Shown here: piece after piece, positions 1 through 64,000 of the stretch
How positions within the stretch are numbered: the stretch's first letter is position 1
How the letters are laid out: each line of letters opens with the position of its first letter
From: Psychrobacter submarinus
Lineage (GTDB): Bacteria > Pseudomonadota > Gammaproteobacteria > Pseudomonadales > Moraxellaceae
Assembly: GCF_904846685.1 (NCBI RefSeq)
Contig: NZ_CAJHBQ010000001.1
Span: 1,364,001-1,428,000 of the forward strand
DNA length: 64,000 bases
Direction of reading: 5' to 3'
Program-made: the position numbers and the translations under genes
The notes under the pieces: generated by a model
Told to the model about the DNA's origin: nothing
What the model saw: only the letters and a program-made list of their open reading frames with translations
Database searches by the model: none

Positions 1-69
1 CAGCAGTTCGGTCCCCGTCTAGAGTCACAAGTCTATAAAGATATAGCGCGGCGGGTGCTCACTGCTTAA
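1..69 (+). CDS. C-terminal end of an upstream gene (partial)
   Basis: Frame 1 is open from the first base to a TAA at 67-69 and reads QQFGPRLESQVYKDIARRVLTA, 22 residues. The gene begins outside the window. The tail is hydrophilic and arginine-rich and matches no family I can name. A strong terminator hairpin follows 65 bases later, which fits the end of a real transcription unit. Confidence 0.45.
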   Translation, partial: QQFGPRLESQVYKDIARRVLTA

Positions 70-133
70 ATAGCTTTGATTACTTTTTGCTTTAAGTGCT
101 ATTAACCTTAAGTATTATTACCTATAAGTATTA

Positions 134-168
134 AAAAAATCCCATCTCTATTGCGAGATGGGATTTTT
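134..168. terminator. Bidirectional rho-independent terminator
   Basis: The arms aaaaaatcccatctc and gagatgggattttt surround a short loop, with A-tracts on the left and T-tracts on the right. It can therefore end the plus-strand gene finishing at 69 and the minus-strand metY finishing at 223. Confidence 0.85.
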
Positions 169-222
169 ATTTTAGCGAATCATTTTATCTAACCAAAGAT
201 ATAAAGAGAGCTATATAAAGCG

Positions 223-1530
223 CTAAGCTTTAGCCAAAGCTTGCTCAAGATCCGCTTTGATATCTTCGATATGCTCAATACCAATCGACAAGCGCACCAT
301 ATCTTCAGTGACGCCCGCTTGCTCTAGCTCTTGACCGTTGAGCTGACGATGCGTGGTCGTCGCAGGATGGCTTGCCAGCGACTTGGCATCGCCGATATTG
401 ACCAAACGCGTAATCAGCTGCAGCGCATCGATAAAGCGCGCGCCAGCTTCACGGCCACCCTTTACACCAAAAGTCAAAATAGCTGACGGCGTGCCTTTCA
501 TATATTTTTGTGCGAGCTTATGATCAGGATGATCGGCAAGGCCTGCATATTTAATCCAAGCGACTTTGTCATGACCCTTTAGGTACTCAGCGACCGCTTG
601 CGCATTCTCGACATGGCGCTCCATACGTAGGCTTAAAGTCTCAATGCCTTGCAGGATTCCAAAGGCGTTGAGCGGACTAAGCGCGGCACCGGTATTACGC
701 AGCGGTGCCACCCGAGCGCGAGCAATAAAGGCCGCCGCGCCCACGTCTTTGACAAAATTCACGCCATGGTAGCTGGCATCTGGCTCATTTAATAGTGGAA
801 AACGCTTAGGATGATCGCCCCAGTTAAACTGTCCACTATCGACAATAGCACCACCAATAGAGGTGCCTGTACCGCTCATGTATTTGGTGAGTGAATGAAT
901 GACGATATCCGCGCCGTATTCGAATGGACGGCAAATAGCAGGGGTAGCCACTGTGTTGTCAATGACTACTGGCACGCCATATTCGTGTGCGATGTCACTT
1001 ACCGCTTGGATATCGATAATATTGCCCAGTGGATTACCGATACTCTCAGCAAATACCATCTTGGTTTTGTCATCGATCAGATCGCGAATGGCCTCAGGAT
1101 TTTTATGATCAAAGAAGCGTACTTCGATGCCTTGACGCGGCAGCGTATGGGCAAAGAAATTATAAGTACCGCCATACAAGGTTGATACCGCAACGATATT
1201 ATCGCCCATCTCACAGATGGTCTGCACGGCATAAGTAATCGCCGCCATCCCAGAGGCAACCGCTAGAGCGCCGATACCGCCCTCGAGCGCGGCAACTCGT
1301 TCCTCTAATACCGCATTGGTCGGGTTCATGATACGAGTATAAATGTTGCCCGCCACTTTTAGATCAAACAGATCAGCGCCGTGCTGAGTATCATCAAAAG
1401 CATAGGAGCTTGTGTGATAAATCGGTACGGCAACCGCCTTAGTGGTCTGCTCAACGCTGTAGCCGGCATGAATCGCTAGTGTCTCTAGACGCTGATTATG
1501 ACTACCGTTTTCTGCATTTTCCTCGCTCAT
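223..1530 (-). CDS. metY: O-acetylhomoserine sulfhydrylase / aminocarboxypropyltransferase
   Basis: A PLP-dependent Cys/Met-metabolism enzyme of 435 residues, the usual length for the O-acetylhomoserine branch. It would make homocysteine from O-acetylhomoserine and sulfide in cytoplasmic methionine synthesis. Residues seen: the substrate/phosphate stretch YTRIMNPT near 64-71, the ALEGG and SGMAA segments, and the Schiff-base lysine in SLTKYMSG (Lys216). Genes of this family are also labelled as cystathionine gamma-synthase-like; the length and the FNWGDHPKRFPLLNEPD insert favour O-acetylhomoserine as substrate. It is a single-gene unit between terminators. The ATG at 1530 is followed by a short polar leader typical of the family. 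Confidence 0.93.
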   Translation of the reverse strand: MSEENAENGSHNQRLETLAIHAGYSVEQTTKAVAVPIYHTSSYAFDDTQHGADLFDLKVAGNIYTRIMNPTNAVLEERVAALEGGIGALAVASGMAAITYAVQTICEMGDNIVAVSTLYGGTYNFFAHTLPRQGIEVRFFDHKNPEAIRDLIDDKTKMVFAESIGNPLGNIIDIQAVSDIAHEYGVPVVIDNTVATPAICRPFEYGADIVIHSLTKYMSGTGTSIGGAIVDSGQFNWGDHPKRFPLLNEPDASYHGVNFVKDVGAAAFIARARVAPLRNTGAALSPLNAFGILQGIETLSLRMERHVENAQAVAEYLKGHDKVAWIKYAGLADHPDHKLAQKYMKGTPSAILTFGVKGGREAGARFIDALQLITRLVNIGDAKSLASHPATTTHRQLNGQELEQAGVTEDMVRLSIGIEHIEDIKADLEQALAKA

Positions 1531-1644
1531 AACGTGCTCCTTATTTATTGTGCTCTGTGAGTTAATTGTGCTTCGTCCGTCCGTTAAAACCTCTAAAAAA
1601 CCTCCGGATTAAGAGCCTATTTAGTGATATCCAAAGGTTAGGCA

Positions 1645-1676
1645 TAAAAAAAGCTGAGTTAATCATAACCCAGCTT
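1645..1676 (-). terminator. Terminator of nfuA
   Basis: Read on the minus strand, the arms aagctgggtta and taactcagctt (one G-U pair) close a TGAT loop and are followed by a run of seven T. It lies about 90 bases past the nfuA stop codon. Confidence 0.75.
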
Positions 1677-1764
1677 CCTTATGAAAAGAATAGCGATTTT
1701 TTTATTACTTGATGAATATATTTCATAAGCAATCACTTAATCTTATCTCATCATTTCTAAGACC

Positions 1765-2466
1765 TTATTTATAATATGCGTTTTCGGTACGAGTATGATC
1801 GGTCTCATCCACTACCTGTGTCAGCTCTGGAATCTGCTGCTTGAGCTGTACTTCAACGCCCTGACGAAGCGTCATATCGACTGCTGAGCAGCCCTGACAA
1901 CCACCGCCAAACTTGAGTACTGCAGTCAAGCCAACGCCCTCTTCCTCAATCAGCTCTATAAGATCAACCATACCACCATGCGCGGCAAGACTTGGGTTAA
2001 TCTCTGATTGCAGCACATAGTTGATACGCTCTTCAATACTAGCATCCGCGCCTACTTTTGGCACTTTCGAGTTCGGCGCACGGAAAGTCAGCTGCCCACC
2101 AAAGCGATCCTTATTGTAGTCAATCACCGCATCTTCTAAGTAAGGCACTGAGGCGGCATCGATAAAGGCTGCAAAATTACCATAGCTGAGCTTTAGATCG
2201 GCGCTATCTTCTTCGCCGGGCTGGTTGTAAGCCATACAGCACTCAGCACGCGGCGTGCCTGGATGCTCCACGAAGATACGCACACCGATACCGTCGGTAT
2301 CTTGCTTAGATAATAACTCAGCTAGATACCCTTGCGCCGACTCGGTAATAGTAATATTACTTTTAGCTTCAGCTTGCTCGGTATCAAGTGCAGACTCAAA
2401 CTCTGCTTCATTGCTGTTTACCTCATTACTGGTAGGGGCACTTGCGGTTGGGTTTTGATTACTCAT
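1765..2466 (-). CDS. nfuA: Fe-S biogenesis protein NfuA
   Basis: A 233-residue Fe-S carrier that would receive a 4Fe-4S cluster and deliver it to apo-proteins. After a roughly 35-residue acidic, low-complexity leader comes a degenerate A-type (HesB/IscA-like) domain at about 37-135. The NifU C-terminal domain follows at about 143-225 with the CxxC pair Cys190 and Cys193 in [12 protein letters not shown], which ligands the cluster. The leader is longer than in E. coli NfuA (191 residues), and a later start is possible, but the ATG at 2466 is in frame and nothing nearer is clearly better. It is monocistronic with its own terminator. Confidence 0.93.
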
Positions 2467-2895
2467 AGTATTTCCTGTACGTTAAGACACCGATGCCTGA
2501 TTGGGCACCTTAATGTCGTCAGTTTGCATACTTATCATTGAAACGGTTTTAATTGTAAAAATATTAAACGATTAGGGTCAAAATTAACTTATCGCAAAAA
2601 TATCAGGGTTTATTATGATTTTAATCCGTAGCATTTTTGCGAACTATTTTTTTACTGAATAAAGCCTTTAAACGCTATTATAACTTAAATAGACGTCAAT
2701 TCCGACCTTGCTACTGTGATTTGGACTTGATTTGATCGTCATCGTTACTTTCTCTATATTAAGGCGCTAATGTAGATTATCAAGCGACTAACGTTATAAG
2801 ATATGATGACTCGTTATTTAAGCGGCTTATTATCTGTATTAAGCTAATAACCACTGAGTGTATGCCTTCTCCCTCTCTTTACAAGCCAGTAATTT
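2467..2895. other. Intergenic region between divergent nfuA and a hydrolase gene
   Basis: This 429-base, AT-rich stretch must hold the divergent promoters of nfuA and the gene at 2896. I see no ORF, convincing operator or RNA gene in it. Confidence 0.5.
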
Positions 2896-3822
2896 ATGAT
2901 CTATGAAGACTTAACCTTAGTCACCAGCAAAGATGGCGAACAGATCGCCGTTTGGGAGGTTGTTGATGAAACTACCCATAAACAAAAGTCCGCAGCAATA
3001 ACGAGACAAAATATTTTTTTGACTCATGGCACCTTCTCTGACAAAAAAGTCTGTCTAAGTATCGCAAGCTATCTCGCAGGTCTTGGACATACTTGCTACA
3101 TTATGGAGTGGCGCGGTCATGGTCATAGCAGCAAACCCAAAGATAAATTTAACTTCGAAACTGTAGCCACTTATGATTATGAGGCGGCTTTTCGCTATTT
3201 ATTCGATGAGCGCAAACTCACTAACCTGCACTGTGTCACCCATAGTGGCGGCGGTGTGGGACTGGCCATGTTTTTAGTACAAAATTCCAGCTACATCACA
3301 CGGATTAATAGTATCAGCACCTTTGCTTGTCAAGCCTTTGGCGCTGTCCTAAACCCTAGCAGTTATACCAAAATCCTTGCAGCAAAAGCCTTCACTAAAG
3401 TGCTTGGCTATATCCCTGCCAAAAAGCTCGGTCTCGGTCCTTTTAACGAAAGCTACTATACGATGACCCAGTGGTATGACTGGAACCTACAAAAAAATTT
3501 TAAAAGTAGCTTTATAAAAAATAAAGACATCGATAAACAGCTTAAGCCTGCAAATGAGCGTTTTGATTATCGCCAAGGCATGGCAAACATTACGACGCCT
3601 ATCTATGCGATCAGCGGTAAAGGCGATCGGTTTATCTCCCCAACTCAGGGCTGTCAGCTGTTTTTTGATAAATTTGCCAATACTGATAATGTCTTTATAG
3701 AGTACGCCAAATCTAGCGGGCATTTAGAGGACTACGATCATACGCGGATACTGATGAGCCGTAACGCTGCAGCGGAGATCTGGCCAACAGTAGCGTCTTG
3801 GATCGAAAAATATAGCCACTAA
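2896..3822 (+). CDS. Alpha/beta-hydrolase family protein
   Basis: A 308-residue cytoplasmic protein with no signal peptide and the alpha/beta-hydrolase fold. An HGTFSD segment at 44-49 supplies the oxyanion-hole strand turn. WRGHGHS follows near 72-78, and the nucleophile elbow is VTHSGGG with Ser117. A late aspartate lies in SGKGDRF and a candidate catalytic histidine in SSGHLED. This resembles lipase/esterase or acyl-transferring hydrolases of the serine type. The substrate cannot be read from sequence. The start sits near the end of a 429-base intergenic gap, and the gene appears monocistronic. Confidence 0.8.
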   Translation: MIYEDLTLVTSKDGEQIAVWEVVDETTHKQKSAAITRQNIFLTHGTFSDKKVCLSIASYLAGLGHTCYIMEWRGHGHSSKPKDKFNFETVATYDYEAAFRYLFDERKLTNLHCVTHSGGGVGLAMFLVQNSSYITRINSISTFACQAFGAVLNPSSYTKILAAKAFTKVLGYIPAKKLGLGPFNESYYTMTQWYDWNLQKNFKSSFIKNKDIDKQLKPANERFDYRQGMANITTPIYAISGKGDRFISPTQGCQLFFDKFANTDNVFIEYAKSSGHLEDYDHTRILMSRNAAAEIWPTVASWIEKYSH

Positions 3823-3956
3823 TTTCCATTGTTTATGACGGTCAGTGGCACAAAACATCTTTACACTTGTCAGCCGCTAAGCGCTTGTGTCAGTATTAGC
3901 GTCATTGAGCATTTTTTGAGTAATAACTAATAAGCTTGTCGTAGGGAAAAAGGTTT

Positions 3957-5003
3957 ATGAACGTATCCGCAGCAGCCAATACTAACCATAATAAGCACTA
4001 TAAATATCTAGTTTTTATCGGACGCTTCCAGCCTTTTCATTGCGGACATAAAGCGGTCATTGATGAAGCGCTACAGCGGGCAGATAATGTCATTATGCTA
4101 ATAGGTTCTGCTAATTTGCCACGCAGTCTACGTAATCCGTTTTCGGTAGATGAGCGTACCGCGATGATTAAGGGCGCGTATAGCGATGAAGATGCGGCGC
4201 GTATTCACTGCGTGGCGCTCGATGATGCGCTTTACAATGACACGCGCTGGCTCAAATATGTACAGGCAGGCGTCAAATCGGTAACGGGCGACTTGCAAGC
4301 AGATATCGGCCTTATTGGTCACTCAAAAGACAGCTCTTCTTATTACTTATCCTTATTCCCTAACTGGGCGTCAGTCTCAGTGCCTAATTATCAAAACCTA
4401 TCAGCGACGCCTATTCGTGATAGCTATCTGATGGGTGCGATGCCAACTCCTGAGCGTACTCCTGAGTCCACACGTGATGTGCTAAAAGAATTCAATAAAA
4501 CGGCTGAGTATCAGCGCTTGCATGAAGAGGCTGGGTTCATTGATAAATATAAAAAACAATGGGAATCTGCCCCCTACCCGCCGACATTTATGACCGCTGA
4601 TGCACTGGTGGTGCAATCAGGGCATATCTTACTCGTTGAGCGCCGTAGTATGCCAGGGCGCGGACTTTGGGCACTGCCGGGCGGGTTTCTCAATCCGAAA
4701 GAAACCTTATTTGATGCTTGTATTCGCGAGCTGCGCGAGGAGACGCGCCTTAAAGTCCCAGAGCCAGTACTGCGCGGCTCATTTCATAGTCAGCATACCT
4801 TCGATGATCCGTACCGCTCTGCCCGTGGTCGTACCTTGACCCAAGCCTTTTATTTACAATTAAAAAACGATGCCAAAGGTCTGCCAAAAGTGAAAGGCGG
4901 AGATGATGCGGCTCATGCTTTTTGGCTACCACTAGCTGAGCTTGATGCCAAAATGATGTTTGAAGATCATTATGCGATCATTACTAAGATGGTCGGGCTT
5001 TAG
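3957..5003 (+). CDS. nadM: Bifunctional NMN adenylyltransferase / Nudix hydrolase
   Basis: A fusion of 348 residues. The N-terminal NadM-type nucleotidyltransferase carries GRFQPFHCGH at 22-31 with the HxGH signature (His28, His31) and the downstream SATPIRDS loop near 149-156. It would convert NMN and ATP to NAD. The C-terminal Nudix domain from about 213 has the box at 242-264 (GGFLNPKE to REETRL), consistent with ADP-ribose pyrophosphatase activity. Its neighbour nadV makes NMN, so the pair forms a complete nicotinamide-to-NAD salvage route. The domain order matches known NadM-Nudix enzymes; the exact Nudix substrate is inferred. Confidence 0.93.
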   Translation: MNVSAAANTNHNKHYKYLVFIGRFQPFHCGHKAVIDEALQRADNVIMLIGSANLPRSLRNPFSVDERTAMIKGAYSDEDAARIHCVALDDALYNDTRWLKYVQAGVKSVTGDLQADIGLIGHSKDSSSYYLSLFPNWASVSVPNYQNLSATPIRDSYLMGAMPTPERTPESTRDVLKEFNKTAEYQRLHEEAGFIDKYKKQWESAPYPPTFMTADALVVQSGHILLVERRSMPGRGLWALPGGFLNPKETLFDACIRELREETRLKVPEPVLRGSFHSQHTFDDPYRSARGRTLTQAFYLQLKNDAKGLPKVKGGDDAAHAFWLPLAELDAKMMFEDHYAIITKMVGL

Positions 5004-5123
5004 TGAATCATTCAGGCGTCTTCATAAAAAATTTTCAATGCCTAAGCCGATAGACGGCAAAGGCTTATTCCGTCGTAACTTGTTTACAAAGCAAACAGCG
5101 ACATCAAAAAGCAGAGGAGTTCT

Positions 5124-6533
5124 GTGATGTATACTGATAATTTCAACAATTTAATTTTAAATTCTGATAGTTACAAAACCTCGCACTGGGTGCAATATCC
5201 GCCCGGGAGCGAGTATATGTCAAGCTATGTCGAGGCGCGCAAGGGCGACTACGATGTGGTCTTTTTTGGTCTACAAGCCTTTATTAAGGAGTATCTAAGT
5301 CGCCCAATCACTCAGCAAGATATCGATGAAGCTGAGCTGGTGATAACAGCGCACGGCTTGACCTTTAATCGTACAGGCTGGGAGCGCTTGCTAGAAAAAC
5401 ATGGCGGCTATCTGCCACTACGTATCGAAGCGGTACCTGAAGGCAGTATCGTCCCTGTCTCTAATGTCGTCTGTCAGATCGTCAATACCGATCCTGAGTT
5501 TTATTGGATGCCAAGCTATATCGAAACTGCGCTGCTACGCGCGATTTGGTATCCCTCGACGGTGGCGAGCGTTTCTTACTACTGTAGGACTATTATCCAT
5601 AAGGCGCTTGAGAAGTCTGCCGATACTACGGACTCACTACCCTTTCGCTTACATGATTTTGGCGCTCGCGGGGCGTCGAGTTTTGAGTCGGTAGCGCTGG
5701 GTAGTTTGGCGAACTTAGTGAACTTTTCAGGTACTGACTCGATGACCGCGTTAGTGGCTGCTAGTCGCTGGTATGGTATGGATAAACAGATGGCCGCTTT
5801 CTCCATTCCTGCTGCTGAGCACAGTACCATGACTGCTTGGGGCCGCGATGGCGAGACCGCTGCTTTTGCCAATATGATTGAACAATTCGGCGGTCCAGAC
5901 AAAGCCTTTTCGGTGGTCTCTGACAGTTACGACTTATGGAACGCTATCGACAACATCTGGGGCGATGAGCTAAAAGAAGCGGTTGAAAACATGGGTGGTA
6001 CTTTAGTCATTCGTCCTGATAGCGGTGAGCCGACTAAGGTTGTCCGTGAAGCGTTAGAGCGCTTAGCGGTAAAATTTGGCACCACTATCAATAGCAAAGG
6101 CTATAAAGTGTTGCCAGATTACGTTCGCATTATTCAAGGCGATGGTATCAACGCGCAAAGCTTAGGCAAAATCATCAATGCGGTGATGGATGCTGGTTTT
6201 AGCGCGGAGAATATTACCTTTGGTATGGGTGGCGGTCTGCTACAACAAGTCAACCGCGACACGATGAGCTGGGCGATGAAAGCCAGCGCTATCTGTATCG
6301 ATGGCAAATGGATAGATATCTACAAAGACCCTGTCACCAGTCACTCAAAGCGCTCAAAAAAAGGCCGACTGGCCTTGATAAAAGATAGCAGCGGTCAGCT
6401 AAAAACCATTACAGTAGATGAGCTTGATCACCTTGATAATAGCGCTCAAAGCTTACTACGCGATGTCTATGTCGATGGCAAACTACTTATCGATGATACT
6501 TTAACTACGATTCGGGAGCGTACAGGATGGTAG
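5124..6533 (+). CDS. nadV: Nicotinamide phosphoribosyltransferase
   Basis: A 469-residue enzyme condensing nicotinamide with PRPP to NMN, the bacterial counterpart of NAMPT. Family features seen are the N-terminal SDSYKTSHWVQYPPG, the RLHDFGARGASS stretch at about 175-186, AAEHSTMTAWG with His233 (the position of the phosphorylated histidine in NAMPT), RPDSGEP and QGDGIN. It lies 120 bases after nadM in the same direction, and its last codons overlap the next gene by 7 bases, so all three are probably co-transcribed. AGAGGAG just before the ATG is a good ribosome binding site. Confidence 0.95.
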   Translation: MMYTDNFNNLILNSDSYKTSHWVQYPPGSEYMSSYVEARKGDYDVVFFGLQAFIKEYLSRPITQQDIDEAELVITAHGLTFNRTGWERLLEKHGGYLPLRIEAVPEGSIVPVSNVVCQIVNTDPEFYWMPSYIETALLRAIWYPSTVASVSYYCRTIIHKALEKSADTTDSLPFRLHDFGARGASSFESVALGSLANLVNFSGTDSMTALVAASRWYGMDKQMAAFSIPAAEHSTMTAWGRDGETAAFANMIEQFGGPDKAFSVVSDSYDLWNAIDNIWGDELKEAVENMGGTLVIRPDSGEPTKVVREALERLAVKFGTTINSKGYKVLPDYVRIIQGDGINAQSLGKIINAVMDAGFSAENITFGMGGGLLQQVNRDTMSWAMKASAICIDGKWIDIYKDPVTSHSKRSKKGRLALIKDSSGQLKTITVDELDHLDNSAQSLLRDVYVDGKLLIDDTLTTIRERTGW

Positions 6534-7384
6534 CGACGACTACAATAGCTGGCGCGGCAAAAGAGATGCTGCTAGCGCCGATCTATCTATATCAAGGCTA
6601 CAAGGTCAAACGTGACACGGTGCGCTTGCCTGAGCCTGAGGGCGAACGTCATGGACGAGTTAAGCTTACTGACGCCATCCAGCAAATAACAAACGACAAT
6701 GACCATACCTTAAGCGTTATGGTGGTCGGTGATTCGGCGGCAGCTGGAGTGGGCAGCCAAACCCAACAAGATGCGCTAGCAGGTCAACTGATACCTGCTC
6801 TACAGCAACAAGCGTTGGGTAATCAAGGCTTTGGCCAGCAGTTTGCTACACTGAGCTGGTCAGTACAGGCGACAACGGGACACACGAGCTTTGATATTTT
6901 GCGCCGCTTATATGTCCTCCCTAAACCCAGTCAGCCACTTGATGTCATGGTCATCAGTGTTGGAGTTAATGATACGACATCCAAGGTCGCAGCGGCTGAG
7001 TGGCAGCAGCGGCTCGAAGCTATTATTGCTATTGCTCAGCGTAAATTTGCCGTGCGGCAGCTGATCTTTGCCAGATTGCCGCAAATGGAGAAAATGCCAG
7101 CATTGCCTGCGCCTTTGAGTCATTTTGTAGCGAGTAAAGCAGCAAAGCTCGATGACATATTGCAGCAAGTCTGTCATGCTCACGATGGCGTGACGTACAT
7201 GGCAACCGATTTTGCGCGGATGATAGATGAGCATGCAAATGGTGCGCCTATTGATATCTCAGTCATGTTTGCTGATGATGGTTTTCATCCGAGCAGCCTA
7301 ATGTATGGGTATTGGGCGCAGCAGTTAGCCGAGCTTATAGCGGAACTGTTTGACCCCTCGGCTACCCGTTCTAGCACCGCATAA
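6527..7384 (+). CDS. SGNH/GDSL-family hydrolase
   Basis: A 285-residue protein with the SGNH-hydrolase blocks: GDSAAAG with nucleophile Ser70, a central glycine region, VGVNDTTS providing the oxyanion asparagine, and DGFHPSSLMY near the C-terminus providing the Asp/His pair. Such proteins hydrolyse esters or thioesters. The N-terminal stretch AKEMLLAPIYLYQGYKVKR is moderately hydrophobic and may anchor the protein to the membrane, but I see no cleavable signal. It overlaps the nadV stop by 7 bases, so translational coupling is likely. A link to NAD salvage is not evident from its domain. Confidence 0.85.
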   Translation: MVATTTIAGAAKEMLLAPIYLYQGYKVKRDTVRLPEPEGERHGRVKLTDAIQQITNDNDHTLSVMVVGDSAAAGVGSQTQQDALAGQLIPALQQQALGNQGFGQQFATLSWSVQATTGHTSFDILRRLYVLPKPSQPLDVMVISVGVNDTTSKVAAAEWQQRLEAIIAIAQRKFAVRQLIFARLPQMEKMPALPAPLSHFVASKAAKLDDILQQVCHAHDGVTYMATDFARMIDEHANGAPIDISVMFADDGFHPSSLMYGYWAQQLAELIAELFDPSATRSSTA

Positions 7385-7410
7385 CAGATAAAAACTATTA
7401 TTTTTGCATA

Positions 7411-7440
7411 AAAAAACCGCTGACTGTTCAGCGGTTTTTT
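7411..7440. terminator. Bidirectional terminator between SGNH hydrolase and rpmE2
   Basis: The perfect arms aaaaaaccgctga and tcagcggtttttt surround a CTGT loop. It serves the plus-strand operon ending at 7384 and the minus-strand L31 gene ending at 7490. Confidence 0.9.
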
Positions 7441-7489
7441 TGAATGGTGCTTGAACTCAAGCTTTAGCTTTTCGTTCAGTAAAAGCCAA

Positions 7490-7762
7490 TTATTCAGCTT
7501 TTGCTTTTTTGCTACGACCACCAAACGCGCCAAAGCGTTTGTTGAAGCTTGCCACACGGCCTTCGGTAGAGCTCTTACGCTGCTCGCCGGTGTAGAATGG
7601 ATGTGAGGCACTTGAGATATCTAACGGATAGTAAGGATACTCTTTGCCTTCATACTCGCGTGTCGCTTTAGTTTTTGCTGTTGAACGAGTTAAAAAATAC
7701 ACGTCAGCGTTAGTATCGTGGAATAGAACTTCTTGGTAATCTGGGTGAATATCTTTACGCAT
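7490..7762 (-). CDS. rpmE2: 50S ribosomal protein L31 type B
   Basis: A 90-residue type B L31 starting [17 protein letters not shown] and containing the family stretches HPFYTG and [11 protein letters not shown]. There is no cysteine at all, so it lacks the zinc ligands of the C+ paralogue; in many bacteria this form replaces the zinc-binding L31 under zinc limitation. I chose the ATG at 7762 because AAGAGAG lies 7 bases upstream and L31 homology begins exactly there. The frame stays open 33 codons further upstream, but that part has no family similarity. Zur control is plausible, but I cannot see a convincing operator. Confidence 0.95.
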
Positions 7763-8455
7763 AATAAACTCTCTTAAGTCCGATGTATGCCTGCTTATTG
7801 AAGCTTTAAGCATACGTAACTGAGGCACTAAGCACATCTGTAAGTCTAGCCATTGCATCACTGGCTTATTCCAGCATCCAACACCACACTTTTGCTCTCT
7901 TAGCCTTTCCCCAGCGGGAAAATTGAACCGCGATTTTAACGGTTTTTGGATTTTGATGCAAGTGGTGTCTCGTGAGCTGTGCTTAACGTCTATGTCAACT
8001 CATCATTAAAGGCATAAGTATTAGCGATATAATTAAACGCTTAAGGCTCGTGATAATACTTATTCTCATCAGTGTATTTCATCTACCTTTTTCTTACCTA
8101 TTTTTAGTTTTTACTGACAAAACTAATGCATATACTTACGTATTTACTCTGATACTTTCTTTAGTTTTTTATAAAATATAATCCTACATGATAAGTGCAG
8201 CTACATAATTTTTGTTATTACCTTTAAGTAATTAATGACGTATAGAGTTGTTGTTTTCCATTGAACTTAGCCTGTTGCGCACGCATATCTTTTATATATG
8301 ACTATTTTGAACCCATAGCTTTAAACCCATAGTGTCTATGAGCTTAAAACACTGAGTACTCACAAGTAATGAGCTACCGTTATTTCTCCAACTCTAGTCA
8401 GCAAATATCAATACTCCGTAGCCGTTGACGACGCTAAAATAATAAGAGCAGAATA
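7763..8455. other. Long intergenic region between rpmE2 and an FAD oxidoreductase
   Basis: An AT-rich divergent promoter region of about 690 bases. It contains a TATAAT at 8177-8182 without a good -35 and a short repeat aacccatag at 8310 and 8324. I find no credible ORF or structured RNA. AATAAGAGCAGAATAATG at the right end contains the start of the next gene. Confidence 0.4.
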
Positions 8456-10138
8456 ATGACTCAATCCCATGACAAAAAAGTAAGCACACCGCCTGACCCC
8501 CTTACTAGCCCTTTTGCGAGCCAGCCGCTGATGGGTGAAAAAACGGCATCTAAACGCGTTGGTATCTTAGGCGGCGGTACGGCCGGCGCTACTATTGCGA
8601 TTCGCCTTGCCGCTTTAGGCCTTGAGACCTATTTGTTTGAAAAAAAGATCTCTTTAATCGATGGTCCGCCTATGTGTCATCTACATGCAGGTGGCAACTT
8701 ATACCGCGAGATTCCTGATGAGGACTGCGTGGCGCTACTCAAGCAGTGTATCGATATCCTGCGCTTGTATCCCTACACTATCGATGTCCGTCCTACAGTG
8801 TTTGCGATACCGACACGAGATGAGGGTTTGCCTGAGGATTTATTGCCGCGTCTTGATATTTTGACCCAAGCTTATCGCGACTTGATTGCTCAAGACCCTA
8901 ACAATAAGGTGCTTGGCGAGCCTGAAGATTACTATCAGCTCTATAGCCATGAGCGCTTAATCGAGCTGTCTGAACGTGAGCAAGTCGCAGTACCGAAGAC
9001 TCTCGATGAATGGGTCATTCCAGTGGCTAAATATTTAGACCTCAATAAAGTCAAATACCCACTGATTGTAGTACAAGAATATGGCTGGAATATCTTTCGC
9101 CTTGCCGCTTCAGCGCAGCTGGCTCTCGAAGGTTATGACAATGCTCATGTCTTTACCAATACCCAAGTTGCACAAGTGCACGCCGTTGAATGCAGTGACT
9201 GTAATAATGCCAATCATCATGTCAGTAAATGGCGAATTGACTATCAGCACAATAATGAGCCCGTAAAACATCGCGCCAAACCGTTTGATAATGATGATAA
9301 GTCTGAGATGAGTTTAGTAGATAGCAAGAATGCAAATGCTATTAAGTCCATCGAAGTCGATTATCTAATCAATGCCTGCGGCTTTCGCACCGGTATTATC
9401 GACGATATGGTCGGGGTAGATGTGGAGCGTATGGTCGAGTTCAAATCCTCTTATATTACTCATTGGGAAGATGCGGGCGGACAGATCCCTGAGATCATCG
9501 TATATGGTGCACGCGGCACGCCAGAAGGAATGGCACAGCTGACGCCTTACCCCGGCGGCTATTTTCAGATTCATGGTATGAGTAAAGCGATTACATTGTT
9601 CGATGATGGCTTAGTGGCTTCTAGTGAAAACAGTGCGCAGCCAAAACTGCCTTCCCAATATCTGCATTACATCGAAGATGGCTGGGACAAAGCGCCCCTG
9701 CAAGCTCGTAGTCAGCAAGCAATTGAGTATGTGGCTGAGTTTGTACCGACCTTTAATAGTGCGCGTACGGTAGGCAATGCTCTGTACGGTGGACAGCAAA
9801 TACCCGGTAAAGATGATACCTTGCGCGTAGCGGATGTCAGCCTCTATAAGCACTTACACTATGCGCGCGCTGAAAATGTCAAAGCCTCCTCGACTTTACT
9901 CGCCGCTGACGAAATCGTCGCTCAGTTATTAGAGATCGGAGTGTTAGATAAAGACTTAGCCGCTAACACTGCTCGCTATACTCATGACTGGGCTTATTTA
10001 GCGCGCAACGATAGCGCAGATGTCCACGAAATGGCCCAAAAGCTCGCTCAACAGCGCGGTTTTCCTTTAGCGATGGCAGGCGTCAACCACGGAATTAGCG
10101 AGTTGGCCTTAGATAGTCTGACGACCGCTGAGGTTTAG
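8456..10138 (+). CDS. FAD/NAD(P)-binding oxidoreductase
   Basis: A 560-residue flavoprotein. The N-terminal Rossmann fold has the dinucleotide motif GILGGGTAGATIAIR (glycines 39, 41 and 44) ending in an acidic residue (LFEK), which binds FAD. A conserved-looking GPPMCHLHAGGNLYR block follows, and INACGFRTG near 305 resembles the second flavin-binding segment. No membrane segment is seen. Similar proteins are annotated only as FAD-dependent oxidoreductases, so substrate and pathway are unknown. Residues about 240-300 are a polar, low-complexity insert rich in Asn, Asp and His. The gene is monocistronic with a terminator downstream. Confidence 0.75.
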   Translation: MTQSHDKKVSTPPDPLTSPFASQPLMGEKTASKRVGILGGGTAGATIAIRLAALGLETYLFEKKISLIDGPPMCHLHAGGNLYREIPDEDCVALLKQCIDILRLYPYTIDVRPTVFAIPTRDEGLPEDLLPRLDILTQAYRDLIAQDPNNKVLGEPEDYYQLYSHERLIELSEREQVAVPKTLDEWVIPVAKYLDLNKVKYPLIVVQEYGWNIFRLAASAQLALEGYDNAHVFTNTQVAQVHAVECSDCNNANHHVSKWRIDYQHNNEPVKHRAKPFDNDDKSEMSLVDSKNANAIKSIEVDYLINACGFRTGIIDDMVGVDVERMVEFKSSYITHWEDAGGQIPEIIVYGARGTPEGMAQLTPYPGGYFQIHGMSKAITLFDDGLVASSENSAQPKLPSQYLHYIEDGWDKAPLQARSQQAIEYVAEFVPTFNSARTVGNALYGGQQIPGKDDTLRVADVSLYKHLHYARAENVKASSTLLAADEIVAQLLEIGVLDKDLAANTARYTHDWAYLARNDSADVHEMAQKLAQQRGFPLAMAGVNHGISELALDSLTTAEV

Positions 10139-10191
10139 GTTTATTGTTTTCATACTCTTATCTAATAACCATATCGATAAGACTGGCTATG

Positions 10192-10231
10192 AAAAAGCGA
10201 CCGTTACTCGTTGTAATGGTCGCTTTTTTAT
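10192..10231. terminator. Bidirectional terminator
   Basis: The arms aaaagcgaccgtta and taatggtcgctttt close a short loop and are flanked by A- and T-tracts. It lies between convergent genes ending at 10138 and 10309. Confidence 0.85.
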
Positions 10232-10308
10232 TAAGATAACTAGGTTAAAGGGTTAGATTTAAAAACTGGATCTGAGAACTGGATTTAAGAGCTGAGTAGC
10301 CACTCAGT

Positions 10309-10989
10309 TTAATTGCCAACCATCTTTTTGGTATCGACCTCATCGTCGATAGTGACGATGGTTTGTAGCAGCTCAATTGCCTCCCCAATAGTGTTACAGA
10401 CGACTAAGCGCTCTAAATCCTGCTGCTTCATAAAGCCCTGCTCAGTAGTGAACTTAAGATGCTCAAGCATACGATCATAAAAACCATTTATATTAAGAAT
10501 AATCATCGGTTTTTCGTGCTGATAGAGCTGACGCCACGTGGCAATCTCCATAATCTCCTCAAGCGTACCAAGGCCGCCAGGCAAAGTAATAAAGGCATCA
10601 GCATACTCGGCCATCACCGTCTTGCGCGTGTGCATAGTATCGGTCAGATGCAGGCGAGTGAGACCTTGATGAGCAATCTCGTGCTTGAGCATAAAGGTTG
10701 GAATCACCCCAACCGCTTGCGCGTCGCCCTTGATAACTTCATCCGCGACTGCGCCCATCAGCCCGATGCTAGCGCCGCCATAGACTAAACCTAGACCATT
10801 ACGGGCTAAAGCACTGCCAAGCTCACGCGCCGCCTGCTCGTATATCTCGCTATTACCCGAGCGCGAACCGCAATAGACCGCCACTAGAGGCATACTTAAG
10901 CTAGATTTATCGACGGCCTGCTCTATGTTTGAGATATCATTGCTGGTAATGACTTCATAATTTTCATTGTTGATCTTCATTTGCATCAT
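10309..10989 (-). CDS. LOG-family (TIGR00730) Rossmann-fold protein
   Basis: A 226-residue member of the LOG family, whose characterised members are cytokinin riboside 5'-monophosphate phosphoribohydrolases; bacterial ones also cleave nucleoside monophosphates. Diagnostic motifs are GSRSGN at 41-46, YGGASIGLMGA at 70-80 and PGGLGTLEE at 137-145, the last being the nucleotide-binding and catalytic signature. The first ATG at 10989 is preceded by AGGA at a 6-base spacing, so it is preferred over the ATGs at codons 2 and 4. It is convergent with the flavoprotein gene, and no partner gene suggests a pathway. Confidence 0.88.
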   Translation of the reverse strand: MMQMKINNENYEVITSNDISNIEQAVDKSSLSMPLVAVYCGSRSGNSEIYEQAARELGSALARNGLGLVYGGASIGLMGAVADEVIKGDAQAVGVIPTFMLKHEIAHQGLTRLHLTDTMHTRKTVMAEYADAFITLPGGLGTLEEIMEIATWRQLYQHEKPMIILNINGFYDRMLEHLKFTTEQGFMKQQDLERLVVCNTIGEAIELLQTIVTIDDEVDTKKMVGN

Positions 10990-11212
10990 AATATGTCCTA
11001 TATTTATTTAACTGTTATTTTAGGCTAATGTTTATTCATACTGCATGAGCACTACTGGCGTATCGGTCATGCTGCTTTTATTTCAGCTATATTATATTTT
11101 ACTGTTTAATTCGCTTAGTCTACTATGTATCTTATCATAAGCTTTATCATCTAATGACATTCACGACTTCTGACTACCCAATAACGACACTTTAAGCTTT
11201 TAGGATATAATT

Positions 11213-12187
11213 ATGCTTGATAACGATGCTCTTGTAACGCCTACTACCACTCCTTCAGCTGCCGATACTGTCGATCATTATAAAAAGAATACTGACAATA
11301 GCGCTATCGATAGCTATCCCTTAACTATTATGACTGAGCGCAACCAGCCGTTAGCAGCGACTGTTTACCATCCGCAAACCAGTACAGCGTCAAAGATAAA
11401 AACAGCGGTCATGATAGCGCCGGCGACAGGTATCAAACGTCAGTTTTATCATAGCTTTGCTACTTTTTTGGCGGAGCAAGGTTTTGGGGTTATCACCTAT
11501 GACAATGAAGGTATCGGCCAGTCTTTATCAACGACTCTAGCCAAGTCTGATGCTTCTCTTATTAGCTGGGGTCGCCATGATATGCCAGCGGTGCTTGATG
11601 CTTTGCAGTACGAGTTCCCTGAGGCCAGCTACCATCTCATCGGCCACAGTGCTGGTGGTCAACTTATTGGGCTAATGCCGAACTATGCTGCTCTGAGCTC
11701 AATCTTTAATGTCGCGTGCTCCTCAGGACGTATCAAAAACTTAGAGATGCCTTATAAGCTCAAAGCCATGGGTTTTATGGACGCCTTTATTCCACTCACT
11801 AATTTAGTCTTAGGCTATACGCCTGCTGACAAAATCGGAATGGGCGAGCCACTACCACGCGGAGTCGCCCGTCAGTGGCGCGAGTGGTGTAATGGCGCAG
11901 GCTATATCAAAACCGCGCTAGGTAAAACCATTCACAATCACTACTATGATGAGCTGACTATGCCCTCATTATGGCTCGGCTTTAGTGATGATGACATTGC
12001 CAATAGCGAGAATATCGACGATATGATTAGAGTATTCCCTAACATGCCAGTAGAAAAACACTATCTAAATCCTAAAGATTTGGGCGTCAGTCACATCGGG
12101 CACATGCGCTATTTTAGTCGTAAAACTTATAGCAAAGTGCCGCAGCTGTGGCAGATGGCAGTAGATTGGTTAAAAACTCATAGTTAA
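11213..12187 (+). CDS. Alpha/beta-hydrolase (serine aminopeptidase S33-like)
   Basis: A 324-residue cytoplasmic hydrolase with the elbow LIGHSAGGQ (Ser146). The oxyanion segment IAPATGIKRQFYHSFATFLAEQG lies near 69-90 and YDNEGIGQS near 96-104. A late acidic cluster (GFSDDD) and a GVSHIGHMRYF histidine region could complete the triad. This layout recalls predicted hydrolases of the S33/YheT-like group. The first 35 residues are a Thr/Asp-rich leader of no evident function. It is unrelated in detail to the alpha/beta hydrolase at 2896. The substrate is unknown. Confidence 0.8.
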   Translation: MLDNDALVTPTTTPSAADTVDHYKKNTDNSAIDSYPLTIMTERNQPLAATVYHPQTSTASKIKTAVMIAPATGIKRQFYHSFATFLAEQGFGVITYDNEGIGQSLSTTLAKSDASLISWGRHDMPAVLDALQYEFPEASYHLIGHSAGGQLIGLMPNYAALSSIFNVACSSGRIKNLEMPYKLKAMGFMDAFIPLTNLVLGYTPADKIGMGEPLPRGVARQWREWCNGAGYIKTALGKTIHNHYYDELTMPSLWLGFSDDDIANSENIDDMIRVFPNMPVEKHYLNPKDLGVSHIGHMRYFSRKTYSKVPQLWQMAVDWLKTHS

Positions 12188-12231
12188 ACGACTGAGATCA
12201 TATTAAAACGATGGCAGGTAAAAGTGAGCAC

Positions 12232-12939
12232 TTAGCAGTCTGGTGATTCTTTTACTTTTTCTGCCTCTACCCGCTTTGTTAGCGCCGAATACAGCGTCGG
12301 CTGCATATTGTGGATGTTCCCTAGCATCCATTTTATATAATGGATAGGCACATCTTTAATCAGCTTACCTTTGTGCTTACCAAAAGGCATCCTACTTACA
12401 GGGCTTGCGGTATTAGATATCTTATGCGCGGCGGCAAAGTCGGTTGGTTCAATCTCCAGGCGCGCGCAGCAGGCTTTATAAAGCAAATAACACATCCGTG
12501 CATCGCCCAAAGCGTCGTGGGCTTTGATGGTCATTTGGCTCGCCTCGGCTTTGCCTAGTAGCTGTTCGATACACTTTGACTGACCATAGTAGCGCCATTC
12601 TGGAAAGGCAACGCGCGCCAGTCTAACTGTACAAATAAGCTTGGCAGAGGGTCTACCTATGACGCGCCAATCAAAGCGTACGTTATGTCCTATCAGATAC
12701 TCTGGTAGCTCAAACTTATCAGATTCAAACCGCTCACACCCTGCGACATCAGCGTCGGTAATGCCATGAACCTTAATGACTACCGGCGATATCGTGCGGC
12801 CGCTATTAAAGTACTTCATCCACTCAAAACCGGTAGCGACATTGATAGTCGCCACTTGAATAGGACGCGGATCACGGCCTTGATCGGTTTCGGTATCGAT
12901 AATAAGGGCGGTTGCTAATTCATCCATAGGGTCAGTCAT
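12232..12939 (-). CDS. DEDDh 3'-5' exonuclease with C-terminal DUF3820
   Basis: A 235-residue ExoX-like exonuclease. Motif Exo I is IIDTETDQG near 13-21, Exo II is GHNVRFDW near 104-111, and Exo III is AHDALGDARM with the H-x4-D spacing, so all DEDDh residues are present. From about 185 a second domain, MPFGKHKGKLIKDVP, matches DUF3820, a small module often seen with such nucleases. It probably trims DNA or RNA 3' ends during repair or turnover. It is convergent with the preceding hydrolase, 44 bases away, with no clear terminator between them. Confidence 0.85.
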   Translation of the reverse strand: MTDPMDELATALIIDTETDQGRDPRPIQVATINVATGFEWMKYFNSGRTISPVVIKVHGITDADVAGCERFESDKFELPEYLIGHNVRFDWRVIGRPSAKLICTVRLARVAFPEWRYYGQSKCIEQLLGKAEASQMTIKAHDALGDARMCYLLYKACCARLEIEPTDFAAAHKISNTASPVSRMPFGKHKGKLIKDVPIHYIKWMLGNIHNMQPTLYSALTKRVEAEKVKESPDC

Positions 12940-13100
12940 AAGCTAAGTCAGTTCGTAGTCGCTGTAAATGCAGCTGAAAATATAGTCACTATTGAGGTGA
13001 TAAAATAGGGTGATAAACCATCCTAAGGTAAACATACACTTAAAAAACAATATGATATAAAGGTATATTATACCTATCAACCAAATTACAAGAGCGCGTC

Positions 13101-13715
13101 ATGCCATCGACTAAACCGCCACCTCTCCCTAATTCTACTAATAAAAAAGCGCCGAAGCCTGGGTTTATCGGACGTGTAGTCGGCCTATTATTCAGAGCGG
13201 CTTTATGGTTTGCGCTGCTGTTTGTCATAGATAAAGTGCTACCAACACTACGTCTACAGACGCAAAGCTTTGTCGTTAGCAAGTGGCAGCAGGCGACTTT
13301 GCTACAAGAGCCGCTACCTACGGATAATAGCCTACCAAGTCCGCTACCCGGCCAGCACTTGGCTGATACTTGGGGCGCTGCTCGCAGTGCTGGACGCTCG
13401 CACGAAGGCATCGACATCTTCGCCGAGCGCCACACCCCTGTGCAAGCCACGACCCATGGTATCGTCAGCAAAGTAGGCGAAAACAACTTAGGCGGCAATG
13501 TGGTGGTGATTGTCGGTCCAGGCGGCGCAGGACATTATTACGCTCACCTGCAAGAGTTCGGCGACATTGCGGTCAATGACTGGGTGGAAGTCGGCGATAT
13601 TATTGGCTACGTGGGTGATAGCGGCAATGCTAAAGGTACACCGCCGCACGTGCACTATGGTATCTATATCCAAGGTCGCGCGGTCAATCCTTATCCCTTA
13701 TTAGTAAAAGATTAG
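13101..13715 (+). CDS. M23-family metallopeptidase (peptidoglycan endopeptidase-like)
   Basis: A 204-residue LytM/M23 protein. A proline-rich cytoplasmic leader precedes one membrane helix at about 24-47, so the C-terminal domain should face the periplasm as an anchored protein. The zinc-site residues of catalytically competent M23 enzymes are present: His101 and Asp105 in SHEGIDIF, and His183-x-His185 in PPHVHYG. It is probably active on peptidoglycan crosslinks rather than an EnvC-like activator. The start ATG follows AAGAGCG. It is tail-to-tail with dtd, 12 bases apart. Confidence 0.88.
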
Positions 13716-13727
13716 GGCGCTGTTAAA

Positions 13728-14183
13728 TTAGGACACCTCTACTATAAAATTCAGCGGTCCGTCATTGATACTCATCACTTGCATATTTGCACCAAACTGT
13801 CCCGTCGCCACTTTGGGATATTGAGTCTTGGCATAAGCGATCAGCTCTGCAAATAAAGACTCTGCCGCCTCAGGACTCATCGCGCCGCCAAAATCAGGAC
13901 GACGACCTTTGTCAGTTTTCGCCATCAAAGTAAACTGCGACACCAATAATAACCCACCGCCGACTTGCTGGACATTCAGATCAAGCTTGCCCGCCTTTTT
14001 AGGATCATTTTCGTTTTCAAAGATACGATAGGTCAGTATTTTATCGATCATGCGCTTGGCAGTCTGTAAGTCATCATCAGGACCAAGACCAATATAAGCC
14101 AATACTCCATGCTCAATTGCGCCAACGCTTTGACCATCGACCTCGACACTCGCCTGCCCTACTCGCTGAATAAGCGCTTTCAT
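13728..14183 (-). CDS. dtd: D-aminoacyl-tRNA deacylase
   Basis: A 151-residue cytoplasmic editing enzyme that hydrolyses D-aminoacyl-tRNAs. It begins MKALIQRVGQASVEVDG as in the family and carries the SQFTLMAKT motif near 81-89. The cross-subunit proline motif is NDGPLNFIVEV; the usual GPVT reads GPLN here. Length is standard (E. coli 145). AAGGAG stands just before the ATG. Confidence 0.95.
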   Translation of the reverse strand: MKALIQRVGQASVEVDGQSVGAIEHGVLAYIGLGPDDDLQTAKRMIDKILTYRIFENENDPKKAGKLDLNVQQVGGGLLLVSQFTLMAKTDKGRRPDFGGAMSPEAAESLFAELIAYAKTQYPKVATGQFGANMQVMSINDGPLNFIVEVS

Positions 14184-14333
14184 TGACCACTCCTTTATAG
14201 CTATTAATAGACGTTAGGCTGACTATGCAAAGATAACTTATGCACACACAGATAAAAGCGGATCATGATAAAATGAGGGTATTATCATGATTATTTTTAG
14301 CCGTTATTTTTAATTTATTGTTAGGTAGCTTTT

Positions 14334-15167
14334 ATGACTCTATTTACCACCCTGCAACAGTTTGTGCCGCAGCAGCAATTAAGTGAGCTTGCCGGACGCT
14401 TGGCTGCTAGCCGTCATCCGCTAGTCAAACGCGCCTTTATTCGTAGCTTTGCCAAGGCTTACAATGTCACTTTAGAAGAGTATGAGCGTGATAGTCTCAA
14501 CGCTTATGAGAGCTTTAATGACTTTTTTACCCGCGAGCTAAAAGACGATGCACGCGCTATCGATAGTACTGCAGGCGGTATCGTTAGTCCTGCTGATGGG
14601 ATAATATCACAGCTTGGGCAAATCAAAGATCACAAAGTCCTGCAAGCCAAAGGCCGTGACTATGATATCGGTCAACTGCTGGCCAATAGCACTGATGGTG
14701 ATTATTTTGCAGATGGTAGCTTTGCAACGGTTTATCTTGCGCCCAGTAACTATCACCGCGTACACATGCCATTTTCGGGTACTTTAACGGCTACGCGCTA
14801 CGTACCAGGTACGCTGTTTTCGGTCAACACGGTCACAGCGGCCAATATTCCTGATTTGTTTGCGCGCAACGAGCGTCTGGTTTGTATGTTTGATACTCAG
14901 TACGGTAAGGCCGCAGTAGTACTGGTTGGCGCTATGATTGTCGCAGGCATTGAGTCTGTCGCTACTGGTAAAATCACACGTACCGATACTATGCAAGAAC
15001 AGCAGCATAATCTGGAACTGGCTAAAGGCGATGAGCTTGGTCGTTTCTATCTTGGCTCAACCGCGATTGTCGTCTTGCCAAAAGCGGCAAAGGCGGATTG
15101 GCAAGAGAGCATGAAAGCCAATAGTTTTGTAAAGATGGGTCAATTACTGGGTGTCACGAAACCGTAA
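14334..15167 (+). CDS. psd: Phosphatidylserine decarboxylase proenzyme
   Basis: A 277-residue pyruvoyl enzyme that makes phosphatidylethanolamine at the inner membrane. The self-cleavage motif LGST is at 240-243, where Ser242 becomes the pyruvoyl group of the alpha chain. The Asp/His residues for autocleavage fit SPADG (Asp88) and YHRVHMPFSG (His141 and His144). The length matches proteobacterial Psd. The gene stands alone, divergent from dtd, and is followed by a strong terminator. Confidence 0.96.
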   Translation: MTLFTTLQQFVPQQQLSELAGRLAASRHPLVKRAFIRSFAKAYNVTLEEYERDSLNAYESFNDFFTRELKDDARAIDSTAGGIVSPADGIISQLGQIKDHKVLQAKGRDYDIGQLLANSTDGDYFADGSFATVYLAPSNYHRVHMPFSGTLTATRYVPGTLFSVNTVTAANIPDLFARNERLVCMFDTQYGKAAVVLVGAMIVAGIESVATGKITRTDTMQEQQHNLELAKGDELGRFYLGSTAIVVLPKAAKADWQESMKANSFVKMGQLLGVTKP

Positions 15168-15191
15168 TTTATCTCTAATATAATAAAAAAT

Positions 15192-15235
15192 AAAAGCTCA
15201 GTTAAGCATAGATCGCAATGCTCAACTGGGCTTTT
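15192..15235. terminator. Terminator after psd
   Basis: An 18-bp stem (aaaagctcagttaagcat with atgctcaactgggctttt, two G-U pairs) around an 8-base loop. It lies between convergent psd and the HD-domain gene. Confidence 0.8.
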
Positions 15236-15258
15236 CTATGCCTAGCGTTTTTGTAAAT

Positions 15259-15942
15259 TTACTTATCAATCAGCCATCCTTGCTGGGTCGCATAGTCAAT
15301 ATTGTGTGATAGCCATTTATGAATAGGAGCAAAGCTGTCTTGAATAAACGCATGCGCACCTGCGACTTGGCTACGTGTCACTCCAAGCTCACGCCACGTT
15401 TTGCCTTCAGTATTTAAGTTGAGCAAAAATGGCAATAAGCGATCGACGACTTTGAGTAGCTGAGTCTCCGCGCTATTTCCAGTTTCTTGCTCCTCCCAAA
15501 TCTTACTTAGATCTGCTATACCATTGCCGCGCTCACTTTGTAGACGGGCTATACCATCGCGCTCTTTAATATGTGCATCTTGACGCGTATCAGCATATAA
15601 AAAAGTATCGCCTGCATCAATCTCGCCCAAATCATGAATGAGCGCCATCTTCAGTAACTGCTCATGATTGACATCAAGCTCAAACAGCTCCGCTATCGAC
15701 CAGCATGCCATGGCAAGATGCCAAGAATGTTCGGCTGAATTCTCGCGGCGATCGGTATTGGTTACATAACTGCGGCGATTGACGCGCTTTAGTGCATCTA
15801 ACTCTAATAAGAAATGAGTGATATCTTCCATATCTTTTGGAGGATAACTGTCATTGGACTGAGGGTTGTTTTGTGGATTAGAGATCTGGTTAGTAGGCAT
15901 AGAGCTATGATGGCTGGCAGTCGCGGATTGATGAAAAGACAT
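15259..15942 (-). CDS. HD-domain phosphohydrolase (YfbR/HDDC2-like)
   Basis: A predicted nucleotidase-type HD hydrolase of about 227 residues. The metal-site residues are visible in order: ENSAEHSWH (histidine), LIHDLGE (the HD doublet) and a distal aspartate in KVVDRLLPF. This order is typical of the HD_3 group that includes the 5'-deoxynucleotidase YfbR. The frame is open 30 codons further upstream, but I chose the ATG at 15942, which has GAG 7 bases before it. The first 45 residues are polar and variable-looking, so the true start could be later. It is convergent with psd. Confidence 0.8.
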   Translation of the reverse strand: MSFHQSATASHHSSMPTNQISNPQNNPQSNDSYPPKDMEDITHFLLELDALKRVNRRSYVTNTDRRENSAEHSWHLAMACWSIAELFELDVNHEQLLKMALIHDLGEIDAGDTFLYADTRQDAHIKERDGIARLQSERGNGIADLSKIWEEQETGNSAETQLLKVVDRLLPFLLNLNTEGKTWRELGVTRSQVAGAHAFIQDSFAPIHKWLSHNIDYATQQGWLIDK

Positions 15943-16091
15943 AAAAAACTCGTTGATTTGAAGCGTTGGTTTTGAGAAATAGTCACGATACTGTTTAGGG
16001 ATGCTGCTGTATGCTACGCGGCAGCATCGCATTTATCAATATCCTTCAAAGATATACTATAGAGCCGACTGCCTCATCACACCTGACCTTA

Positions 16092-16667
16092 TTATTTAAT
16101 CAAATTGCTAATAGTCTTAAAAGCAGGATCTTTACTACTGCGGCATAGCTCAAATAAAATCGTCTCAACCGTAGTAATGACCCCGCCTGCGCGGCGGATA
16201 CGGCGAATGGCTTGTTTTTTATCATAAGGGAAACGCGAACCTACTGCATCGCCAATGATGACCGGCTGCATACCGTTATCTAGTAGATCAAGCGCGGTTT
16301 GTAGGACGCAAACATGAGTCTCAACTCCGCATAAGATAACGATGCTGCGATTTTGCTGCGCCAAATGGTGCCAAGAATCATCCGTATCACAAGCGCTAAA
16401 AGTCACCTTTTCAAAGCCTTTGGCATTACTGCCTTCTAGCACTTCAGTGATTTCAGGCAAGGTCTCGCCTAGTCCTTTTTTATATTGCTCATTGAGCATG
16501 ATAGGGATATCGAGCGCTTGGAGACCTTTAATTAAAGTCACTATCTTTTTAGTGATCTTATCGTGATCTAAGATATGCGGGGTCAGGCGTTCTTGGACAT
16601 CGATAATCATTGCTTGGGTATTTTCGCGGGCGATACGATAAGTGCGATCGGTAATCATAGTAGGCAT
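16092..16667 (-). CDS. Isochorismatase-family cysteine hydrolase
   Basis: A 191-residue cytoplasmic hydrolase with the triad of the family: Asp23 in IIDVQERL, a lysine in NEQYKKGLG at about 63-64, and Cys120 in CGVETHVCVLQTA, preceded by the non-proline cis-peptide-like GVE. It resembles YcaC-type proteins rather than nicotinamidases, since the metal-binding DxHxxxH stretch is not evident. The substrate is unknown; a role in the nearby NAD salvage genes is not supported. AAGGAG-type sequence precedes the ATG. Confidence 0.85.
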   Translation of the reverse strand: MPTMITDRTYRIARENTQAMIIDVQERLTPHILDHDKITKKIVTLIKGLQALDIPIMLNEQYKKGLGETLPEITEVLEGSNAKGFEKVTFSACDTDDSWHHLAQQNRSIVILCGVETHVCVLQTALDLLDNGMQPVIIGDAVGSRFPYDKKQAIRRIRRAGGVITTVETILFELCRSSKDPAFKTISNLIK

Positions 16668-16819
16668 ATTACACTCCTTGTACGACTGTAGTCGTGTACT
16701 ACAGAATCCTATAATATTAATTTATGCTATCTCTTATTTAGTCATAGTTTAGCTAGGGCGTCAATGAGATAAGCTCAAATATGCCCTCTTCCTTGTGAAA
16801 GATAAGAGTCAACCATAAA

Positions 16820-16850
16820 AAAGCCCTTAGCTATTTCGCTAAGGGCTTTG
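16820..16850 (-). terminator. Terminator of fadBA
   Basis: The perfect 12-bp arms aaagcccttagc and gctaagggcttt are followed on the minus strand by T-rich sequence. It lies 45 bases past the fadA stop. Confidence 0.85.
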
Positions 16851-16894
16851 CTATATCACTAAGATTATTGCTTAATAAAAGTCATTTCGTACTC

Positions 16895-18088
<1,194 letters not shown>

Positions 18089-18203
18089 TCAGCGCCGTCA
18101 TGCTTAGCTTGATAGATTATGAATCTCGAATAGTTAGCAAGCTTACGGCACTTATCCTAATAGGTTATCTATACACTGTGGTCTATCTGTTGTTAAGACT
18201 CAG

Positions 18204-20363
18204 TTATGCAACAGGGTAGAATCTCTCACCAGCCGCTGCCATATCGCGAATCTTTTGCGGCGCTTCATAAGCTTTGCCAAGGTGTGCATATTTTTCACAC
18301 AGCGCTAAATAGTTATCTAGACCCAATTGATCAATGTAACGGCACGGACCACCGCGGAATGGCGGGAAACCAACACCCATAATCATAGCCATGTCGGCCT
18401 CAGCAGGGGTGCTGACGATATTATCTTCTAAGCAGCGTACCGTCTCATTACAGAAAGCTAGCATAGTGCGGTCGATGATCGTTTGATCATCAAACTCTTG
18501 TTTGTCGCTGTCGGTGGTCACTTCTAACAGCTTATAAGTGGCTTCATCAGCGACTTTTTTCGGCTTACCGCGCTTATCAGTTTCGTACTTATAGAAGCCA
18601 ACGCCGTTCTTTTGACCGAGACGCTCATTCTCATATAGATGCTGGATAGCGCCTTTATAATCAGGGTTCATGCGATCAGGGAAACCTTGTGCCATAACTT
18701 CTGCACCGTGTACGCCCGTATCTAAACCGACGACGTCGATGAGATAAGCCGGACCCATAGGCCAGCCGAATTTTTCCATAACTTTATCGACATGAGTAAA
18801 GTCTGCGCCTTGCTTAAGTAATAAGTCAAAAGCACCAAAGTATGGGAATAGGACACGGTTCACTAAGAAGCCTGGGCAGTCATTGACGACGACGGGCACT
18901 TTACCCATTTTAGTTGCGAGCGCAACCGTGGTGGCAATCGCTTCTTCAGAGGACTTCTCACCGCGGATCACTTCAACTAGCGGCATACGGTGTACTGGGT
19001 TAAAGAAATGCATACCAACGAAGTTCTCTGGACGCTCAAGCACTTCTGCTAAATGCGTAATAGAGATCGTTGAAGTATTCGAAGCCAAAATCGCGTCTTC
19101 TTTGACTAAGCCTTCGACTTCTTTGAGTACCGCGTGCTTCACTTTTGGATTTTCTACTACGGCTTCGATAACGATATCAGTCTCGCTAAAGTCGCCATAG
19201 TTCAAGGTAGGACGGATACGGCTTAAGGTTTCGCCCATTTTCGCTGGGGTCATCTTTTTGCGTTCGACCATTTTGCCAAGTAGTTTACTCGCTTCACCCA
19301 TACCCAAATCTAACTGCTCAGATTTGATGTCTTTCATGATGATCGGCAAGCCTTTACTAGCGGCTTGATACGCGATACCGCCGCCCATGATACCTGCACC
19401 TAATACCGCGGCTTCATTGATTTCATGCGCTTGTTTGCTGTGTTTCTTAGCCAGCTTCTTAACCAGCTGATCATTTAAGAACAGACCGACTAAGCTCTCA
19501 GCTTGTGGCGTTTTGGCAGCTTTGGCAAAATAAGTGGCCTCAACTTCGATAGCTTTGTCACGTGGCAAATTGACGTGCTTTTCGATCGCTTCGATAGCGA
19601 GCGCTGGCGCTGGATACTGCTTAGGATTGGCTTTTGAGAAGATCATGCCTTTAGCGCTATTGAACGCCATGGCCTGCTCAAGCTGGTTTAATTTAACAGG
19701 ATTGAGCTTCTCTTCACGTTTGGCTTGCCAATCAAGCTCACCTGAGATACATTTTTTGACTAAATCAACAGCCGCGTTTTGCAAGTCATCAGCGGCAACA
19801 GTAGCGTCCACTAAGCCTAACTTTAGCGCTTCAAGTGGTTTTTTTGGCTTACCCGTCGCGATAAGCTCTAAAGCGTTATCAATACCGATGACGCGAGTAC
19901 TACGCACCGTACCACCGAAACCTGGGAAAATACCGAGCTGCGTCTCTGGCAGACCGATGCTGGCTTTTTCGCTCATCACACGGTATTCACACACTAGAGT
20001 CATCTCACAGCCGCCGCCAAGTGCCGCGCCATTGATAGCCGCAACTTTCGGGAATGGTAAGTCTTCAAAGCGATTGAAAGTACCATTGACTTTGACGCCC
20101 CAGTCTTTGATTTCATCTTCTGGTTTTTGGAATGAAGCGACAAATTCTGTAATGTCGGCGCCCGCGATAAACACGCCTTTGCCTGAAGTGACGATAAGAC
20201 CTTTAACATCGTCGGCTTGTTCTAAAGCGCTCACCGCTTCGCCAAGCTGTTTATTGGTTTCCATGTCAAATTTATTGACGCTCTCACCTTCAGCATTAAA
20301 ATGCATATTAGCAATGCCATCCTCTAGCATGCTCACGGTAATGCGATTTCCTTGATATACCAT
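18204..20363 (-). CDS. fadB: Fatty-acid oxidation complex alpha subunit
   Basis: A multifunctional protein of 719 residues (E. coli 729). The N-terminal crotonase domain (about 1-190) carries the oxyanion loop [14 protein letters not shown] and the [16 protein letters not shown] acid region for enoyl-CoA hydratase and isomerase activity. The 3-hydroxyacyl-CoA dehydrogenase part begins with the NAD motif [15 protein letters not shown] near 320 and has [15 protein letters not shown] with the catalytic histidine. It is first in the operon with fadA. Expression is probably fatty-acid controlled, but I cannot identify an operator. An IS256-like element sits 305 bases upstream of its start. Confidence 0.97.
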
Positions 20364-20660
20364 TTGAAACTCCTTGCTGGGTTATAAGATTTATAGGGCT
20401 ATACAAGCTGATTGATACAATCAAAGCTTATTAAAAGGTTCATTATTTGAATGATTACATTTTTGAATTAAAGTTATCGTTGATAGCTATTAGTAAGAAC
20501 TAATAGGTAGTAAAAAATAATAATTAATAAAAGATCAATAAGATGAAAGACCAGCTATTTAATTTTGACCGGTTAGAGCGTACTGCAATGTATGTTGCTA
20601 TCAGTGCCCTTTAGCCTGTATCGACAATCAGTTTAGGGATTATAACCGCGACTGTCACAA
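20364..20660. other. Upstream region of fadB up to the IS target site
   Basis: About 300 AT-rich bases that must contain the fadB promoter. No gene is recognised. Joining this flank to the sequence right of the IS gives no obvious interrupted ORF, so the insertion looks intergenic. Confidence 0.4.
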
Positions 20661-20668
20661 GCTAAAGC

Positions 20669-21970
20669 GAGAGTTTCCCAAACTTTGTGTAACTGCTTAT
20701 AATCCACTAACAGGAGAATAAGCAATGACTAACCAATCTGACATCAAGAAACTGGCTGAGCAAATGGCCAGCAGCATGAAAAGCTTCGATGACATCAAAG
20801 ACTTTCAAAAGCAGCTCATGCAATCCTTTATCGATACTGCCTTAGAAGCAGAAATGGAAGAGCATCTCGGCTACCCCAAGCATGAAAAAGCAGACAAGCC
20901 TAATAAGCGCAATGGACACACTAAAAAAACCGTCCGTAGCGACACAGGCGATCTTGAGATCTCTACCCCAAGAGACCGTGATAGCAGCTTTGAGCCTGTA
21001 CTTGTTAGTAAGCATCAAACCCGTATCTCAGGTCTTGATGATAAAATCATATTCCTTTACGCCAAGGGCCAAACCACTACCGAGATTGTAGAGAGCATCA
21101 AAGAGCTCTACGATGTCGATATCTCCAGTAGCTTAGTTTCAAGAGTCACCGATAATATCTTAGACGACATCACCGCTTGGCAGAACAGACCGCTGAGTAG
21201 TGTTTATCCTATCGTCTATTTGGACTGCATTGTCGTCAAAGTACGTCAAGACAAGCAGATCATCAACAAAGCCATTTACCTAGCTCTAGGCGTCAATCTT
21301 AGTGGTAAAAAAGAGCTGCTTGGTATGTGGCTCTCAGAGAATGAAGGCGCTAAGTTCTGGCTAGGTGTTCTTACCGAGCTTCAAAACCGTGGCGTACAAG
21401 ACATCTTAATCGCTTGTGTTGACGGTCTAAAGGGCTTCCCTGATGCCATCAATACCGTCTATCCAAAGGCACAGGTTCAGCTGTGTATCGTACACATGGT
21501 GCGCTATTCAATGAAGTTTGTGCCGTGGACGGATAAAAAGGCAATAGCGGCTGATTTAAAAGCCATCTACGGCGCTGATACGCTTGAGATAGCAGAGGCC
21601 AATCTTGAACACTTTGATGAGGTGTGGGGCGATAAGTACCCACATGTCATCAAGTCTTGGCGTAATAACTGGGAGGGCTTAACGGTGTTCTTTGAGTATC
21701 CGAAAGACATCAGAAAAGCCATCTATACCACCAATGCTATTGAGTCTTTAAACAGCGTGATTCGGACAGCGGTGAATAAACGTAAGGTGTTTCCCTCTGA
21801 TCAGGCAGCATTCAAGGTAGTATATCTGGCAACCCAGCAGGCCTCTAAAAAGTGGTCGATGCCCATCCGTAACTGGACGTCTGCTTTAAATCGCTTTATG
21901 ATTATGTTTGATGACCGTATCAGCAAGCATTTAATCTAAACGGCAGTTACACAGAATTCGGGATGGTCTC
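20669..21970 (+). mobile_element. Complete IS256-family insertion sequence
   Basis: A 1302-bp element bounded by imperfect inverted repeats. The left end 20669-20696 begins GAGAGTTTCCC and ends TGTGTAACTGC. The right end 21943-21970, read inward, begins GAGACCATCCC and ends TGTGTAACTGC. It is flanked by an exact 8-bp direct repeat, gctaaagc, at 20661-20668 and 21971-21978, the duplication size usual for IS256 members. The single transposase gene is intact, so the element looks recent and potentially mobile. Confidence 0.95.
20725..21939 (+). CDS. IS256-family transposase
   Basis: A 404-residue Mutator-like DDE transposase. The acidic triad fits YLDCIVVKV (first Asp), ACVDGLKGFPDAI (second Asp) and TNAIESLNSVIR (Glu), with the CxxH pair in QLCIVHMVRYS between them. 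The N-terminal part has EMEEHLGYPKHEK and the polar RNGHTKKTVRSDTGDLEI region typical of the family. It is full length and undisrupted. AGGAG 8 bases before the ATG is a good ribosome binding site. Confidence 0.97.
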   Translation: MTNQSDIKKLAEQMASSMKSFDDIKDFQKQLMQSFIDTALEAEMEEHLGYPKHEKADKPNKRNGHTKKTVRSDTGDLEISTPRDRDSSFEPVLVSKHQTRISGLDDKIIFLYAKGQTTTEIVESIKELYDVDISSSLVSRVTDNILDDITAWQNRPLSSVYPIVYLDCIVVKVRQDKQIINKAIYLALGVNLSGKKELLGMWLSENEGAKFWLGVLTELQNRGVQDILIACVDGLKGFPDAINTVYPKAQVQLCIVHMVRYSMKFVPWTDKKAIAADLKAIYGADTLEIAEANLEHFDEVWGDKYPHVIKSWRNNWEGLTVFFEYPKDIRKAIYTTNAIESLNSVIRTAVNKRKVFPSDQAAFKVVYLATQQASKKWSMPIRNWTSALNRFMIMFDDRISKHLI

Positions 21971-21978
21971 GCTAAAGC

Positions 21979-22303
21979 CGGACTCGTAAGTCACTCTTAA
22001 GTCTTTAAGAGACATTTACCTACTCTGCAAGATGCTTTATTTGTATAGCAGCACCCTCGAAGAGCCGGCTCTACAACTCATCGTTATTAAGCCTTTAACG
22101 CTTATATTATAAAAACATATTAGCACTCTGAATGAAATCATCAATACGTAACCAAAGCTTAGCCAATCTTACTCGCGCGCAATACGGGCTAAGCGACTAT
22201 ACTTGCGCAGTCGCTATATAAGCCGCTATCACTATCATGCTAAACTCATGCTAAACTAAGGCGATTTTCGCTTTTGTCTTTTCACTTAGTCATTGGTAGC
22301 TTT
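21979..22303. other. Upstream region of ispA, right of the IS256 element
   Basis: About 325 bases without a credible gene. It contains a 12-bp perfect palindrome, agagccggctct, at 22061-22072, and should hold the ispA promoter. Confidence 0.4.
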
Positions 22304-23326
22304 ATGTCTCTCCCCTCCACTTCGCAATTCGTTCCTTTTGACTCCTTTGAGCAGCTCTCTTACTCGTTACGCACACAATTAGCCGCAGATATTGAAGCGC
22401 TATTTACTTACGCCAATTTGCCAAGTCCGCTCGGTGATGCTTGTCGCTATGTGATGACCGGCGAAGGCAAGCTGGTGCGGCCTTTATTAGTCGCCAGTGC
22501 TTTTGCTAGTATTATCGCGAGTACTGATGATGTGACCTCAGTTACTGGACAAGCCGAAACGACAAGCGCCATAGCAGATAAACCAGCTGGCTTGGCGACT
22601 CTTTTACGCCATGAAGCCCATTATGATATGTGCCGAAGAGCGGCATTAGCGGTGGAGCTGTTGCACACTTACTCTCTTGTACACGATGATTTGCCGTGTA
22701 TGGATGATGATGAGCTGCGCCGTGGCCAGCCCACCGCTCATATCGTCTTTGATGAGGCGACCGCTTTGCTAGCAGGGGACGTGCTACAAACTTTAGCCTT
22801 TGAAGTACTTAGCGCCGAGATACCCACCTTTGCGCCTTTTAATGAGGTGATAGCCAGTAAGCTTTTGGCCGTATTTGCACCGCGAGCGCGGCGTATGGTG
22901 GCAGGGCAAATGCTCGATCTCAATGCTGAAGCGAGTACAGACATATCGCAAATGGATTTGGAATCCATCCACCGGGATAAGACCGGCGCGTTAATAGAAG
23001 CGGCGCTGCTGATGGGCGGAATATGCGCCGGTGCTACAGCGCCGCAGCGGATGGCACTGCAGGACTGTGCCCAGCATATTGGTCTGGCCTTTCAAGTACA
23101 AGACGATATCTTGGATGTGACAGGAAATACCGATGATCTGGGCAAACCGGCTGGCAGCGATGAGAAGCTTGATAAATCAACTTACGTGAAGCTCATGGGC
23201 GTGGATGCAGCCAAAGACTACGCGCAGTCGCTATTTGCAGAAGGTCGCGGTGCAATCACTCGTGAGTTAGGTGACGACAATGCCGTACTAGCGGTTATCG
23301 AATGGCTGTGGCAGCGACAAAAGTAA
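22304..23326 (+). CDS. ispA: Polyprenyl (farnesyl/geranyl) diphosphate synthase
   Basis: A short-chain trans-prenyltransferase of about 340 residues making farnesyl diphosphate from IPP and DMAPP. The first aspartate-rich motif is VHDDLPCMDDDELRRG and the second is FQVQDDILDVTGN, with the GDEKL-like SDEKLDKSTY after it. An insert of about 25 residues rich in Thr/Ala/Ser (STDDVTSVTGQAETTSAIAD) makes it longer than E. coli IspA (299). The ATG at 22304 is chosen over an in-frame TTG at 22274 because it is a normal start codon and family similarity does not extend upstream. Confidence 0.92.
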   Translation: MSLPSTSQFVPFDSFEQLSYSLRTQLAADIEALFTYANLPSPLGDACRYVMTGEGKLVRPLLVASAFASIIASTDDVTSVTGQAETTSAIADKPAGLATLLRHEAHYDMCRRAALAVELLHTYSLVHDDLPCMDDDELRRGQPTAHIVFDEATALLAGDVLQTLAFEVLSAEIPTFAPFNEVIASKLLAVFAPRARRMVAGQMLDLNAEASTDISQMDLESIHRDKTGALIEAALLMGGICAGATAPQRMALQDCAQHIGLAFQVQDDILDVTGNTDDLGKPAGSDEKLDKSTYVKLMGVDAAKDYAQSLFAEGRGAITRELGDDNAVLAVIEWLWQRQK

Positions 23327-23434
23327 AGTCGAACCTGTAATAAAGGCCGCTAGCAATAGGATACTGTAGTCGATTCACTATAAAAATGGCGTAGCGCGCT
23401 TAATTTCATAACAATTTTATTTTGAACTGACTAT

Positions 23435-24253
23435 ATGAATAATCATTCTACTCCGACCATCTATTTAGGCACAGGCGGCTATAGCGATACTGACCTGCTG
23501 GGCACGCTATATCCCAAGGGTACCAAAAAGACCGATTTCTTACGTGAGTACGCCAAGCAATATGGCGCGGTGGAGATTAATAGTACCTTTTATGCGCCTA
23601 TCGGCCAAAAAGCCTTTACCGGTATGATTAATAAAGCTTATGAGCAAGCCGATAGCGAGTTGAAGTTTGCAGTAAAGCTGCACCAAGACTTTACTCATGC
23701 GCGTAAGGGCACAGCGGAGCACGCACAATCTTTTCTCAATGCCTTGACGCCGCTGATCGAAGCAAATGCGCTTGCTCCTCTTCTGCTCCAGTTCCCACAT
23801 GGCTTTGACCGTACTCGCGAGCATCGGCTATATCTAGCCAATCTGGTCAGCTGGTTTGGCGATTATCCGCTAGCAGTCGAGTTTCGTCATAACGCATGGC
23901 ACACGCCGCAAGTGGTCGATAGCTTTCGTGAGCAAGGCATCATCTGGTGCAGTGTCGATTATCCCAAAGTCAGCGGTCTACCGCCATCACGATTGATATT
24001 TACCGAGCGTACAGGCTATCTGCGTATGCATGGCAACAATCTGAACTGGTGGGACGCGATGAGCGCCGCCGACCGTCATGATTATCGCTATAGCGAGGCG
24101 GAGATGCAGAATTGGGCGCAAGCGATTGCCAATCAGCGTCAGCATTTCGATACGCTATATATTTTTTTTCAAAATACCGTCAATGCGCACGCGTACTATA
24201 ATATTGCTATGCTGCGAGAGGCGCTAATAGCGCATAACTTTGACGTACTGTAG
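23435..24253 (+). CDS. DUF72-domain protein
   Basis: A 272-residue cytoplasmic protein of the DUF72 (YecE-like) family with a predicted TIM-barrel fold. Family features seen are LGTGGYSD at the first strand, LYPKGTKKTDFLREYAKQYGAVEINSTFY, the LLQFPHGF strand, AVEFRHNAWH and the C-terminal FFQNTVNAHAYYNIAMLREAL. The biochemical role of the family is not established. It is followed 31 bases later by the membrane-hydrolase gene in the same direction, probably one operon. A remnant of a second DUF72 gene lies downstream at 25462-25560. Confidence 0.92.
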   Translation: MNNHSTPTIYLGTGGYSDTDLLGTLYPKGTKKTDFLREYAKQYGAVEINSTFYAPIGQKAFTGMINKAYEQADSELKFAVKLHQDFTHARKGTAEHAQSFLNALTPLIEANALAPLLLQFPHGFDRTREHRLYLANLVSWFGDYPLAVEFRHNAWHTPQVVDSFREQGIIWCSVDYPKVSGLPPSRLIFTERTGYLRMHGNNLNWWDAMSAADRHDYRYSEAEMQNWAQAIANQRQHFDTLYIFFQNTVNAHAYYNIAMLREALIAHNFDVL

Positions 24254-24284
24254 TTAACCTAAACCCTAATTTAATAAGAGCGCT

Positions 24285-25442
24285 ATGGATTCACTCAGTC
24301 AAATCGTCTTGGGCGCGAGCGTCCAAGGGGCACTACTTGGCAAATATCAGGGGCGCAAAGCCTACCTATATGGGGCGATACTGGGCACGCTGCCTGACTT
24401 GGATGTGCTGATTAGCTACCCCGACCCCATCAGCGACATGACCTACCATCGCAGCTTTAGTCATTCTTTATTTGTCCTGAGCGCAGTAGGTATCGTCGGC
24501 GCTTGGCTAATCAGTCGCTATCATCACTGGCGCAATATGCCGTTGCCTTATTCAACGCGGCGCTTAGCACTTGCCATGACGTTGGTGTTGACCACCCATC
24601 CTATCTTGGACAGCTTTACGGTCTACGGCACGCAGCTATTTTGGCCGCTGCAAGACCCGTTGCAGATGACCCCAATCAGTATTGCCTCCGTCTTTATTAT
24701 TGATCCACTCTATACCCTGCCGCTCCTGATAGCGGTGATCGTGGGACTTATTAAAGGAGGCAAACTTGCGGTATTTAAAGCAGGACTGCTGATGAGTTGT
24801 CAGCGCCTTGCAGTTTGGATGCTGCTGCTCAGTAGCAGTTATTTATTATTGGGCTTAGGATTAAAATACCACGCCCAATCCAAAGCGGAGCAAACTTTGG
24901 CAGTGGCTAATATCAATACCACGCGCATCAAAACCATGCCCGTCCTACCGACGATACTTATGTGGCGTACCGTTGCCGAAAATAATGAGCATAGACTGAT
25001 TGAGATACGCGGCAGTGTCTTAGACAGCCGCTTGCCTGAATATCGCTATCTGACGCAGTATGATAATGCGCAGACACTACGCACAAACCTGCCAGCACAA
25101 AGCCGACCCTATGCCCAGCGTCTTGACTGGTTCTCTGGTCACTGGACAGGGTATCGCGTCCAAATGCTACCCGCCACTTCTACCACTGGCGATGCAGCCG
25201 AACAGCTGGTCGTTGATGATTTGCGTATGATGGCAGGTGACACGGCTTTCTTTAGTTTTGTATTAGCGGAGAAAGCCAATCAACATGCGCAGTGGCAAGC
25301 CATCACCCCGATAGATGCACCTATCATCACAGTAGACAACGAGCCCACACCGTCACGCTTTGAGCTGATTCAGCAAGGCTTTAAACGCGTGTTTGATGAA
25401 TCAATAGTAGATGGAGATAGTGGCTGGATAATGGTTGATTAA
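24285..25442 (+). CDS. Membrane-bound metal-dependent hydrolase (YdjM/DUF457-like)
   Basis: A 385-residue integral membrane protein. The family signature is near the N-terminus: MDSLSQIVLGASVQGALLG, a GTLPDLDVL acidic site and YHRSFSHSL histidines, then THPILDSFTVYG. These form the presumed metal site of the YdjM/YbcI group. Several hydrophobic helices follow (about 65-85, 95-115, 125-165 and 175-200). The C-terminal 170 residues look soluble and variable. It probably shares a transcript with the DUF72 gene. The substrate is unknown. Confidence 0.87.
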   Translation: MDSLSQIVLGASVQGALLGKYQGRKAYLYGAILGTLPDLDVLISYPDPISDMTYHRSFSHSLFVLSAVGIVGAWLISRYHHWRNMPLPYSTRRLALAMTLVLTTHPILDSFTVYGTQLFWPLQDPLQMTPISIASVFIIDPLYTLPLLIAVIVGLIKGGKLAVFKAGLLMSCQRLAVWMLLLSSSYLLLGLGLKYHAQSKAEQTLAVANINTTRIKTMPVLPTILMWRTVAENNEHRLIEIRGSVLDSRLPEYRYLTQYDNAQTLRTNLPAQSRPYAQRLDWFSGHWTGYRVQMLPATSTTGDAAEQLVVDDLRMMAGDTAFFSFVLAEKANQHAQWQAITPIDAPIITVDNEPTPSRFELIQQGFKRVFDESIVDGDSGWIMVD

Positions 25443-25461
25443 AGTTCGTCATTATTGGTGA

Positions 25462-25560
25462 CAAGGATTGGGTTTTTGGGGTAAAGTTAATGCTCATTCT
25501 TCTTATAATATTTCGATATTGCGAGAAACGTTGAGTAAGTTTGAGTTTGAGGTACTCTGA
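25462..25560 (+). pseudogene. Relic of a DUF72 gene (C-terminal fragment)
   Basis: Translated in frame up to the TGA at 25558-25560, this reads GFWGKVNAHSSYNISILRET then LSKFEFEVL. Aligned with the C-terminus of the intact DUF72 protein at 23435-24253 (FQNTVNAHAYYNIAMLRE and onward), 15 of 28 positions are identical, including VNAH, YNI and LRE. An in-frame TGA at 25459-25461 and the absence of any upstream domain mean that only this tail survives. It is diverged from the neighbour, so it is an old duplicate or acquired paralogue rather than a recent copy. Confidence 0.75.
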
Positions 25561-25741
25561 ACAAGTTGAATGTTAAAACGTAGCGCGTCCCCTACACACC
25601 AATGATTGTTTTAACCTTTGTTTTATATGAATAGCAGAAGCCACTTAAGATATAGGGTATTTAGTTTGAGAATTTACTTTTATAAATGGTGCGCAGGGCA
25701 CACCCTATAGAAACTAATTTCTGATAACAGTAAACCAAAAA

Positions 25742-25761
25742 AGGACGCCTCTTAGCGTCCT
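25742..25761 (-). terminator. Terminator of sodB
   Basis: A 7-bp GC-rich stem (aggacgc with gcgtcct) is followed on the minus strand by a T-run, 31 bases after the sodB stop codon. Confidence 0.8.
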
Positions 25762-25792
25762 CTTTTTATTTACAAATCAAAAGCTAGGTAGC

Positions 25793-26425
25793 TTATTTAC
25801 CTTCAACACCAGCATCTTGACCTTTGTATTTAGCGTTTGCGTAGTCCCAGTTCACGAGCTTGTCTAGGAACGTATCGACATAGTCAGGACGACGGTTACG
25901 ATAATCGATGTAGTAAGCGTGCTCCCACACATCACAAGTCAATACGGCTATTTTATCGTGTGCAAGTGGGTTATCTGCATCGCTAGTTTTCATGATAGAA
26001 AGTTTGCCGCCAACTTTGTCAGTAACTAGCCATGCCCAACCTGAACCGAACTGTGACGTTGCTGCATTTTTGAACTCTTCACGGAACTTGTCATAGCTAC
26101 CGAAGTCTTCTTCGATTTTACCTTTTAGATCACCTGTTGGCTCGCCGCCGCCATTGTCAGGCGTCATGCAGTTCCAGTAGAACGTGTGATTCCAGACTTG
26201 CGCTGCTTGGTTAAACATGGTTTGTTTGCTATCGTCTTTTGCCGTAGCTTCGATGATCTCAGGCAGTGTCTTATCTTCAAGACCAGAACCTGGTAGCATA
26301 TCTTTTAATTTATTTACGTAAGCTGCATGGTGCTTGTCATGATGATACTCTAGTGTCTCGGCACTGATATGTGGCTCTAGTGCGTCTTTGGCATAAGGTA
26401 GGTCTGGTAGTTTGATATTTGACAT
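25793..26425 (-). CDS. sodB: Superoxide dismutase [Fe]
   Basis: A 210-residue cytoplasmic superoxide dismutase. Metal ligands are the histidine of LEYHHDKHH (His28), His80 in QVWNHTFYW, and the Asp and His of DVWEHAYYIDYRN. AAQVWNHTFYWNCM with its glutamine and ATSQFGSGWAWLV are characteristic of iron-type rather than manganese-type enzymes. There is no signal peptide. AAGGATAAAATAACT before the ATG gives an acceptable ribosome binding site. It is monocistronic with its own terminator. Confidence 0.96.
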   Translation of the reverse strand: MSNIKLPDLPYAKDALEPHISAETLEYHHDKHHAAYVNKLKDMLPGSGLEDKTLPEIIEATAKDDSKQTMFNQAAQVWNHTFYWNCMTPDNGGGEPTGDLKGKIEEDFGSYDKFREEFKNAATSQFGSGWAWLVTDKVGGKLSIMKTSDADNPLAHDKIAVLTCDVWEHAYYIDYRNRRPDYVDTFLDKLVNWDYANAKYKGQDAGVEGK

Positions 26426-26865
26426 AGTTATTTTATCCTTGCTGTTTTAGCCAACACTTTATAGCCGTAATCTCTACACCGTTTTGATGATAAAGCTCGC
26501 TATTAAATAGAAGACTAAGTTGGCTGAGTTTATTATTAGTGAATATGCACTGGCGCTTGAAGTACCTTGAAGTACTTAGACACCTTATTATAAATTCCTT
26601 TATCAGAAATCTAAAAAGTTATAACCCTAAAACGAGCTTAATGACTCCGAGTGGCTACTTATCGATTTAAATCAATGTTATAGATTCTAATGAATAAGAA
26701 GTAAACTCAAAGGACATAAGCTGTAAGCTATAATTCACTGTAGCTTGTGAGCTAGTATAACAATAGTCGCGGGTGATGTCCGTTACTAAATGTTATAGAG
26801 CATTCGCTAACTAGTATAGGCTAGCGGATAACGCAGCACAACTTCTCAAATCTTGGATAGTTTTT
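26426..26865. other. Divergent promoter region sodB / rdgB
   Basis: 440 AT-rich bases with no credible gene. There is a local repeat, gaagtaccttgaagtactt, near 26558-26578. Regulatory sites for sodB (iron or oxidative stress) might be expected here, but none is clear. Confidence 0.4.
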
Positions 26866-27555
26866 ATGAATATTCCCACTTCGCAAACGCTGGCACAGAG
26901 CCCGTCAAAGGATGAGTTCAGCGAATTTTCAGGACAGAAGCAATTCTCGGCACAAAATGAATGGGTGCTAGCTAGTAATAATAAAGGCAAGCTTGCCGAG
27001 TTTGAGCGATTATTTGCAGCAGCGAACTTGGACATTACCATCACACCTCAAGGTCAGCTCAATATAGCAGATGCGATTGAGGACGGTTTGAGCTTCGTTG
27101 AGAACGCCATTATCAAGGCGCGTCATGCTAGCCGTAGCAGCGGGTTGCCGGCGATTGCCGATGATTCAGGCTTATGTGTGCCAGTGTTAGGTAATGCGCC
27201 CGGCATCTACTCTGCTCGCTATGCCGGCGAGCATGGCAATGACGCTAACAATAACGCTAAGCTCATCGCTGACTTGCAGCCTATGCGTAAGCAAAACCCA
27301 AACGCACCCATTAAGGGGATGTTCGTCTGTGTACTAGCGCTGGTCCGTCACGCTGATGACCCGCTTCCGATTATCGCTCAAGGCTTATGGCAAGGCGAGA
27401 TATTAGACGCACCACATGGCGATGGTGGTTTTGGTTATGATCCACTATTTTGGTTACCCCAATTAGAGGCAACGGCGGCAAGTTTGGATAGCGCTCATAA
27501 AAACCAAATCAGTCATCGCGGACAAGCGATTAGGCAATTATTGCAGCAATTATGA
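26866..27555 (+). CDS. rdgB: dITP/XTP pyrophosphatase
   Basis: A RdgB/HAM1-family nucleotide-pool cleaner of 229 residues that removes non-canonical purine triphosphates. The family start WVLASNNKGKLAEFERLF lies at about 33-50. It is followed by EDGLSFVENAIIKARHAS, IADDSGLCVPVLGNAPGIYSAR and the C-terminal DGGFGYDPLFW and SHRGQAI motifs. About 30 polar residues precede the usual N-terminus, so a later start is conceivable, but no better ATG exists. IS982 copy 1 sits 85 bases after the stop, possibly separating the gene from its terminator. Confidence 0.95.
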   Translation: MNIPTSQTLAQSPSKDEFSEFSGQKQFSAQNEWVLASNNKGKLAEFERLFAAANLDITITPQGQLNIADAIEDGLSFVENAIIKARHASRSSGLPAIADDSGLCVPVLGNAPGIYSARYAGEHGNDANNNAKLIADLQPMRKQNPNAPIKGMFVCVLALVRHADDPLPIIAQGLWQGEILDAPHGDGGFGYDPLFWLPQLEATAASLDSAHKNQISHRGQAIRQLLQQL

Positions 27556-27640
27556 GGTTTTGGGCATCCATTTATCGCTTTTTGCAAGCAATTTAAAGCA
27601 AATATACGCTTAGGTAAACAGATAGCTTTTACTTTAATTA

Positions 27641-28620
27641 ACCCCACTCTCAACTTCGAAAGTGATTGAAAAAAGAAGAGCACCTCACTAATCTATTGTT
27701 TTCGACCAAGAATACAATGGAGTTGTGAGATGCCCATAGACGAATTTATCATCAATATCTATTTAATGGTAGAGCAATATTACAAAATAGTCGTCACCAA
27801 ACCCTTGCGAAGTGCAGGTTACGCGCCAAAGCTAAGTGATCCTGAGGTTATTTGCATGGAGATGGTCGGTGAATTTTTACACCTTGATCAAGACAAACAA
27901 ATTTGGCAATACTTTACCCAGCATTGGCAAGACTGGTTTCCAGCCATCGGCTCATACCCTAACTTCGCAAAGCACTGCGCCAATCTGTGGCAAGTCAAAC
28001 AGCAGATACAAGATAAAGTCAGTGAACTTGAGGGCCGTGACAACATTCATTTTATGGATGGCTTTCCGATACCCGTCTGTCATTATGGACGCGCTTATCG
28101 GCATAAAAACTATCAAGACTTAGCGGCTTTTAGCTACTGTGCGGCTAAGCAAGAGAGGTACTATGGCTTTGAAGGACATTTGCTTGTTAACTTATCGGGC
28201 ATGATTAAAGGCTTTACCTTTGCTCCTGCCAATGTTGATGAAAGAGCGGTTGCCCCAGAAATCACCACTCATATTCATGGGCTACTTGGCGCTGATAAAG
28301 GGTATATCAGCCCTAGTCTGACATCGTACTACGACGCTCAAGGCGTGGATTTACAAACGCCACTCAGAGCCAACATGAAAGAGGATAGACCCAAACCTGT
28401 GGTAAGGCGGCTAATGAAAGCCCGCCGTATCGTTGAAACAGTCATTGGTCAGTTATCAGAACGATTTAATATACAAAAGGTACGAGCAAGAGATTTATGG
28501 CATTTGTCTCATCGATTGATTCGTAAGATTCTTTCACACAATCTGTGCTTTGTACTCAACAAAAAACTTGGTAACCCGCCTCTTCAGTTTGATTTGCTTA
28601 TTTCAAGTTGAGAGTGGGGT
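27641..28620 (+). mobile_element. IS982-like insertion sequence, copy 1
   Basis: A 980-bp element with perfect 16-bp terminal inverted repeats (ACCCCACTCTCAACTT at the left, its complement at the right end). It is flanked by the 7-bp direct repeat ttaatta at 27634-27640 and 28621-28627. Transposase starts at offset 89 exactly as in copy 2 at 61084-62063, and the two copies appear identical wherever I compared them. It is inserted between rdgB and tig. Confidence 0.95.
27730..28611 (+). CDS. IS982-family transposase (copy 1)
   Basis: A DDE transposase of 293 residues, the usual IS982 length. A plausible triad is the Asp of FMDGFPIPVCHYGRAYRH, the Asp of LLGADKGYI and the Glu of RRIVETVIGQLSERF. 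The reading frame is intact and encodes the same protein as 61173-62054. Assignment to IS982 rests on overall length, motif pattern and end sequence; an IS5-like label is the alternative. Confidence 0.92.
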   Translation: MPIDEFIINIYLMVEQYYKIVVTKPLRSAGYAPKLSDPEVICMEMVGEFLHLDQDKQIWQYFTQHWQDWFPAIGSYPNFAKHCANLWQVKQQIQDKVSELEGRDNIHFMDGFPIPVCHYGRAYRHKNYQDLAAFSYCAAKQERYYGFEGHLLVNLSGMIKGFTFAPANVDERAVAPEITTHIHGLLGADKGYISPSLTSYYDAQGVDLQTPLRANMKEDRPKPVVRRLMKARRIVETVIGQLSERFNIQKVRARDLWHLSHRLIRKILSHNLCFVLNKKLGNPPLQFDLLISS

Positions 28621-28915
28621 TTAATTAGTAGATAGATTATACTGTTCTACTTTTAAATTTTATTGCTGCTGGGCTTTGGCCCTTTTATTTGATAAAAGAC
28701 TGACTAAAACAGTAATCAGGGTTACAGGCAGCGGTAATGGTTATCAGCGCTCAGTGTTCAAAGCTCAGTATTTAAGGCTAAGTATTTTAACCTGATTGTT
28801 TAAAGCTGATATCTGCAAGACCCTATTCATTCTAACGGCAATCGATAACTCGTTTATCTTTATCCATATATAAGCGCGATTGGCTATTATTTTAATCATC
28901 TAAGGTGTAATTAAC

Positions 28916-30259
28916 ATGGCTACAGATTTACAAGTCACAACCAACAAGCTGTCTAACAAAGAGACTCAGCTGACGGTTAAAGTCCCCGTAGAAAAAATCC
29001 AAAGTAAAGTCGAAGGCCGCATCAGCCAAGTGGCGAAAACCGCCAAAATCGACGGTTTCCGTAAAGGCAAAGTGCCAATGTCGCACATCCGCTCACAGTA
29101 TGGCGCGGGCATTCAGCAAGAAGTGATCAATGATGTCATTCGTGATACGGTCTTTGAAGCGATCAAAGAAGAGGACATCCGCGCCGTTGGTATGCCAAAT
29201 ATCGACGACGTTAAACTTGAAGATGACTTCTTAGTGTATCAAGCGACTGTTGAGATCTTCCCAGAAGTGGAAGTACAAGGTATCGATGAGATCGAAGTAG
29301 AGCGTCATACTGCTACTGTTGATGATGCTGATGTCGATACTATGATCGAAAACCTACAAAAGCAGCGTCAAGAGTACGTTGAGAAAAAAGGTAAAGCGAC
29401 CAAAGATACCCAGGTCACTTTCGACTTTGAAGGTTCAATCGACGGCGAGAAGTTTGAAGGCGGTAGCGCTGAAGACTTCAAACTAGTCATCGGTAGCGGC
29501 CAGATGATTCCAGGCTTTGAAGACGGTATCAAAGGCATGAAAGCTGGCGAAGAAAAGACCATCGATGTGACTTTCCCAGAAGATTATCAAGCCGAAAACT
29601 TAGCAGGTAAAGAAGCTCAGTTCAAGATCAATGTCAAATTGGTCGAAAAACCTAAGTTACCTGAGATCGATGAAGAGTTCCTTGAGCTGTTCGGCGTGAC
29701 TGAAGGCGGCGTAGACAAACTAAAAGAAGATGTGCGCAAAAATATGGAACGCGAAATCAAGAACGCCGCGCGTAGCCAAGTGAAGCAAGCGACTTTTGAT
29801 GCGCTACTAGAGAAAAACGAATTTGATGTGCCAAGCGCGATGCTAGAGCAAGAGATCGATCGTCAGCGCAGCATGATGATGCAGCGTTTCGCTCAGCAGT
29901 TCGGCTCAAGCGCTGATAGCTTTGATAAAGATATGCTTCCTAATGAGCTGTTCGAAGAGCAAGCCTTACGTGCCGCGCGTCTAGGTATCATCGTCGCTCG
30001 CCTCATCGATACTCAGGGTATTGAAGTCGATCAAGATCGCGTCGAGACTTTCATCAAAGAAGCTGCTGAAAACTACGAAGATCCAGCTGAGGTCATCGAG
30101 TACTATACTAATGACAAGCAGCAACGCGCAAATATCGAATCAGTCGTGTTAGAAGACCAAGTGGTTGACTATTTGATTGAGCAAGGTAAAGTCACTGATA
30201 AAGAAGTCAGCTATCAAGACCTGCTCGCGGCTCAGCAACAGCAGCAGCAAGCAATGTAG
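28916..30259 (+). CDS. tig: Trigger factor (ribosome-associated chaperone, PPIase)
   Basis: A 447-residue chaperone (E. coli 432). The N-terminal ribosome-binding domain has the [17 protein letters not shown] signature near 44-60. The central FKBP-type prolyl isomerase domain (about 160-245) includes [17 protein letters not shown] and [21 protein letters not shown] helical C-terminal domain ends in a glutamine tract. It is first in the conserved tig-clpP-clpX neighbourhood, though a terminator stands between tig and clpP. Confidence 0.97.
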
Positions 30260-30333
30260 TCAGTGAGTCTTACCGCCTGTGCGCATGAATGAGCGATCAT
30301 TACCGCATTGAGCGCTAGCGAGATATATAAATT

Positions 30334-30362
30334 GCCTCAACACCTTTGTTGGGGCATTTTTG
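30334..30362 (+). terminator. Terminator after tig
   Basis: The arms gcctcaaca and tgttggggc (one G-U pair) close a CCTT loop and are followed by ATTTTT. Transcription into clpP may therefore come mostly from a separate promoter in the 290 bases that follow, where I see no gene. Confidence 0.8.
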
Positions 30363-30650
30363 TCAGTACGATTTGCTTTTGGCTACGACGAATAGTGAGT
30401 TTTTTACTATCTTTGCTACGCTGCCCTTGATAATTGATGACTGACGCCTTATTAATAGGGGATAATTTATCATTTGTGACGCTAAGCATTTACTAGTACG
30501 CCCTAAAAAAGTTACTATTGCTGGACTTTTTAATTTATAGCTTAGTCCGTTCACAGACTAATCCCTCTATTCTAAAAACAGCGTTTTTTATAAAAACAGT
30601 TATTTTATTACTACCCTTTTCTATTTACCTTTAAATATTAGGACATTTCT

Positions 30651-31340
30651 ATGACAGATTATGATCGCATCACTGCTAATCCTCATTTCGATATGCTGAT
30701 GAGCGCCCACGATCAAGTGCAAAGTTCAGGCCAAGCGGCACAAGGCGCTCTCGTTCCTATGGTGGTTGAACAATCGGCGCGCGGCGAGCGTTCGTTCGAT
30801 ATTTTCTCGCGTCTATTACGTGAGCGGGTGATATTTTTGACCGGTCAAGTCGAAGATCACATGGCCAACCTTATCGTCGCTCAGTTGCTATTCTTAGAAG
30901 CGGAAAACCCGGACAAAGATATCCATTTATATATCAACTCTCCAGGTGGTTCTGTAAGTGCCGGTCTCGCTATTTTTGATACCATGAACTTCATCAAGCC
31001 TGAAGTGTCAACCATCTGTATGGGCGGCGCTTATAGCATGGGTTCGTTCTTGTTGGCAGCGGGCGAGCGCGGTAAACGCTATGCGCTAGCTAATTCGCGC
31101 GTAATGATTCATCAGCCATCGGGCGGCGCGCAAGGTCAGGCGACTGATATCGAGATTAACGCGCGTGAAATCATCAAGACTCGTGCCCGTCTCAATGAGA
31201 TTTTGGCTGAGCGTACTGGCCAGCCAGTAGAGAAAATCGAAAAAGACGTTGAGCGTGACTACTGGTTAGATGCCAAGGAAGCCAAAGAGTATGGTTTAGT
31301 CGATGAAGTATTAGAGCGTCGCCCTGCTGACCTTAAGTAA
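30651..31340 (+). CDS. clpP: ATP-dependent Clp protease proteolytic subunit
   Basis: A 229-residue serine peptidase forming the Clp tetradecamer. The triad fits Ser129 in [14 protein letters not shown], His154 in [10 protein letters not shown] and an Asp in [14 protein letters not shown]. The oxyanion segment [17 protein letters not shown] is present. The nucleophile loop reads GGAYSMG where most ClpP have GQAASMG. The N-terminal 40 residues include the usual propeptide and loop. It is followed 140 bases later by clpX. Confidence 0.97.
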
Positions 31341-31480
31341 TCTCTGATAGTTATGATTGAATACTGAATACTCTAATGCTGATAATTTAAGTAGTAAGTC
31401 ACTAGGGTTTAAGTAGACGACTGACTCACCGTTATCGATAAGTTTTAAACTAAAAAGCAAGATTTTAGGAGTGCCTTTAT

Positions 31481-32755
31481 ATGGCAAAAGATAAGACCCC
31501 GCAGTGCTCATTTTGCGGTAAAGCCAAAAGTGAAGTAAAACAGTTAATTGCCGCTGATGATGCCAATATCTGTAATGAATGTATTGAGCTTTGTACTGAC
31601 CTCATCGTAGACAGCGTTGACGAGGAAGAAACAGATGGCGAGCTTGATACCTCATGGGTCAACAAAAAGCTACCGACTCCTAAGGAGCTGCGCGCCAAGC
31701 TTGATGACTATGTAATCGGTCAGGACGCGGCCAAAAAAGCCTTGGCCGTTGCGGTTTATAACCACTATAAGCGCCTGAAAGTCAGCCAAACTTTGGCCAG
31801 TGATAAGAAAAAAGCTAAGATCGGCGCGGATGATGCGATGGTTGAGTTGGCCAAGAGTAATATTTTGCTAATCGGTCCGACCGGCTCAGGTAAAACCTTA
31901 CTCGCGCAGACGTTAGCGCGCCTTCTTGACGTGCCTTTCGCTATGGCGGATGCAACAACGCTCACCGAAGCGGGTTATGTCGGTGAAGATGTCGAAAACA
32001 TCGTACAAAAACTACTGCAAGCTTCTGATTATGATGTCAGCAAAGCCGAACAAGGTATCATCTATATCGATGAGATCGACAAAATCAGTAAAAAAGGTGA
32101 GAACCTATCGATCACTCGTGATGTCTCAGGCGAAGGCGTTCAGCAAGCACTGCTCAAGCTCATCGAAGGCACAGTTGCTGCTATTCCGCCGCATGGTGGT
32201 CGCAAGCATCCACAGCAAGAGCTGATCCAAGTCGATACCAGTAATATCCTGATTATCGTAGGTGGTGCTTTTGCTGGTCTCGATAAAGTCATCCAGCAGC
32301 GCACTGAAAAAGGCGGTATCGGTTTCAATGCTGATGTCAGCTCAAAAGACGATAGCCGCCGCAGCTCAGACTTACTACAGCTTGTCGAGCCAGAGGATTT
32401 GATTAAGTTTGGCCTGATCCCAGAGCTGATTGGCCGTTTGCCGGTATTAGCCGCATTAGAAGAGCTCGACGAAAATGCGCTCATCCAGATATTGACCGAG
32501 CCTAAGAACGCTTTGGTGAAGCAATACGAGTATCTCTTCGATATGGAAGGCGCTAAGATTACCTTTACCGAAAAGGCGCTTGATGCCATTGCCAAAAAAG
32601 CCATGGAGCGCAAAACAGGGGCGCGTGGGCTACGTTCTATCGTCGAAAACGCCTTGCTAGAAACTATGTATGAGCTACCATCGATGGAAAATGCTAAGTC
32701 AGTCACTGTCGATGATACCGTCATCAACGAAGGCAAAATCCCTAAAATTGCCTAG
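31481..32755 (+). CDS. clpX: ATP-dependent Clp protease ATP-binding subunit ClpX
   Basis: A 424-residue AAA+ unfoldase that feeds ClpP. The N-terminal zinc-binding domain has Cys9, Cys12, Cys31 and Cys34. Walker A is GPTGSGKT at 132-139 and Walker B is [10 protein letters not shown]. The ClpP-docking loop, IGF-like, is present in GGIGFNADV. Sensor II lies in [10 protein letters not shown]. The gene is plus-strand, immediately downstream of clpP. AGGAG precedes the ATG. Confidence 0.98.
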
Positions 32756-32795
32756 CTCTTTATTGTTGGCAGTTATAGGCTTATTAAATAATACA

Positions 32796-32832
32796 AAGGT
32801 GTCTAGCATTATGTATGCTAGGCACTTTTTTT
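32796..32832 (+). terminator. Terminator after clpX
   Basis: The arms gtgtctagcat and atgctaggcac (one G-U pair) are followed by a long T-run, 40 bases after the clpX stop. Confidence 0.85.
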
Positions 32833-33006
32833 TATGTTAAAAGATGACAGCTGCGTATACTGATGGGTTTCAATTGCAAGCCTAAGTCGTGATAAGCTCA
32901 TATCATGTTCGTTTGTATTTAACGTGTTATTTTATCTATTTAACGCTCGTACTTAATACCTCATTACTTTTATTATTACCCTCATCATTACAAAGGATTG
33001 TTACTC

Positions 33007-34032
33007 ATGTTGAACTCTATGACCGCGGCTCTACGCCAGCATTTGCCTGACTCCTTACAACCTCATGCCTCCAATAGCACGCAAAGCGAAGATATCAGCG
33101 ACTTTTATAGAGGTCACGTCGCCGCGATTACTGGTGCAGGCTCGGGTATGGGCCGCGCGCTTGCCATCCATTTGGCCAAAATGGGCTGTGAGGTGGCGCT
33201 CTCAGATATCGGTGCAGAGCCGCTCGCTGAAACGCAAAAACTGCTCGAAGGTTATGATGTTAAAAGCACTATTAGTGTCCTTGATGTTGCGGACAAAGAT
33301 GCCGTTTATAACTGGGCGGATAGCGTAGTCGCCGACCACGGCAAAGTGAACTTTGTGTTCAATAATGCCGGCGTGGCGCTCTACTCGACGGTCGAAGGTA
33401 GTAGTTTAGAGGAGCTAGAATGGGTGATGGATATCAACTTCTGGGGCGTGGTATATGGCACCAAGGCCTTTTTGCCACTGATCAAAAACAGCGTCAAGCT
33501 CAGTGAAACCAATGCCAGTAAAGCCAAAGCCGATAATAAATCACGTCAATTCTATGAGCATGGGCACATCGTTAATATCTCAAGCCTATTTGGTCTCACC
33601 GCTCAGCCGTCTCAGTCTGCTTATAACGCTAGTAAGTTTGCGGTACGCGGCTTCACTGAGAGCTTGCGTCAAGAGCTCGATATTCAGCGTAGCGGCGTCT
33701 CAGCGACTTGTATTCATCCGGGCGGTATCCGTACTAATATCGCCAACAGCGCCCGCGGTAACGATAGCATCAGCGAGCTTGGCATGCGCTCAGGCCCGAG
33801 CGCCATTCGCAGCTTTAATAAGTTTTTGAAATTTGATGCCAATGAGGCCGCTTGGATTATTCTAGAAGCCGCCGCTACCAATCAGCCGCGGCGCTTGATT
33901 GGTAATGATGCTAAGATGATAGATGCGGTGCAGCGGGTATTTCCAAACCGTTATAGCAAGATATTGAATGACGTTAATAAGCTATCTCGCAAGATTAAAA
34001 AACGCAACTCAGCAAAAACCAGTCGTTCTTAG
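33007..34032 (+). CDS. Short-chain dehydrogenase/reductase (SDR)
   Basis: A classical SDR of about 341 residues. The cofactor motif TGAGSGMGRALAIH is near 41-54, NNAG is in FVFNNAGVALYS, the catalytic serine lies in VNISSLFG, and YxxxK is AYNASKFAVRG. The acidic residue after the second strand (SDIG) favours NAD over NADP. The C-terminal extension of about 70 residues ends in a basic tail. I chose the ATG at 33007 over an in-frame TTG at 32998, because AAAGGA lies 9 bases before it. Substrate unknown. Confidence 0.88.
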   Translation: MLNSMTAALRQHLPDSLQPHASNSTQSEDISDFYRGHVAAITGAGSGMGRALAIHLAKMGCEVALSDIGAEPLAETQKLLEGYDVKSTISVLDVADKDAVYNWADSVVADHGKVNFVFNNAGVALYSTVEGSSLEELEWVMDINFWGVVYGTKAFLPLIKNSVKLSETNASKAKADNKSRQFYEHGHIVNISSLFGLTAQPSQSAYNASKFAVRGFTESLRQELDIQRSGVSATCIHPGGIRTNIANSARGNDSISELGMRSGPSAIRSFNKFLKFDANEAAWIILEAAATNQPRRLIGNDAKMIDAVQRVFPNRYSKILNDVNKLSRKIKKRNSAKTSRS

Positions 34033-34070
34033 TTCACTTGTTTGTTTAATCTCTCATTTATGATGGCAAT

Positions 34071-34107
34071 AAAAAAACGCCTAAGCTTTAGAGCTTAGGC
34101 GTTTTTT
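34071..34107. terminator. Bidirectional terminator
   Basis: A near-perfect hairpin with arms aaaacgcctaagct and agcttaggcgtttt, A-tract before and T-tract after. It separates the SDR gene from the convergent PTS gene. Confidence 0.9.
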
Positions 34108-34152
34108 ATAGTTGCGAGTTTTGTATATATGCGTTTATTTATTGCACGCGCG

Positions 34153-35247
34153 TTAGGGTAATTTCATATCTCCCGCGACTAGCCAGCCTGATTTTCGCAT
34201 TAGCCAAGCCACAGATCCTGCAATGATAGCCGGTAGTACAAACATCAGTAAGATAATCGCCGTCCACAACTGCGTGGTGCTCATCAGGCCTTGCGATGCT
34301 TCAATCACCCCAAATACTCCTACCAGTCCAGCCGTACCCATACCTGCGCCGGTCGCAGTACAAGCCAGCTTAAACACTACTGTTGCGATAGGTCCAACGA
34401 TGGCGCTCGCTACGATGGCAGGTAATAAGATAATCGGCTTTTTGAGGACATTAGGAATTTGCAGCATGCTCGTACCAAGGCCCTGCGAGATGACGCCACT
34501 AAAGCCATTATCCTTAAAGCTAGCAACCGCGAAGCCAATCATGTGCGCAGCACAGCCGACCACCGCCGCGCCGCCAGCGAGGCCGCCAAGGCCAATGGCG
34601 ATACAGATAGCCGCACTAGAGGTTGGTAGTGTCAATAAGATACCGACGATGACCGCGATGACGATGCCCATGAGTAGCGGCTGTAATTCCGTGGCTGCTT
34701 GAATGCCTTGACCAACTGCATTGACTGCGACGACTACCGGCGGATTAAGAAAAGCACACACCGCCCAAGCCACCGTACAGACTACTAAAGGCACCAGCAA
34801 GATATCGAGCTTGGTCTTACCTGAGACCCAAGTACCCGCCCGATAGGCAAACACGGAAGCTAAATAAGCGCCAATAGGATTACCAGGCAGCGCCAAAAAA
34901 GTAGCCGGCCCAGCGTCTTGCGCTGTAAACAATGTCCCTGCCATAAAGGCTTCAGTATGCGCGCCAAGCATACCAGCGACCAAGCAGCTAAGCATCACAA
35001 GCGTCGGCGCTTTGAGATAGTAAGCGATACCTACGCCTATCCCTGCGCCCATTAGCACAGAGGCAAGTTTACCGATAGCCATTAGCGCCGGGATCTGCAA
35101 CCAACCACCGATTTGCGAGATGATAAGTCCAGCGATTAAGGTGACAAATAGCCCCAAGGCCATACCTGTAAAAGCATCGATAAAATACTTTTGAAAGAAT
35201 GATTTGATCATCCCAGTTGATGCTGTTGTCGTCTCAGCTGAGTTCAT
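34153..35247 (-). CDS. Stand-alone PTS transporter subunit IIC-like membrane protein
   Basis: A 364-residue polytopic membrane protein with about nine hydrophobic helices and no soluble domain, matching the PTS_EIIC_2 type. Recognisable stretches are the N-terminal YFIDAFTGMALGLFVTLIAG, ALPGNPIGAYLASVFAYRAG, LPTSSAAICIAIGLGGLAGG and QGLGTSMLQIPNVLKKP. No EIIA, EIIB or HPr gene is nearby, so it may be a carrier that does not act by phosphotransfer, or it depends on components elsewhere. Substrate unknown. Confidence 0.82.
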   Translation of the reverse strand: MNSAETTTASTGMIKSFFQKYFIDAFTGMALGLFVTLIAGLIISQIGGWLQIPALMAIGKLASVLMGAGIGVGIAYYLKAPTLVMLSCLVAGMLGAHTEAFMAGTLFTAQDAGPATFLALPGNPIGAYLASVFAYRAGTWVSGKTKLDILLVPLVVCTVAWAVCAFLNPPVVVAVNAVGQGIQAATELQPLLMGIVIAVIVGILLTLPTSSAAICIAIGLGGLAGGAAVVGCAAHMIGFAVASFKDNGFSGVISQGLGTSMLQIPNVLKKPIILLPAIVASAIVGPIATVVFKLACTATGAGMGTAGLVGVFGVIEASQGLMSTTQLWTAIILLMFVLPAIIAGSVAWLMRKSGWLVAGDMKLP

Positions 35248-35379
35248 GAGTAGGCTCTCACTGTTCGTTTATAAAGGGCGATAGTCTTGCTGATGGCTAT
35301 CGGCTCAGATAATCCATAATTAAAATATCTTATCGTTAAAACAAGCGCTTGCTCAGTGCCCTCTGCAAAAAAATAGCAC

Positions 35380-35408
35380 AAAAAAAGCGTCGATGTGACG
35401 CTTTTTTT
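35380..35408 (-). terminator. Terminator after the SPOR-protein gene
   Basis: The arms aaaaagcgtc and gacgcttttt surround a short GATGT loop, with T-tracts on both strands. It lies 19 bases past the stop of the minus-strand gene at 35427. Confidence 0.85.
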
Positions 35409-35426
35409 GATATTAACTTCTTGCCG

Positions 35427-36260
35427 CTAGCGGCGCTGCTCGACGATAATAGAGTCGATACCGTTGTTTTGTAGGCGCTGCTGAGCGCTAGTGACTTCTT
35501 GACGAGTGGTCATCGACCGCGAAATCACTTGATAAATAGGCAAGCCATTACCAGTCGTATTTTTGACGACTTTGGCATCGACCCCTGCCATCAGCACTTG
35601 CGCGCGGCGACGATCCGCTTCATCAGCATCACCGAAGCTATTGATTTGCAGGATATAAGTTGGTGCTTGCGCTCTTTGTACTGTCGCTGCGCCGCTATTA
35701 GCAGCCGTATTGGCGTTATTGCTTGCATTACTATTAGGAGATGCAGGCGTAGTGCCGTCATAAGTGGCATTTTCTTCTACTATGGTAATCTCATTACTAG
35801 CACTGCTGTTAGCGCCGCTGTTATTAGCTGCTGAATTGCTACTCGGTTCAATCGTTGTAGTTTCAGAGATACCAAAATTGCCGGTATCATTACTATTGTC
35901 AGCGTTAGTCTCAGGCTGAGTCACGACAACATCAGCCTCAAAGTCGTCGGTAGCCCCTAAGCGATCATTCTCGGCTCCGCCGATATCTTCATCAGGAATA
36001 GTCGCCATCTCTTGGTTAGGCAAGATATCATAAAACTCATAATCGGCATTGTCAGTGTCCGTCTCCACGCGCGGCTGTATCTGCCGATCAGTATCAGCTG
36101 CGGTTTCATTGCCTGTGGGGCTGAAATTGAACAAGGGCGAGAGGTATATAAACACCCCTATCATTAGCGTCAGTATTGCACCAACGAACATCCACAATAA
36201 GCCTGATACGCTACTCGACTTACGTTTTTCAGTGGCGCCTCTAGGTTTTTTGGCTAACAT
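35427..36260 (-). CDS. SPOR-domain protein (FtsN-like)
   Basis: A 277-residue bitopic inner-membrane protein. A basic cytoplasmic leader precedes one helix at about 21-42 (LLWMFVGAILTLMIGVFIYL). A long Asn/Asp/Thr/Ser-rich, probably disordered periplasmic linker runs from about 50 to 195. A C-terminal SPOR domain from about 198 (TYILQINSFGDADEADRRRA onward) would bind denuded peptidoglycan at the septum. It lies 94 bases downstream of argS in the same direction. FtsN identity is plausible but not provable from the sequence. Confidence 0.85.
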   Translation of the reverse strand: MLAKKPRGATEKRKSSSVSGLLWMFVGAILTLMIGVFIYLSPLFNFSPTGNETAADTDRQIQPRVETDTDNADYEFYDILPNQEMATIPDEDIGGAENDRLGATDDFEADVVVTQPETNADNSNDTGNFGISETTTIEPSSNSAANNSGANSSASNEITIVEENATYDGTTPASPNSNASNNANTAANSGAATVQRAQAPTYILQINSFGDADEADRRRAQVLMAGVDAKVVKNTTGNGLPIYQVISRSMTTRQEVTSAQQRLQNNGIDSIIVEQRR

Positions 36261-36354
36261 GGATCGGTTTCTCCCTACTGAGTTTATATAAGACTATGTT
36301 GATATAAGACTATATTAATCTAAAACCACACTGATAGCAGTATAACGTATTCGC

Positions 36355-38184
36355 CTACATGCTAGAAGGCGCAGTCAGCCCTAATAGATTTAGACCATTA
36401 GCCAGTACTTGCCGAACCGCCTTTGACAAACGTAGGCGCGCCTGCATCATATCTAGCTCCTCAGCGCTCGGTGTCGCCCCTGAGGTCAAGCTCATAGGCA
36501 AGATACGGTTGGTGTCATACCAGCCGTGGAACAGCGCGGCTAACTCTTTGAGGTAGTTGGTCAAAATATGCGGCTCATAACCTGTTGCGGCGCGCAATAA
36601 AGTCGCAGGATAAGCGGCCAGCAGTTTAATAAGCGCCTCTTCGCTTGGCGCGCTCAGCAAGTTTTGCTGCGCTGCACCTACGCTGTCATCAACGCTCAGC
36701 CCGCTAGTTTCTAGTTTTTCTAATACGCGGCAGACGCGGGCGTGCGCGTACTGAATGTAGTACACTTGATTGTCTTTGCTCTGGGATTTGGCCAGCTCTA
36801 AGTCAAAGTCTACATGCACCTCAGGCTTACGCGCCACATAATAAAAACGCGCAGCATCATTACCGACCTCTTCACGTAGCTCACGCAGTGTCACAAACTC
36901 CCCAGAGCGCGAAGACATGGGTACTTTTTCGCTGCCGCGCCATAAAGCAACAAACTGCACTAACACCACATCCAAACGCTCGGCGTCGATACCAAGAGCC
37001 AATAGCGCTGCTCGGACTCGCGGCACATAACCGTGATGATCCGCGCCTAAGACATCGATAACTTTATCAAAACCACGGTCAAACTTGTTTTTGTGATAAG
37101 CGATATCGGAGGCAAAATACGTGGTCTGACCATTCGCGCGGCGCACTACCCGATCTTTTTCATCACCAAAATCTGTCGATTTAAACCAGACATTACCGTC
37201 TTTCTCGTATAGGTGGCCTTTGTCTTCTAATATTTGTAGCGCCGGCTCAATCTCATCAGTGATTGATCTTTCGCTAAACCAGCGCTCATAACGCACGCCA
37301 AAATCGTTCAAATCGTCTTTAATATCAGCCAAAATTCCCGTCAACGCGGCATTAAGAAACAACTCATAGTTCGCGCCTAACAATGCTTTACTATTGGCAA
37401 TTAAGCCATCGATATGCGCCTCTTTGTCACCTGAGATCAGCTCCTTGTCACCGTTCGCGGTGATATCGTACTGAGCATCTGCCGCAACGTCTTTGGCGAC
37501 TTGTTCAAAAGAATGCACGTAACTGTTGCCGTGCTGCGTCTTTACCATCTCTGCGATATCGCGGACATAGTCGCCTTTATAAGCGTTAGAAGGAAAAGTG
37601 ACGCTCTCGCCGTTCGCCTCTAGATAGCGCAAATAAGTACTGGTCGCCAAGATATCCATCTGCCGGCCGGCGTCATTGACATAATATTCACGGGTAACGT
37701 CATAGCCGACGGCTTCAAGCAAATTGGACACACTCATACCAAAGGCGGCGCCGCGCCCATGACCGACATGCAGGCTTGAGGTCGGATTGGCGGAGACAAA
37801 CTCGACTTGCACCTTTTGCCCTGCGTACTGTTCACTAAGACCAAAGCGGTCTTGTAGAGCGAAGATATCCTCTAAAACGGCAAACTTAGCATCACTGTTC
37901 AAAAACACGTTAATAAAGCCAGGCCCGGCGATATCCACTTGACGGATATCTTGGTTGTCAGGAAGCGCATTTACGATTTGCTCCGCTAGCGTGCGCGGAT
38001 TTGTTTTGGCGGCTTTGGCAGCGGTCATCGCGATGTTACTGGCAAAATCGCCGTGACTTAAATCCTTGGTACGAGTAATTTGGCTCTTATTTTGCCAATC
38101 AGCAGGCAATACGCCGCCTTCTTTTAGAGTTTGGACAGCATCATCAAACAGGGCGGCTAAAGTATCGATTTGGGCTTGTGACAT
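36355..38184 (-). CDS. argS: Arginyl-tRNA synthetase
   Basis: A class I synthetase of 609 residues charging tRNA-Arg. The HIGH-type signature is HVGHGRGAAFG near 139-149, preceded by EFVSANPTSSLHV. The second signature region is VPMSSRSGEFVTL. The N-terminal Add1 domain and the C-terminal DALR anticodon-binding domain (GLNLLGL end) are complete. The SPOR-domain gene follows on the same strand and may be co-transcribed. Confidence 0.97.
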   Translation of the reverse strand: MSQAQIDTLAALFDDAVQTLKEGGVLPADWQNKSQITRTKDLSHGDFASNIAMTAAKAAKTNPRTLAEQIVNALPDNQDIRQVDIAGPGFINVFLNSDAKFAVLEDIFALQDRFGLSEQYAGQKVQVEFVSANPTSSLHVGHGRGAAFGMSVSNLLEAVGYDVTREYYVNDAGRQMDILATSTYLRYLEANGESVTFPSNAYKGDYVRDIAEMVKTQHGNSYVHSFEQVAKDVAADAQYDITANGDKELISGDKEAHIDGLIANSKALLGANYELFLNAALTGILADIKDDLNDFGVRYERWFSERSITDEIEPALQILEDKGHLYEKDGNVWFKSTDFGDEKDRVVRRANGQTTYFASDIAYHKNKFDRGFDKVIDVLGADHHGYVPRVRAALLALGIDAERLDVVLVQFVALWRGSEKVPMSSRSGEFVTLRELREEVGNDAARFYYVARKPEVHVDFDLELAKSQSKDNQVYYIQYAHARVCRVLEKLETSGLSVDDSVGAAQQNLLSAPSEEALIKLLAAYPATLLRAATGYEPHILTNYLKELAALFHGWYDTNRILPMSLTSGATPSAEELDMMQARLRLSKAVRQVLANGLNLLGLTAPSSM

Positions 38185-38439
38185 AGGGGTATGAACTCAG
38201 ATAAATAGGACAAAAAAGTGATAACCCGTAAATATAACAATCTTTGGGATTTATTGCATCACAATTGACAAAAATAGTAGCGCTGTGTGCTAATTTACGC
38301 ACATAAATGGCTTAACGCTACTTCGATGACTACTTAGTCGTAATAACCAGCGCCTAGCGGTTGTCCTACAGAGTTGATACACGCATATCACAGTGATAGA
38401 AGTTATAATGCTACCCAACTTATACCATAGGATATAGAT

Positions 38440-38658
38440 ATGTTCGCCATTGCTGCTAGCACAGTCACCAATTGGGGCCTGTATATATTACTACCGATAT
38501 TTATCGCTTTTTTATTCTTTATTATGTTCGATATCTCTAAAAAATCCAACGCCGGCCGCGCGGGCACCTTTTGGATATTTTTGGCACTCGGCGCTGGGTT
38601 TATGGGCTTTTTACTCAAACTATTACTTGAAGTAGCCTTTAAGAAATGGCTGATTTAA
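38440..38658 (+). CDS. DUF2788 small membrane protein
   Basis: A 72-residue protein with two membrane helices: about 10-33 (LYILLPIFIAFLFFIMF) and about 43-62 (TFWIFLALGAGFMGFLLKLL). The loop KKSNAGRAG joins them, which is the DUF2788 pattern. Function is unknown. Its last 4 bases overlap the end of the convergent DUF1176 gene. Confidence 0.85.
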   Translation: MFAIAASTVTNWGLYILLPIFIAFLFFIMFDISKKSNAGRAGTFWIFLALGAGFMGFLLKLLLEVAFKKWLI

Positions 38659-39818
38659 GGGGCTAGCCCTTCACTGACAACCACTTCGCTGATAACCACT
38701 TCACTGACATAAGTGGGCATACCCCAAGCGCCGCCTGCTTCTATCAGGCGACATAACCCTGTGGTCTGCTCAAGTGCTTTTGCAAAGGTTTTGCCATCCC
38801 AAACCCAGTGAGTCATTGACCAACAGTCGCCTAATCCGCGACCTTTATGCGCCGCGAATATCTCGCCATCGTCATAACGACTACCTGATGTAGTAATCAG
38901 CTGCGGGTTTTGGGGATGCGTATTATCTATAAGCCAGTAACCGCTGCCAAAATTATAAGCGCCCGTCCAACAGCTATGGACCGCTAACGTATACTGACTA
39001 TCTACGGGTATAAACGTCCAGTTAAGCTCACTTGGGCTATACTCTTGGATCCTTTGGTAGGCTTTGGTTTTTGGATTGACCAGCTCACACTCTCCCATCC
39101 TCTCTTTTGTACCCATTAACTCCTCAGAGTCAATATCTACCCATGTATCGATATTGTCTTGAAAATAACTCAAGGTCGATGGTGCAAGCGGCTGCTTGTC
39201 TGGGTCAGCATATACAAAGGCTTTTTTGATGATAGGTTTGGCATTAGCCGCTTTTGGAGTTTGCCGATTGGGATTATTCTTACTGACTAGTGCAAGCGAT
39301 GTGCCTACTCGGCCTTGGACGTCGTCTAATTTCAATAATACAGCGGCCATACCTTTGTCAGATATTTGCCAGTGGTAATCACCTCTTGCCAACACTATTT
39401 TAGTATTTTGGCGAGCGTGTCTGATAAGTTGAGCCGTTTGCTTGCTAGTCAGCTCTCCGTTTTCAACCTCACCATAAGGCTTATCATTTAGCCATAATTC
39501 AACAGGCTCGTTTGCCGCGTTAATTTGCGCGATTATCTCGTCTGATGCTTCCCAGTAGTTCAGTGAAACTTGCGTACGTGGTGTTTTCTCACCTGCCGTT
39601 ACGGTCATCAAAACACTACCGCGCCAATCATCTACTTCATCGGTATAACCGGCTGCGCGGCAAGTCAAAGTATTATCACAGACCAGTTGCCAATCACCGC
39701 TAACAAAGCCGCTGCCCTTGAACGCATCCCCGTAGGCGTCTGATGCGGCAGCAGATAGTGATGCTGCGGATAATAAGGCACTAACGCTCGCTACCCTCAA
39801 AAAAGATAAGATTGTCAT
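38655..39818 (-). CDS. DUF1176 secreted protein
   Basis: A 387-residue exported protein with a Sec signal peptide: a short start, a hydrophobic core (FLRVASVSALLSAASLSA) and an Ala-Ser cleavage region near 26. The mature part starts with GDWQLVCDNTLTCRAAGY and contains WDGKTF and a late cysteine-bearing GLCRLIEAGG, as in DUF1176 proteins. Four or more cysteines suggest disulfides in the periplasm. Function is unknown. The C-terminal VVISEVVVSEG is a small imperfect repeat that also shows in the DNA. Confidence 0.82.
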   Translation of the reverse strand: MTILSFLRVASVSALLSAASLSAAASDAYGDAFKGSGFVSGDWQLVCDNTLTCRAAGYTDEVDDWRGSVLMTVTAGEKTPRTQVSLNYWEASDEIIAQINAANEPVELWLNDKPYGEVENGELTSKQTAQLIRHARQNTKIVLARGDYHWQISDKGMAAVLLKLDDVQGRVGTSLALVSKNNPNRQTPKAANAKPIIKKAFVYADPDKQPLAPSTLSYFQDNIDTWVDIDSEELMGTKERMGECELVNPKTKAYQRIQEYSPSELNWTFIPVDSQYTLAVHSCWTGAYNFGSGYWLIDNTHPQNPQLITTSGSRYDDGEIFAAHKGRGLGDCWSMTHWVWDGKTFAKALEQTTGLCRLIEAGGAWGMPTYVSEVVISEVVVSEGLAP

Positions 39819-39859
39819 CTGTCACATTCCTTATGCCAAATAAACATGCTTTAAAAACC

Positions 39860-40894
39860 TCACCGCTTGGCGATAAGCGTCGCGCGCTTCGGCGCAGGAT
39901 AGCCCTCAATCGTTTTACTCTGATCATTGGAATCAAGAAAATCTGCCAGCGATTGATAGGTCATCCATTCGGTCGCGCGCTGTTCCTCTATCGTCGTCAC
40001 ATCGATATCGACGCAGCGCACCTCACGAAACCCTACCTTTTCAAGCCAACCGATTAGCGCCGCAACCGATGGCAAAAAGTAGACATTATTCATCTGCGCG
40101 TAACGATCATGTGGCACTAGTACCGTATTAGCATCACCATCGATTACTAAAGTCTCAAGCACTAGCTCACCGCCTTTGACCAGCTGACCGCGCAGCTGCT
40201 GTAGATGCTCAAAAGGCGACTGCCGATGATAAAGCACCCCCATACTAAATACCGTATCAAACAGCTGACTGTGCTCCGGCAGTACCTCTAAGGGTACGGG
40301 AATATAGTGCGTGCGATAATTACCTGTATCATTCATATCCGCTGCACCAACAAAATGCCGAATCGCCATAAACTGATGATAAAACAGGCAGGACGGATCA
40401 ACGATAATCACCGTCTGAGCACCTGCCCCCGCCATGCGCCAGCCGTGATAGCCTGAACCGCCACCGACATCGAGTACCCGCCGACCTTTTAGCGGACTCA
40501 AATGCGGCGCTACCCGCTCCCACTTCCAGTCGCTATGCCACTCAGTATCTATCTGAATGCCTGAACTCTCATGACCTATTTGAAACGGTCCCTTTCGCCA
40601 CGGCATTAATTGCTTAAGTAGCGCTAAAGCTTGCTTACGCTCAGAGTCATTAAGAGGAGCGTTAATAGTAATAGCTGAACTATTTAAATTCACGCTATCG
40701 ACGTTTAAATCAGGCAACCGCGCCACCGAGGACTGATAAGCGGGCGCATGCGCATAGTTGCGCTTATCTTTGATAGCGGTGAGCCATTCGGGTAATTTCG
40801 TCAGCCACTCATAAGCACTGGGCTGCGTCTCAGCGATGGTCAACAAGGTTAAATACAGTTCGCGTTCAGCATTGGCAATGGTGTTGTTGGTCAT
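39860..40894 (-). CDS. cmoB: tRNA U34 carboxymethyltransferase CmoB
   Basis: A 344-residue SAM-fold enzyme that transfers the carboxymethyl group of carboxy-SAM to 5-hydroxyuridine at tRNA position 34, giving the uridine-5-oxyacetic acid wobble base. Family stretches are LMPWRKGPFQIG, IDTEWHSDWKWERV, the SAM loop VLDVGGGSGYHGWRM, DPSCLFYHQF and FSMGVLYHRQSP. Length is close to E. coli CmoB (323). cmoA, which makes the cofactor, lies upstream on the same strand. Confidence 0.96.
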   Translation of the reverse strand: MTNNTIANAERELYLTLLTIAETQPSAYEWLTKLPEWLTAIKDKRNYAHAPAYQSSVARLPDLNVDSVNLNSSAITINAPLNDSERKQALALLKQLMPWRKGPFQIGHESSGIQIDTEWHSDWKWERVAPHLSPLKGRRVLDVGGGSGYHGWRMAGAGAQTVIIVDPSCLFYHQFMAIRHFVGAADMNDTGNYRTHYIPVPLEVLPEHSQLFDTVFSMGVLYHRQSPFEHLQQLRGQLVKGGELVLETLVIDGDANTVLVPHDRYAQMNNVYFLPSVAALIGWLEKVGFREVRCVDIDVTTIEEQRATEWMTYQSLADFLDSNDQSKTIEGYPAPKRATLIAKR

Positions 40895-41096
40895 AAAGTT
40901 TCAAGTTTCGCTTAGTTATCGTTGGCCAGATAAGAGGAAGAACAAAGAGGAAAAGATGAGCCTCAAGTTTAGCGCATTTTAATGGTCGTGAAATCTGCAA
41001 GGCATAGGTTATTTATTTTTAAGGATTGGATAAAAACCGCTTATACATGAAGCTTGCCGTAGAATAGCGGCATATCTAAAAAAGCTGAATCCACCC

Positions 41097-41906
41097 CTAT
41101 TTAAACGCTACAATCGACACAAAGTTTAAAAACTGAAACCAGGTTAAATGCCGCTTAAAACCAACGTAATGTAGACGCTCGTGATGCTGCTCTAAAGTAT
41201 CAGTAATCAGCACATTTTCAAGCGCGTTACGTTTACCACTGATCTCCATCTCGCTATAGCCATTGGCGCGTTTAAAGTCATAATAACGCTCAATGAGCCA
41301 TGCATCATATTGCTCATCGAGTGTGTGCGTTTTCTCCGTCAAGACCAAGATGCCGCCTTCTTCTAGCGCGTTATATATCTTCTTTAGCACTGCGACTCTA
41401 TCGGCGACAGGCAAAAACTGTAGCGTGAGATTGAGAATAACCATATCGCAAGCCTCAAGCTCGATATCGCGAATATCAGCAGTGATGACGTCGATATCGT
41501 GCTCAGGGTAATTATCGCAGAGCAAATTTTTGGCTTCGCTGGTCATGGCAGGTGAGATATCTATTGCCTTAACCTGTAAGTCTGTTGACTCAAACTCGCC
41601 TGCCAAAGCCATTGTGGCGCCGCCAAGCGAGCAGCCTAAATCATAAATACGGCTCACTTTTTGACCGTTATTGTTTTGCTGACGGTACTTGCAATGACGA
41701 CGCGCAAAAATAGGTAGCATCGCTAATACTTGCCCGTAGCCTGGCACGCTACGGCGAATCATATCAGGAAAGCAGGCAACCACTTGCTCATCAAAGGAGA
41801 AGCGCGCCACTTTATCTAGTGGCGTGGTAAAGGGCTTATCGAATAGCGTATCGGGTTTGACGCTAGGCTCGATATCAGCTTCTGGAGAGGAATTAGAGTG
41901 ACTCAT
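41097..41906 (-). CDS. cmoA: Carboxy-SAM synthase CmoA
   Basis: An enzyme converting SAM and prephenate to carboxy-SAM for CmoB. Family motifs are [23 protein letters not shown], the SAM loop [14 protein letters not shown] and LNLTLQFLP. The frame opens at 41945, but a TATAAT on the minus strand (41959-41964) would start transcription too close to that ATG. I therefore prefer the ATG at 41906, giving 269 residues; E. coli CmoA has 247. The N-terminal 20 residues are variable. Confidence 0.93.
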
Positions 41907-42092
41907 GGAACGGCTCGTTTGACAGATAGTGTTATGGTAGAACATTTAGCAAAAGCCCATTATAACATTACTGTTTGTTACTCATAGCTCAGAGCCTGCT
42001 TGTTATGCTAAATAGGTAAAACTAAGCATTATAAGTGTACAGTCAAAATCGCAAGATAGGCTTGGTTTAAATGATTAATAATAGGAAATGTT

Positions 42093-42617
42093 ATGCAAAC
42101 GATTATATTAGGTGGCGGCTGTTTTTGGTGTACTGAATCCGTTTTTCAATCTGTCAAAGGCGTACAGTCCGTGGTATCAGGATATATGGGCGGCGAAGCC
42201 ACTACTGCCAATTATCGCGCGGTCTGCGGTGGTAATAGTGGTCATATCGAAGTGGTCAAGGTTGAGTTCGATGACGCTATCGTGCCATTAGAAGTGATTT
42301 TAGATATCTTTTTTGCCACTCATGATCCCACCACCAAAGACCGTCAGGGCAATGATGTCGGCAGCCAGTATCGCAGTGTCGTCTTCTATACTGACGAAGA
42401 GCAGCAAAAGCCGACCATCGATCGCACTATCAATAAATTACGCGATATGGGTATCGATATCGTCACAGAAGTGCACCCTGCTATCGAATTTTATGATGCT
42501 GAAGAAGAGCACCAAGACTTCTTCAATCGCAACCCGAACCAAGCTTATTGCAATTTCGCCATTCCGCCAAAGCTCACCAAATTACGTCAAGAGTTCAAAG
42601 AGTACATGGTCGCTTAA
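42093..42617 (+). CDS. msrA: Peptide-methionine (S)-S-oxide reductase
   Basis: A 174-residue repair enzyme reducing methionine-S-sulfoxide. The active-site GGCFWC has nucleophile Cys10. The family stretches SGYMGG, GHIEVVKVEFD, THDPTT and GNDVGSQYRS are all present. HQDFF and an AYC cysteine near the C-terminus provide a possible resolving cysteine. It is cytoplasmic, with no MsrB fusion. A clear terminator follows. Confidence 0.96.
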   Translation: MQTIILGGGCFWCTESVFQSVKGVQSVVSGYMGGEATTANYRAVCGGNSGHIEVVKVEFDDAIVPLEVILDIFFATHDPTTKDRQGNDVGSQYRSVVFYTDEEQQKPTIDRTINKLRDMGIDIVTEVHPAIEFYDAEEEHQDFFNRNPNQAYCNFAIPPKLTKLRQEFKEYMVA

Positions 42618-42656
42618 ACGTTGTTGAAGCCCTAGTTATAGATACCGTTATAAATA

Positions 42657-42687
42657 AAGCCAAGTGTAAAGACACTTGGTTTTTTTA
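42657..42687 (+). terminator. Terminator after msrA
   Basis: The perfect arms ccaagtgt and acacttgg close an AAAG loop and are followed by TTTTTTT. Confidence 0.88.
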
Positions 42688-42744
42688 TGCCAATTAGCGG
42701 TGTGATATCGTTATGTCTCCATAAATTACGTTAAGGAAAACCGC

Positions 42745-43422
42745 ATGAATCCAGAATTTTGGCAATCGCGTTGGCAGGAAGGCCGTATTGGCTTTCATAA
42801 GTCGGAGGTCAATCCGCTATTGAAGGCGTATTTTTCGACTTTAAATGTAGCCAAAGGCGGCCGAATATTAGTGCCGTTAAGCGGTAAATCCCTCGATATG
42901 GCTTGGCTGACGCAGCAAGGTTATGAGGTGATTGGTATCGAGCTGGTCGAGTCGGCGGTAGAGGAGTTTTTTGCTGAACAAGGGATTACTCCTACAGTGA
43001 CTCAGCCTAGCAATAACGCGGATATTAAACGCTATCAAGGACAATTATCAGGGCAGACTATTGAGCTGTGGGTCGCCGATATTTTTGCGCTGACAAGCGA
43101 AGACGTCGGTCAAATTGATGCCGTTTATGATAGAGCAGCACTGATAGCCTTACCGCCAGATACGCGCCCGAAGTATTGCGAACATATACTTAATATAAGC
43201 GATAACGCGCCGCAGCTTCTGGTCACTATCCATTATGATCAAAGTCAAAAGGATGGCCCGCCATTCTCAGTCAGCCCTGAGCAAGTGCGTCAGTACTATA
43301 GCGATACTTATCAGCTCACTGAGCTTGAGGACAACCCCTCAATCTTAAACGCTAATGCGGCACTAAGCGTCACTGAGCATGTTTGGTTATTGACACCTAA
43401 CGCTGATAATAATAACCCTTGA
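42745..43422 (+). CDS. tpm: Thiopurine S-methyltransferase
   Basis: A 225-residue SAM-dependent methyltransferase of the TPMT family, which in bacteria also methylates selenium and tellurium species. Recognised stretches are FWQSRWQEGRIGFHKSEVNPLL, RILVPLSGKSLDMAWL, VIGIELVESAVEEFF, VYDRAALIALPPD and the C-terminal TEHVWLL. AAGGAAAACC precedes the ATG. The disrupted DUF1499 gene starts 14 bases downstream and was probably in the same transcription unit. Confidence 0.94.
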   Translation: MNPEFWQSRWQEGRIGFHKSEVNPLLKAYFSTLNVAKGGRILVPLSGKSLDMAWLTQQGYEVIGIELVESAVEEFFAEQGITPTVTQPSNNADIKRYQGQLSGQTIELWVADIFALTSEDVGQIDAVYDRAALIALPPDTRPKYCEHILNISDNAPQLLVTIHYDQSQKDGPPFSVSPEQVRQYYSDTYQLTELEDNPSILNANAALSVTEHVWLLTPNADNNNP

Positions 43423-43457
43423 GATAGAAGCGCAATATGAAAATCTTAGTGTTACTA

Positions 43458-43734
43458 GGGCGTGTTGAACATTCACAAATGCGCACTGCTGATTGCTAAA
43501 ATAGTTCTAGTCTAAGTGAAAATTGCAGGTAATGCTTATTGCATTGGCTAGATTTTCGCAACGACTAGGGCGATTTTAGCATCAGCCCTCACGATAACAA
43601 CAGGGACAGGACTATTTTTTTGCCGCTTTATTGATAAAAATAGACGTTTAGAACGACTAAACTTACCATTTTTATCTGCAAATCGCCTAAAAAATAGTCT
43701 CTGTCAGTGCCATGGTCGAATGTTCAACACGCCC
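43458..43734. mobile_element. 277-bp miniature inverted-repeat element (MITE)
   Basis: Perfect 17-bp terminal inverted repeats, gggcgtgttgaacattc at 43458-43474 and its complement at 43718-43734, are flanked on both sides by TA (43456-43457 and 43735-43736). That is the target duplication of IS630/Tc1-like transposition and some IS5 relatives. It encodes no transposase and would depend on one supplied elsewhere. Two internal hairpins occupy most of its length (see findings). Confidence 0.9.
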
Positions 43735-43736
43735 TA

Positions 43737-44429
43737 ATGAGTTTGGCGGCATTTTTGCTAGTGACGCTACCCGGTCCCCTTTACAAATCTGGCTTAGTGG
43801 AGTTGGGAACTGCTTTTGCGGGCTTCAAATATGCGGTTATCACTGGTATTGCAGCGCTGATATTACTTAGCGTGCTGATGTTATTTAAGCGGCAGACCGT
43901 GACTTTTACCAGTGCAGCGGTCGCGATAGTCTTCTCTCTCATCGCAATCCTTATACCTCTGAGAATGATGATTACGGCTAATAGCGTGCCGGCTATTCAT
44001 GATATCTCAACCGATATAATGACGCCGCCTGAATTTGTCGCTATCGCTCCGCTACGTGCTGATGCTCCCAATCCAACGACTTACGTAGGTCTTGAAACTG
44101 CCGAGAAGCAACGCGAAGCTTATCCTGAGCTTCAGACTTTGCAGTATTCACAGCCGAAATCGGAGCTCGTAGCCGCTGTTGAGCAGGCCGCTAATAACTT
44201 AGGCTGGCAGCTCGTTAATACGAATGCAAGCGCAGGTGTCATTGAAGCGACAGATAGCACTATGTGGTTTGGGTTTAAGGATGATATTGTCGTACGTGTG
44301 CTTGACCAAGGCGGCGAGCGTCTGGTCGATATTCGTAGTAAATCGAGAATGGGTAAGAGTGATCTGGGTAAAAACGCCGAGCGCATTAGTGGTTTTATTG
44401 AGGAATTGGATCAGGTTTTGGGAGAGTAG
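43737..44429 (+). CDS. Surviving 3' part of the DUF1499 membrane protein
   Basis: This open frame of 230 codons starts at the first ATG after the element. A GTG at 43707 inside the element is also in frame. It holds about three hydrophobic segments in the first 90 residues and the soluble DUF1499 domain (GWQLVNTNASAGVIEATDST, DIVVRVLD and DIRSKSRMGKSDLG). No ribosome binding site precedes either start, so translation is doubtful unless the element supplies signals. Function of DUF1499 is unknown. Confidence 0.6.
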   Translation: MSLAAFLLVTLPGPLYKSGLVELGTAFAGFKYAVITGIAALILLSVLMLFKRQTVTFTSAAVAIVFSLIAILIPLRMMITANSVPAIHDISTDIMTPPEFVAIAPLRADAPNPTTYVGLETAEKQREAYPELQTLQYSQPKSELVAAVEQAANNLGWQLVNTNASAGVIEATDSTMWFGFKDDIVVRVLDQGGERLVDIRSKSRMGKSDLGKNAERISGFIEELDQVLGE

Positions 44430-44445
44430 CTTTTTACAACAGGTG

Positions 44446-44484
44446 TAAATAGAAGTCCCAAATTTCGTTTAGGGCTTCTATTTA
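44446..44484. terminator. Hairpin between convergent DUF1499 and res genes
   Basis: The 13-bp arms taaatagaagtcc and gggcttctattta (one G-U pair) surround a 13-base AT-rich loop. There is no strong T-run, so it is a probable but weaker terminator for both converging genes. Confidence 0.55.
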
Positions 44485-44491
44485 CTATAAA

Positions 44492-47329
44492 TTACAACTG
44501 CGCCACCGTTTCTACCACTTTAAAGCTCAGCTCATTGTCTAGCGCTTTGAAATGCGCTCGACCACAGCGGATTTTTTGTTGTTGCGGTAGTGGTAGCTTG
44601 GCGATATCTACCGCATGACCTGTTGCACTTTTGCCACCTGTGTTCTTAGTTTCGGCGACAAAGTATAACTGGCTTACATCCTCATCTTCTTCTTTAATCA
44701 CTGCCCAATCCGGATTATAGCTGCCAAGTGGCGTACTAATCTTAAACCAATTGGGCAGCTTAAAATAAAAGCGCACGCTCTCCATACTCTCACAATCGTT
44801 TGCAAACTGGTGCTCAGTATTGGAGTCCAGCGGTATTAAGTTGTCAAAAATCGTCTTATGGGTATCGGTAACCCCGAAATGATCATCACTGGCGTAGACA
44901 TCCGCCGGCTGAGCTTCTAAGCTCTCTAATAATCGCTGAGCATATATCTGACCGTTTTTTTGATACTCAATGCCTTTTACCATCAGGTCAGTCTGGGCTT
45001 GTTTAATAATCGCTACCAAGCGCTCTAGAAAAACTTGGGGGTTGATCAGCATTTCATCGATACGCTCGCTTTGGCGCAATATCTCTATCAAGGTGGCACG
45101 AGTCAGCTTGGTATGACGAGCCAGATAAGCCAAGATATCAGGCAGTTGCCACGTGGGTTGGGGCACGTTTGAGTCAGCATCAGTGTCGCTACCATCATAG
45201 CTATTATCCGTTGTATAATGCTGGCGTTGACTATTGACGGCCAACAAACTGCTCTCCACGCCTTGTTCACTCATCGTAAGGCGTACTTTGTTAGCCTGAA
45301 CTTGCGGTGCGACTATTTCTGCCATATCGGCTATTAGGCTGGTAACGGCAGTGATTAATTCATCAGTATTAAAGCGTACTTGATACTGAGTCTTTTGTTT
45401 AATCTTATCCCAAATGGCTTTGAAGTTATCATCGAGCATAAAGCCTTTACGATAACGAACGGCTTGCTTGTGCGCTTGATTTTTCACCCGCCCTGCGAAG
45501 CTCACACCGCAATCATCTTGAATCTCATTTTGCAGACTTTTAGCAAAGTCATCATAGCTTTCGTTGGCGACGACGGTCAGTATATTGATTTGCTTGTCAT
45601 AGACTCTATGACCATCTGCACCGACACATAGACGCAGACCACGACCGATTTCTTGGCGTTTTTTTAGGGTAGATTTGGTCTCGTTAAGGGTGCATATCTG
45701 GAACACATTGGGATTGTCCCAGCCTTCACGCAATGCCGAATGGCTAAAGATAAACTGCAGCGGATTATTTAGATTCAGCAGCTTTTCTTTATCTCGCATG
45801 ATTAGGCTATAAGTATCATCATCGCCCTTAGTGTTACCAGAGGTGTCTTTAGCGCGTCCCTTGTTATCGACAGAAAAATAACCGTTATGAATATCGCTCA
45901 CCCCAGCCTGATAATGCGCCGCTAATTGCTGCTTTAAATCACGATATTTAGGCTTGTCTAATAACGTCTGATATATCTCTTCAAACCACTGGGCAAATTT
46001 ACCTGAGCGCGTATAGCCATCTGTTTGGTTAACCAGCTCATTATTAACAAGATAGTTATCAACGCGGTCAATAAACAACAAGGACAATACTTTAATGCCT
46101 TGCGGCAAGAGCTTACGCTGCTTGTCCAGATGCGCCTCAATGGTGCGCTCGATTTGATACCGCATAACGCTATCACTCATGCCACCAGTTTGCTGACCCT
46201 TATAAATCACCACACCATTATCAAACTCAATGTAGCCCTCCACAGCGTTAGTGCCGCTGACAATGTAACCATTGGCATATATTTCACGCTCGGTCTTTTT
46301 ATAGAGATCATCGTTGTCACTGATGCTGATGGTTTTCTTTTTGACCACGCCTTTGACGTTGGCATAGACGCTGACCTTGGCGGTGATTTTGGTCTTTTTA
46401 GCGGTGATGTCGAGCAGCTCAATATAGGCCTCATTAAAGGCGTCATCGCTCATCACCGAATCGACTTCGATTTGCTTGACCAAACCTGCATCATAGGCTT
46501 TGACTGGATTTAGGCTATAGAGCAGATGACGGCTGTACTTGTGCGTCGCTGAATAACGCAGGGTAATCAGCGGATGCAGGCTAGCTATAGCGTCCAAGCG
46601 CTTAGTCGTTTCCATATTTTGCGGTTCATCGACGATAACGATAGGATGGGTTGCTTGGATATATTCAATCGGGGCAACGCCTTGTTCACGGACTTGGTTG
46701 ATGATGTTTTCGTCTTTGGCAAAGGCGTCAATGTTCATCACGAGGATTTGCACGGTTTGACTGGTGGCAAAGTCGCGTAGCCTGTTTAGATTTTTGCTAT
46801 CGTATATACGCGCATCCACGCGGGTATTGTCATACAGGGCGGCAAAATGCGCTTTGGTCATCTCGATAGACTTCATTACGCCTTCACGAATCGCTACTGA
46901 CGGTACGACGATCACAAACTTACGCATGTCATAAGTCTGATACAGCTCGTAGATGCTGCGCAGATAGACGTAAGTCTTACCCGTGCCGGTCTCCATCTCT
47001 ATAGAAGCGTTTAGTCCATATTGGGCAAGGTTTTTGTCATCGTCATAGAGCGTGGTTGACGGCTCGATATTATGCTCACGCTGCACGGCTTGGATATTAT
47101 CCAGCACTTGCTCATCGCTAATAATGCGCTGATTGGCGATGGCTTGACTGCTGATTTGTTGACTGATGACCGCCTGACTACCTGAGGCGTCTATTGGCTG
47201 AGCTAAGGCAAAATTATCGAGCGCTGCGCTCGTATCTAACTGTGAGGGCTGTCCACGAAATATATCAACCACGGCATTGATAGCGTGGCTTTGGTGTTCA
47301 AGGTTGGGTTCAAAGGTGAGGGTTATCAT
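44492..47329 (-). CDS. res: Type III restriction enzyme Res subunit
   Basis: A 945-residue helicase-nuclease. The SF2 motor has motif I METGTGKT at 112-119, motif II DEPQ in IVIVDEPQNMET, motif III YSATHKYS, and a late motif VI in KKRQEIGRGLRLCV. The C-terminal PD-(D/E)xK nuclease is visible as PDWAVI followed by AETKNTGG, about residues 870-895. It would translocate or slide from unmethylated sites and cut with Mod. It is last in a five-gene minus-strand cluster, 81 bases after the Abi-like gene and separated from mod by three genes. The frame is intact. Confidence 0.95.
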   Translation of the reverse strand: MITLTFEPNLEHQSHAINAVVDIFRGQPSQLDTSAALDNFALAQPIDASGSQAVISQQISSQAIANQRIISDEQVLDNIQAVQREHNIEPSTTLYDDDKNLAQYGLNASIEMETGTGKTYVYLRSIYELYQTYDMRKFVIVVPSVAIREGVMKSIEMTKAHFAALYDNTRVDARIYDSKNLNRLRDFATSQTVQILVMNIDAFAKDENIINQVREQGVAPIEYIQATHPIVIVDEPQNMETTKRLDAIASLHPLITLRYSATHKYSRHLLYSLNPVKAYDAGLVKQIEVDSVMSDDAFNEAYIELLDITAKKTKITAKVSVYANVKGVVKKKTISISDNDDLYKKTEREIYANGYIVSGTNAVEGYIEFDNGVVIYKGQQTGGMSDSVMRYQIERTIEAHLDKQRKLLPQGIKVLSLLFIDRVDNYLVNNELVNQTDGYTRSGKFAQWFEEIYQTLLDKPKYRDLKQQLAAHYQAGVSDIHNGYFSVDNKGRAKDTSGNTKGDDDTYSLIMRDKEKLLNLNNPLQFIFSHSALREGWDNPNVFQICTLNETKSTLKKRQEIGRGLRLCVGADGHRVYDKQINILTVVANESYDDFAKSLQNEIQDDCGVSFAGRVKNQAHKQAVRYRKGFMLDDNFKAIWDKIKQKTQYQVRFNTDELITAVTSLIADMAEIVAPQVQANKVRLTMSEQGVESSLLAVNSQRQHYTTDNSYDGSDTDADSNVPQPTWQLPDILAYLARHTKLTRATLIEILRQSERIDEMLINPQVFLERLVAIIKQAQTDLMVKGIEYQKNGQIYAQRLLESLEAQPADVYASDDHFGVTDTHKTIFDNLIPLDSNTEHQFANDCESMESVRFYFKLPNWFKISTPLGSYNPDWAVIKEEDEDVSQLYFVAETKNTGGKSATGHAVDIAKLPLPQQQKIRCGRAHFKALDNELSFKVVETVAQL

Positions 47330-47410
47330 GGTGGTTTTGGCACTTTTATAGGGGTATATTGGTAGTTTCGTGCGTGGTTTGAACTGCTAAGGATTGCTTA
47401 GGAGTTCATT

Positions 47411-48241
47411 TTACTTTATTTTATTGTGATTCCAAGTTTCTAATATAAAGAGTGCTAAGCTGTGAGCAGAGTTTACCGCCAATCTAGCATGTCGTGGTTC
47501 AGGCTTATACATCTTTCTACCTTGTCCATGCGCTGAACTTCCATGTGTCCTTAACGCAGATATCCCATCCACAATTGAATACAGACCAGATATTACCTTT
47601 TTCAAGTCATCGTCCTGTAGTTTACTAGGGTCAAAATTCAAATCTTGGCTAACTACTTTCCATAAGAATCTTAAAGTTTGCTTACTTGGCATGGATAGTT
47701 GTTCGTCATCTATATAAACCTTACAAATAGATTCTAGAATATTACAAGCAGCAGATATAGCTTCTAATGGTTCACTATCAACACTTTTCAATGCTCTTTC
47801 AAACTCTAAGTTTATAGCTGGAATATCTTTTTCTTGAATTAAATCCTTTAAGTTTTGACTTGAAACTGTGCTTCCAACAATAATATTGCCACCTCTAACA
47901 TAAGTTAAATTATACCTAGATAATATCTTAATTAATTTTTCTTTAAAAACCTGATTTTCTTTCAGCCGATTTTTAGCATAGGTATCAAAAAAAGATATCT
48001 CATCCTCTTCGGGAAGCTCCATATATTTTTCTAATAACTTACCTAGTACAACTAAGGGCTTAGGCGACTCTTTATTGACTCTTAATAACCACTCTTGAAC
48101 CTTTGCATTTTTATTACCTTCAGGTGATTCACCTGGTGCATCAGCATACAAAAACAAACTGTTTAAAGTAGCATGTGTTTCTAAATCAGGTAGGTTGTCT
48201 GCTAATACTGAAATAATTGGACGGGGTATTTCTGTTCTCAT
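47411..48241 (-). CDS. Abortive-infection family protein (Abi_C-like)
   Basis: A 276-residue soluble protein. The C-terminal half (about 155-270) resembles the Abi_C domain: LEAISAACNILESICKVYI, a helical middle, then GISALRTHGSSAHGQGR. The last contains R-x6-H, the spacing of HEPN ribonuclease motifs. The N-terminal half is helical and unassigned, with YVRGGNIIVG and FFDTYAKNRL. The gene is AT-rich compared with neighbours outside the cluster. It lies 32 bases after the two-helix membrane protein gene. A role as a growth-arrest effector in defence is inferred from family and position. Confidence 0.8.
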   Translation of the reverse strand: MRTEIPRPIISVLADNLPDLETHATLNSLFLYADAPGESPEGNKNAKVQEWLLRVNKESPKPLVVLGKLLEKYMELPEEDEISFFDTYAKNRLKENQVFKEKLIKILSRYNLTYVRGGNIIVGSTVSSQNLKDLIQEKDIPAINLEFERALKSVDSEPLEAISAACNILESICKVYIDDEQLSMPSKQTLRFLWKVVSQDLNFDPSKLQDDDLKKVISGLYSIVDGISALRTHGSSAHGQGRKMYKPEPRHARLAVNSAHSLALFILETWNHNKIK

Positions 48242-48273
48242 ACTATTACCTAATCTTGAATAGCTAAAATTAC

Positions 48274-48810
48274 TTACTTTGAAAAGAAGGGATAAGCTAT
48301 ACCAATTATAGTTACCAAAATACTAATTATCGTCAAAGCCATATTTAGTTTTTTACTGAACTGACTTTTAGCTTCAAGTATCTTAATATTGTAGGCAAGA
48401 TTTGATAAGACCGTTTGCTGGGGTTCATCTAAAACTTTTTTTAAGGCTTTAACTTGTACTGAGATTGGTTGTGAAATATCGTTATATATTTCGTCTGAAT
48501 TATAATCTGCGTATACTTTCTTGAAATAGTTGAGTTTTTCATTATTTTCTGAATTTTCGTGGATATGACTCAATATATGTCTTATCAGTAACTTAAGATA
48601 CTTAGTTTCTATACGTTTATCTCTTAATAAAACCTCTAACAAATCAATATCATATCTTTCATAGTCTTGATTGTCCGCTATTTTTTCTGCTAATTTCTTT
48701 GCTTTTAATTGTTGATACATTTCACTTGCAAAAAAGGGAATAAATAGACCAAACATCACTGCCATTAGCAGATAACTGACATAACTAATTAATTCTAACC
48801 AACTTCCCAT
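48274..48810 (-). CDS. Two-helix membrane protein of unknown function
   Basis: 178 residues. One helix lies at about 5-27 (ISYVSYLLMAVMFGLFIPFF) and another at about 155-175 (ALTIISILVTIIGIAYPFF). Between them are some 125 charged, mostly helical residues rich in Lys, Asp, Glu and Asn. I recognise no domain. Two sampled 60-base lines in the gene (48301 and 48541) have 15 G+C each, far below the core genes. It lies 9 bases after the macro-domain gene, so co-translation in the operon is likely. A membrane-acting effector or sensor is a guess from context only. Confidence 0.75.
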   Translation of the reverse strand: MGSWLELISYVSYLLMAVMFGLFIPFFASEMYQQLKAKKLAEKIADNQDYERYDIDLLEVLLRDKRIETKYLKLLIRHILSHIHENSENNEKLNYFKKVYADYNSDEIYNDISQPISVQVKALKKVLDEPQQTVLSNLAYNIKILEAKSQFSKKLNMALTIISILVTIIGIAYPFFSK

Positions 48811-48819
48811 TATATACCC

Positions 48820-49278
48820 TTACGATACCAACGGTTCAAAAACCAAAATCTCAACACCATCCAAATCACCTAAAGCTTGCTCAATCTTAGGTTTAACCGC
48901 TTGCCAGTCTAGACCACCATTGCCTGCGCCAAGTGCTGGAATGGCGATAGATTTCACCTCATTTTCAATAATGAAGCGCCGTAAATCTTGCAAACCTTCT
49001 TCAATCCAAATCATCTGTGACGGATTGCGCCAATGCTGTTTAGTAGGAAAGTTAACTATCCATTTTGCGCCTATCAATTCATTAGTGTTGGTGACAAACA
49101 TTTTACCTGTTTGTACTTCACCTGATTTACAAGCCTGAGCATATTCTTGCATATTTTTAGGAAAGCATTTTTTGAAAATCAGCGCAATGCCTTTACCCAT
49201 AACGCCTACTGTATTAACAGTATTTACAAGCGTTTCGACGTCCGCATCTAATAAATTTCCGCTAGTATAATAAATCAT
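48820..49278 (-). CDS. DarG-like macro-domain protein
   Basis: A single macro domain of 152 residues, starting [19 protein letters not shown]. It has the ADP-ribose-binding stretches [19 protein letters not shown] and [12 protein letters not shown]. The [11 protein letters not shown] stretch is typical of the DarG group, which removes ADP-ribose from DNA, but neither the DarG C-terminal domain nor a DarT toxin is present nearby. The ATG at 49278 is chosen because GGGGTGGG precedes it; an upstream ATG at 49302 would overlap mod. It lies 14 bases after the mod stop codon. Confidence 0.88.
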
Positions 49279-49292
49279 AATAATCCCACCCC

Positions 49293-51248
49293 CTAAACAC
49301 ACCCAACCACAAGCCCTGCATCCTCAAACTGCAACACGATATTCGCTTTGTTAGCGTCATCGCTAAAGGCGCGATCCATAATCAACGTTTTATTGGGAGC
49401 GCGCGCAATGATTTGTGTGGCTTTGCTAGTGGTCATATCGTCTAAGACGATCGCTAGGCGCATTGCCGTGTCGGTAGTATTTTCTGACGCTTTACTATTA
49501 AACAAACTTTGATTCAGCGCATCGTTTTGGGTGACCAGATAATAGCCGTCGACCTCTATAACATCTGCGGTCAAGGTATAGCCTTCTTTGAGCATCAGCT
49601 CGGTAATGATACCGTCAGTGGTGGCATTATCAACGATAGGGTCAAGGTGTTTTTCTAACTGCGCCATTAGGCTGTCGGCATCGTAACTGGCAGGCTGTTG
49701 CCACGGGATAAAGTTACTGTCGGCAAGTTTGTACGCCTTAAAACCAAAATCCAGCGCCTTGCTATCGACGGATTCAGGCAGCTCGGAGGTAATATGAGCA
49801 GCGGCACGGCGAATACGCTCTTTGGATATCTCGGCGATATTAGGCGGCATATTATTGTTAATGCAAAATTCATAAGCGCTTTGATTATCTTTGGCATCAA
49901 TGACTTCGGGGATTTGTACCATAATAAACTTGCGCTTACCTGCTTTGCCATTTTCTGCATCTTCAGCATTTAACGCCATAACCGCGTGAGCGGTGGTTGA
50001 AGAACCTGCGAAGAAATCAAGGATGATATCATCAGAACTAGATGAAATTTTCATTGCTCTTTGTATTAATCGTATTGGCTTAGGATGGTCAAATATTTTC
50101 TCACCCATTAGTTTTCTTAACTCTTGAGTAGCTGACTGTGTATGACCGACATCCTTATAACCCCATAAAGAAATTGGTACAACACCGTCGTTTGTTTCTG
50201 TTAGAAACTTCTTAACAGAAGGTACATTACTACCATCTTTACCAAACCAAATTCTATTATCTTTAATCAACTTTTCTAAGTTTTCTTCACTCGTATTCCA
50301 ACATCTTCCTTGGGGCGGACTGACAACACGACCTGATGGTGTTGTTATCTCATAGTCGTAATCTTGATTGTAGGTAGCAACAGACAAGTCAGAACTTTTC
50401 CAGACTCCTCTTTTATCGTCATCTGGATTTTTATATCTTTTTATCTGTTCCTCATTTAAAGGCAGTAAATTTCTCTCAAAATTATTCAAACTTCTGGCAT
50501 AACAGAGTATTTGTTCATGATTTAATGAAAAGTAGGTAGCATCATTTTGAGGTGAATACTTTTTTTGCCAAACGATTTCAGCTACAAAATTCTCCTCGCC
50601 AAATATCTCATCCATCAGCAAGCGCAAATTTGCCACTTCATTGTCATCTATCGACACAAAGATAACGCCATCTTCACGCAGCAAGCTCTTTGCCAGTGCC
50701 AGCCTTGGATACATCATATTTAGCCAATTGCTATGATACTGACCGTTTTCTTTTCGATTTGATTGCATCCCGTCGCTATGAGTGAGATTACCGTCTTCAT
50801 CGGTTTGCCCTGCTCGCGCCTTATAGTCCGCAATGCTCTCGCTAAAATCATCGGCATAGACAAAGCGGTCATTACCCGTATTGTATGGCGGGTCGATATA
50901 TATCATCTTGATACCGCTGTGATAGCTCTTTTGTAGTATCTTTAGCACCGCCAGATTATCACCTTCGATAAATAGATTTTGCGAGGTATCAAAATTGACT
51001 GATTCATCAGGCTCTGGCACTAGCGTCTGACTGGTTGGAGTTTTTAGCTCACGATACACCTGATGCTTGCCCGCCCAGCTTAGTCCATACGCCTCTTGCG
51101 CGGGTGCAATATTCTGCTCAGATAACAGCGCGGTGAGTTTATGGATATCAAGCTGACCTTCACTAAATGCTTCTGGCATTATCTGCTTGAGCTGTGCAAG
51201 AGTTATATCTTGAGGAGTTTGACTGGTAGGATGTATCGGATTACTCAT
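49293..51248 (-). CDS. mod: Type III DNA methyltransferase Mod subunit
   Basis: A 651-residue adenine methyltransferase of the beta class. Motif [11 protein letters not shown] is at 119-127 and comes before motif [13 protein letters not shown] near 410. The region between about 215 and 405, the target-recognition part, is more AT-rich at DNA level than the catalytic ends. Mod gives the system its sequence specificity and works with Res. It is first of five genes on the minus strand. I see no simple-sequence repeat that would make it phase-variable. The recognised sequence cannot be predicted. Confidence 0.95.
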
Positions 51249-51527
51249 AGTTGCGGCTACACTGTTCGTGAAAGGACAAGATGATTAAAGTATAGAAGTT
51301 AGCATCGGGACAGTATAGCAATAGCACTATGGATAGTGCGACTTTTTCGGCTATTCAGACGACAGCAAATGACGTGACAAAAAACTCAGTTCTCATGTAA
51401 TAACCTCACCCCTACGTCAGCTTATCGTAACCAAGCCATGCTCGTACTTTTCTTTATTATCGATATTGGTTACTCTAATTAAATCTTTGATTTTATGCTC
51501 TGTTTTTCACCTTTACAGGATATCTCC

Positions 51528-53021
51528 ATGCGTTTGACTCAGCTCTCCACCCTCTCTCTATTGACCGCTGCTATTGGTCTTAGCCTTACTAGCACCGCGC
51601 AGGCCGCTCGTCCGCCTGCACCTGACTTGTCTAATAGCGAATTTCAGCAGTGCTTAGATGGACTCAAAAACTCCAGTAAATTTCGTAGTGTCGATAGCTT
51701 CACCTTTAATAACTACCGCCCAAGCCAGCCTGATCCGAGCGTGATTCAATCGCTGAACTATCAGCCTGAGTTTCAAAAAGACGTTTGGGACTATTTATCC
51801 GCGCTAGTGGATAAAGAGCGCGTTGAAGACGGTATCCGTGCCAAACACCAATGGCGTGATACGCTGCGCCAAATCGAGTCGCGTTATGGCGTAAAAGCGG
51901 AGCATGTACTCGGCGTTTGGGGTGTTGAGTCCAATTTTGGCCAGACTTTAGGCAAAAAGCCTTTGTTTGAATCCTTAGCGACGCTGTCTTGTTTTGATCG
52001 TCGTCAAAGCTACTTCCAAGGTGAGTTTGCCAATGCACTCAAAATCGTGCAGCGCGGTGATATTGCGCCAAATGATATGACCGGTTCTTGGGCGGGCGCA
52101 TTTGGGCAGACGCAGTTTATGCCGAGTACCTTTTTAGAGCTGGCAGTTGATTTTGATGGTGATGGTCGCCGCGACCTCGTCAATAGCGTGCCGGATGCAC
52201 TCGCTTCTACGGCTAACTTTTTGGATAACCGTGGCTATCGCACAGGCGAGCCGTGGGGTTATGAAGTCAAGCTACCTGATGGTTACTGGGCAGCATCAGA
52301 CCGTAAGAACAAAAAATCGATGAGCCATTGGCGTAATCAAGGGTTGACCCTAGCTGATGGTCGTCCACTGCCTTACGATTTAAATAGCGCCGGATTACTC
52401 TTGCCAGCCGGTATCGATGGACCCGCTTTTTTAGTCGGCAAAAACTTTGATACTTTTTATTCGTACAACGCCTCAGAGAACTATGCCTTAGCGATTGCCC
52501 ACTTATCTGACTTGATCACGCGTGAGGACAGTAGCAAAACTGACTTTATCACCGCTTGGCCGACCGACGATCCAGGTATCAGCCGTCAACAAGCCAAAGA
52601 CATCCAGCAAGCGCTACTAGACGCAGGTTATGATATTGGCGGCGTTGATGGGATTATCGGAGATAATACCCGAACCGCGATTCAGCAATATCAAACCAGC
52701 CGCGGTATCTTCCCTGCTGATGGCCGCGCCGGTCAGAAGTTTTATCGTACCATCATTGGCAGTGCCGCCCCTCGCCAAAGCCAGTATGGTAATCAATATG
52801 GCCAACCAGTCGGCAATCCGTCTATCAATAGTCAGCCTTTAAATCCAGCACCTGCCGATCGTATGGGTCAGCTGATTCAGCGGCAGACGACCACGCCTAA
52901 TGTTTACTCCCCGCAGCCTTCTGTGCAAAGAACGATACAGCCTGCTAGTAACAATGGTAATATCCGCTATCGCCGAGTGACTAATAGTGATGGCAGCGTA
53001 CGTCTTGAGCGTATTAACTAA
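51528..53021 (+). CDS. Lytic murein transglycosylase (MltB-like) with PG-binding domain
   Basis: A roughly 497-residue exported enzyme cleaving the glycan backbone of peptidoglycan. A signal peptide ends in STAQAA; no lipobox cysteine is present, so it should be soluble in the periplasm. The SLT_2 domain includes GVWGVESNFGQTLGKKP with the catalytic Glu, AGAFGQTQFMPSTFL and DFDGDGRRDL. A C-terminal PG_binding_1 repeat (SRQQAKDIQQALLDAGYDIG) follows, then a Gln/Pro/Asn-rich tail. I chose the ATG at 51528, which has AGGA 7 bases upstream and begins the signal peptide. Confidence 0.92.
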   Translation: MRLTQLSTLSLLTAAIGLSLTSTAQAARPPAPDLSNSEFQQCLDGLKNSSKFRSVDSFTFNNYRPSQPDPSVIQSLNYQPEFQKDVWDYLSALVDKERVEDGIRAKHQWRDTLRQIESRYGVKAEHVLGVWGVESNFGQTLGKKPLFESLATLSCFDRRQSYFQGEFANALKIVQRGDIAPNDMTGSWAGAFGQTQFMPSTFLELAVDFDGDGRRDLVNSVPDALASTANFLDNRGYRTGEPWGYEVKLPDGYWAASDRKNKKSMSHWRNQGLTLADGRPLPYDLNSAGLLLPAGIDGPAFLVGKNFDTFYSYNASENYALAIAHLSDLITREDSSKTDFITAWPTDDPGISRQQAKDIQQALLDAGYDIGGVDGIIGDNTRTAIQQYQTSRGIFPADGRAGQKFYRTIIGSAAPRQSQYGNQYGQPVGNPSINSQPLNPAPADRMGQLIQRQTTTPNVYSPQPSVQRTIQPASNNGNIRYRRVTNSDGSVRLERIN

Positions 53022-53047
53022 ACCCTATTAGACTTTAGACTGACATA

Positions 53048-53079
53048 AAAAAACCACATCAAGTTGATGTGGTTTTTTT
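53048..53079. terminator. Bidirectional terminator
   Basis: The perfect palindrome aaaccacatcaagttgatgt, completed by ggttt, has A-tracts before and T-tracts after. It lies between convergent genes. Confidence 0.9.
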
Positions 53080-53098
53080 AACTATTAGATATTGTCGT

Positions 53099-53398
53099 TT
53101 ATACAATAGGCGGTGGATTAGGCTCGCCATTATCGCCGCCCCAGTTTTCACGAGCTTTGTCATCGAGATCAGCAGGTGTTTTTGGCTCCCACTTGCCGTT
53201 TTCTTTCCAAGTGTCATCGCCCCAATCTTCATCTTCTTCCTTTCTATCCAAGTCCTTATAGGCTTGACTCGGGTCGATACCGCGGCGCTTCATATCAGCG
53301 ACTTGCTCTTCTAGCGTGCGAAACTGATCGGCATCATGCATGGCTTTTTCTAACCCATCAATCTCATGCTTTAGTTCATCACTTTTTGAGTTGCTCAT
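53099..53398 (-). CDS. Small acidic hypothetical protein
   Basis: 99 residues, MSNSKSDELKHEIDGLEKAM onward. A predicted coiled-coil of about 35 residues is followed by an acidic, Trp-bearing tail (EEDEDWGDDTWKENGKWEP) and a proline-rich end. There are no membrane segments or cysteines. The start at 53398 has a strong AAGGAG 8 bases upstream, which supports a real gene. The family is not recognised. Confidence 0.75.
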   Translation of the reverse strand: MSNSKSDELKHEIDGLEKAMHDADQFRTLEEQVADMKRRGIDPSQAYKDLDRKEEDEDWGDDTWKENGKWEPKTPADLDDKARENWGGDNGEPNPPPIV

Positions 53399-53792
53399 TA
53401 TGCTCTCCTTAATCAAGTAAAAATCAAGTAAATAATTTACAGAATATATCGTATAAGACTTGCGTCTATTTATACTAAATAGTCATCAGACCTTATTTTA
53501 TTATTCTTATATTTATAACAGCTACTTAATACAATCATTCCATACGATCATTTAATACGATTGTTTAATAACAGCTATTTCGTCCAACAGTCATTCCTAT
53601 TATTATGAATATAGACAAGTTTAACAAGCGTTGGCACGTATGCTTTGTATTACGAAACGTAGCTCTGCTCAACTCTATTGCAATGTTAACGAATGCTTAG
53701 CGGTATTTTTCGGTGATAAGAGGTGTTATAGACGATAGGATCTTGTGCGGAATGCCGATAAGCGGCGCGTGCTAATCTTGAGTAGAGGAGTG
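53399..53792. other. Intergenic region
   Basis: About 390 AT-rich bases between the small acidic protein gene and the next minus-strand gene. It holds short direct repeats (aatcaagtaaa twice near 53413-53433; acgat-containing repeats near 53540-53570). No gene is recognised. Confidence 0.4.
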
Positions 53793-54797
53793 TTATCTAT
53801 CCTTATCGTTGGCTTTATTTTCTGCTAATAACTTTTTGGCGTAAAAAGTCAGACTCCACAGCTCCTTCGTAGAGCGCACCCCAGAGCCAGCGCTTTTTAT
53901 CTGAATCCAGTTGGCGGCTACTAGTAGTCGTTGCAGCTTATCTAAATCGCTCTTTATAATCTGACAGCGAGCGACAGCATGAACTTTAGGCATGAGCCGT
54001 TTGATATCACGCTCAGCCTTAGCAGCAATTAACCGGTTGAATTGACTTTGCAGACCATAACTTGAAAAAACAGCAGGCAGGCCGCCTAAAGCTAGCAAAA
54101 CATCTTGCCAAGTGAGCGACATGGTCATCATAACGTCAGTTAAATTACCATCCTCGTAGGCTTGAGCGCTGTACTCGATATCGAAAGCTGCGCTCGGCTC
54201 GATCATTGTAGTGACTCTATCGCTAGCTTCATAACGGTTATTAGTCTGGCGACGAGCACTTGCTAGATGACCTGCTTGAGGGTTTAAACTTCCTTGAGTA
54301 TTCGCCGCCGTGCTACTATCAAGGTCCCTAACCTTTATCCACTCTGGCGCTAAATTCGACTTTTCTATCATATCAGCGTGTATATTATGTAATAGCTGCT
54401 TAATGTCTGTATTGTCGTCATAATAGTGCACCTGATTGTTTTTTTGCTCTACCATACGAATAAAACCTTTGAGGGACTCACTGACCACGTCCGGATCATA
54501 ATGTCTTTTTATGAGCGTCATCATAGGCTTGATACAAGCCTTGGCATTGAAGTAACTCAAGTGCATTTGACTAAACCCGGTATTTTGCACCGCGCCATAG
54601 CTATCGCCAATCACCATCAGTACATAATCACAAGCATCAACGCATTGCCGACCGTATAACGCTGACTGTGATAGATGCGTTGAGAGATCATACGTCAGAA
54701 ATGCTCGCGACTGAAAAAACACTGCCAAACTATCCAAAATCAGGGGCTGACTGTGGGCAACGCAGATAACATGAATGTGATATCGACGGTTTGACAA
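53793..54797 (-). CDS. DUF4062-like N-terminal domain protein
   Basis: A 334-residue soluble protein. The first 160 residues resemble DUF4062: an opening strand HIHVICVAHSQ, then CDYVLMVIGDSYGAVQNTGFSQMHLSYFNAKA and a PMMTLIKRH strand, the Rossmann-like arrangement of that family. The C-terminal part (about 175-330) is helical and not recognised. DUF4062 domains are often found in signalling or NLR-like proteins, but this one lacks an NTPase. It stands alone, 167 bases downstream of murI on the same strand. Function unknown. Confidence 0.6.
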   Translation of the reverse strand: MSNRRYHIHVICVAHSQPLILDSLAVFFQSRAFLTYDLSTHLSQSALYGRQCVDACDYVLMVIGDSYGAVQNTGFSQMHLSYFNAKACIKPMMTLIKRHYDPDVVSESLKGFIRMVEQKNNQVHYYDDNTDIKQLLHNIHADMIEKSNLAPEWIKVRDLDSSTAANTQGSLNPQAGHLASARRQTNNRYEASDRVTTMIEPSAAFDIEYSAQAYEDGNLTDVMMTMSLTWQDVLLALGGLPAVFSSYGLQSQFNRLIAAKAERDIKRLMPKVHAVARCQIIKSDLDKLQRLLVAANWIQIKSAGSGVRSTKELWSLTFYAKKLLAENKANDKDR

Positions 54798-54964
54798 AGT
54801 GACCTCTACAGTATTTAGCGATGCTCATGCTCTCACTTATGCTTGCAATCATACTTGCTACTTGCACAGTGTCTAAACACAGCTTTATTATTATATATTT
54901 ATCCTAACACAATACGGTTAGGCGTTTTTTCAATACTCAACCGAGTTTTTAGATATTTTTCTTG

Positions 54965-55795
54965 TTAGGCGACGTATTGAATATTGATGCGCTCACCAAG
55001 CAGGCGCTTGATAACTTGACCCAAAGTCTCATCATACTTACTGGCATAAAGCATTAATGCGTTGTTCATCTCAGTGTTATCTGACGCCGCTAACAGCTGT
55101 TTTTCTATTAGCAAGGATCGCACTCGAGCAGCGATTGCCTGTCCTGAATCTACTACCGTAATCGGCAGCTGTTGCTCAGCTATCGCTTGCAACAAAAATT
55201 CCTTAAAAAAGGGATAGTGCGTACAGCCTAGCACTAAATAGTCAATACCGTCATCAGCCAATTGCTGTAGCTGTTGCCGCAAGCGAAGAGCCGTTGGCGA
55301 GATGATAGGCATCCCCGCCTCAACCCACGGCACTAATTCTGGATCGAAGTATTTGCTCACTGCTATGTTGTTTGGCTTAGCCACCTCTTTGATGACTTGA
55401 TTGAGTAAAATCCCTTCAAGAGTCGCTTTGGTTGCCATAACAGCGACACGGCCGCTAAGGCTACCTAACACCGCAGGCTTGAGCGCTGGTACTAACCCTA
55501 CGATAGGTATCTGCGGGTAGCGCTCGCGGGCTGTCGTCAGCGCATGCGCAGACGCGCTATTGCAAGCGATGACGATAATCTTGCAGCCTTGCTCATATAA
55601 CCAATGCACTGCGGTTAGCGTCAACGCTTGGATATCTTGGCTGTCGCGATTACCATACGGGACGTGCTTGGTATCGGCATAATACAAATAACGCTCGGCA
55701 GGGAGCTGCTGAGCCAAATGCAGATACACAGACAAGCCGCCTATACCTGAATCAAAGACGCCTATTGGTGCTTCATTAAGAGCTTGATTTGACAT
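54965..55795 (-). CDS. murI: Glutamate racemase
   Basis: A cofactor-independent racemase that provides D-glutamate for peptidoglycan. Family motifs are APIGVFDSGIGGLSVY, YYADTKHVPYGNR, ACNSASAHAL (first catalytic Cys), VPALKPAV and LVLGCTHYPFF (second catalytic Cys). Both cysteines are present. The frame is open 60 codons upstream, to a GTG at 55975. The ATG at 55795 begins 9 residues before the conserved core and gives 276 residues, the family's usual size; the true start is uncertain. Confidence 0.93.
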   Translation of the reverse strand: MSNQALNEAPIGVFDSGIGGLSVYLHLAQQLPAERYLYYADTKHVPYGNRDSQDIQALTLTAVHWLYEQGCKIIVIACNSASAHALTTARERYPQIPIVGLVPALKPAVLGSLSGRVAVMATKATLEGILLNQVIKEVAKPNNIAVSKYFDPELVPWVEAGMPIISPTALRLRQQLQQLADDGIDYLVLGCTHYPFFKEFLLQAIAEQQLPITVVDSGQAIAARVRSLLIEKQLLAASDNTEMNNALMLYASKYDETLGQVIKRLLGERINIQYVA

Positions 55796-56184
55796 ATGCT
55801 CTGGTACGCAAGTTGAGGCCGCGTTTAGCGCATTATCCATCTTATTTATAGTACGAGCATTGCTTAGCTCGCCATTAGATGCTGCTTGGTTATTCATTTT
55901 GGCCATATTGTTTTTATAAATAGTATTATCGATAGGGAACTTTAAGCCGGAACTTATAGCGGCGTCATTTATCACTCGCCTTTGATATGCTCAAGTCGCC
56001 TCATAGCTTAACTATCGCCGGTTATCTATATCCTAGTGTACTGGCACTTTTATCAGATGAAGAGTATATACTAGATAACGATGATTTATTCTCAATCTCG
56101 ACAAAACATAGTGAGTAGAGGATGAAATGAGTTTTGGGTCTTATAAATATTACTCACAAGCGGTAAAAGCTGGAAACTAGACTA

Positions 56185-56240
56185 AGCCTTTATAGTGCTG
56201 ACCTTTAAAGTACTAGCCTTTATAGCACTAGCCGCTATAG
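56185..56240. repeat. Degenerate short tandem repeat
   Basis: Four imperfect units of about 14-16 bases of the type gcctttatagtgctga, cctttaaagtacta, gcctttatagcacta and gccgctatag stand just after the stop of the DUF1285 gene. No function is visible. Confidence 0.5.
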
Positions 56241-56254
56241 TTTAATTATTCATC

Positions 56255-56944
56255 TTAAGGCATGGAGAGCTGATACTCTTGACCACCACTTTTTAAGGTC
56301 AAAACCGTCGTTCCTGCCTGCTCACTCAGCGTACCGATGTCTGTTAAATGATAAAAAGTATTGCGACCGATCAGCGCCTCTAGACCATTACGTACCATCA
56401 TATAAGGGCGAATTTGCTCATCAGCATCATTGTGAGTGTGAGAATCGTCTTTGCTATCACTATGAAAAGCCCGTAGCTCTATAGGATGCTTGGGATCTAG
56501 GCGGACGACATCGCCGGTTGAGGTGGTAAATTCAAGCCAGCTGACACCTTCTTCGTTGACGATACCGACATCATTGATGAGCAGCGGCGCGTCTTCGACG
56601 GTGATGCGTAGTTTTTGTACTGGCGTTTTCAGAAAATACTCTGCTTTGCCGCCTTGATCTTCTTTCCATAAAATAGTTGCAAATAGACTGACTAGTGACT
56701 CACGCGTCATATGTGTACCTTCGTGCCACCATTCGCCATTGGCTTTTATCACAAGGTCCATATCCATAACCTGTTCAGGATGCCATTTTTCTAACGGCGG
56801 TATACTACGACCTTGACGAGAGCCTGATGATGACTTTAAATAGTGGCTAAGCGCCTCCATGTTAGTTAGGTCCGATGGTATATCCTGCATGGCTTTGGCG
56901 GTATCGTCAGTATTTTTTCTGTCGGATTTATTACTCTTATCCAT
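56255..56944 (-). CDS. DUF1285 protein
   Basis: A 229-residue soluble protein matching DUF1285 in PPLEKWHPEQVMDMDLVIKA, GEWWHEGTHMTRESLVSLFA, TPVQKLRITVEDAPLLINDV and the C-terminal RNTFYHLTDIG. Between about 170 and 195 there is an inserted, polar segment (SDSKDDSHTHNDADEQ). The first 30 residues are charged and variable. No membrane segment. The family's function is unknown. Confidence 0.88.
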   Translation of the reverse strand: MDKSNKSDRKNTDDTAKAMQDIPSDLTNMEALSHYLKSSSGSRQGRSIPPLEKWHPEQVMDMDLVIKANGEWWHEGTHMTRESLVSLFATILWKEDQGGKAEYFLKTPVQKLRITVEDAPLLINDVGIVNEEGVSWLEFTTSTGDVVRLDPKHPIELRAFHSDSKDDSHTHNDADEQIRPYMMVRNGLEALIGRNTFYHLTDIGTLSEQAGTTVLTLKSGGQEYQLSMP

Positions 56945-56970
56945 AAGGCAGTTTCCTTGTTAGCGATATA

Positions 56971-57177
56971 TTATTCATTAAAGTTTGCTATAGATGATTG
57001 AGTGATACGTTTTAGTTTTAGGTCAAGCGGCTCAATATCTTTATACTCATGATAGCGTTTACGCTTCACCTTAACACTGATGTCCATAAATGCGTATCGT
57101 GTTTGTGGTGTTTTTCTTTTATAATGAGTAACGATTTTTTGAACCAGTTGTGTGAGCGTCCCTTCAATTACGATCAC
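56971..57177 (-). CDS. Possible small hypothetical protein
   Basis: A 68-codon frame starting with GTG at 57177 reads MIVIEGTLTQLVQKIVTHYK onward and is rich in Lys and Arg. It ends 26 bases before the DUF1285 gene on the same strand. There is no clear ribosome binding site, no recognised family and no ATG, so this may not be a gene. Confidence 0.3.
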   Translation of the reverse strand: MIVIEGTLTQLVQKIVTHYKRKTPQTRYAFMDISVKVKRKRYHEYKDIEPLDLKLKRITQSSIANFNE

Positions 57178-57290
57178 AAAGACAGCTTTATCGAGTAGCC
57201 CAATATCTTAGACAGCAAATAGAGCAAGTCTTATTCAATGACATTGCGAATAATGTTCTGAGATAAGCCACTAAGAATTTAGGAGTAGGT

Positions 57291-59261
57291 ATGCAAGAAC
57301 AAGACAAGCAAGTGCCAGTTGTAGATGCAGAATCTGATATCACTAATGAGGTGGTAACGACAGAAGCTACTGAAGTAGAAGCGAATTCGGTGGATAAAGC
57401 AGAAGTAGTGGCAGAGCCAGTCGCCGAAGAAGTGGTTGTCGAAGAACCTGTAGTTGCCGAAGAGCCCGTTGTCGAGGAAACGGCTGTAGAAGAGTCCGTT
57501 ACTAACGAGCCAGTCGTTGAAGAAGCAGTTGTCGAAGAGCCCGTTACTGAAGAACCAGTCGCCGAAGAAGCAGTTGTACAAGCACCTGAGCCTGAGCCAG
57601 AACCCGAGATTGAACGCGAATCAATGGAGTTTGATGTTATCGTTGTCGGCGGCGGACCCGCTGGCCTATCTGCTGCTATTCGTCTGCGTCAACAGGCTAT
57701 CGCAGCGGGTAACGATGAGTTTATGGTTTGTGTGGTCGAAAAAGGCTCTGAGTTTGGCGCGCATATTTTATCAGGCGCGGTTATCGAGCCGCGCGCCCTA
57801 GATGAACTAATTCCGGACTGGAAAGAGAAAGGCGCACCGCTTAATGTCCCTGCGATTGAAGATCGCGTTTATATGCTTGGTTCGGCGACCAAAGCCACAA
57901 AGCTTATGGATTCAGTGGTTCCAGCCCTCATGCATAATGACGGTAATTACATCGTCTCACTAGGTAATGTCGTACGTTGGCTCGCTGAGCAAGCTGAAGA
58001 GCTTGAAGTGATGATGTTCCCAGGCTTCCCTGCTGCTGATATTCTCTATAATGATGATGGTTCGGTCAAAGGTATCTTGACTGGCGATATGGGTGTTGCC
58101 GCTGACGGTGAAGAGAAGCCAAGCTTTGAGCCTGGTTATGAGCTCCTAGCAAAATACACTATCTTCAGCGAAGGTAGCCGCGGCCATCTAGGCAAACGTT
58201 TGATCAGCCGTTTCGGACTTGATAATGACTCTGACCCACAGCATTATGGTATTGGCCTAAAAGAGCTTTGGGACATCGATCCTGCTAAGCATGAAGAAGG
58301 CGTGGTACTGCATGGCTCTGGTTGGCCGTTGAGTGATACCGGATCTTCTGGTGGTTGGTGGCTCTATCATGCCGAAAACAATCAAGTCAGCTTCGGTATG
58401 GTCATTGACTTATCTTATTCTAACCCGTATATGTCACCGTTCGATGAGATGCAGCGCCTAAAACTGCATCCACTTATTCGCAATATCTTAGAAGGCGGCG
58501 AGCGTATCTCATATGGAGCACGAGCGCTGACCAAAGGTGGCCTCAACTCTTTACCCAAGTTTACCTTCCCAGGTGGCGTGTTAGCAGGGGATGACGCTGG
58601 TTTCTTAAACCCAGCCAAAATCAAAGGTACGCATACTTCTATGAAGTCGGGTATGCTCGCTGCTGAAGCTATCTTCGAAGCGATAGAAGCCGGCCGTCAG
58701 CATGATGAAGTAGTCGCTTATAGTACGATGTACAAAGAGTCTTGGTTGTATCAAGATAACTATGAGGCACGTAACTTCTCGCCGGCTATGCACCGTATGG
58801 GTCAATGGATGGGCGGCGCGTTCAACTTTATCGACCAAAACCTGCTTGGCGGTAAGATGCCTTTGACGATTCATGATAACTCGCATGACTATCATCACTT
58901 AGAGCGTGCAGCTCATGCATATCAGCCTACTTATCCTAAGCCTGACGGCAAACTTATCTTTGATAAACTCTCTTCAGTGTTTATCTCAAATACCAACCAC
59001 GCCGAAGATCAGCCTGTGCACTTGAAGCTAACAGATCCAACGGTACCTATCGCTATTAACTTACCCTTATATGCTGAGCCTGCGCGTTTATACTGCCCAG
59101 CTGGAGTTTATGAAGTGGTGAAAGATGCCGAAGGCGCTAAGTTCGTTATCAATGCGCAAAACTGTGTGCATTGTAAAACTTGCGATATCAAAGACCCCTC
59201 GCAGAACATCACTTGGGTAACCCCAGAAGGCGGCGGTGGTCCTAACTATCCGAACATGTAA
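57291..59261 (+). CDS. Electron-transfer flavoprotein-ubiquinone oxidoreductase
   Basis: A membrane-associated flavo-iron-sulfur enzyme that passes electrons from ETF to ubiquinone during acyl-CoA and amino-acid oxidation. The FAD motif VIVVGGGPAGLSAAI starts near 117. The 4Fe-4S site is at the C-terminus (LYCPAGVYEVV and NAQNCVHCKTCDI). The protein is 656 residues because of a 111-residue Val/Glu/Pro-rich leader with repeated VEEPV-type units before the normal start region MEFDVIVVGGG. TAGGAG 6 bases before the ATG at 57291 supports translation from there. It fits functionally with fadBA elsewhere in the window. Confidence 0.94.
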   Translation: MQEQDKQVPVVDAESDITNEVVTTEATEVEANSVDKAEVVAEPVAEEVVVEEPVVAEEPVVEETAVEESVTNEPVVEEAVVEEPVTEEPVAEEAVVQAPEPEPEPEIERESMEFDVIVVGGGPAGLSAAIRLRQQAIAAGNDEFMVCVVEKGSEFGAHILSGAVIEPRALDELIPDWKEKGAPLNVPAIEDRVYMLGSATKATKLMDSVVPALMHNDGNYIVSLGNVVRWLAEQAEELEVMMFPGFPAADILYNDDGSVKGILTGDMGVAADGEEKPSFEPGYELLAKYTIFSEGSRGHLGKRLISRFGLDNDSDPQHYGIGLKELWDIDPAKHEEGVVLHGSGWPLSDTGSSGGWWLYHAENNQVSFGMVIDLSYSNPYMSPFDEMQRLKLHPLIRNILEGGERISYGARALTKGGLNSLPKFTFPGGVLAGDDAGFLNPAKIKGTHTSMKSGMLAAEAIFEAIEAGRQHDEVVAYSTMYKESWLYQDNYEARNFSPAMHRMGQWMGGAFNFIDQNLLGGKMPLTIHDNSHDYHHLERAAHAYQPTYPKPDGKLIFDKLSSVFISNTNHAEDQPVHLKLTDPTVPIAINLPLYAEPARLYCPAGVYEVVKDAEGAKFVINAQNCVHCKTCDIKDPSQNITWVTPEGGGGPNYPNM

Positions 59262-59290
59262 GCACTAGCCAAACATGTAAGCACTAGCCA
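59253..59290. repeat. 19-bp tandem duplication spanning a stop codon
   Basis: aacatgtaagcactagcca occurs at 59253-59271 and again at 59272-59290. The first copy contains the TAA stop of the preceding gene, so the second copy lies in the 3' untranslated region. Confidence 0.85.
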
Positions 59291-59325
59291 AACAGGCAAG
59301 TACTGACTTTAAGCTAAGCAATACT

Positions 59326-59360
59326 AAAAAAACCGCTCTTATCTAAGAGCGGTTTTTTTA
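59326..59360. terminator. Bidirectional terminator
   Basis: The arms aaaccgctctta and taagagcggttt (short loop) have an A-tract on the left and a T-tract on the right. It lies between convergent genes. Confidence 0.9.
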
Positions 59361-59407
59361 TGCTTATGCAAAGTAAAGATAACGTCACGGCAACGCCTAG
59401 TTAGCAC

Positions 59408-60904
59408 TTAGTCAATCCAAGCATCACGATTGGCCTCGTCTTTTAATTTGACAAAATCATCTGGATCAAATTTGATTTGATTCCCAGTCTTGCCCGCTTT
59501 TACCTGCCGCTCATAGTCACGTAGTATTCTGAGTGCCACTGGCGATAATAGCATGATAGCCACTAAGTTGGTCAATGCCATGAGTCCCATTGATAGATCA
59601 GCAAAGTTCCATATCGCAGGTAAGCTGGCAATAGCACCGACGAACACCATCGCTAATACCATAAAGCGGAAGACCATAATCATCACTTTGGCATTCTTAC
59701 TGCCAGAGATGAACTCAAGGTTAGACTCACCATAGCTATAATTAGCAATAATGGAAGTAAATGAGAAGAAGAAAATCGCAATGGCCACGAAGATAACACC
59801 CCAATCACCGACGTACTGAGATAGAGCTAACTGCGTGAGCTGAATACCTTCTTGCTCGACATTGGGGTCCACCACGCCTGACAGTATGATAATCGAAGCG
59901 GTGGCCGTACAGATGACTAGCGTATCCATAAACACCCCAAGCATTTGCATAAAGCCTTGCACCGCTGGATGATTGGGATTGGTTTGGGCAGTAGCCGCCG
60001 CATTAGGCGCTGAACCCATACCAGCTTCGTTAGAGAATAGACCACGCTTAATCCCATTAATGATAGCTTGAGCGATGCCATAACCTAACACTCCGCCCGC
60101 GGCTTGCTCAAAACCAAATGCGGATTTGACGATTAAAGCAATCGCTGCAGGAAACTGGCTAAAGTTAGTAATGATAATAAACAGCGCTAATAAGATATAC
60201 AAAATCGCCATTATCGGAACGATTTTACCTGCAATACGCGCCACTGAGCGTAGACCACCGAATACTACTGGTGCCACTAACACTACTAACAACAAACCGG
60301 TCATCCAAGTCGGAATACCAAAAGCTTCATTCGTCGCTTGCGCGATAGTATTAGACTGCACGCCATTGAATGCTAAGCCAAAAGCAACTAGCAGACAAAC
60401 GGAGAAAAATACCGCCATCCAGCGCTTGCCTAGACCTTTTTCGATATAATACGCAGGACCGCCGCGATAGACATTATCCGTATGCGGTACTTTGTAAGCC
60501 TGCGCTAAAGTCGATTCGATAAAGCTGGTCGACATACCGACTATTGCCGTTATCCACATCCAAAAGATAGCGCCCGGACCGCCTAAATAGATAGCAATCG
60601 CCACCCCAGCTAAGTTACCAGTACCGACGCGCGCGGCTAGCGATGTCATCAAGGCTTCAAAAGAGCTGATGCCGCCATCTTTGCGTCCTTGATTAGACAC
60701 CCATAACAGCTTCCACATATGTCCAAAATGCCGAAACTGCATAAAACGTGTCACTACCGTAAAGTACAGACCCGCGCCAATCAGTACAAACATCAACAAG
60801 CCATACCATGGATTGCTAGCGATCAACCAATCATTATTACCCCAAATAATACTCACACCGTAGTTCACTATACTGTTGAACCACTCTGCAATACTTCCAC
60901 CCAT
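59408..60904 (-). CDS. Alanine/glycine:cation symporter (AGCS family)
   Basis: A 498-residue inner-membrane carrier with about eleven helices, importing alanine or glycine with sodium. Family stretches are SSFEALMTSLAARVGTGNLAGVA, GPGAIFWMWITAIVGMSTSF, YRGGPAYYIEKGLG and GIKRGLFSNEAGMGSAPNAA. Length is typical. The C-terminus is a charged cytoplasmic tail. It is monocistronic. IS982 copy 2 lies 179 bases upstream of its start. Confidence 0.94.
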   Translation of the reverse strand: MGGSIAEWFNSIVNYGVSIIWGNNDWLIASNPWYGLLMFVLIGAGLYFTVVTRFMQFRHFGHMWKLLWVSNQGRKDGGISSFEALMTSLAARVGTGNLAGVAIAIYLGGPGAIFWMWITAIVGMSTSFIESTLAQAYKVPHTDNVYRGGPAYYIEKGLGKRWMAVFFSVCLLVAFGLAFNGVQSNTIAQATNEAFGIPTWMTGLLLVVLVAPVVFGGLRSVARIAGKIVPIMAILYILLALFIIITNFSQFPAAIALIVKSAFGFEQAAGGVLGYGIAQAIINGIKRGLFSNEAGMGSAPNAAATAQTNPNHPAVQGFMQMLGVFMDTLVICTATASIIILSGVVDPNVEQEGIQLTQLALSQYVGDWGVIFVAIAIFFFSFTSIIANYSYGESNLEFISGSKNAKVMIMVFRFMVLAMVFVGAIASLPAIWNFADLSMGLMALTNLVAIMLLSPVALRILRDYERQVKAGKTGNQIKFDPDDFVKLKDEANRDAWID

Positions 60905-61083
60905 GGTGTCACCTCTTCTCTTTATTATTGATACCAGTATTTATCCATAAAACCACTGTGTATTAATTCCCCTTATCATAAAAATAATTTATTGTCTAGA
61001 CACCTAAAATAACCTTAGCAAATAAAAGTGAGCTATCCTAATCACGTCAAAAGATAGTATTCGTATAAGTATTTACTAAATAA

Positions 61084-62063
61084 ACCCCACTCTCAACTTC
61101 GAAAGTGATTGAAAAAAGAAGAGCACCTCACTAATCTATTGTTTTCGACCAAGAATACAATGGAGTTGTGAGATGCCCATAGACGAATTTATCATCAATA
61201 TCTATTTAATGGTAGAGCAATATTACAAAATAGTCGTCACCAAACCCTTGCGAAGTGCAGGTTACGCGCCAAAGCTAAGTGATCCTGAGGTTATTTGCAT
61301 GGAGATGGTCGGTGAATTTTTACACCTTGATCAAGACAAACAAATTTGGCAATACTTTACCCAGCATTGGCAAGACTGGTTTCCAGCCATCGGCTCATAC
61401 CCTAACTTCGCAAAGCACTGCGCCAATCTGTGGCAAGTCAAACAGCAGATACAAGATAAAGTCAGTGAACTTGAGGGCCGTGACAACATTCATTTTATGG
61501 ATGGCTTTCCGATACCCGTCTGTCATTATGGACGCGCTTATCGGCATAAAAACTATCAAGACTTAGCGGCTTTTAGCTACTGTGCGGCTAAGCAAGAGAG
61601 GTACTATGGCTTTGAAGGACATTTGCTTGTTAACTTATCGGGCATGATTAAAGGCTTTACCTTTGCTCCTGCCAATGTTGATGAAAGAGCGGTTGCCCCA
61701 GAAATCACCACTCATATTCATGGGCTACTTGGCGCTGATAAAGGGTATATCAGCCCTAGTCTGACATCGTACTACGACGCTCAAGGCGTGGATTTACAAA
61801 CGCCACTCAGAGCCAACATGAAAGAGGATAGACCCAAACCTGTGGTAAGGCGGCTAATGAAAGCCCGCCGTATCGTTGAAACAGTCATTGGTCAGTTATC
61901 AGAACGATTTAATATACAAAAGGTACGAGCAAGAGATTTATGGCATTTGTCTCATCGATTGATTCGTAAGATTCTTTCACACAATCTGTGCTTTGTACTC
62001 AACAAAAAACTTGGTAACCCGCCTCTTCAGTTTGATTTGCTTATTTCAAGTTGAGAGTGGGGT
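61084..62063 (+). mobile_element. IS982-like insertion sequence, copy 2
   Basis: A 980-bp element with the same 16-bp terminal inverted repeats as copy 1. It is flanked by a different 7-bp direct repeat, taaataa, at 61077-61083 and 62064-62070, so it is an independent insertion. It lies in the same orientation as copy 1, 33.4 kb away. Confidence 0.95.
61173..62054 (+). CDS. IS982-family transposase (copy 2)
   Basis: A 293-residue DDE transposase with the same protein sequence as copy 1 at 27730-28611 and an intact reading frame. The element is therefore probably still mobile or very recently moved. IS982 assignment as for copy 1. Confidence 0.92.
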   Translation: MPIDEFIINIYLMVEQYYKIVVTKPLRSAGYAPKLSDPEVICMEMVGEFLHLDQDKQIWQYFTQHWQDWFPAIGSYPNFAKHCANLWQVKQQIQDKVSELEGRDNIHFMDGFPIPVCHYGRAYRHKNYQDLAAFSYCAAKQERYYGFEGHLLVNLSGMIKGFTFAPANVDERAVAPEITTHIHGLLGADKGYISPSLTSYYDAQGVDLQTPLRANMKEDRPKPVVRRLMKARRIVETVIGQLSERFNIQKVRARDLWHLSHRLIRKILSHNLCFVLNKKLGNPPLQFDLLISS

Positions 62064-62643
62064 TAAATAAATGACAACTATTTATTCTGAACTTCGTTGT
62101 CTTATTTGCTTTATCATTTTAATCTATCTTGTCAAGGGTACAGTATACCTGTCTTTGCGCCTTCAACTCATCTCATAACTTGTTTTCATTTACAGTTTAA
62201 GCATACCGTTACCACAAAGTAATTTTAGATTACGTATTGTTAATTGACTCATTTTTGTATATATTCCTAATAAGTTTATGACTGTTCAGTATAGTCATCG
62301 ACAAGCAAGACAATAACGAATGTTTAAATGTGCAAATGTTATTGTGATTTGACGACGCTTATATGTGATGACACTGTCACATATCAATTAATGTTTGATA
62401 AAACTGGTTAAGTAAGCCGTTAGTCGTTATGCTTGTACCCTCTATGTTTGTAATCTCTATATAAGTATTGAGAGTCGAGTAAGTCTTTAGAGCCAAAATG
62501 GTTCAGCTTTATATAGATAGCACTGAGTTATGAGTGCGATAGACGTTAAGCCGCGAGTGTTAACTCTCAATCGTTAAGTCAATATGACTCATTAGCAGCG
62601 GCTCGACCATCTTGTTTTATTGTTAGGCAAAAGGAGTTGTCCT
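62064..62643. other. Upstream region of the DUF4212-symporter operon
   Basis: 580 AT-rich bases with no credible gene. It contains an inverted repeat at 62361-62384, listed separately. The region presumably holds the promoter of the downstream operon. Confidence 0.45.
62361..62384. promoter_or_regulatory. Inverted repeat, possible operator
   Basis: atatgtga and tcacatat are exact 8-bp arms around an 8-base centre. The TGTGA/TCACA halves resemble CRP/Vfr sites, but their spacing is 8 rather than 6 bases, so another dimeric regulator is as likely. It lies 260 bases before the DUF4212 start. Confidence 0.35.
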
Positions 62644-62904
62644 ATGGAGAACCACAACGATCCATCCGGTTATTGGCGCGCCAATGTCCGTCTCATTTTA
62701 GGTAGCCTAGTCATTTGGGCACTATGTTCTTATGGATTTGCAATTTTATTGCGTCCCCTCTTAGCAGGTATCAGAATCGGTGGTACTGACTTAGGCTTTT
62801 GGTTCGCTCAGCAAGGTTCCATTGCCGTATTTATCATTCTAATTTTCTTCTACGCGTGGCGTATGAATAAGTTGGATAAACAATACGGCGTAGACGAGGA
62901 GTAG
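62644..62904 (+). CDS. DUF4212 small subunit of a sodium:solute symporter
   Basis: An 86-residue membrane protein with two helices: about 15-37 (LILGSLVIWALCSYGFAILL) and about 53-72 (GSIAVFIILIFFYAWRM). DUF4212 proteins are typically encoded just before a large symporter subunit, as here, with only 3 bases between them. The ATG at 62644 has AAAGGAG 8 bases upstream. A longer frame from 62620 lacks such a site. Confidence 0.9.
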   Translation: MENHNDPSGYWRANVRLILGSLVIWALCSYGFAILLRPLLAGIRIGGTDLGFWFAQQGSIAVFIILIFFYAWRMNKLDKQYGVDEE

Positions 62905-62907
62905 AGC

Positions 62908-64000
62908 ATGAGCCAATATCTGATTAATATTATTTTTGTAGGGGCGTCTTTCGCGCTGTACTTCGGTATCGCGATTTGGGCACGTGCTGGTTCAACCAGT
63001 GAGTTTTATGTTGCAGGCGGCGGCGTGCATCCAGTTGTAAACGGTATGGCTACCGCTGCTGACTGGATGAGTGCGGCGTCCTTTATCTCCATGGCAGGTC
63101 TGATTGCTGCTGGTGGTTATGGTGCTTCAACTTATTTGATGGGCTGGACAGGCGGTTATGTACTACTCGCTATGTTGCTTGCCCCATACTTACGTAAATT
63201 CGGTAAGTTTACGGTTCCAGACTTCATTGCCGATCGCTTTTATTCTAAGACCGCCGCTATGATTGCGGTGGTTTGTTTGATTGTCGCCTCCACCACTTAC
63301 GTTATCGGTCAGATGACAGGTGCTGGTGTTGCTTTCTCTCGTTTCTTAGAAGTTGAAAACGATACCGGACTGATCATCGCTGCTGTCGTTGTCTTCTTCT
63401 ATGCCGTATTAGGCGGTATGAAAGGGATTACTTACACGCAGGTAGCACAGTACGTGGTGCTAATGATTGCTTATACCATTCCAGCAGTCTTTATCTCGCT
63501 AGAACTAACCGGTAACCCAATCCCAGGTCTAGGCTTGTTCTCAAACCATGTTGAGTCAGGCATTCCTATCTTAACTAAGCTTGATCAAGTCGTCACTGAC
63601 TTAGGCTTTACCGCTTATACCGCTGACGTCCCGAACAAGCTCAATATGGTGCTGTTTACCTTATCACTGATGATTGGTACAGCTGGCCTACCACACGTTA
63701 TCATTCGCTTTTTCACCGTTCCTAAAGTGGCTGATGCACGTTGGACAGCGGGTTGGACACTAGTATTCATCTCGCTATTGTACTTTACTGCTCCAGCGGT
63801 AGGTGCGATGGCTCGTCTAAACCTCATTGATACGGTCTATCCACAAGGGGTTGCAGAAGCACCTTTAGAGTATGATCAACGTCCAGACTGGATGGCAACA
63901 TGGGAAGATACGGGACTGATTAAGTACAACGATCTCAACAATGACGGCCGCATTCAGATGTATAACGATAGTGGCCTTGGCGCAGCGGAGCTGGCTTTAA
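62908..64000 (+). CDS. Sodium:solute symporter (acetate permease-like), partial
   Basis: The frame is open from the ATG at 62908 (GAGGAG upstream) to the window end, 364 codons, with no stop. It begins MSQYLINIIFVGASFALYFG and shows SSS-family stretches: STSEFYVAGGGVHPVVNGMA, ADWMSAASFISMAGLI, VLGGMKGITYTQVAQY and GTAGLPHVIIRFFTVPK. About eight helices are seen. The long polar segment at the end (YNDLNNDGRIQMYNDS) is the insert of the VC_2705-like subgroup. The substrate is probably acetate or another short acid. Confidence 0.92.
   Translation, partial: MSQYLINIIFVGASFALYFGIAIWARAGSTSEFYVAGGGVHPVVNGMATAADWMSAASFISMAGLIAAGGYGASTYLMGWTGGYVLLAMLLAPYLRKFGKFTVPDFIADRFYSKTAAMIAVVCLIVASTTYVIGQMTGAGVAFSRFLEVENDTGLIIAAVVVFFYAVLGGMKGITYTQVAQYVVLMIAYTIPAVFISLELTGNPIPGLGLFSNHVESGIPILTKLDQVVTDLGFTAYTADVPNKLNMVLFTLSLMIGTAGLPHVIIRFFTVPKVADARWTAGWTLVFISLLYFTAPAVGAMARLNLIDTVYPQGVAEAPLEYDQRPDWMATWEDTGLIKYNDLNNDGRIQMYNDSGLGAAELAL

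Follow-up and report, generated by a model that had tools for sequence, protein, structure and literature searches.

The window analysed here, a stretch of 64,000 nucleotides from the 3.0 Mb genome of Psychrobacter submarinus, contains a gene for ETF-ubiquinone oxidoreductase (ETF-QO) in which the enzyme is preceded by an acidic, repetitive tail. The gene and its parts are as follows:

57091-57290, forward strand: leader, moving with the tail in recombinants (alignment of the 300 nt upstream of tailed loci)
57281-57285, forward strand: AGGAG ribosome-binding site, 5 nt 5' of the ATG, read from the sequence
57291-59261, forward strand: ETF-QO open reading frame, ATG start, 656 codons (656 amino acids)
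57291-57623, forward strand: acidic, predicted disordered N-terminal tail, residues 1-111, conserved junction included
57291-57305, forward strand: conserved head MQEQD (positions 1-5 at 95-100% in the 93 tailed loci)
57413-57582, forward strand: VEEPV-type repeats in 15-bp units (Tandem Repeats Finder), with a 45-bp duplication at 57485-57582
57600-57623, forward strand: junction EPEIERES, residues 104-111 (EPE[IV]ERES in 93 of 93 tailed loci)
57624-59261, forward strand: ETF-QO core, Met112 to the stop codon

ETF-QO connects the oxidation of fatty acids and amino acids with the quinone pool; it is a very conserved enzyme and a one-sided membrane protein of the inner face of the membrane. The core can be assigned to this enzyme, with electron transfer from ETF to quinone as its predicted activity. 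It matches PF05187 (6.4e-48) and PF21162 (1.1e-37), the ETF-QO 4Fe-4S and ubiquinone-binding domains, both far above the cut-off, and PDB entry 2gmh (2.1e-177) from query residue 107 onward. Residues 107-656 are those of an ordinary full ETF-QO with its FAD, ubiquinone and 4Fe-4S regions; C602, C625, C628 and C631, which we take to be the ligands of the 4Fe-4S cluster, do not vary among 54 aligned proteins. The source genome has one copy of the core, along with both etfA and etfB.

The tail is a different kind of sequence. Its 111 residues include 33 Glu, 27 Val, 12 Ala and 11 Pro, and V, E and P together make up 64% of them; the basic residues are two Lys and one Arg, and the net charge is -34. 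The initial annotation had described a Val-Glu-Pro-type segment of this length ahead of ETF-QO and behind a ribosome-binding site, and both the segment and the site were verified at the coordinates given above. The VEEPV, VAEEPV and VVEEAV units that it listed are real, lying in an imperfect array of 15-bp units (57413-57577), with a periodicity of 45 bp over 57485-57582, and its view of the extension as foreign to the usual enzyme is borne out by the solved 2gmh enzyme and by 96 loci from other genera, which have no acidic tail. A targeting peptide, either a mitochondrial-type presequence or a secretion signal, was considered for residues 1-111 and rejected on the grounds of the net charge and the lack of a hydrophobic stretch. 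On the reverse strand, an open reading frame of 100 codons (57279-57581) mirrors the tail repeats and is apparently a by-product of the codons that the tail uses. At the other end of the gene, a 19-bp direct repeat (2.6 copies, 59245-59294) lies across the stop codon and repeats AACATGTAAGCACTAGCC, duplicating the stop codon region.

The genus was surveyed with one genome per species, and the ETF-QO core was matched in 103 of 105 genomes. One locus (L103) was dropped for unreadable letters at the core start, leaving 102, and another (L104), with a broken core frame and a readable tail, was counted for tails and excluded from the trees. The core of L104 (genome G051) appears as three matches in different frames beside an intact tail, reflecting an assembly error or a broken gene. 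A tail of 37-132 residues (median 69) is present in 93 of the 102 loci, so that extension length, which the initial annotation thought could vary between strains, varies widely between species, while the other nine have exactly MQDEQ[IV]ERES; AGGAG lies within 13 nt of the start in all 102. The ends of the tail are conserved and the middle is not: apart from the head and junction listed above, positions 9, 10 and 12 are kept at 84-92% among the 93 tailed loci, and the middle varies in both sequence and length. The composition is uniform nonetheless: V, A, E, T, P and D account for 77% of the inserted parts, just 5 of 6,767 tail residues are F, W, Y or C, and the net charge per residue is -0.21 (sd 0.03). 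No tail falls between 10 and 37 residues, and a tree of ArgS and FadB contains no reversion to the tailless state inside well-supported tailed groups.

Among the loci examined, the tail appears to be specific to this lineage. The comparison set from other genera consists of 96 loci, 80 of them named records and 16 from the same family; a scan of genome contigs had no locus of the genus among the 80 matches listed. No comparable acidic tail was seen in these 96 loci: upstream frames are open for at least 30 codons in 22, and the single one that passes a window of 20% Asp/Glu is Arg-rich and not tail-like. A query made of the tail and ten core residues matched 75 of the 348 genomes of the family, every one of them from Psychrobacter (1 of 16 genera), although the tail query alone is no proof of absence elsewhere, since it also picked up some other proteins and queries of low complexity give weak scores. 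BLAST, which masks low-complexity sequence, found no match to the tail on plasmids. The nearest resemblances by eye include L190, which has a 13-residue Thr/Asp head before the core, and in Halomonas salicampi (L164) an Asn/Ala/Glu-rich run of up to 22 residues precedes the ETF-QO core, perhaps as a small independent extension.

Where the ordinary enzyme begins bears on what was added. The initial annotation took Met112 as its normal start, which is probably wrong. Similarity to other ETF-QOs starts at about residue 107 (IERES), not at Met112, and a candidate start codon lies in frame no more than 25 codons upstream in all 96 other-genus loci (ATG in 62; GTG or TTG only in 34, mostly a GTG immediately 5' of ERE). 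Acinetobacter loci, for example, begin with MEHIERES, and the genus coded g14 has MQIERES or MQHIERES. The ERE part of the junction belongs to the conserved enzyme: the equivalent of Arg109 is kept in 95 of the 96 other-genus loci, Arg109 and Met112 are invariant in the 54 aligned proteins, and residues 111-119 form the first beta strand in the model. Given the upstream candidate starts, the invariance of Arg109 and the position of this strand, Met112 is most likely internal, and what has really been added lies between a short head (MQ..) and ERES.

The tail itself is most probably translated from Met1. Were translation to begin at Met112, an invariant residue encoded by ATG in all 96 other-genus loci, the tail would not be made and the upstream frame would be incidental. 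We consider this very improbable: no Shine-Dalgarno-like sequence stands immediately 5' of 57624, whereas AGGAG stands 5' of 57291; the frame is open and in phase with the AGGAG start in all 102 genus loci; dN/dS in the tail is below 1 (see below); and such a start would remove ERE and the first residue of the strand.

The tail is predicted to be intrinsically disordered. In an AlphaFold model made with a 54-row alignment, pLDDT is 26-34 over residues 1-90, reaches up to 64 at 101-110 and is mostly 70-98 in the core, and there is no helix or strand before residue 111; by charge and hydropathy, all 93 tails fall on the disordered side. Selection on the tail was estimated from 25 hand-picked close pairs, 22 of which were within the divergence range. 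The pooled dN/dS of the tail in these 22 pairs is 0.45 (bootstrap 0.35-0.58) and that of the 16 ungapped pairs 0.55 (0.34-0.82), intervals that are rough because the pairs were chosen by eye from the tree and some of the genes are mosaic; the core averages about 0.014 over the 22 pairs. The tail evolves as a protein under weak purifying constraint. Of 55 amino-acid differences in close pairs, 19 alter charge, as against 37% expected by mutation (p 0.78); charge changes are thus no rarer than mutation predicts, and there is no short-term sign of charge protection. The uniform charge density may simply come from renewal out of the same VEP codons. No basic compensation was found on the core, which in tailed members is a little more acidic (-21.3 vs -18.1), and the correlation between tail length and core charge is weak (rho 0.21, p 0.04, uncorrected for relatedness).

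Repeat duplication has contributed to the tail at the DNA level. The best 45-nt self-match within it is 38/45, which none of 100 synonymous-codon shuffles reached (mean 33.8), indicating duplication of DNA and not protein composition alone. Among 28 tails tested, the self-match was reached by at most 5 of 100 shuffles in 7 and was not unusual at that level in 21. The earlier suggestion that the repetitive DNA makes the length vary holds in part: the 45-bp duplication is present, but the clear cases of change come from recombination of leader and tail, the signal of which is stronger than that of duplication.

The best-conserved parts of the leader are a TATAAT stretch (57120-57125), conserved in the genus, and the last 25 nt, with a mean identity of 0.97. 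A promoter may lie at the TATAAT, although a promoter scan did not call it and found no more sites than in shuffles (3 vs 3.7). An RNA element in the leader or tail was rejected, as Rfam gave no match over either; its seven sub-threshold rows are all at 59256-59385, around a hairpin downstream of the gene.

Comparison of leaders, tails and cores within the genus reveals several mosaic genes. L083 and L076 have 2 differences in the 300 nt before the ATG and 1 in 315 tail bases, while their cores are 7-14% apart and the DNA further upstream 31%; past its first 200 bases, the L083 core is 1-3% from that of L058, whose leader and tail differ. Similarly, L067 and L078 have tails identical over 123 bases and leaders with a single difference in 300, but their cores diverge by 3-12% and the DNA beyond the leader by 22%. 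Across 91 tailed loci, the correlation between leader distance and core distance is 0.77. Core distances below 4.5% combined with leader distances above 8% occur in 11 pairs, all involving L083, and leader distances below 2.5% with core distances above 7.5% in 57 pairs; these cluster in a few groups, and slow change of the leader accounts for part of the pattern. Directly ahead of the ATG, the final 100 nt (57191-57290) have 0 or 1 difference in 11 of 14 compared pairs (the exceptions are L031/L036 with 3, L058/L083 with 7, and L002/L003, poorly aligned) and are less diverged than the core in most of the 14; this low divergence is in part due to recombination, and a conserved regulatory leader is possible.

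The source locus has a similar pattern. Its nearest core is that of L003 (7.9%, tail of 40 residues) and its nearest leaders are those of L004 and L005 (19.5%, tails of 118), while the leaders nearest to L003 lie in another group (8.7%, tails of 49). In the ArgS and FadB tree, G007, the genome of L003, is placed with G010 and G087 and not with G000 (support 92/96). Because the nearest leaders differ from the nearest cores, and in view of this placement, the contrast between tails of 111 and 40 residues is best read as an exchange of parts, which fits better than slippage or simple shrinkage. The histories of tail and core are thus partly separate: in some species, leader and tail have been swapped as a block, independently of the enzyme. 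This mosaic inheritance is the least expected part of the finding.

Recombination also complicates the question of whether the tail was gained or lost. In both the DNA tree of ETF-QO (106 rows) and the protein tree (80 of 110 rows, near-duplicates removed), the tailless group is nested inside the tailed group, which taken at face value implies loss; a single tailed clade is not rejected, however (AU p 0.168). The ArgS and FadB tree places the eight tailless genomes and G078 (tail of 43) at the base without resolution, and again one tailed clade is not rejected (AU p 0.162). Since the ETF-QO gene recombines, ancestral absence followed by a single gain seems the likelier history. The tail would have arisen once near the base of the genus, by in-frame expansion between an ancestral head (MQ..) and the ERESMEFDV start. 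Duplication of repeats, decay and homologous recombination, the last of these moving leader and tail between species, would later have remodelled it.

Several known systems resemble parts of this arrangement. From residue 107 onward the protein is like any full ETF-QO (PF05187/PF21162; PDB 2gmh), from which the tail alone sets it apart. The acidic A-domain of FtsY, the SRP receptor, restrains stable membrane binding of FtsY according to PMC5533587, and it is likewise a poorly conserved acidic segment before the folded core of a membrane-surface protein. There is no homology between the two, however, the core here being ETF-QO and not an NG GTPase domain, and the MQEQD head contains no equivalent of the extreme N-terminal lipid-binding motif of FtsY. 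Entropic bristles such as the short acidic NT11 tag (PMC12103771) also place an unfolded charged chain, unfolded here by prediction, on a folded enzyme; the ETF-QO tail differs in being natural, longer and fast-changing, and its effect on solubility is putative. Within the genus, an FHA-like membrane protein, so labelled by reading (L106 in the source genome; L203, L204, L205 and L208), contains a VEP-rich linker with VVEEPV/EEPIV repeats of variable length, which in L208 is an almost perfect EEPIV array that continues up to the end of the contig. These linkers join the FHA-like region to a C-terminal hydrophobic segment, and their likeness to the tail is one of repeat style.

With regard to function, our preferred reading, held tentatively and at somewhat less than an even chance, is that a translated, disordered polyanionic tail that arose once on a normal ETF-QO acts as a charged bristle. 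An acidic chain of about 40-130 residues, nearly free of aromatic residues, would keep ETF-QO soluble and would tune its dwell on the anionic membrane surface, lowering it, with no part in catalysis; each of these functional steps we infer. About equally likely is that the tail is a tolerated low-complexity expansion, non-adaptive in origin, at an N-terminal site that accepts in-frame Val/Glu/Pro/Ala/Thr repeats. Duplication and recombination would then alter the tail, and selection would remove only harmful variants, such as those with stops or hydrophobic or sticky residues. Much of the evidence can be set between these two. The weak constraint, with charge changes at the mutational rate, the length range of 37-132 residues, the nine genus members that manage without a tail, and the similar VEP repeats in unrelated linkers, up to near-perfect EEPIV arrays, all favour tolerance over a bristle, and a bristle is further opposed by the lack of a basic change in the core to receive it and by the loss that the ETF-QO tree implies. 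Against mere tolerance, the dN/dS interval stays below 1 (0.34-0.82 in the 16 ungapped pairs), head and junction are strongly conserved, and 93 of 102 loci retain at least 37 residues though duplication or recombination could delete them. The AGGAG and in-frame start in 102 of 102 loci, the absence of tails of 10-37 residues and of reversion in supported tailed groups, the uniform charge density and near lack of F, W, Y and C, the predicted disorder (93 of 93 tails; pLDDT 26-34 over residues 1-90) and the precedent of the FtsY A-domain (PMC5533587) are likewise consistent with a bristle.

Two further possibilities are unlikely. The conserved head (MQEQD..PVxD) could bind a partner such as ETF, a respiratory complex or a protease adaptor, the variable acidic part being a spacer; the contrast between conserved head (residues 1-5, and 9, 10 and 12) and variable middle suggests as much, but head conservation may reflect constraints on translation initiation, and the tailless members have no PVxD. 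ETF alpha and beta of the source genome are of ordinary length and net acidic (-18 and -5), which makes docking to ETF by bulk charge attraction unlikely. A shade more doubtful still is a genus-specific electrostatic module, in which the tail would set both the membrane stay of ETF-QO and ETF turnover, and a leader-plus-tail cassette would be exchanged between species and tuned to habitat (cold or salt); exchange as a cassette would mean that expression and tail length are inherited together. The charged bristle nevertheless remains the reading that we prefer.

In the literature searched, nothing joined Psychrobacter with ETF-QO by its full name, or with intrinsically disordered, acidic and low-complexity sequence together; PMC8546975 offers background only; the parts of PMC8097209 available contained nothing relevant to an N-terminal extension of ETF-QO, and nothing on the tail was found, including in the accessible portions of PMC3364145 and PMC1852404. 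Both the enzyme and this kind of appendage are known; their combination is new with respect to this literature. In one lineage, a disordered acidic tail that changes fast has been joined to an ETF-QO whose core is nearly static. With tails of 10-132 residues, about a hundred species constitute a natural length series for the bulk properties of disordered regions, such as length and charge, and the mosaic genes, with nearly the same core and a different tail, are ready-made tail swaps.

Downstream of the ETF-QO gene, the window also contains an IS982-family transposase (61173-62054). Copies on Psychrobacter cryohalolentis plasmids share 98.4% identity with the stretch around it, and the element matches six plasmid records, five from Psychrobacter and one from Acinetobacter, at 91-98%.
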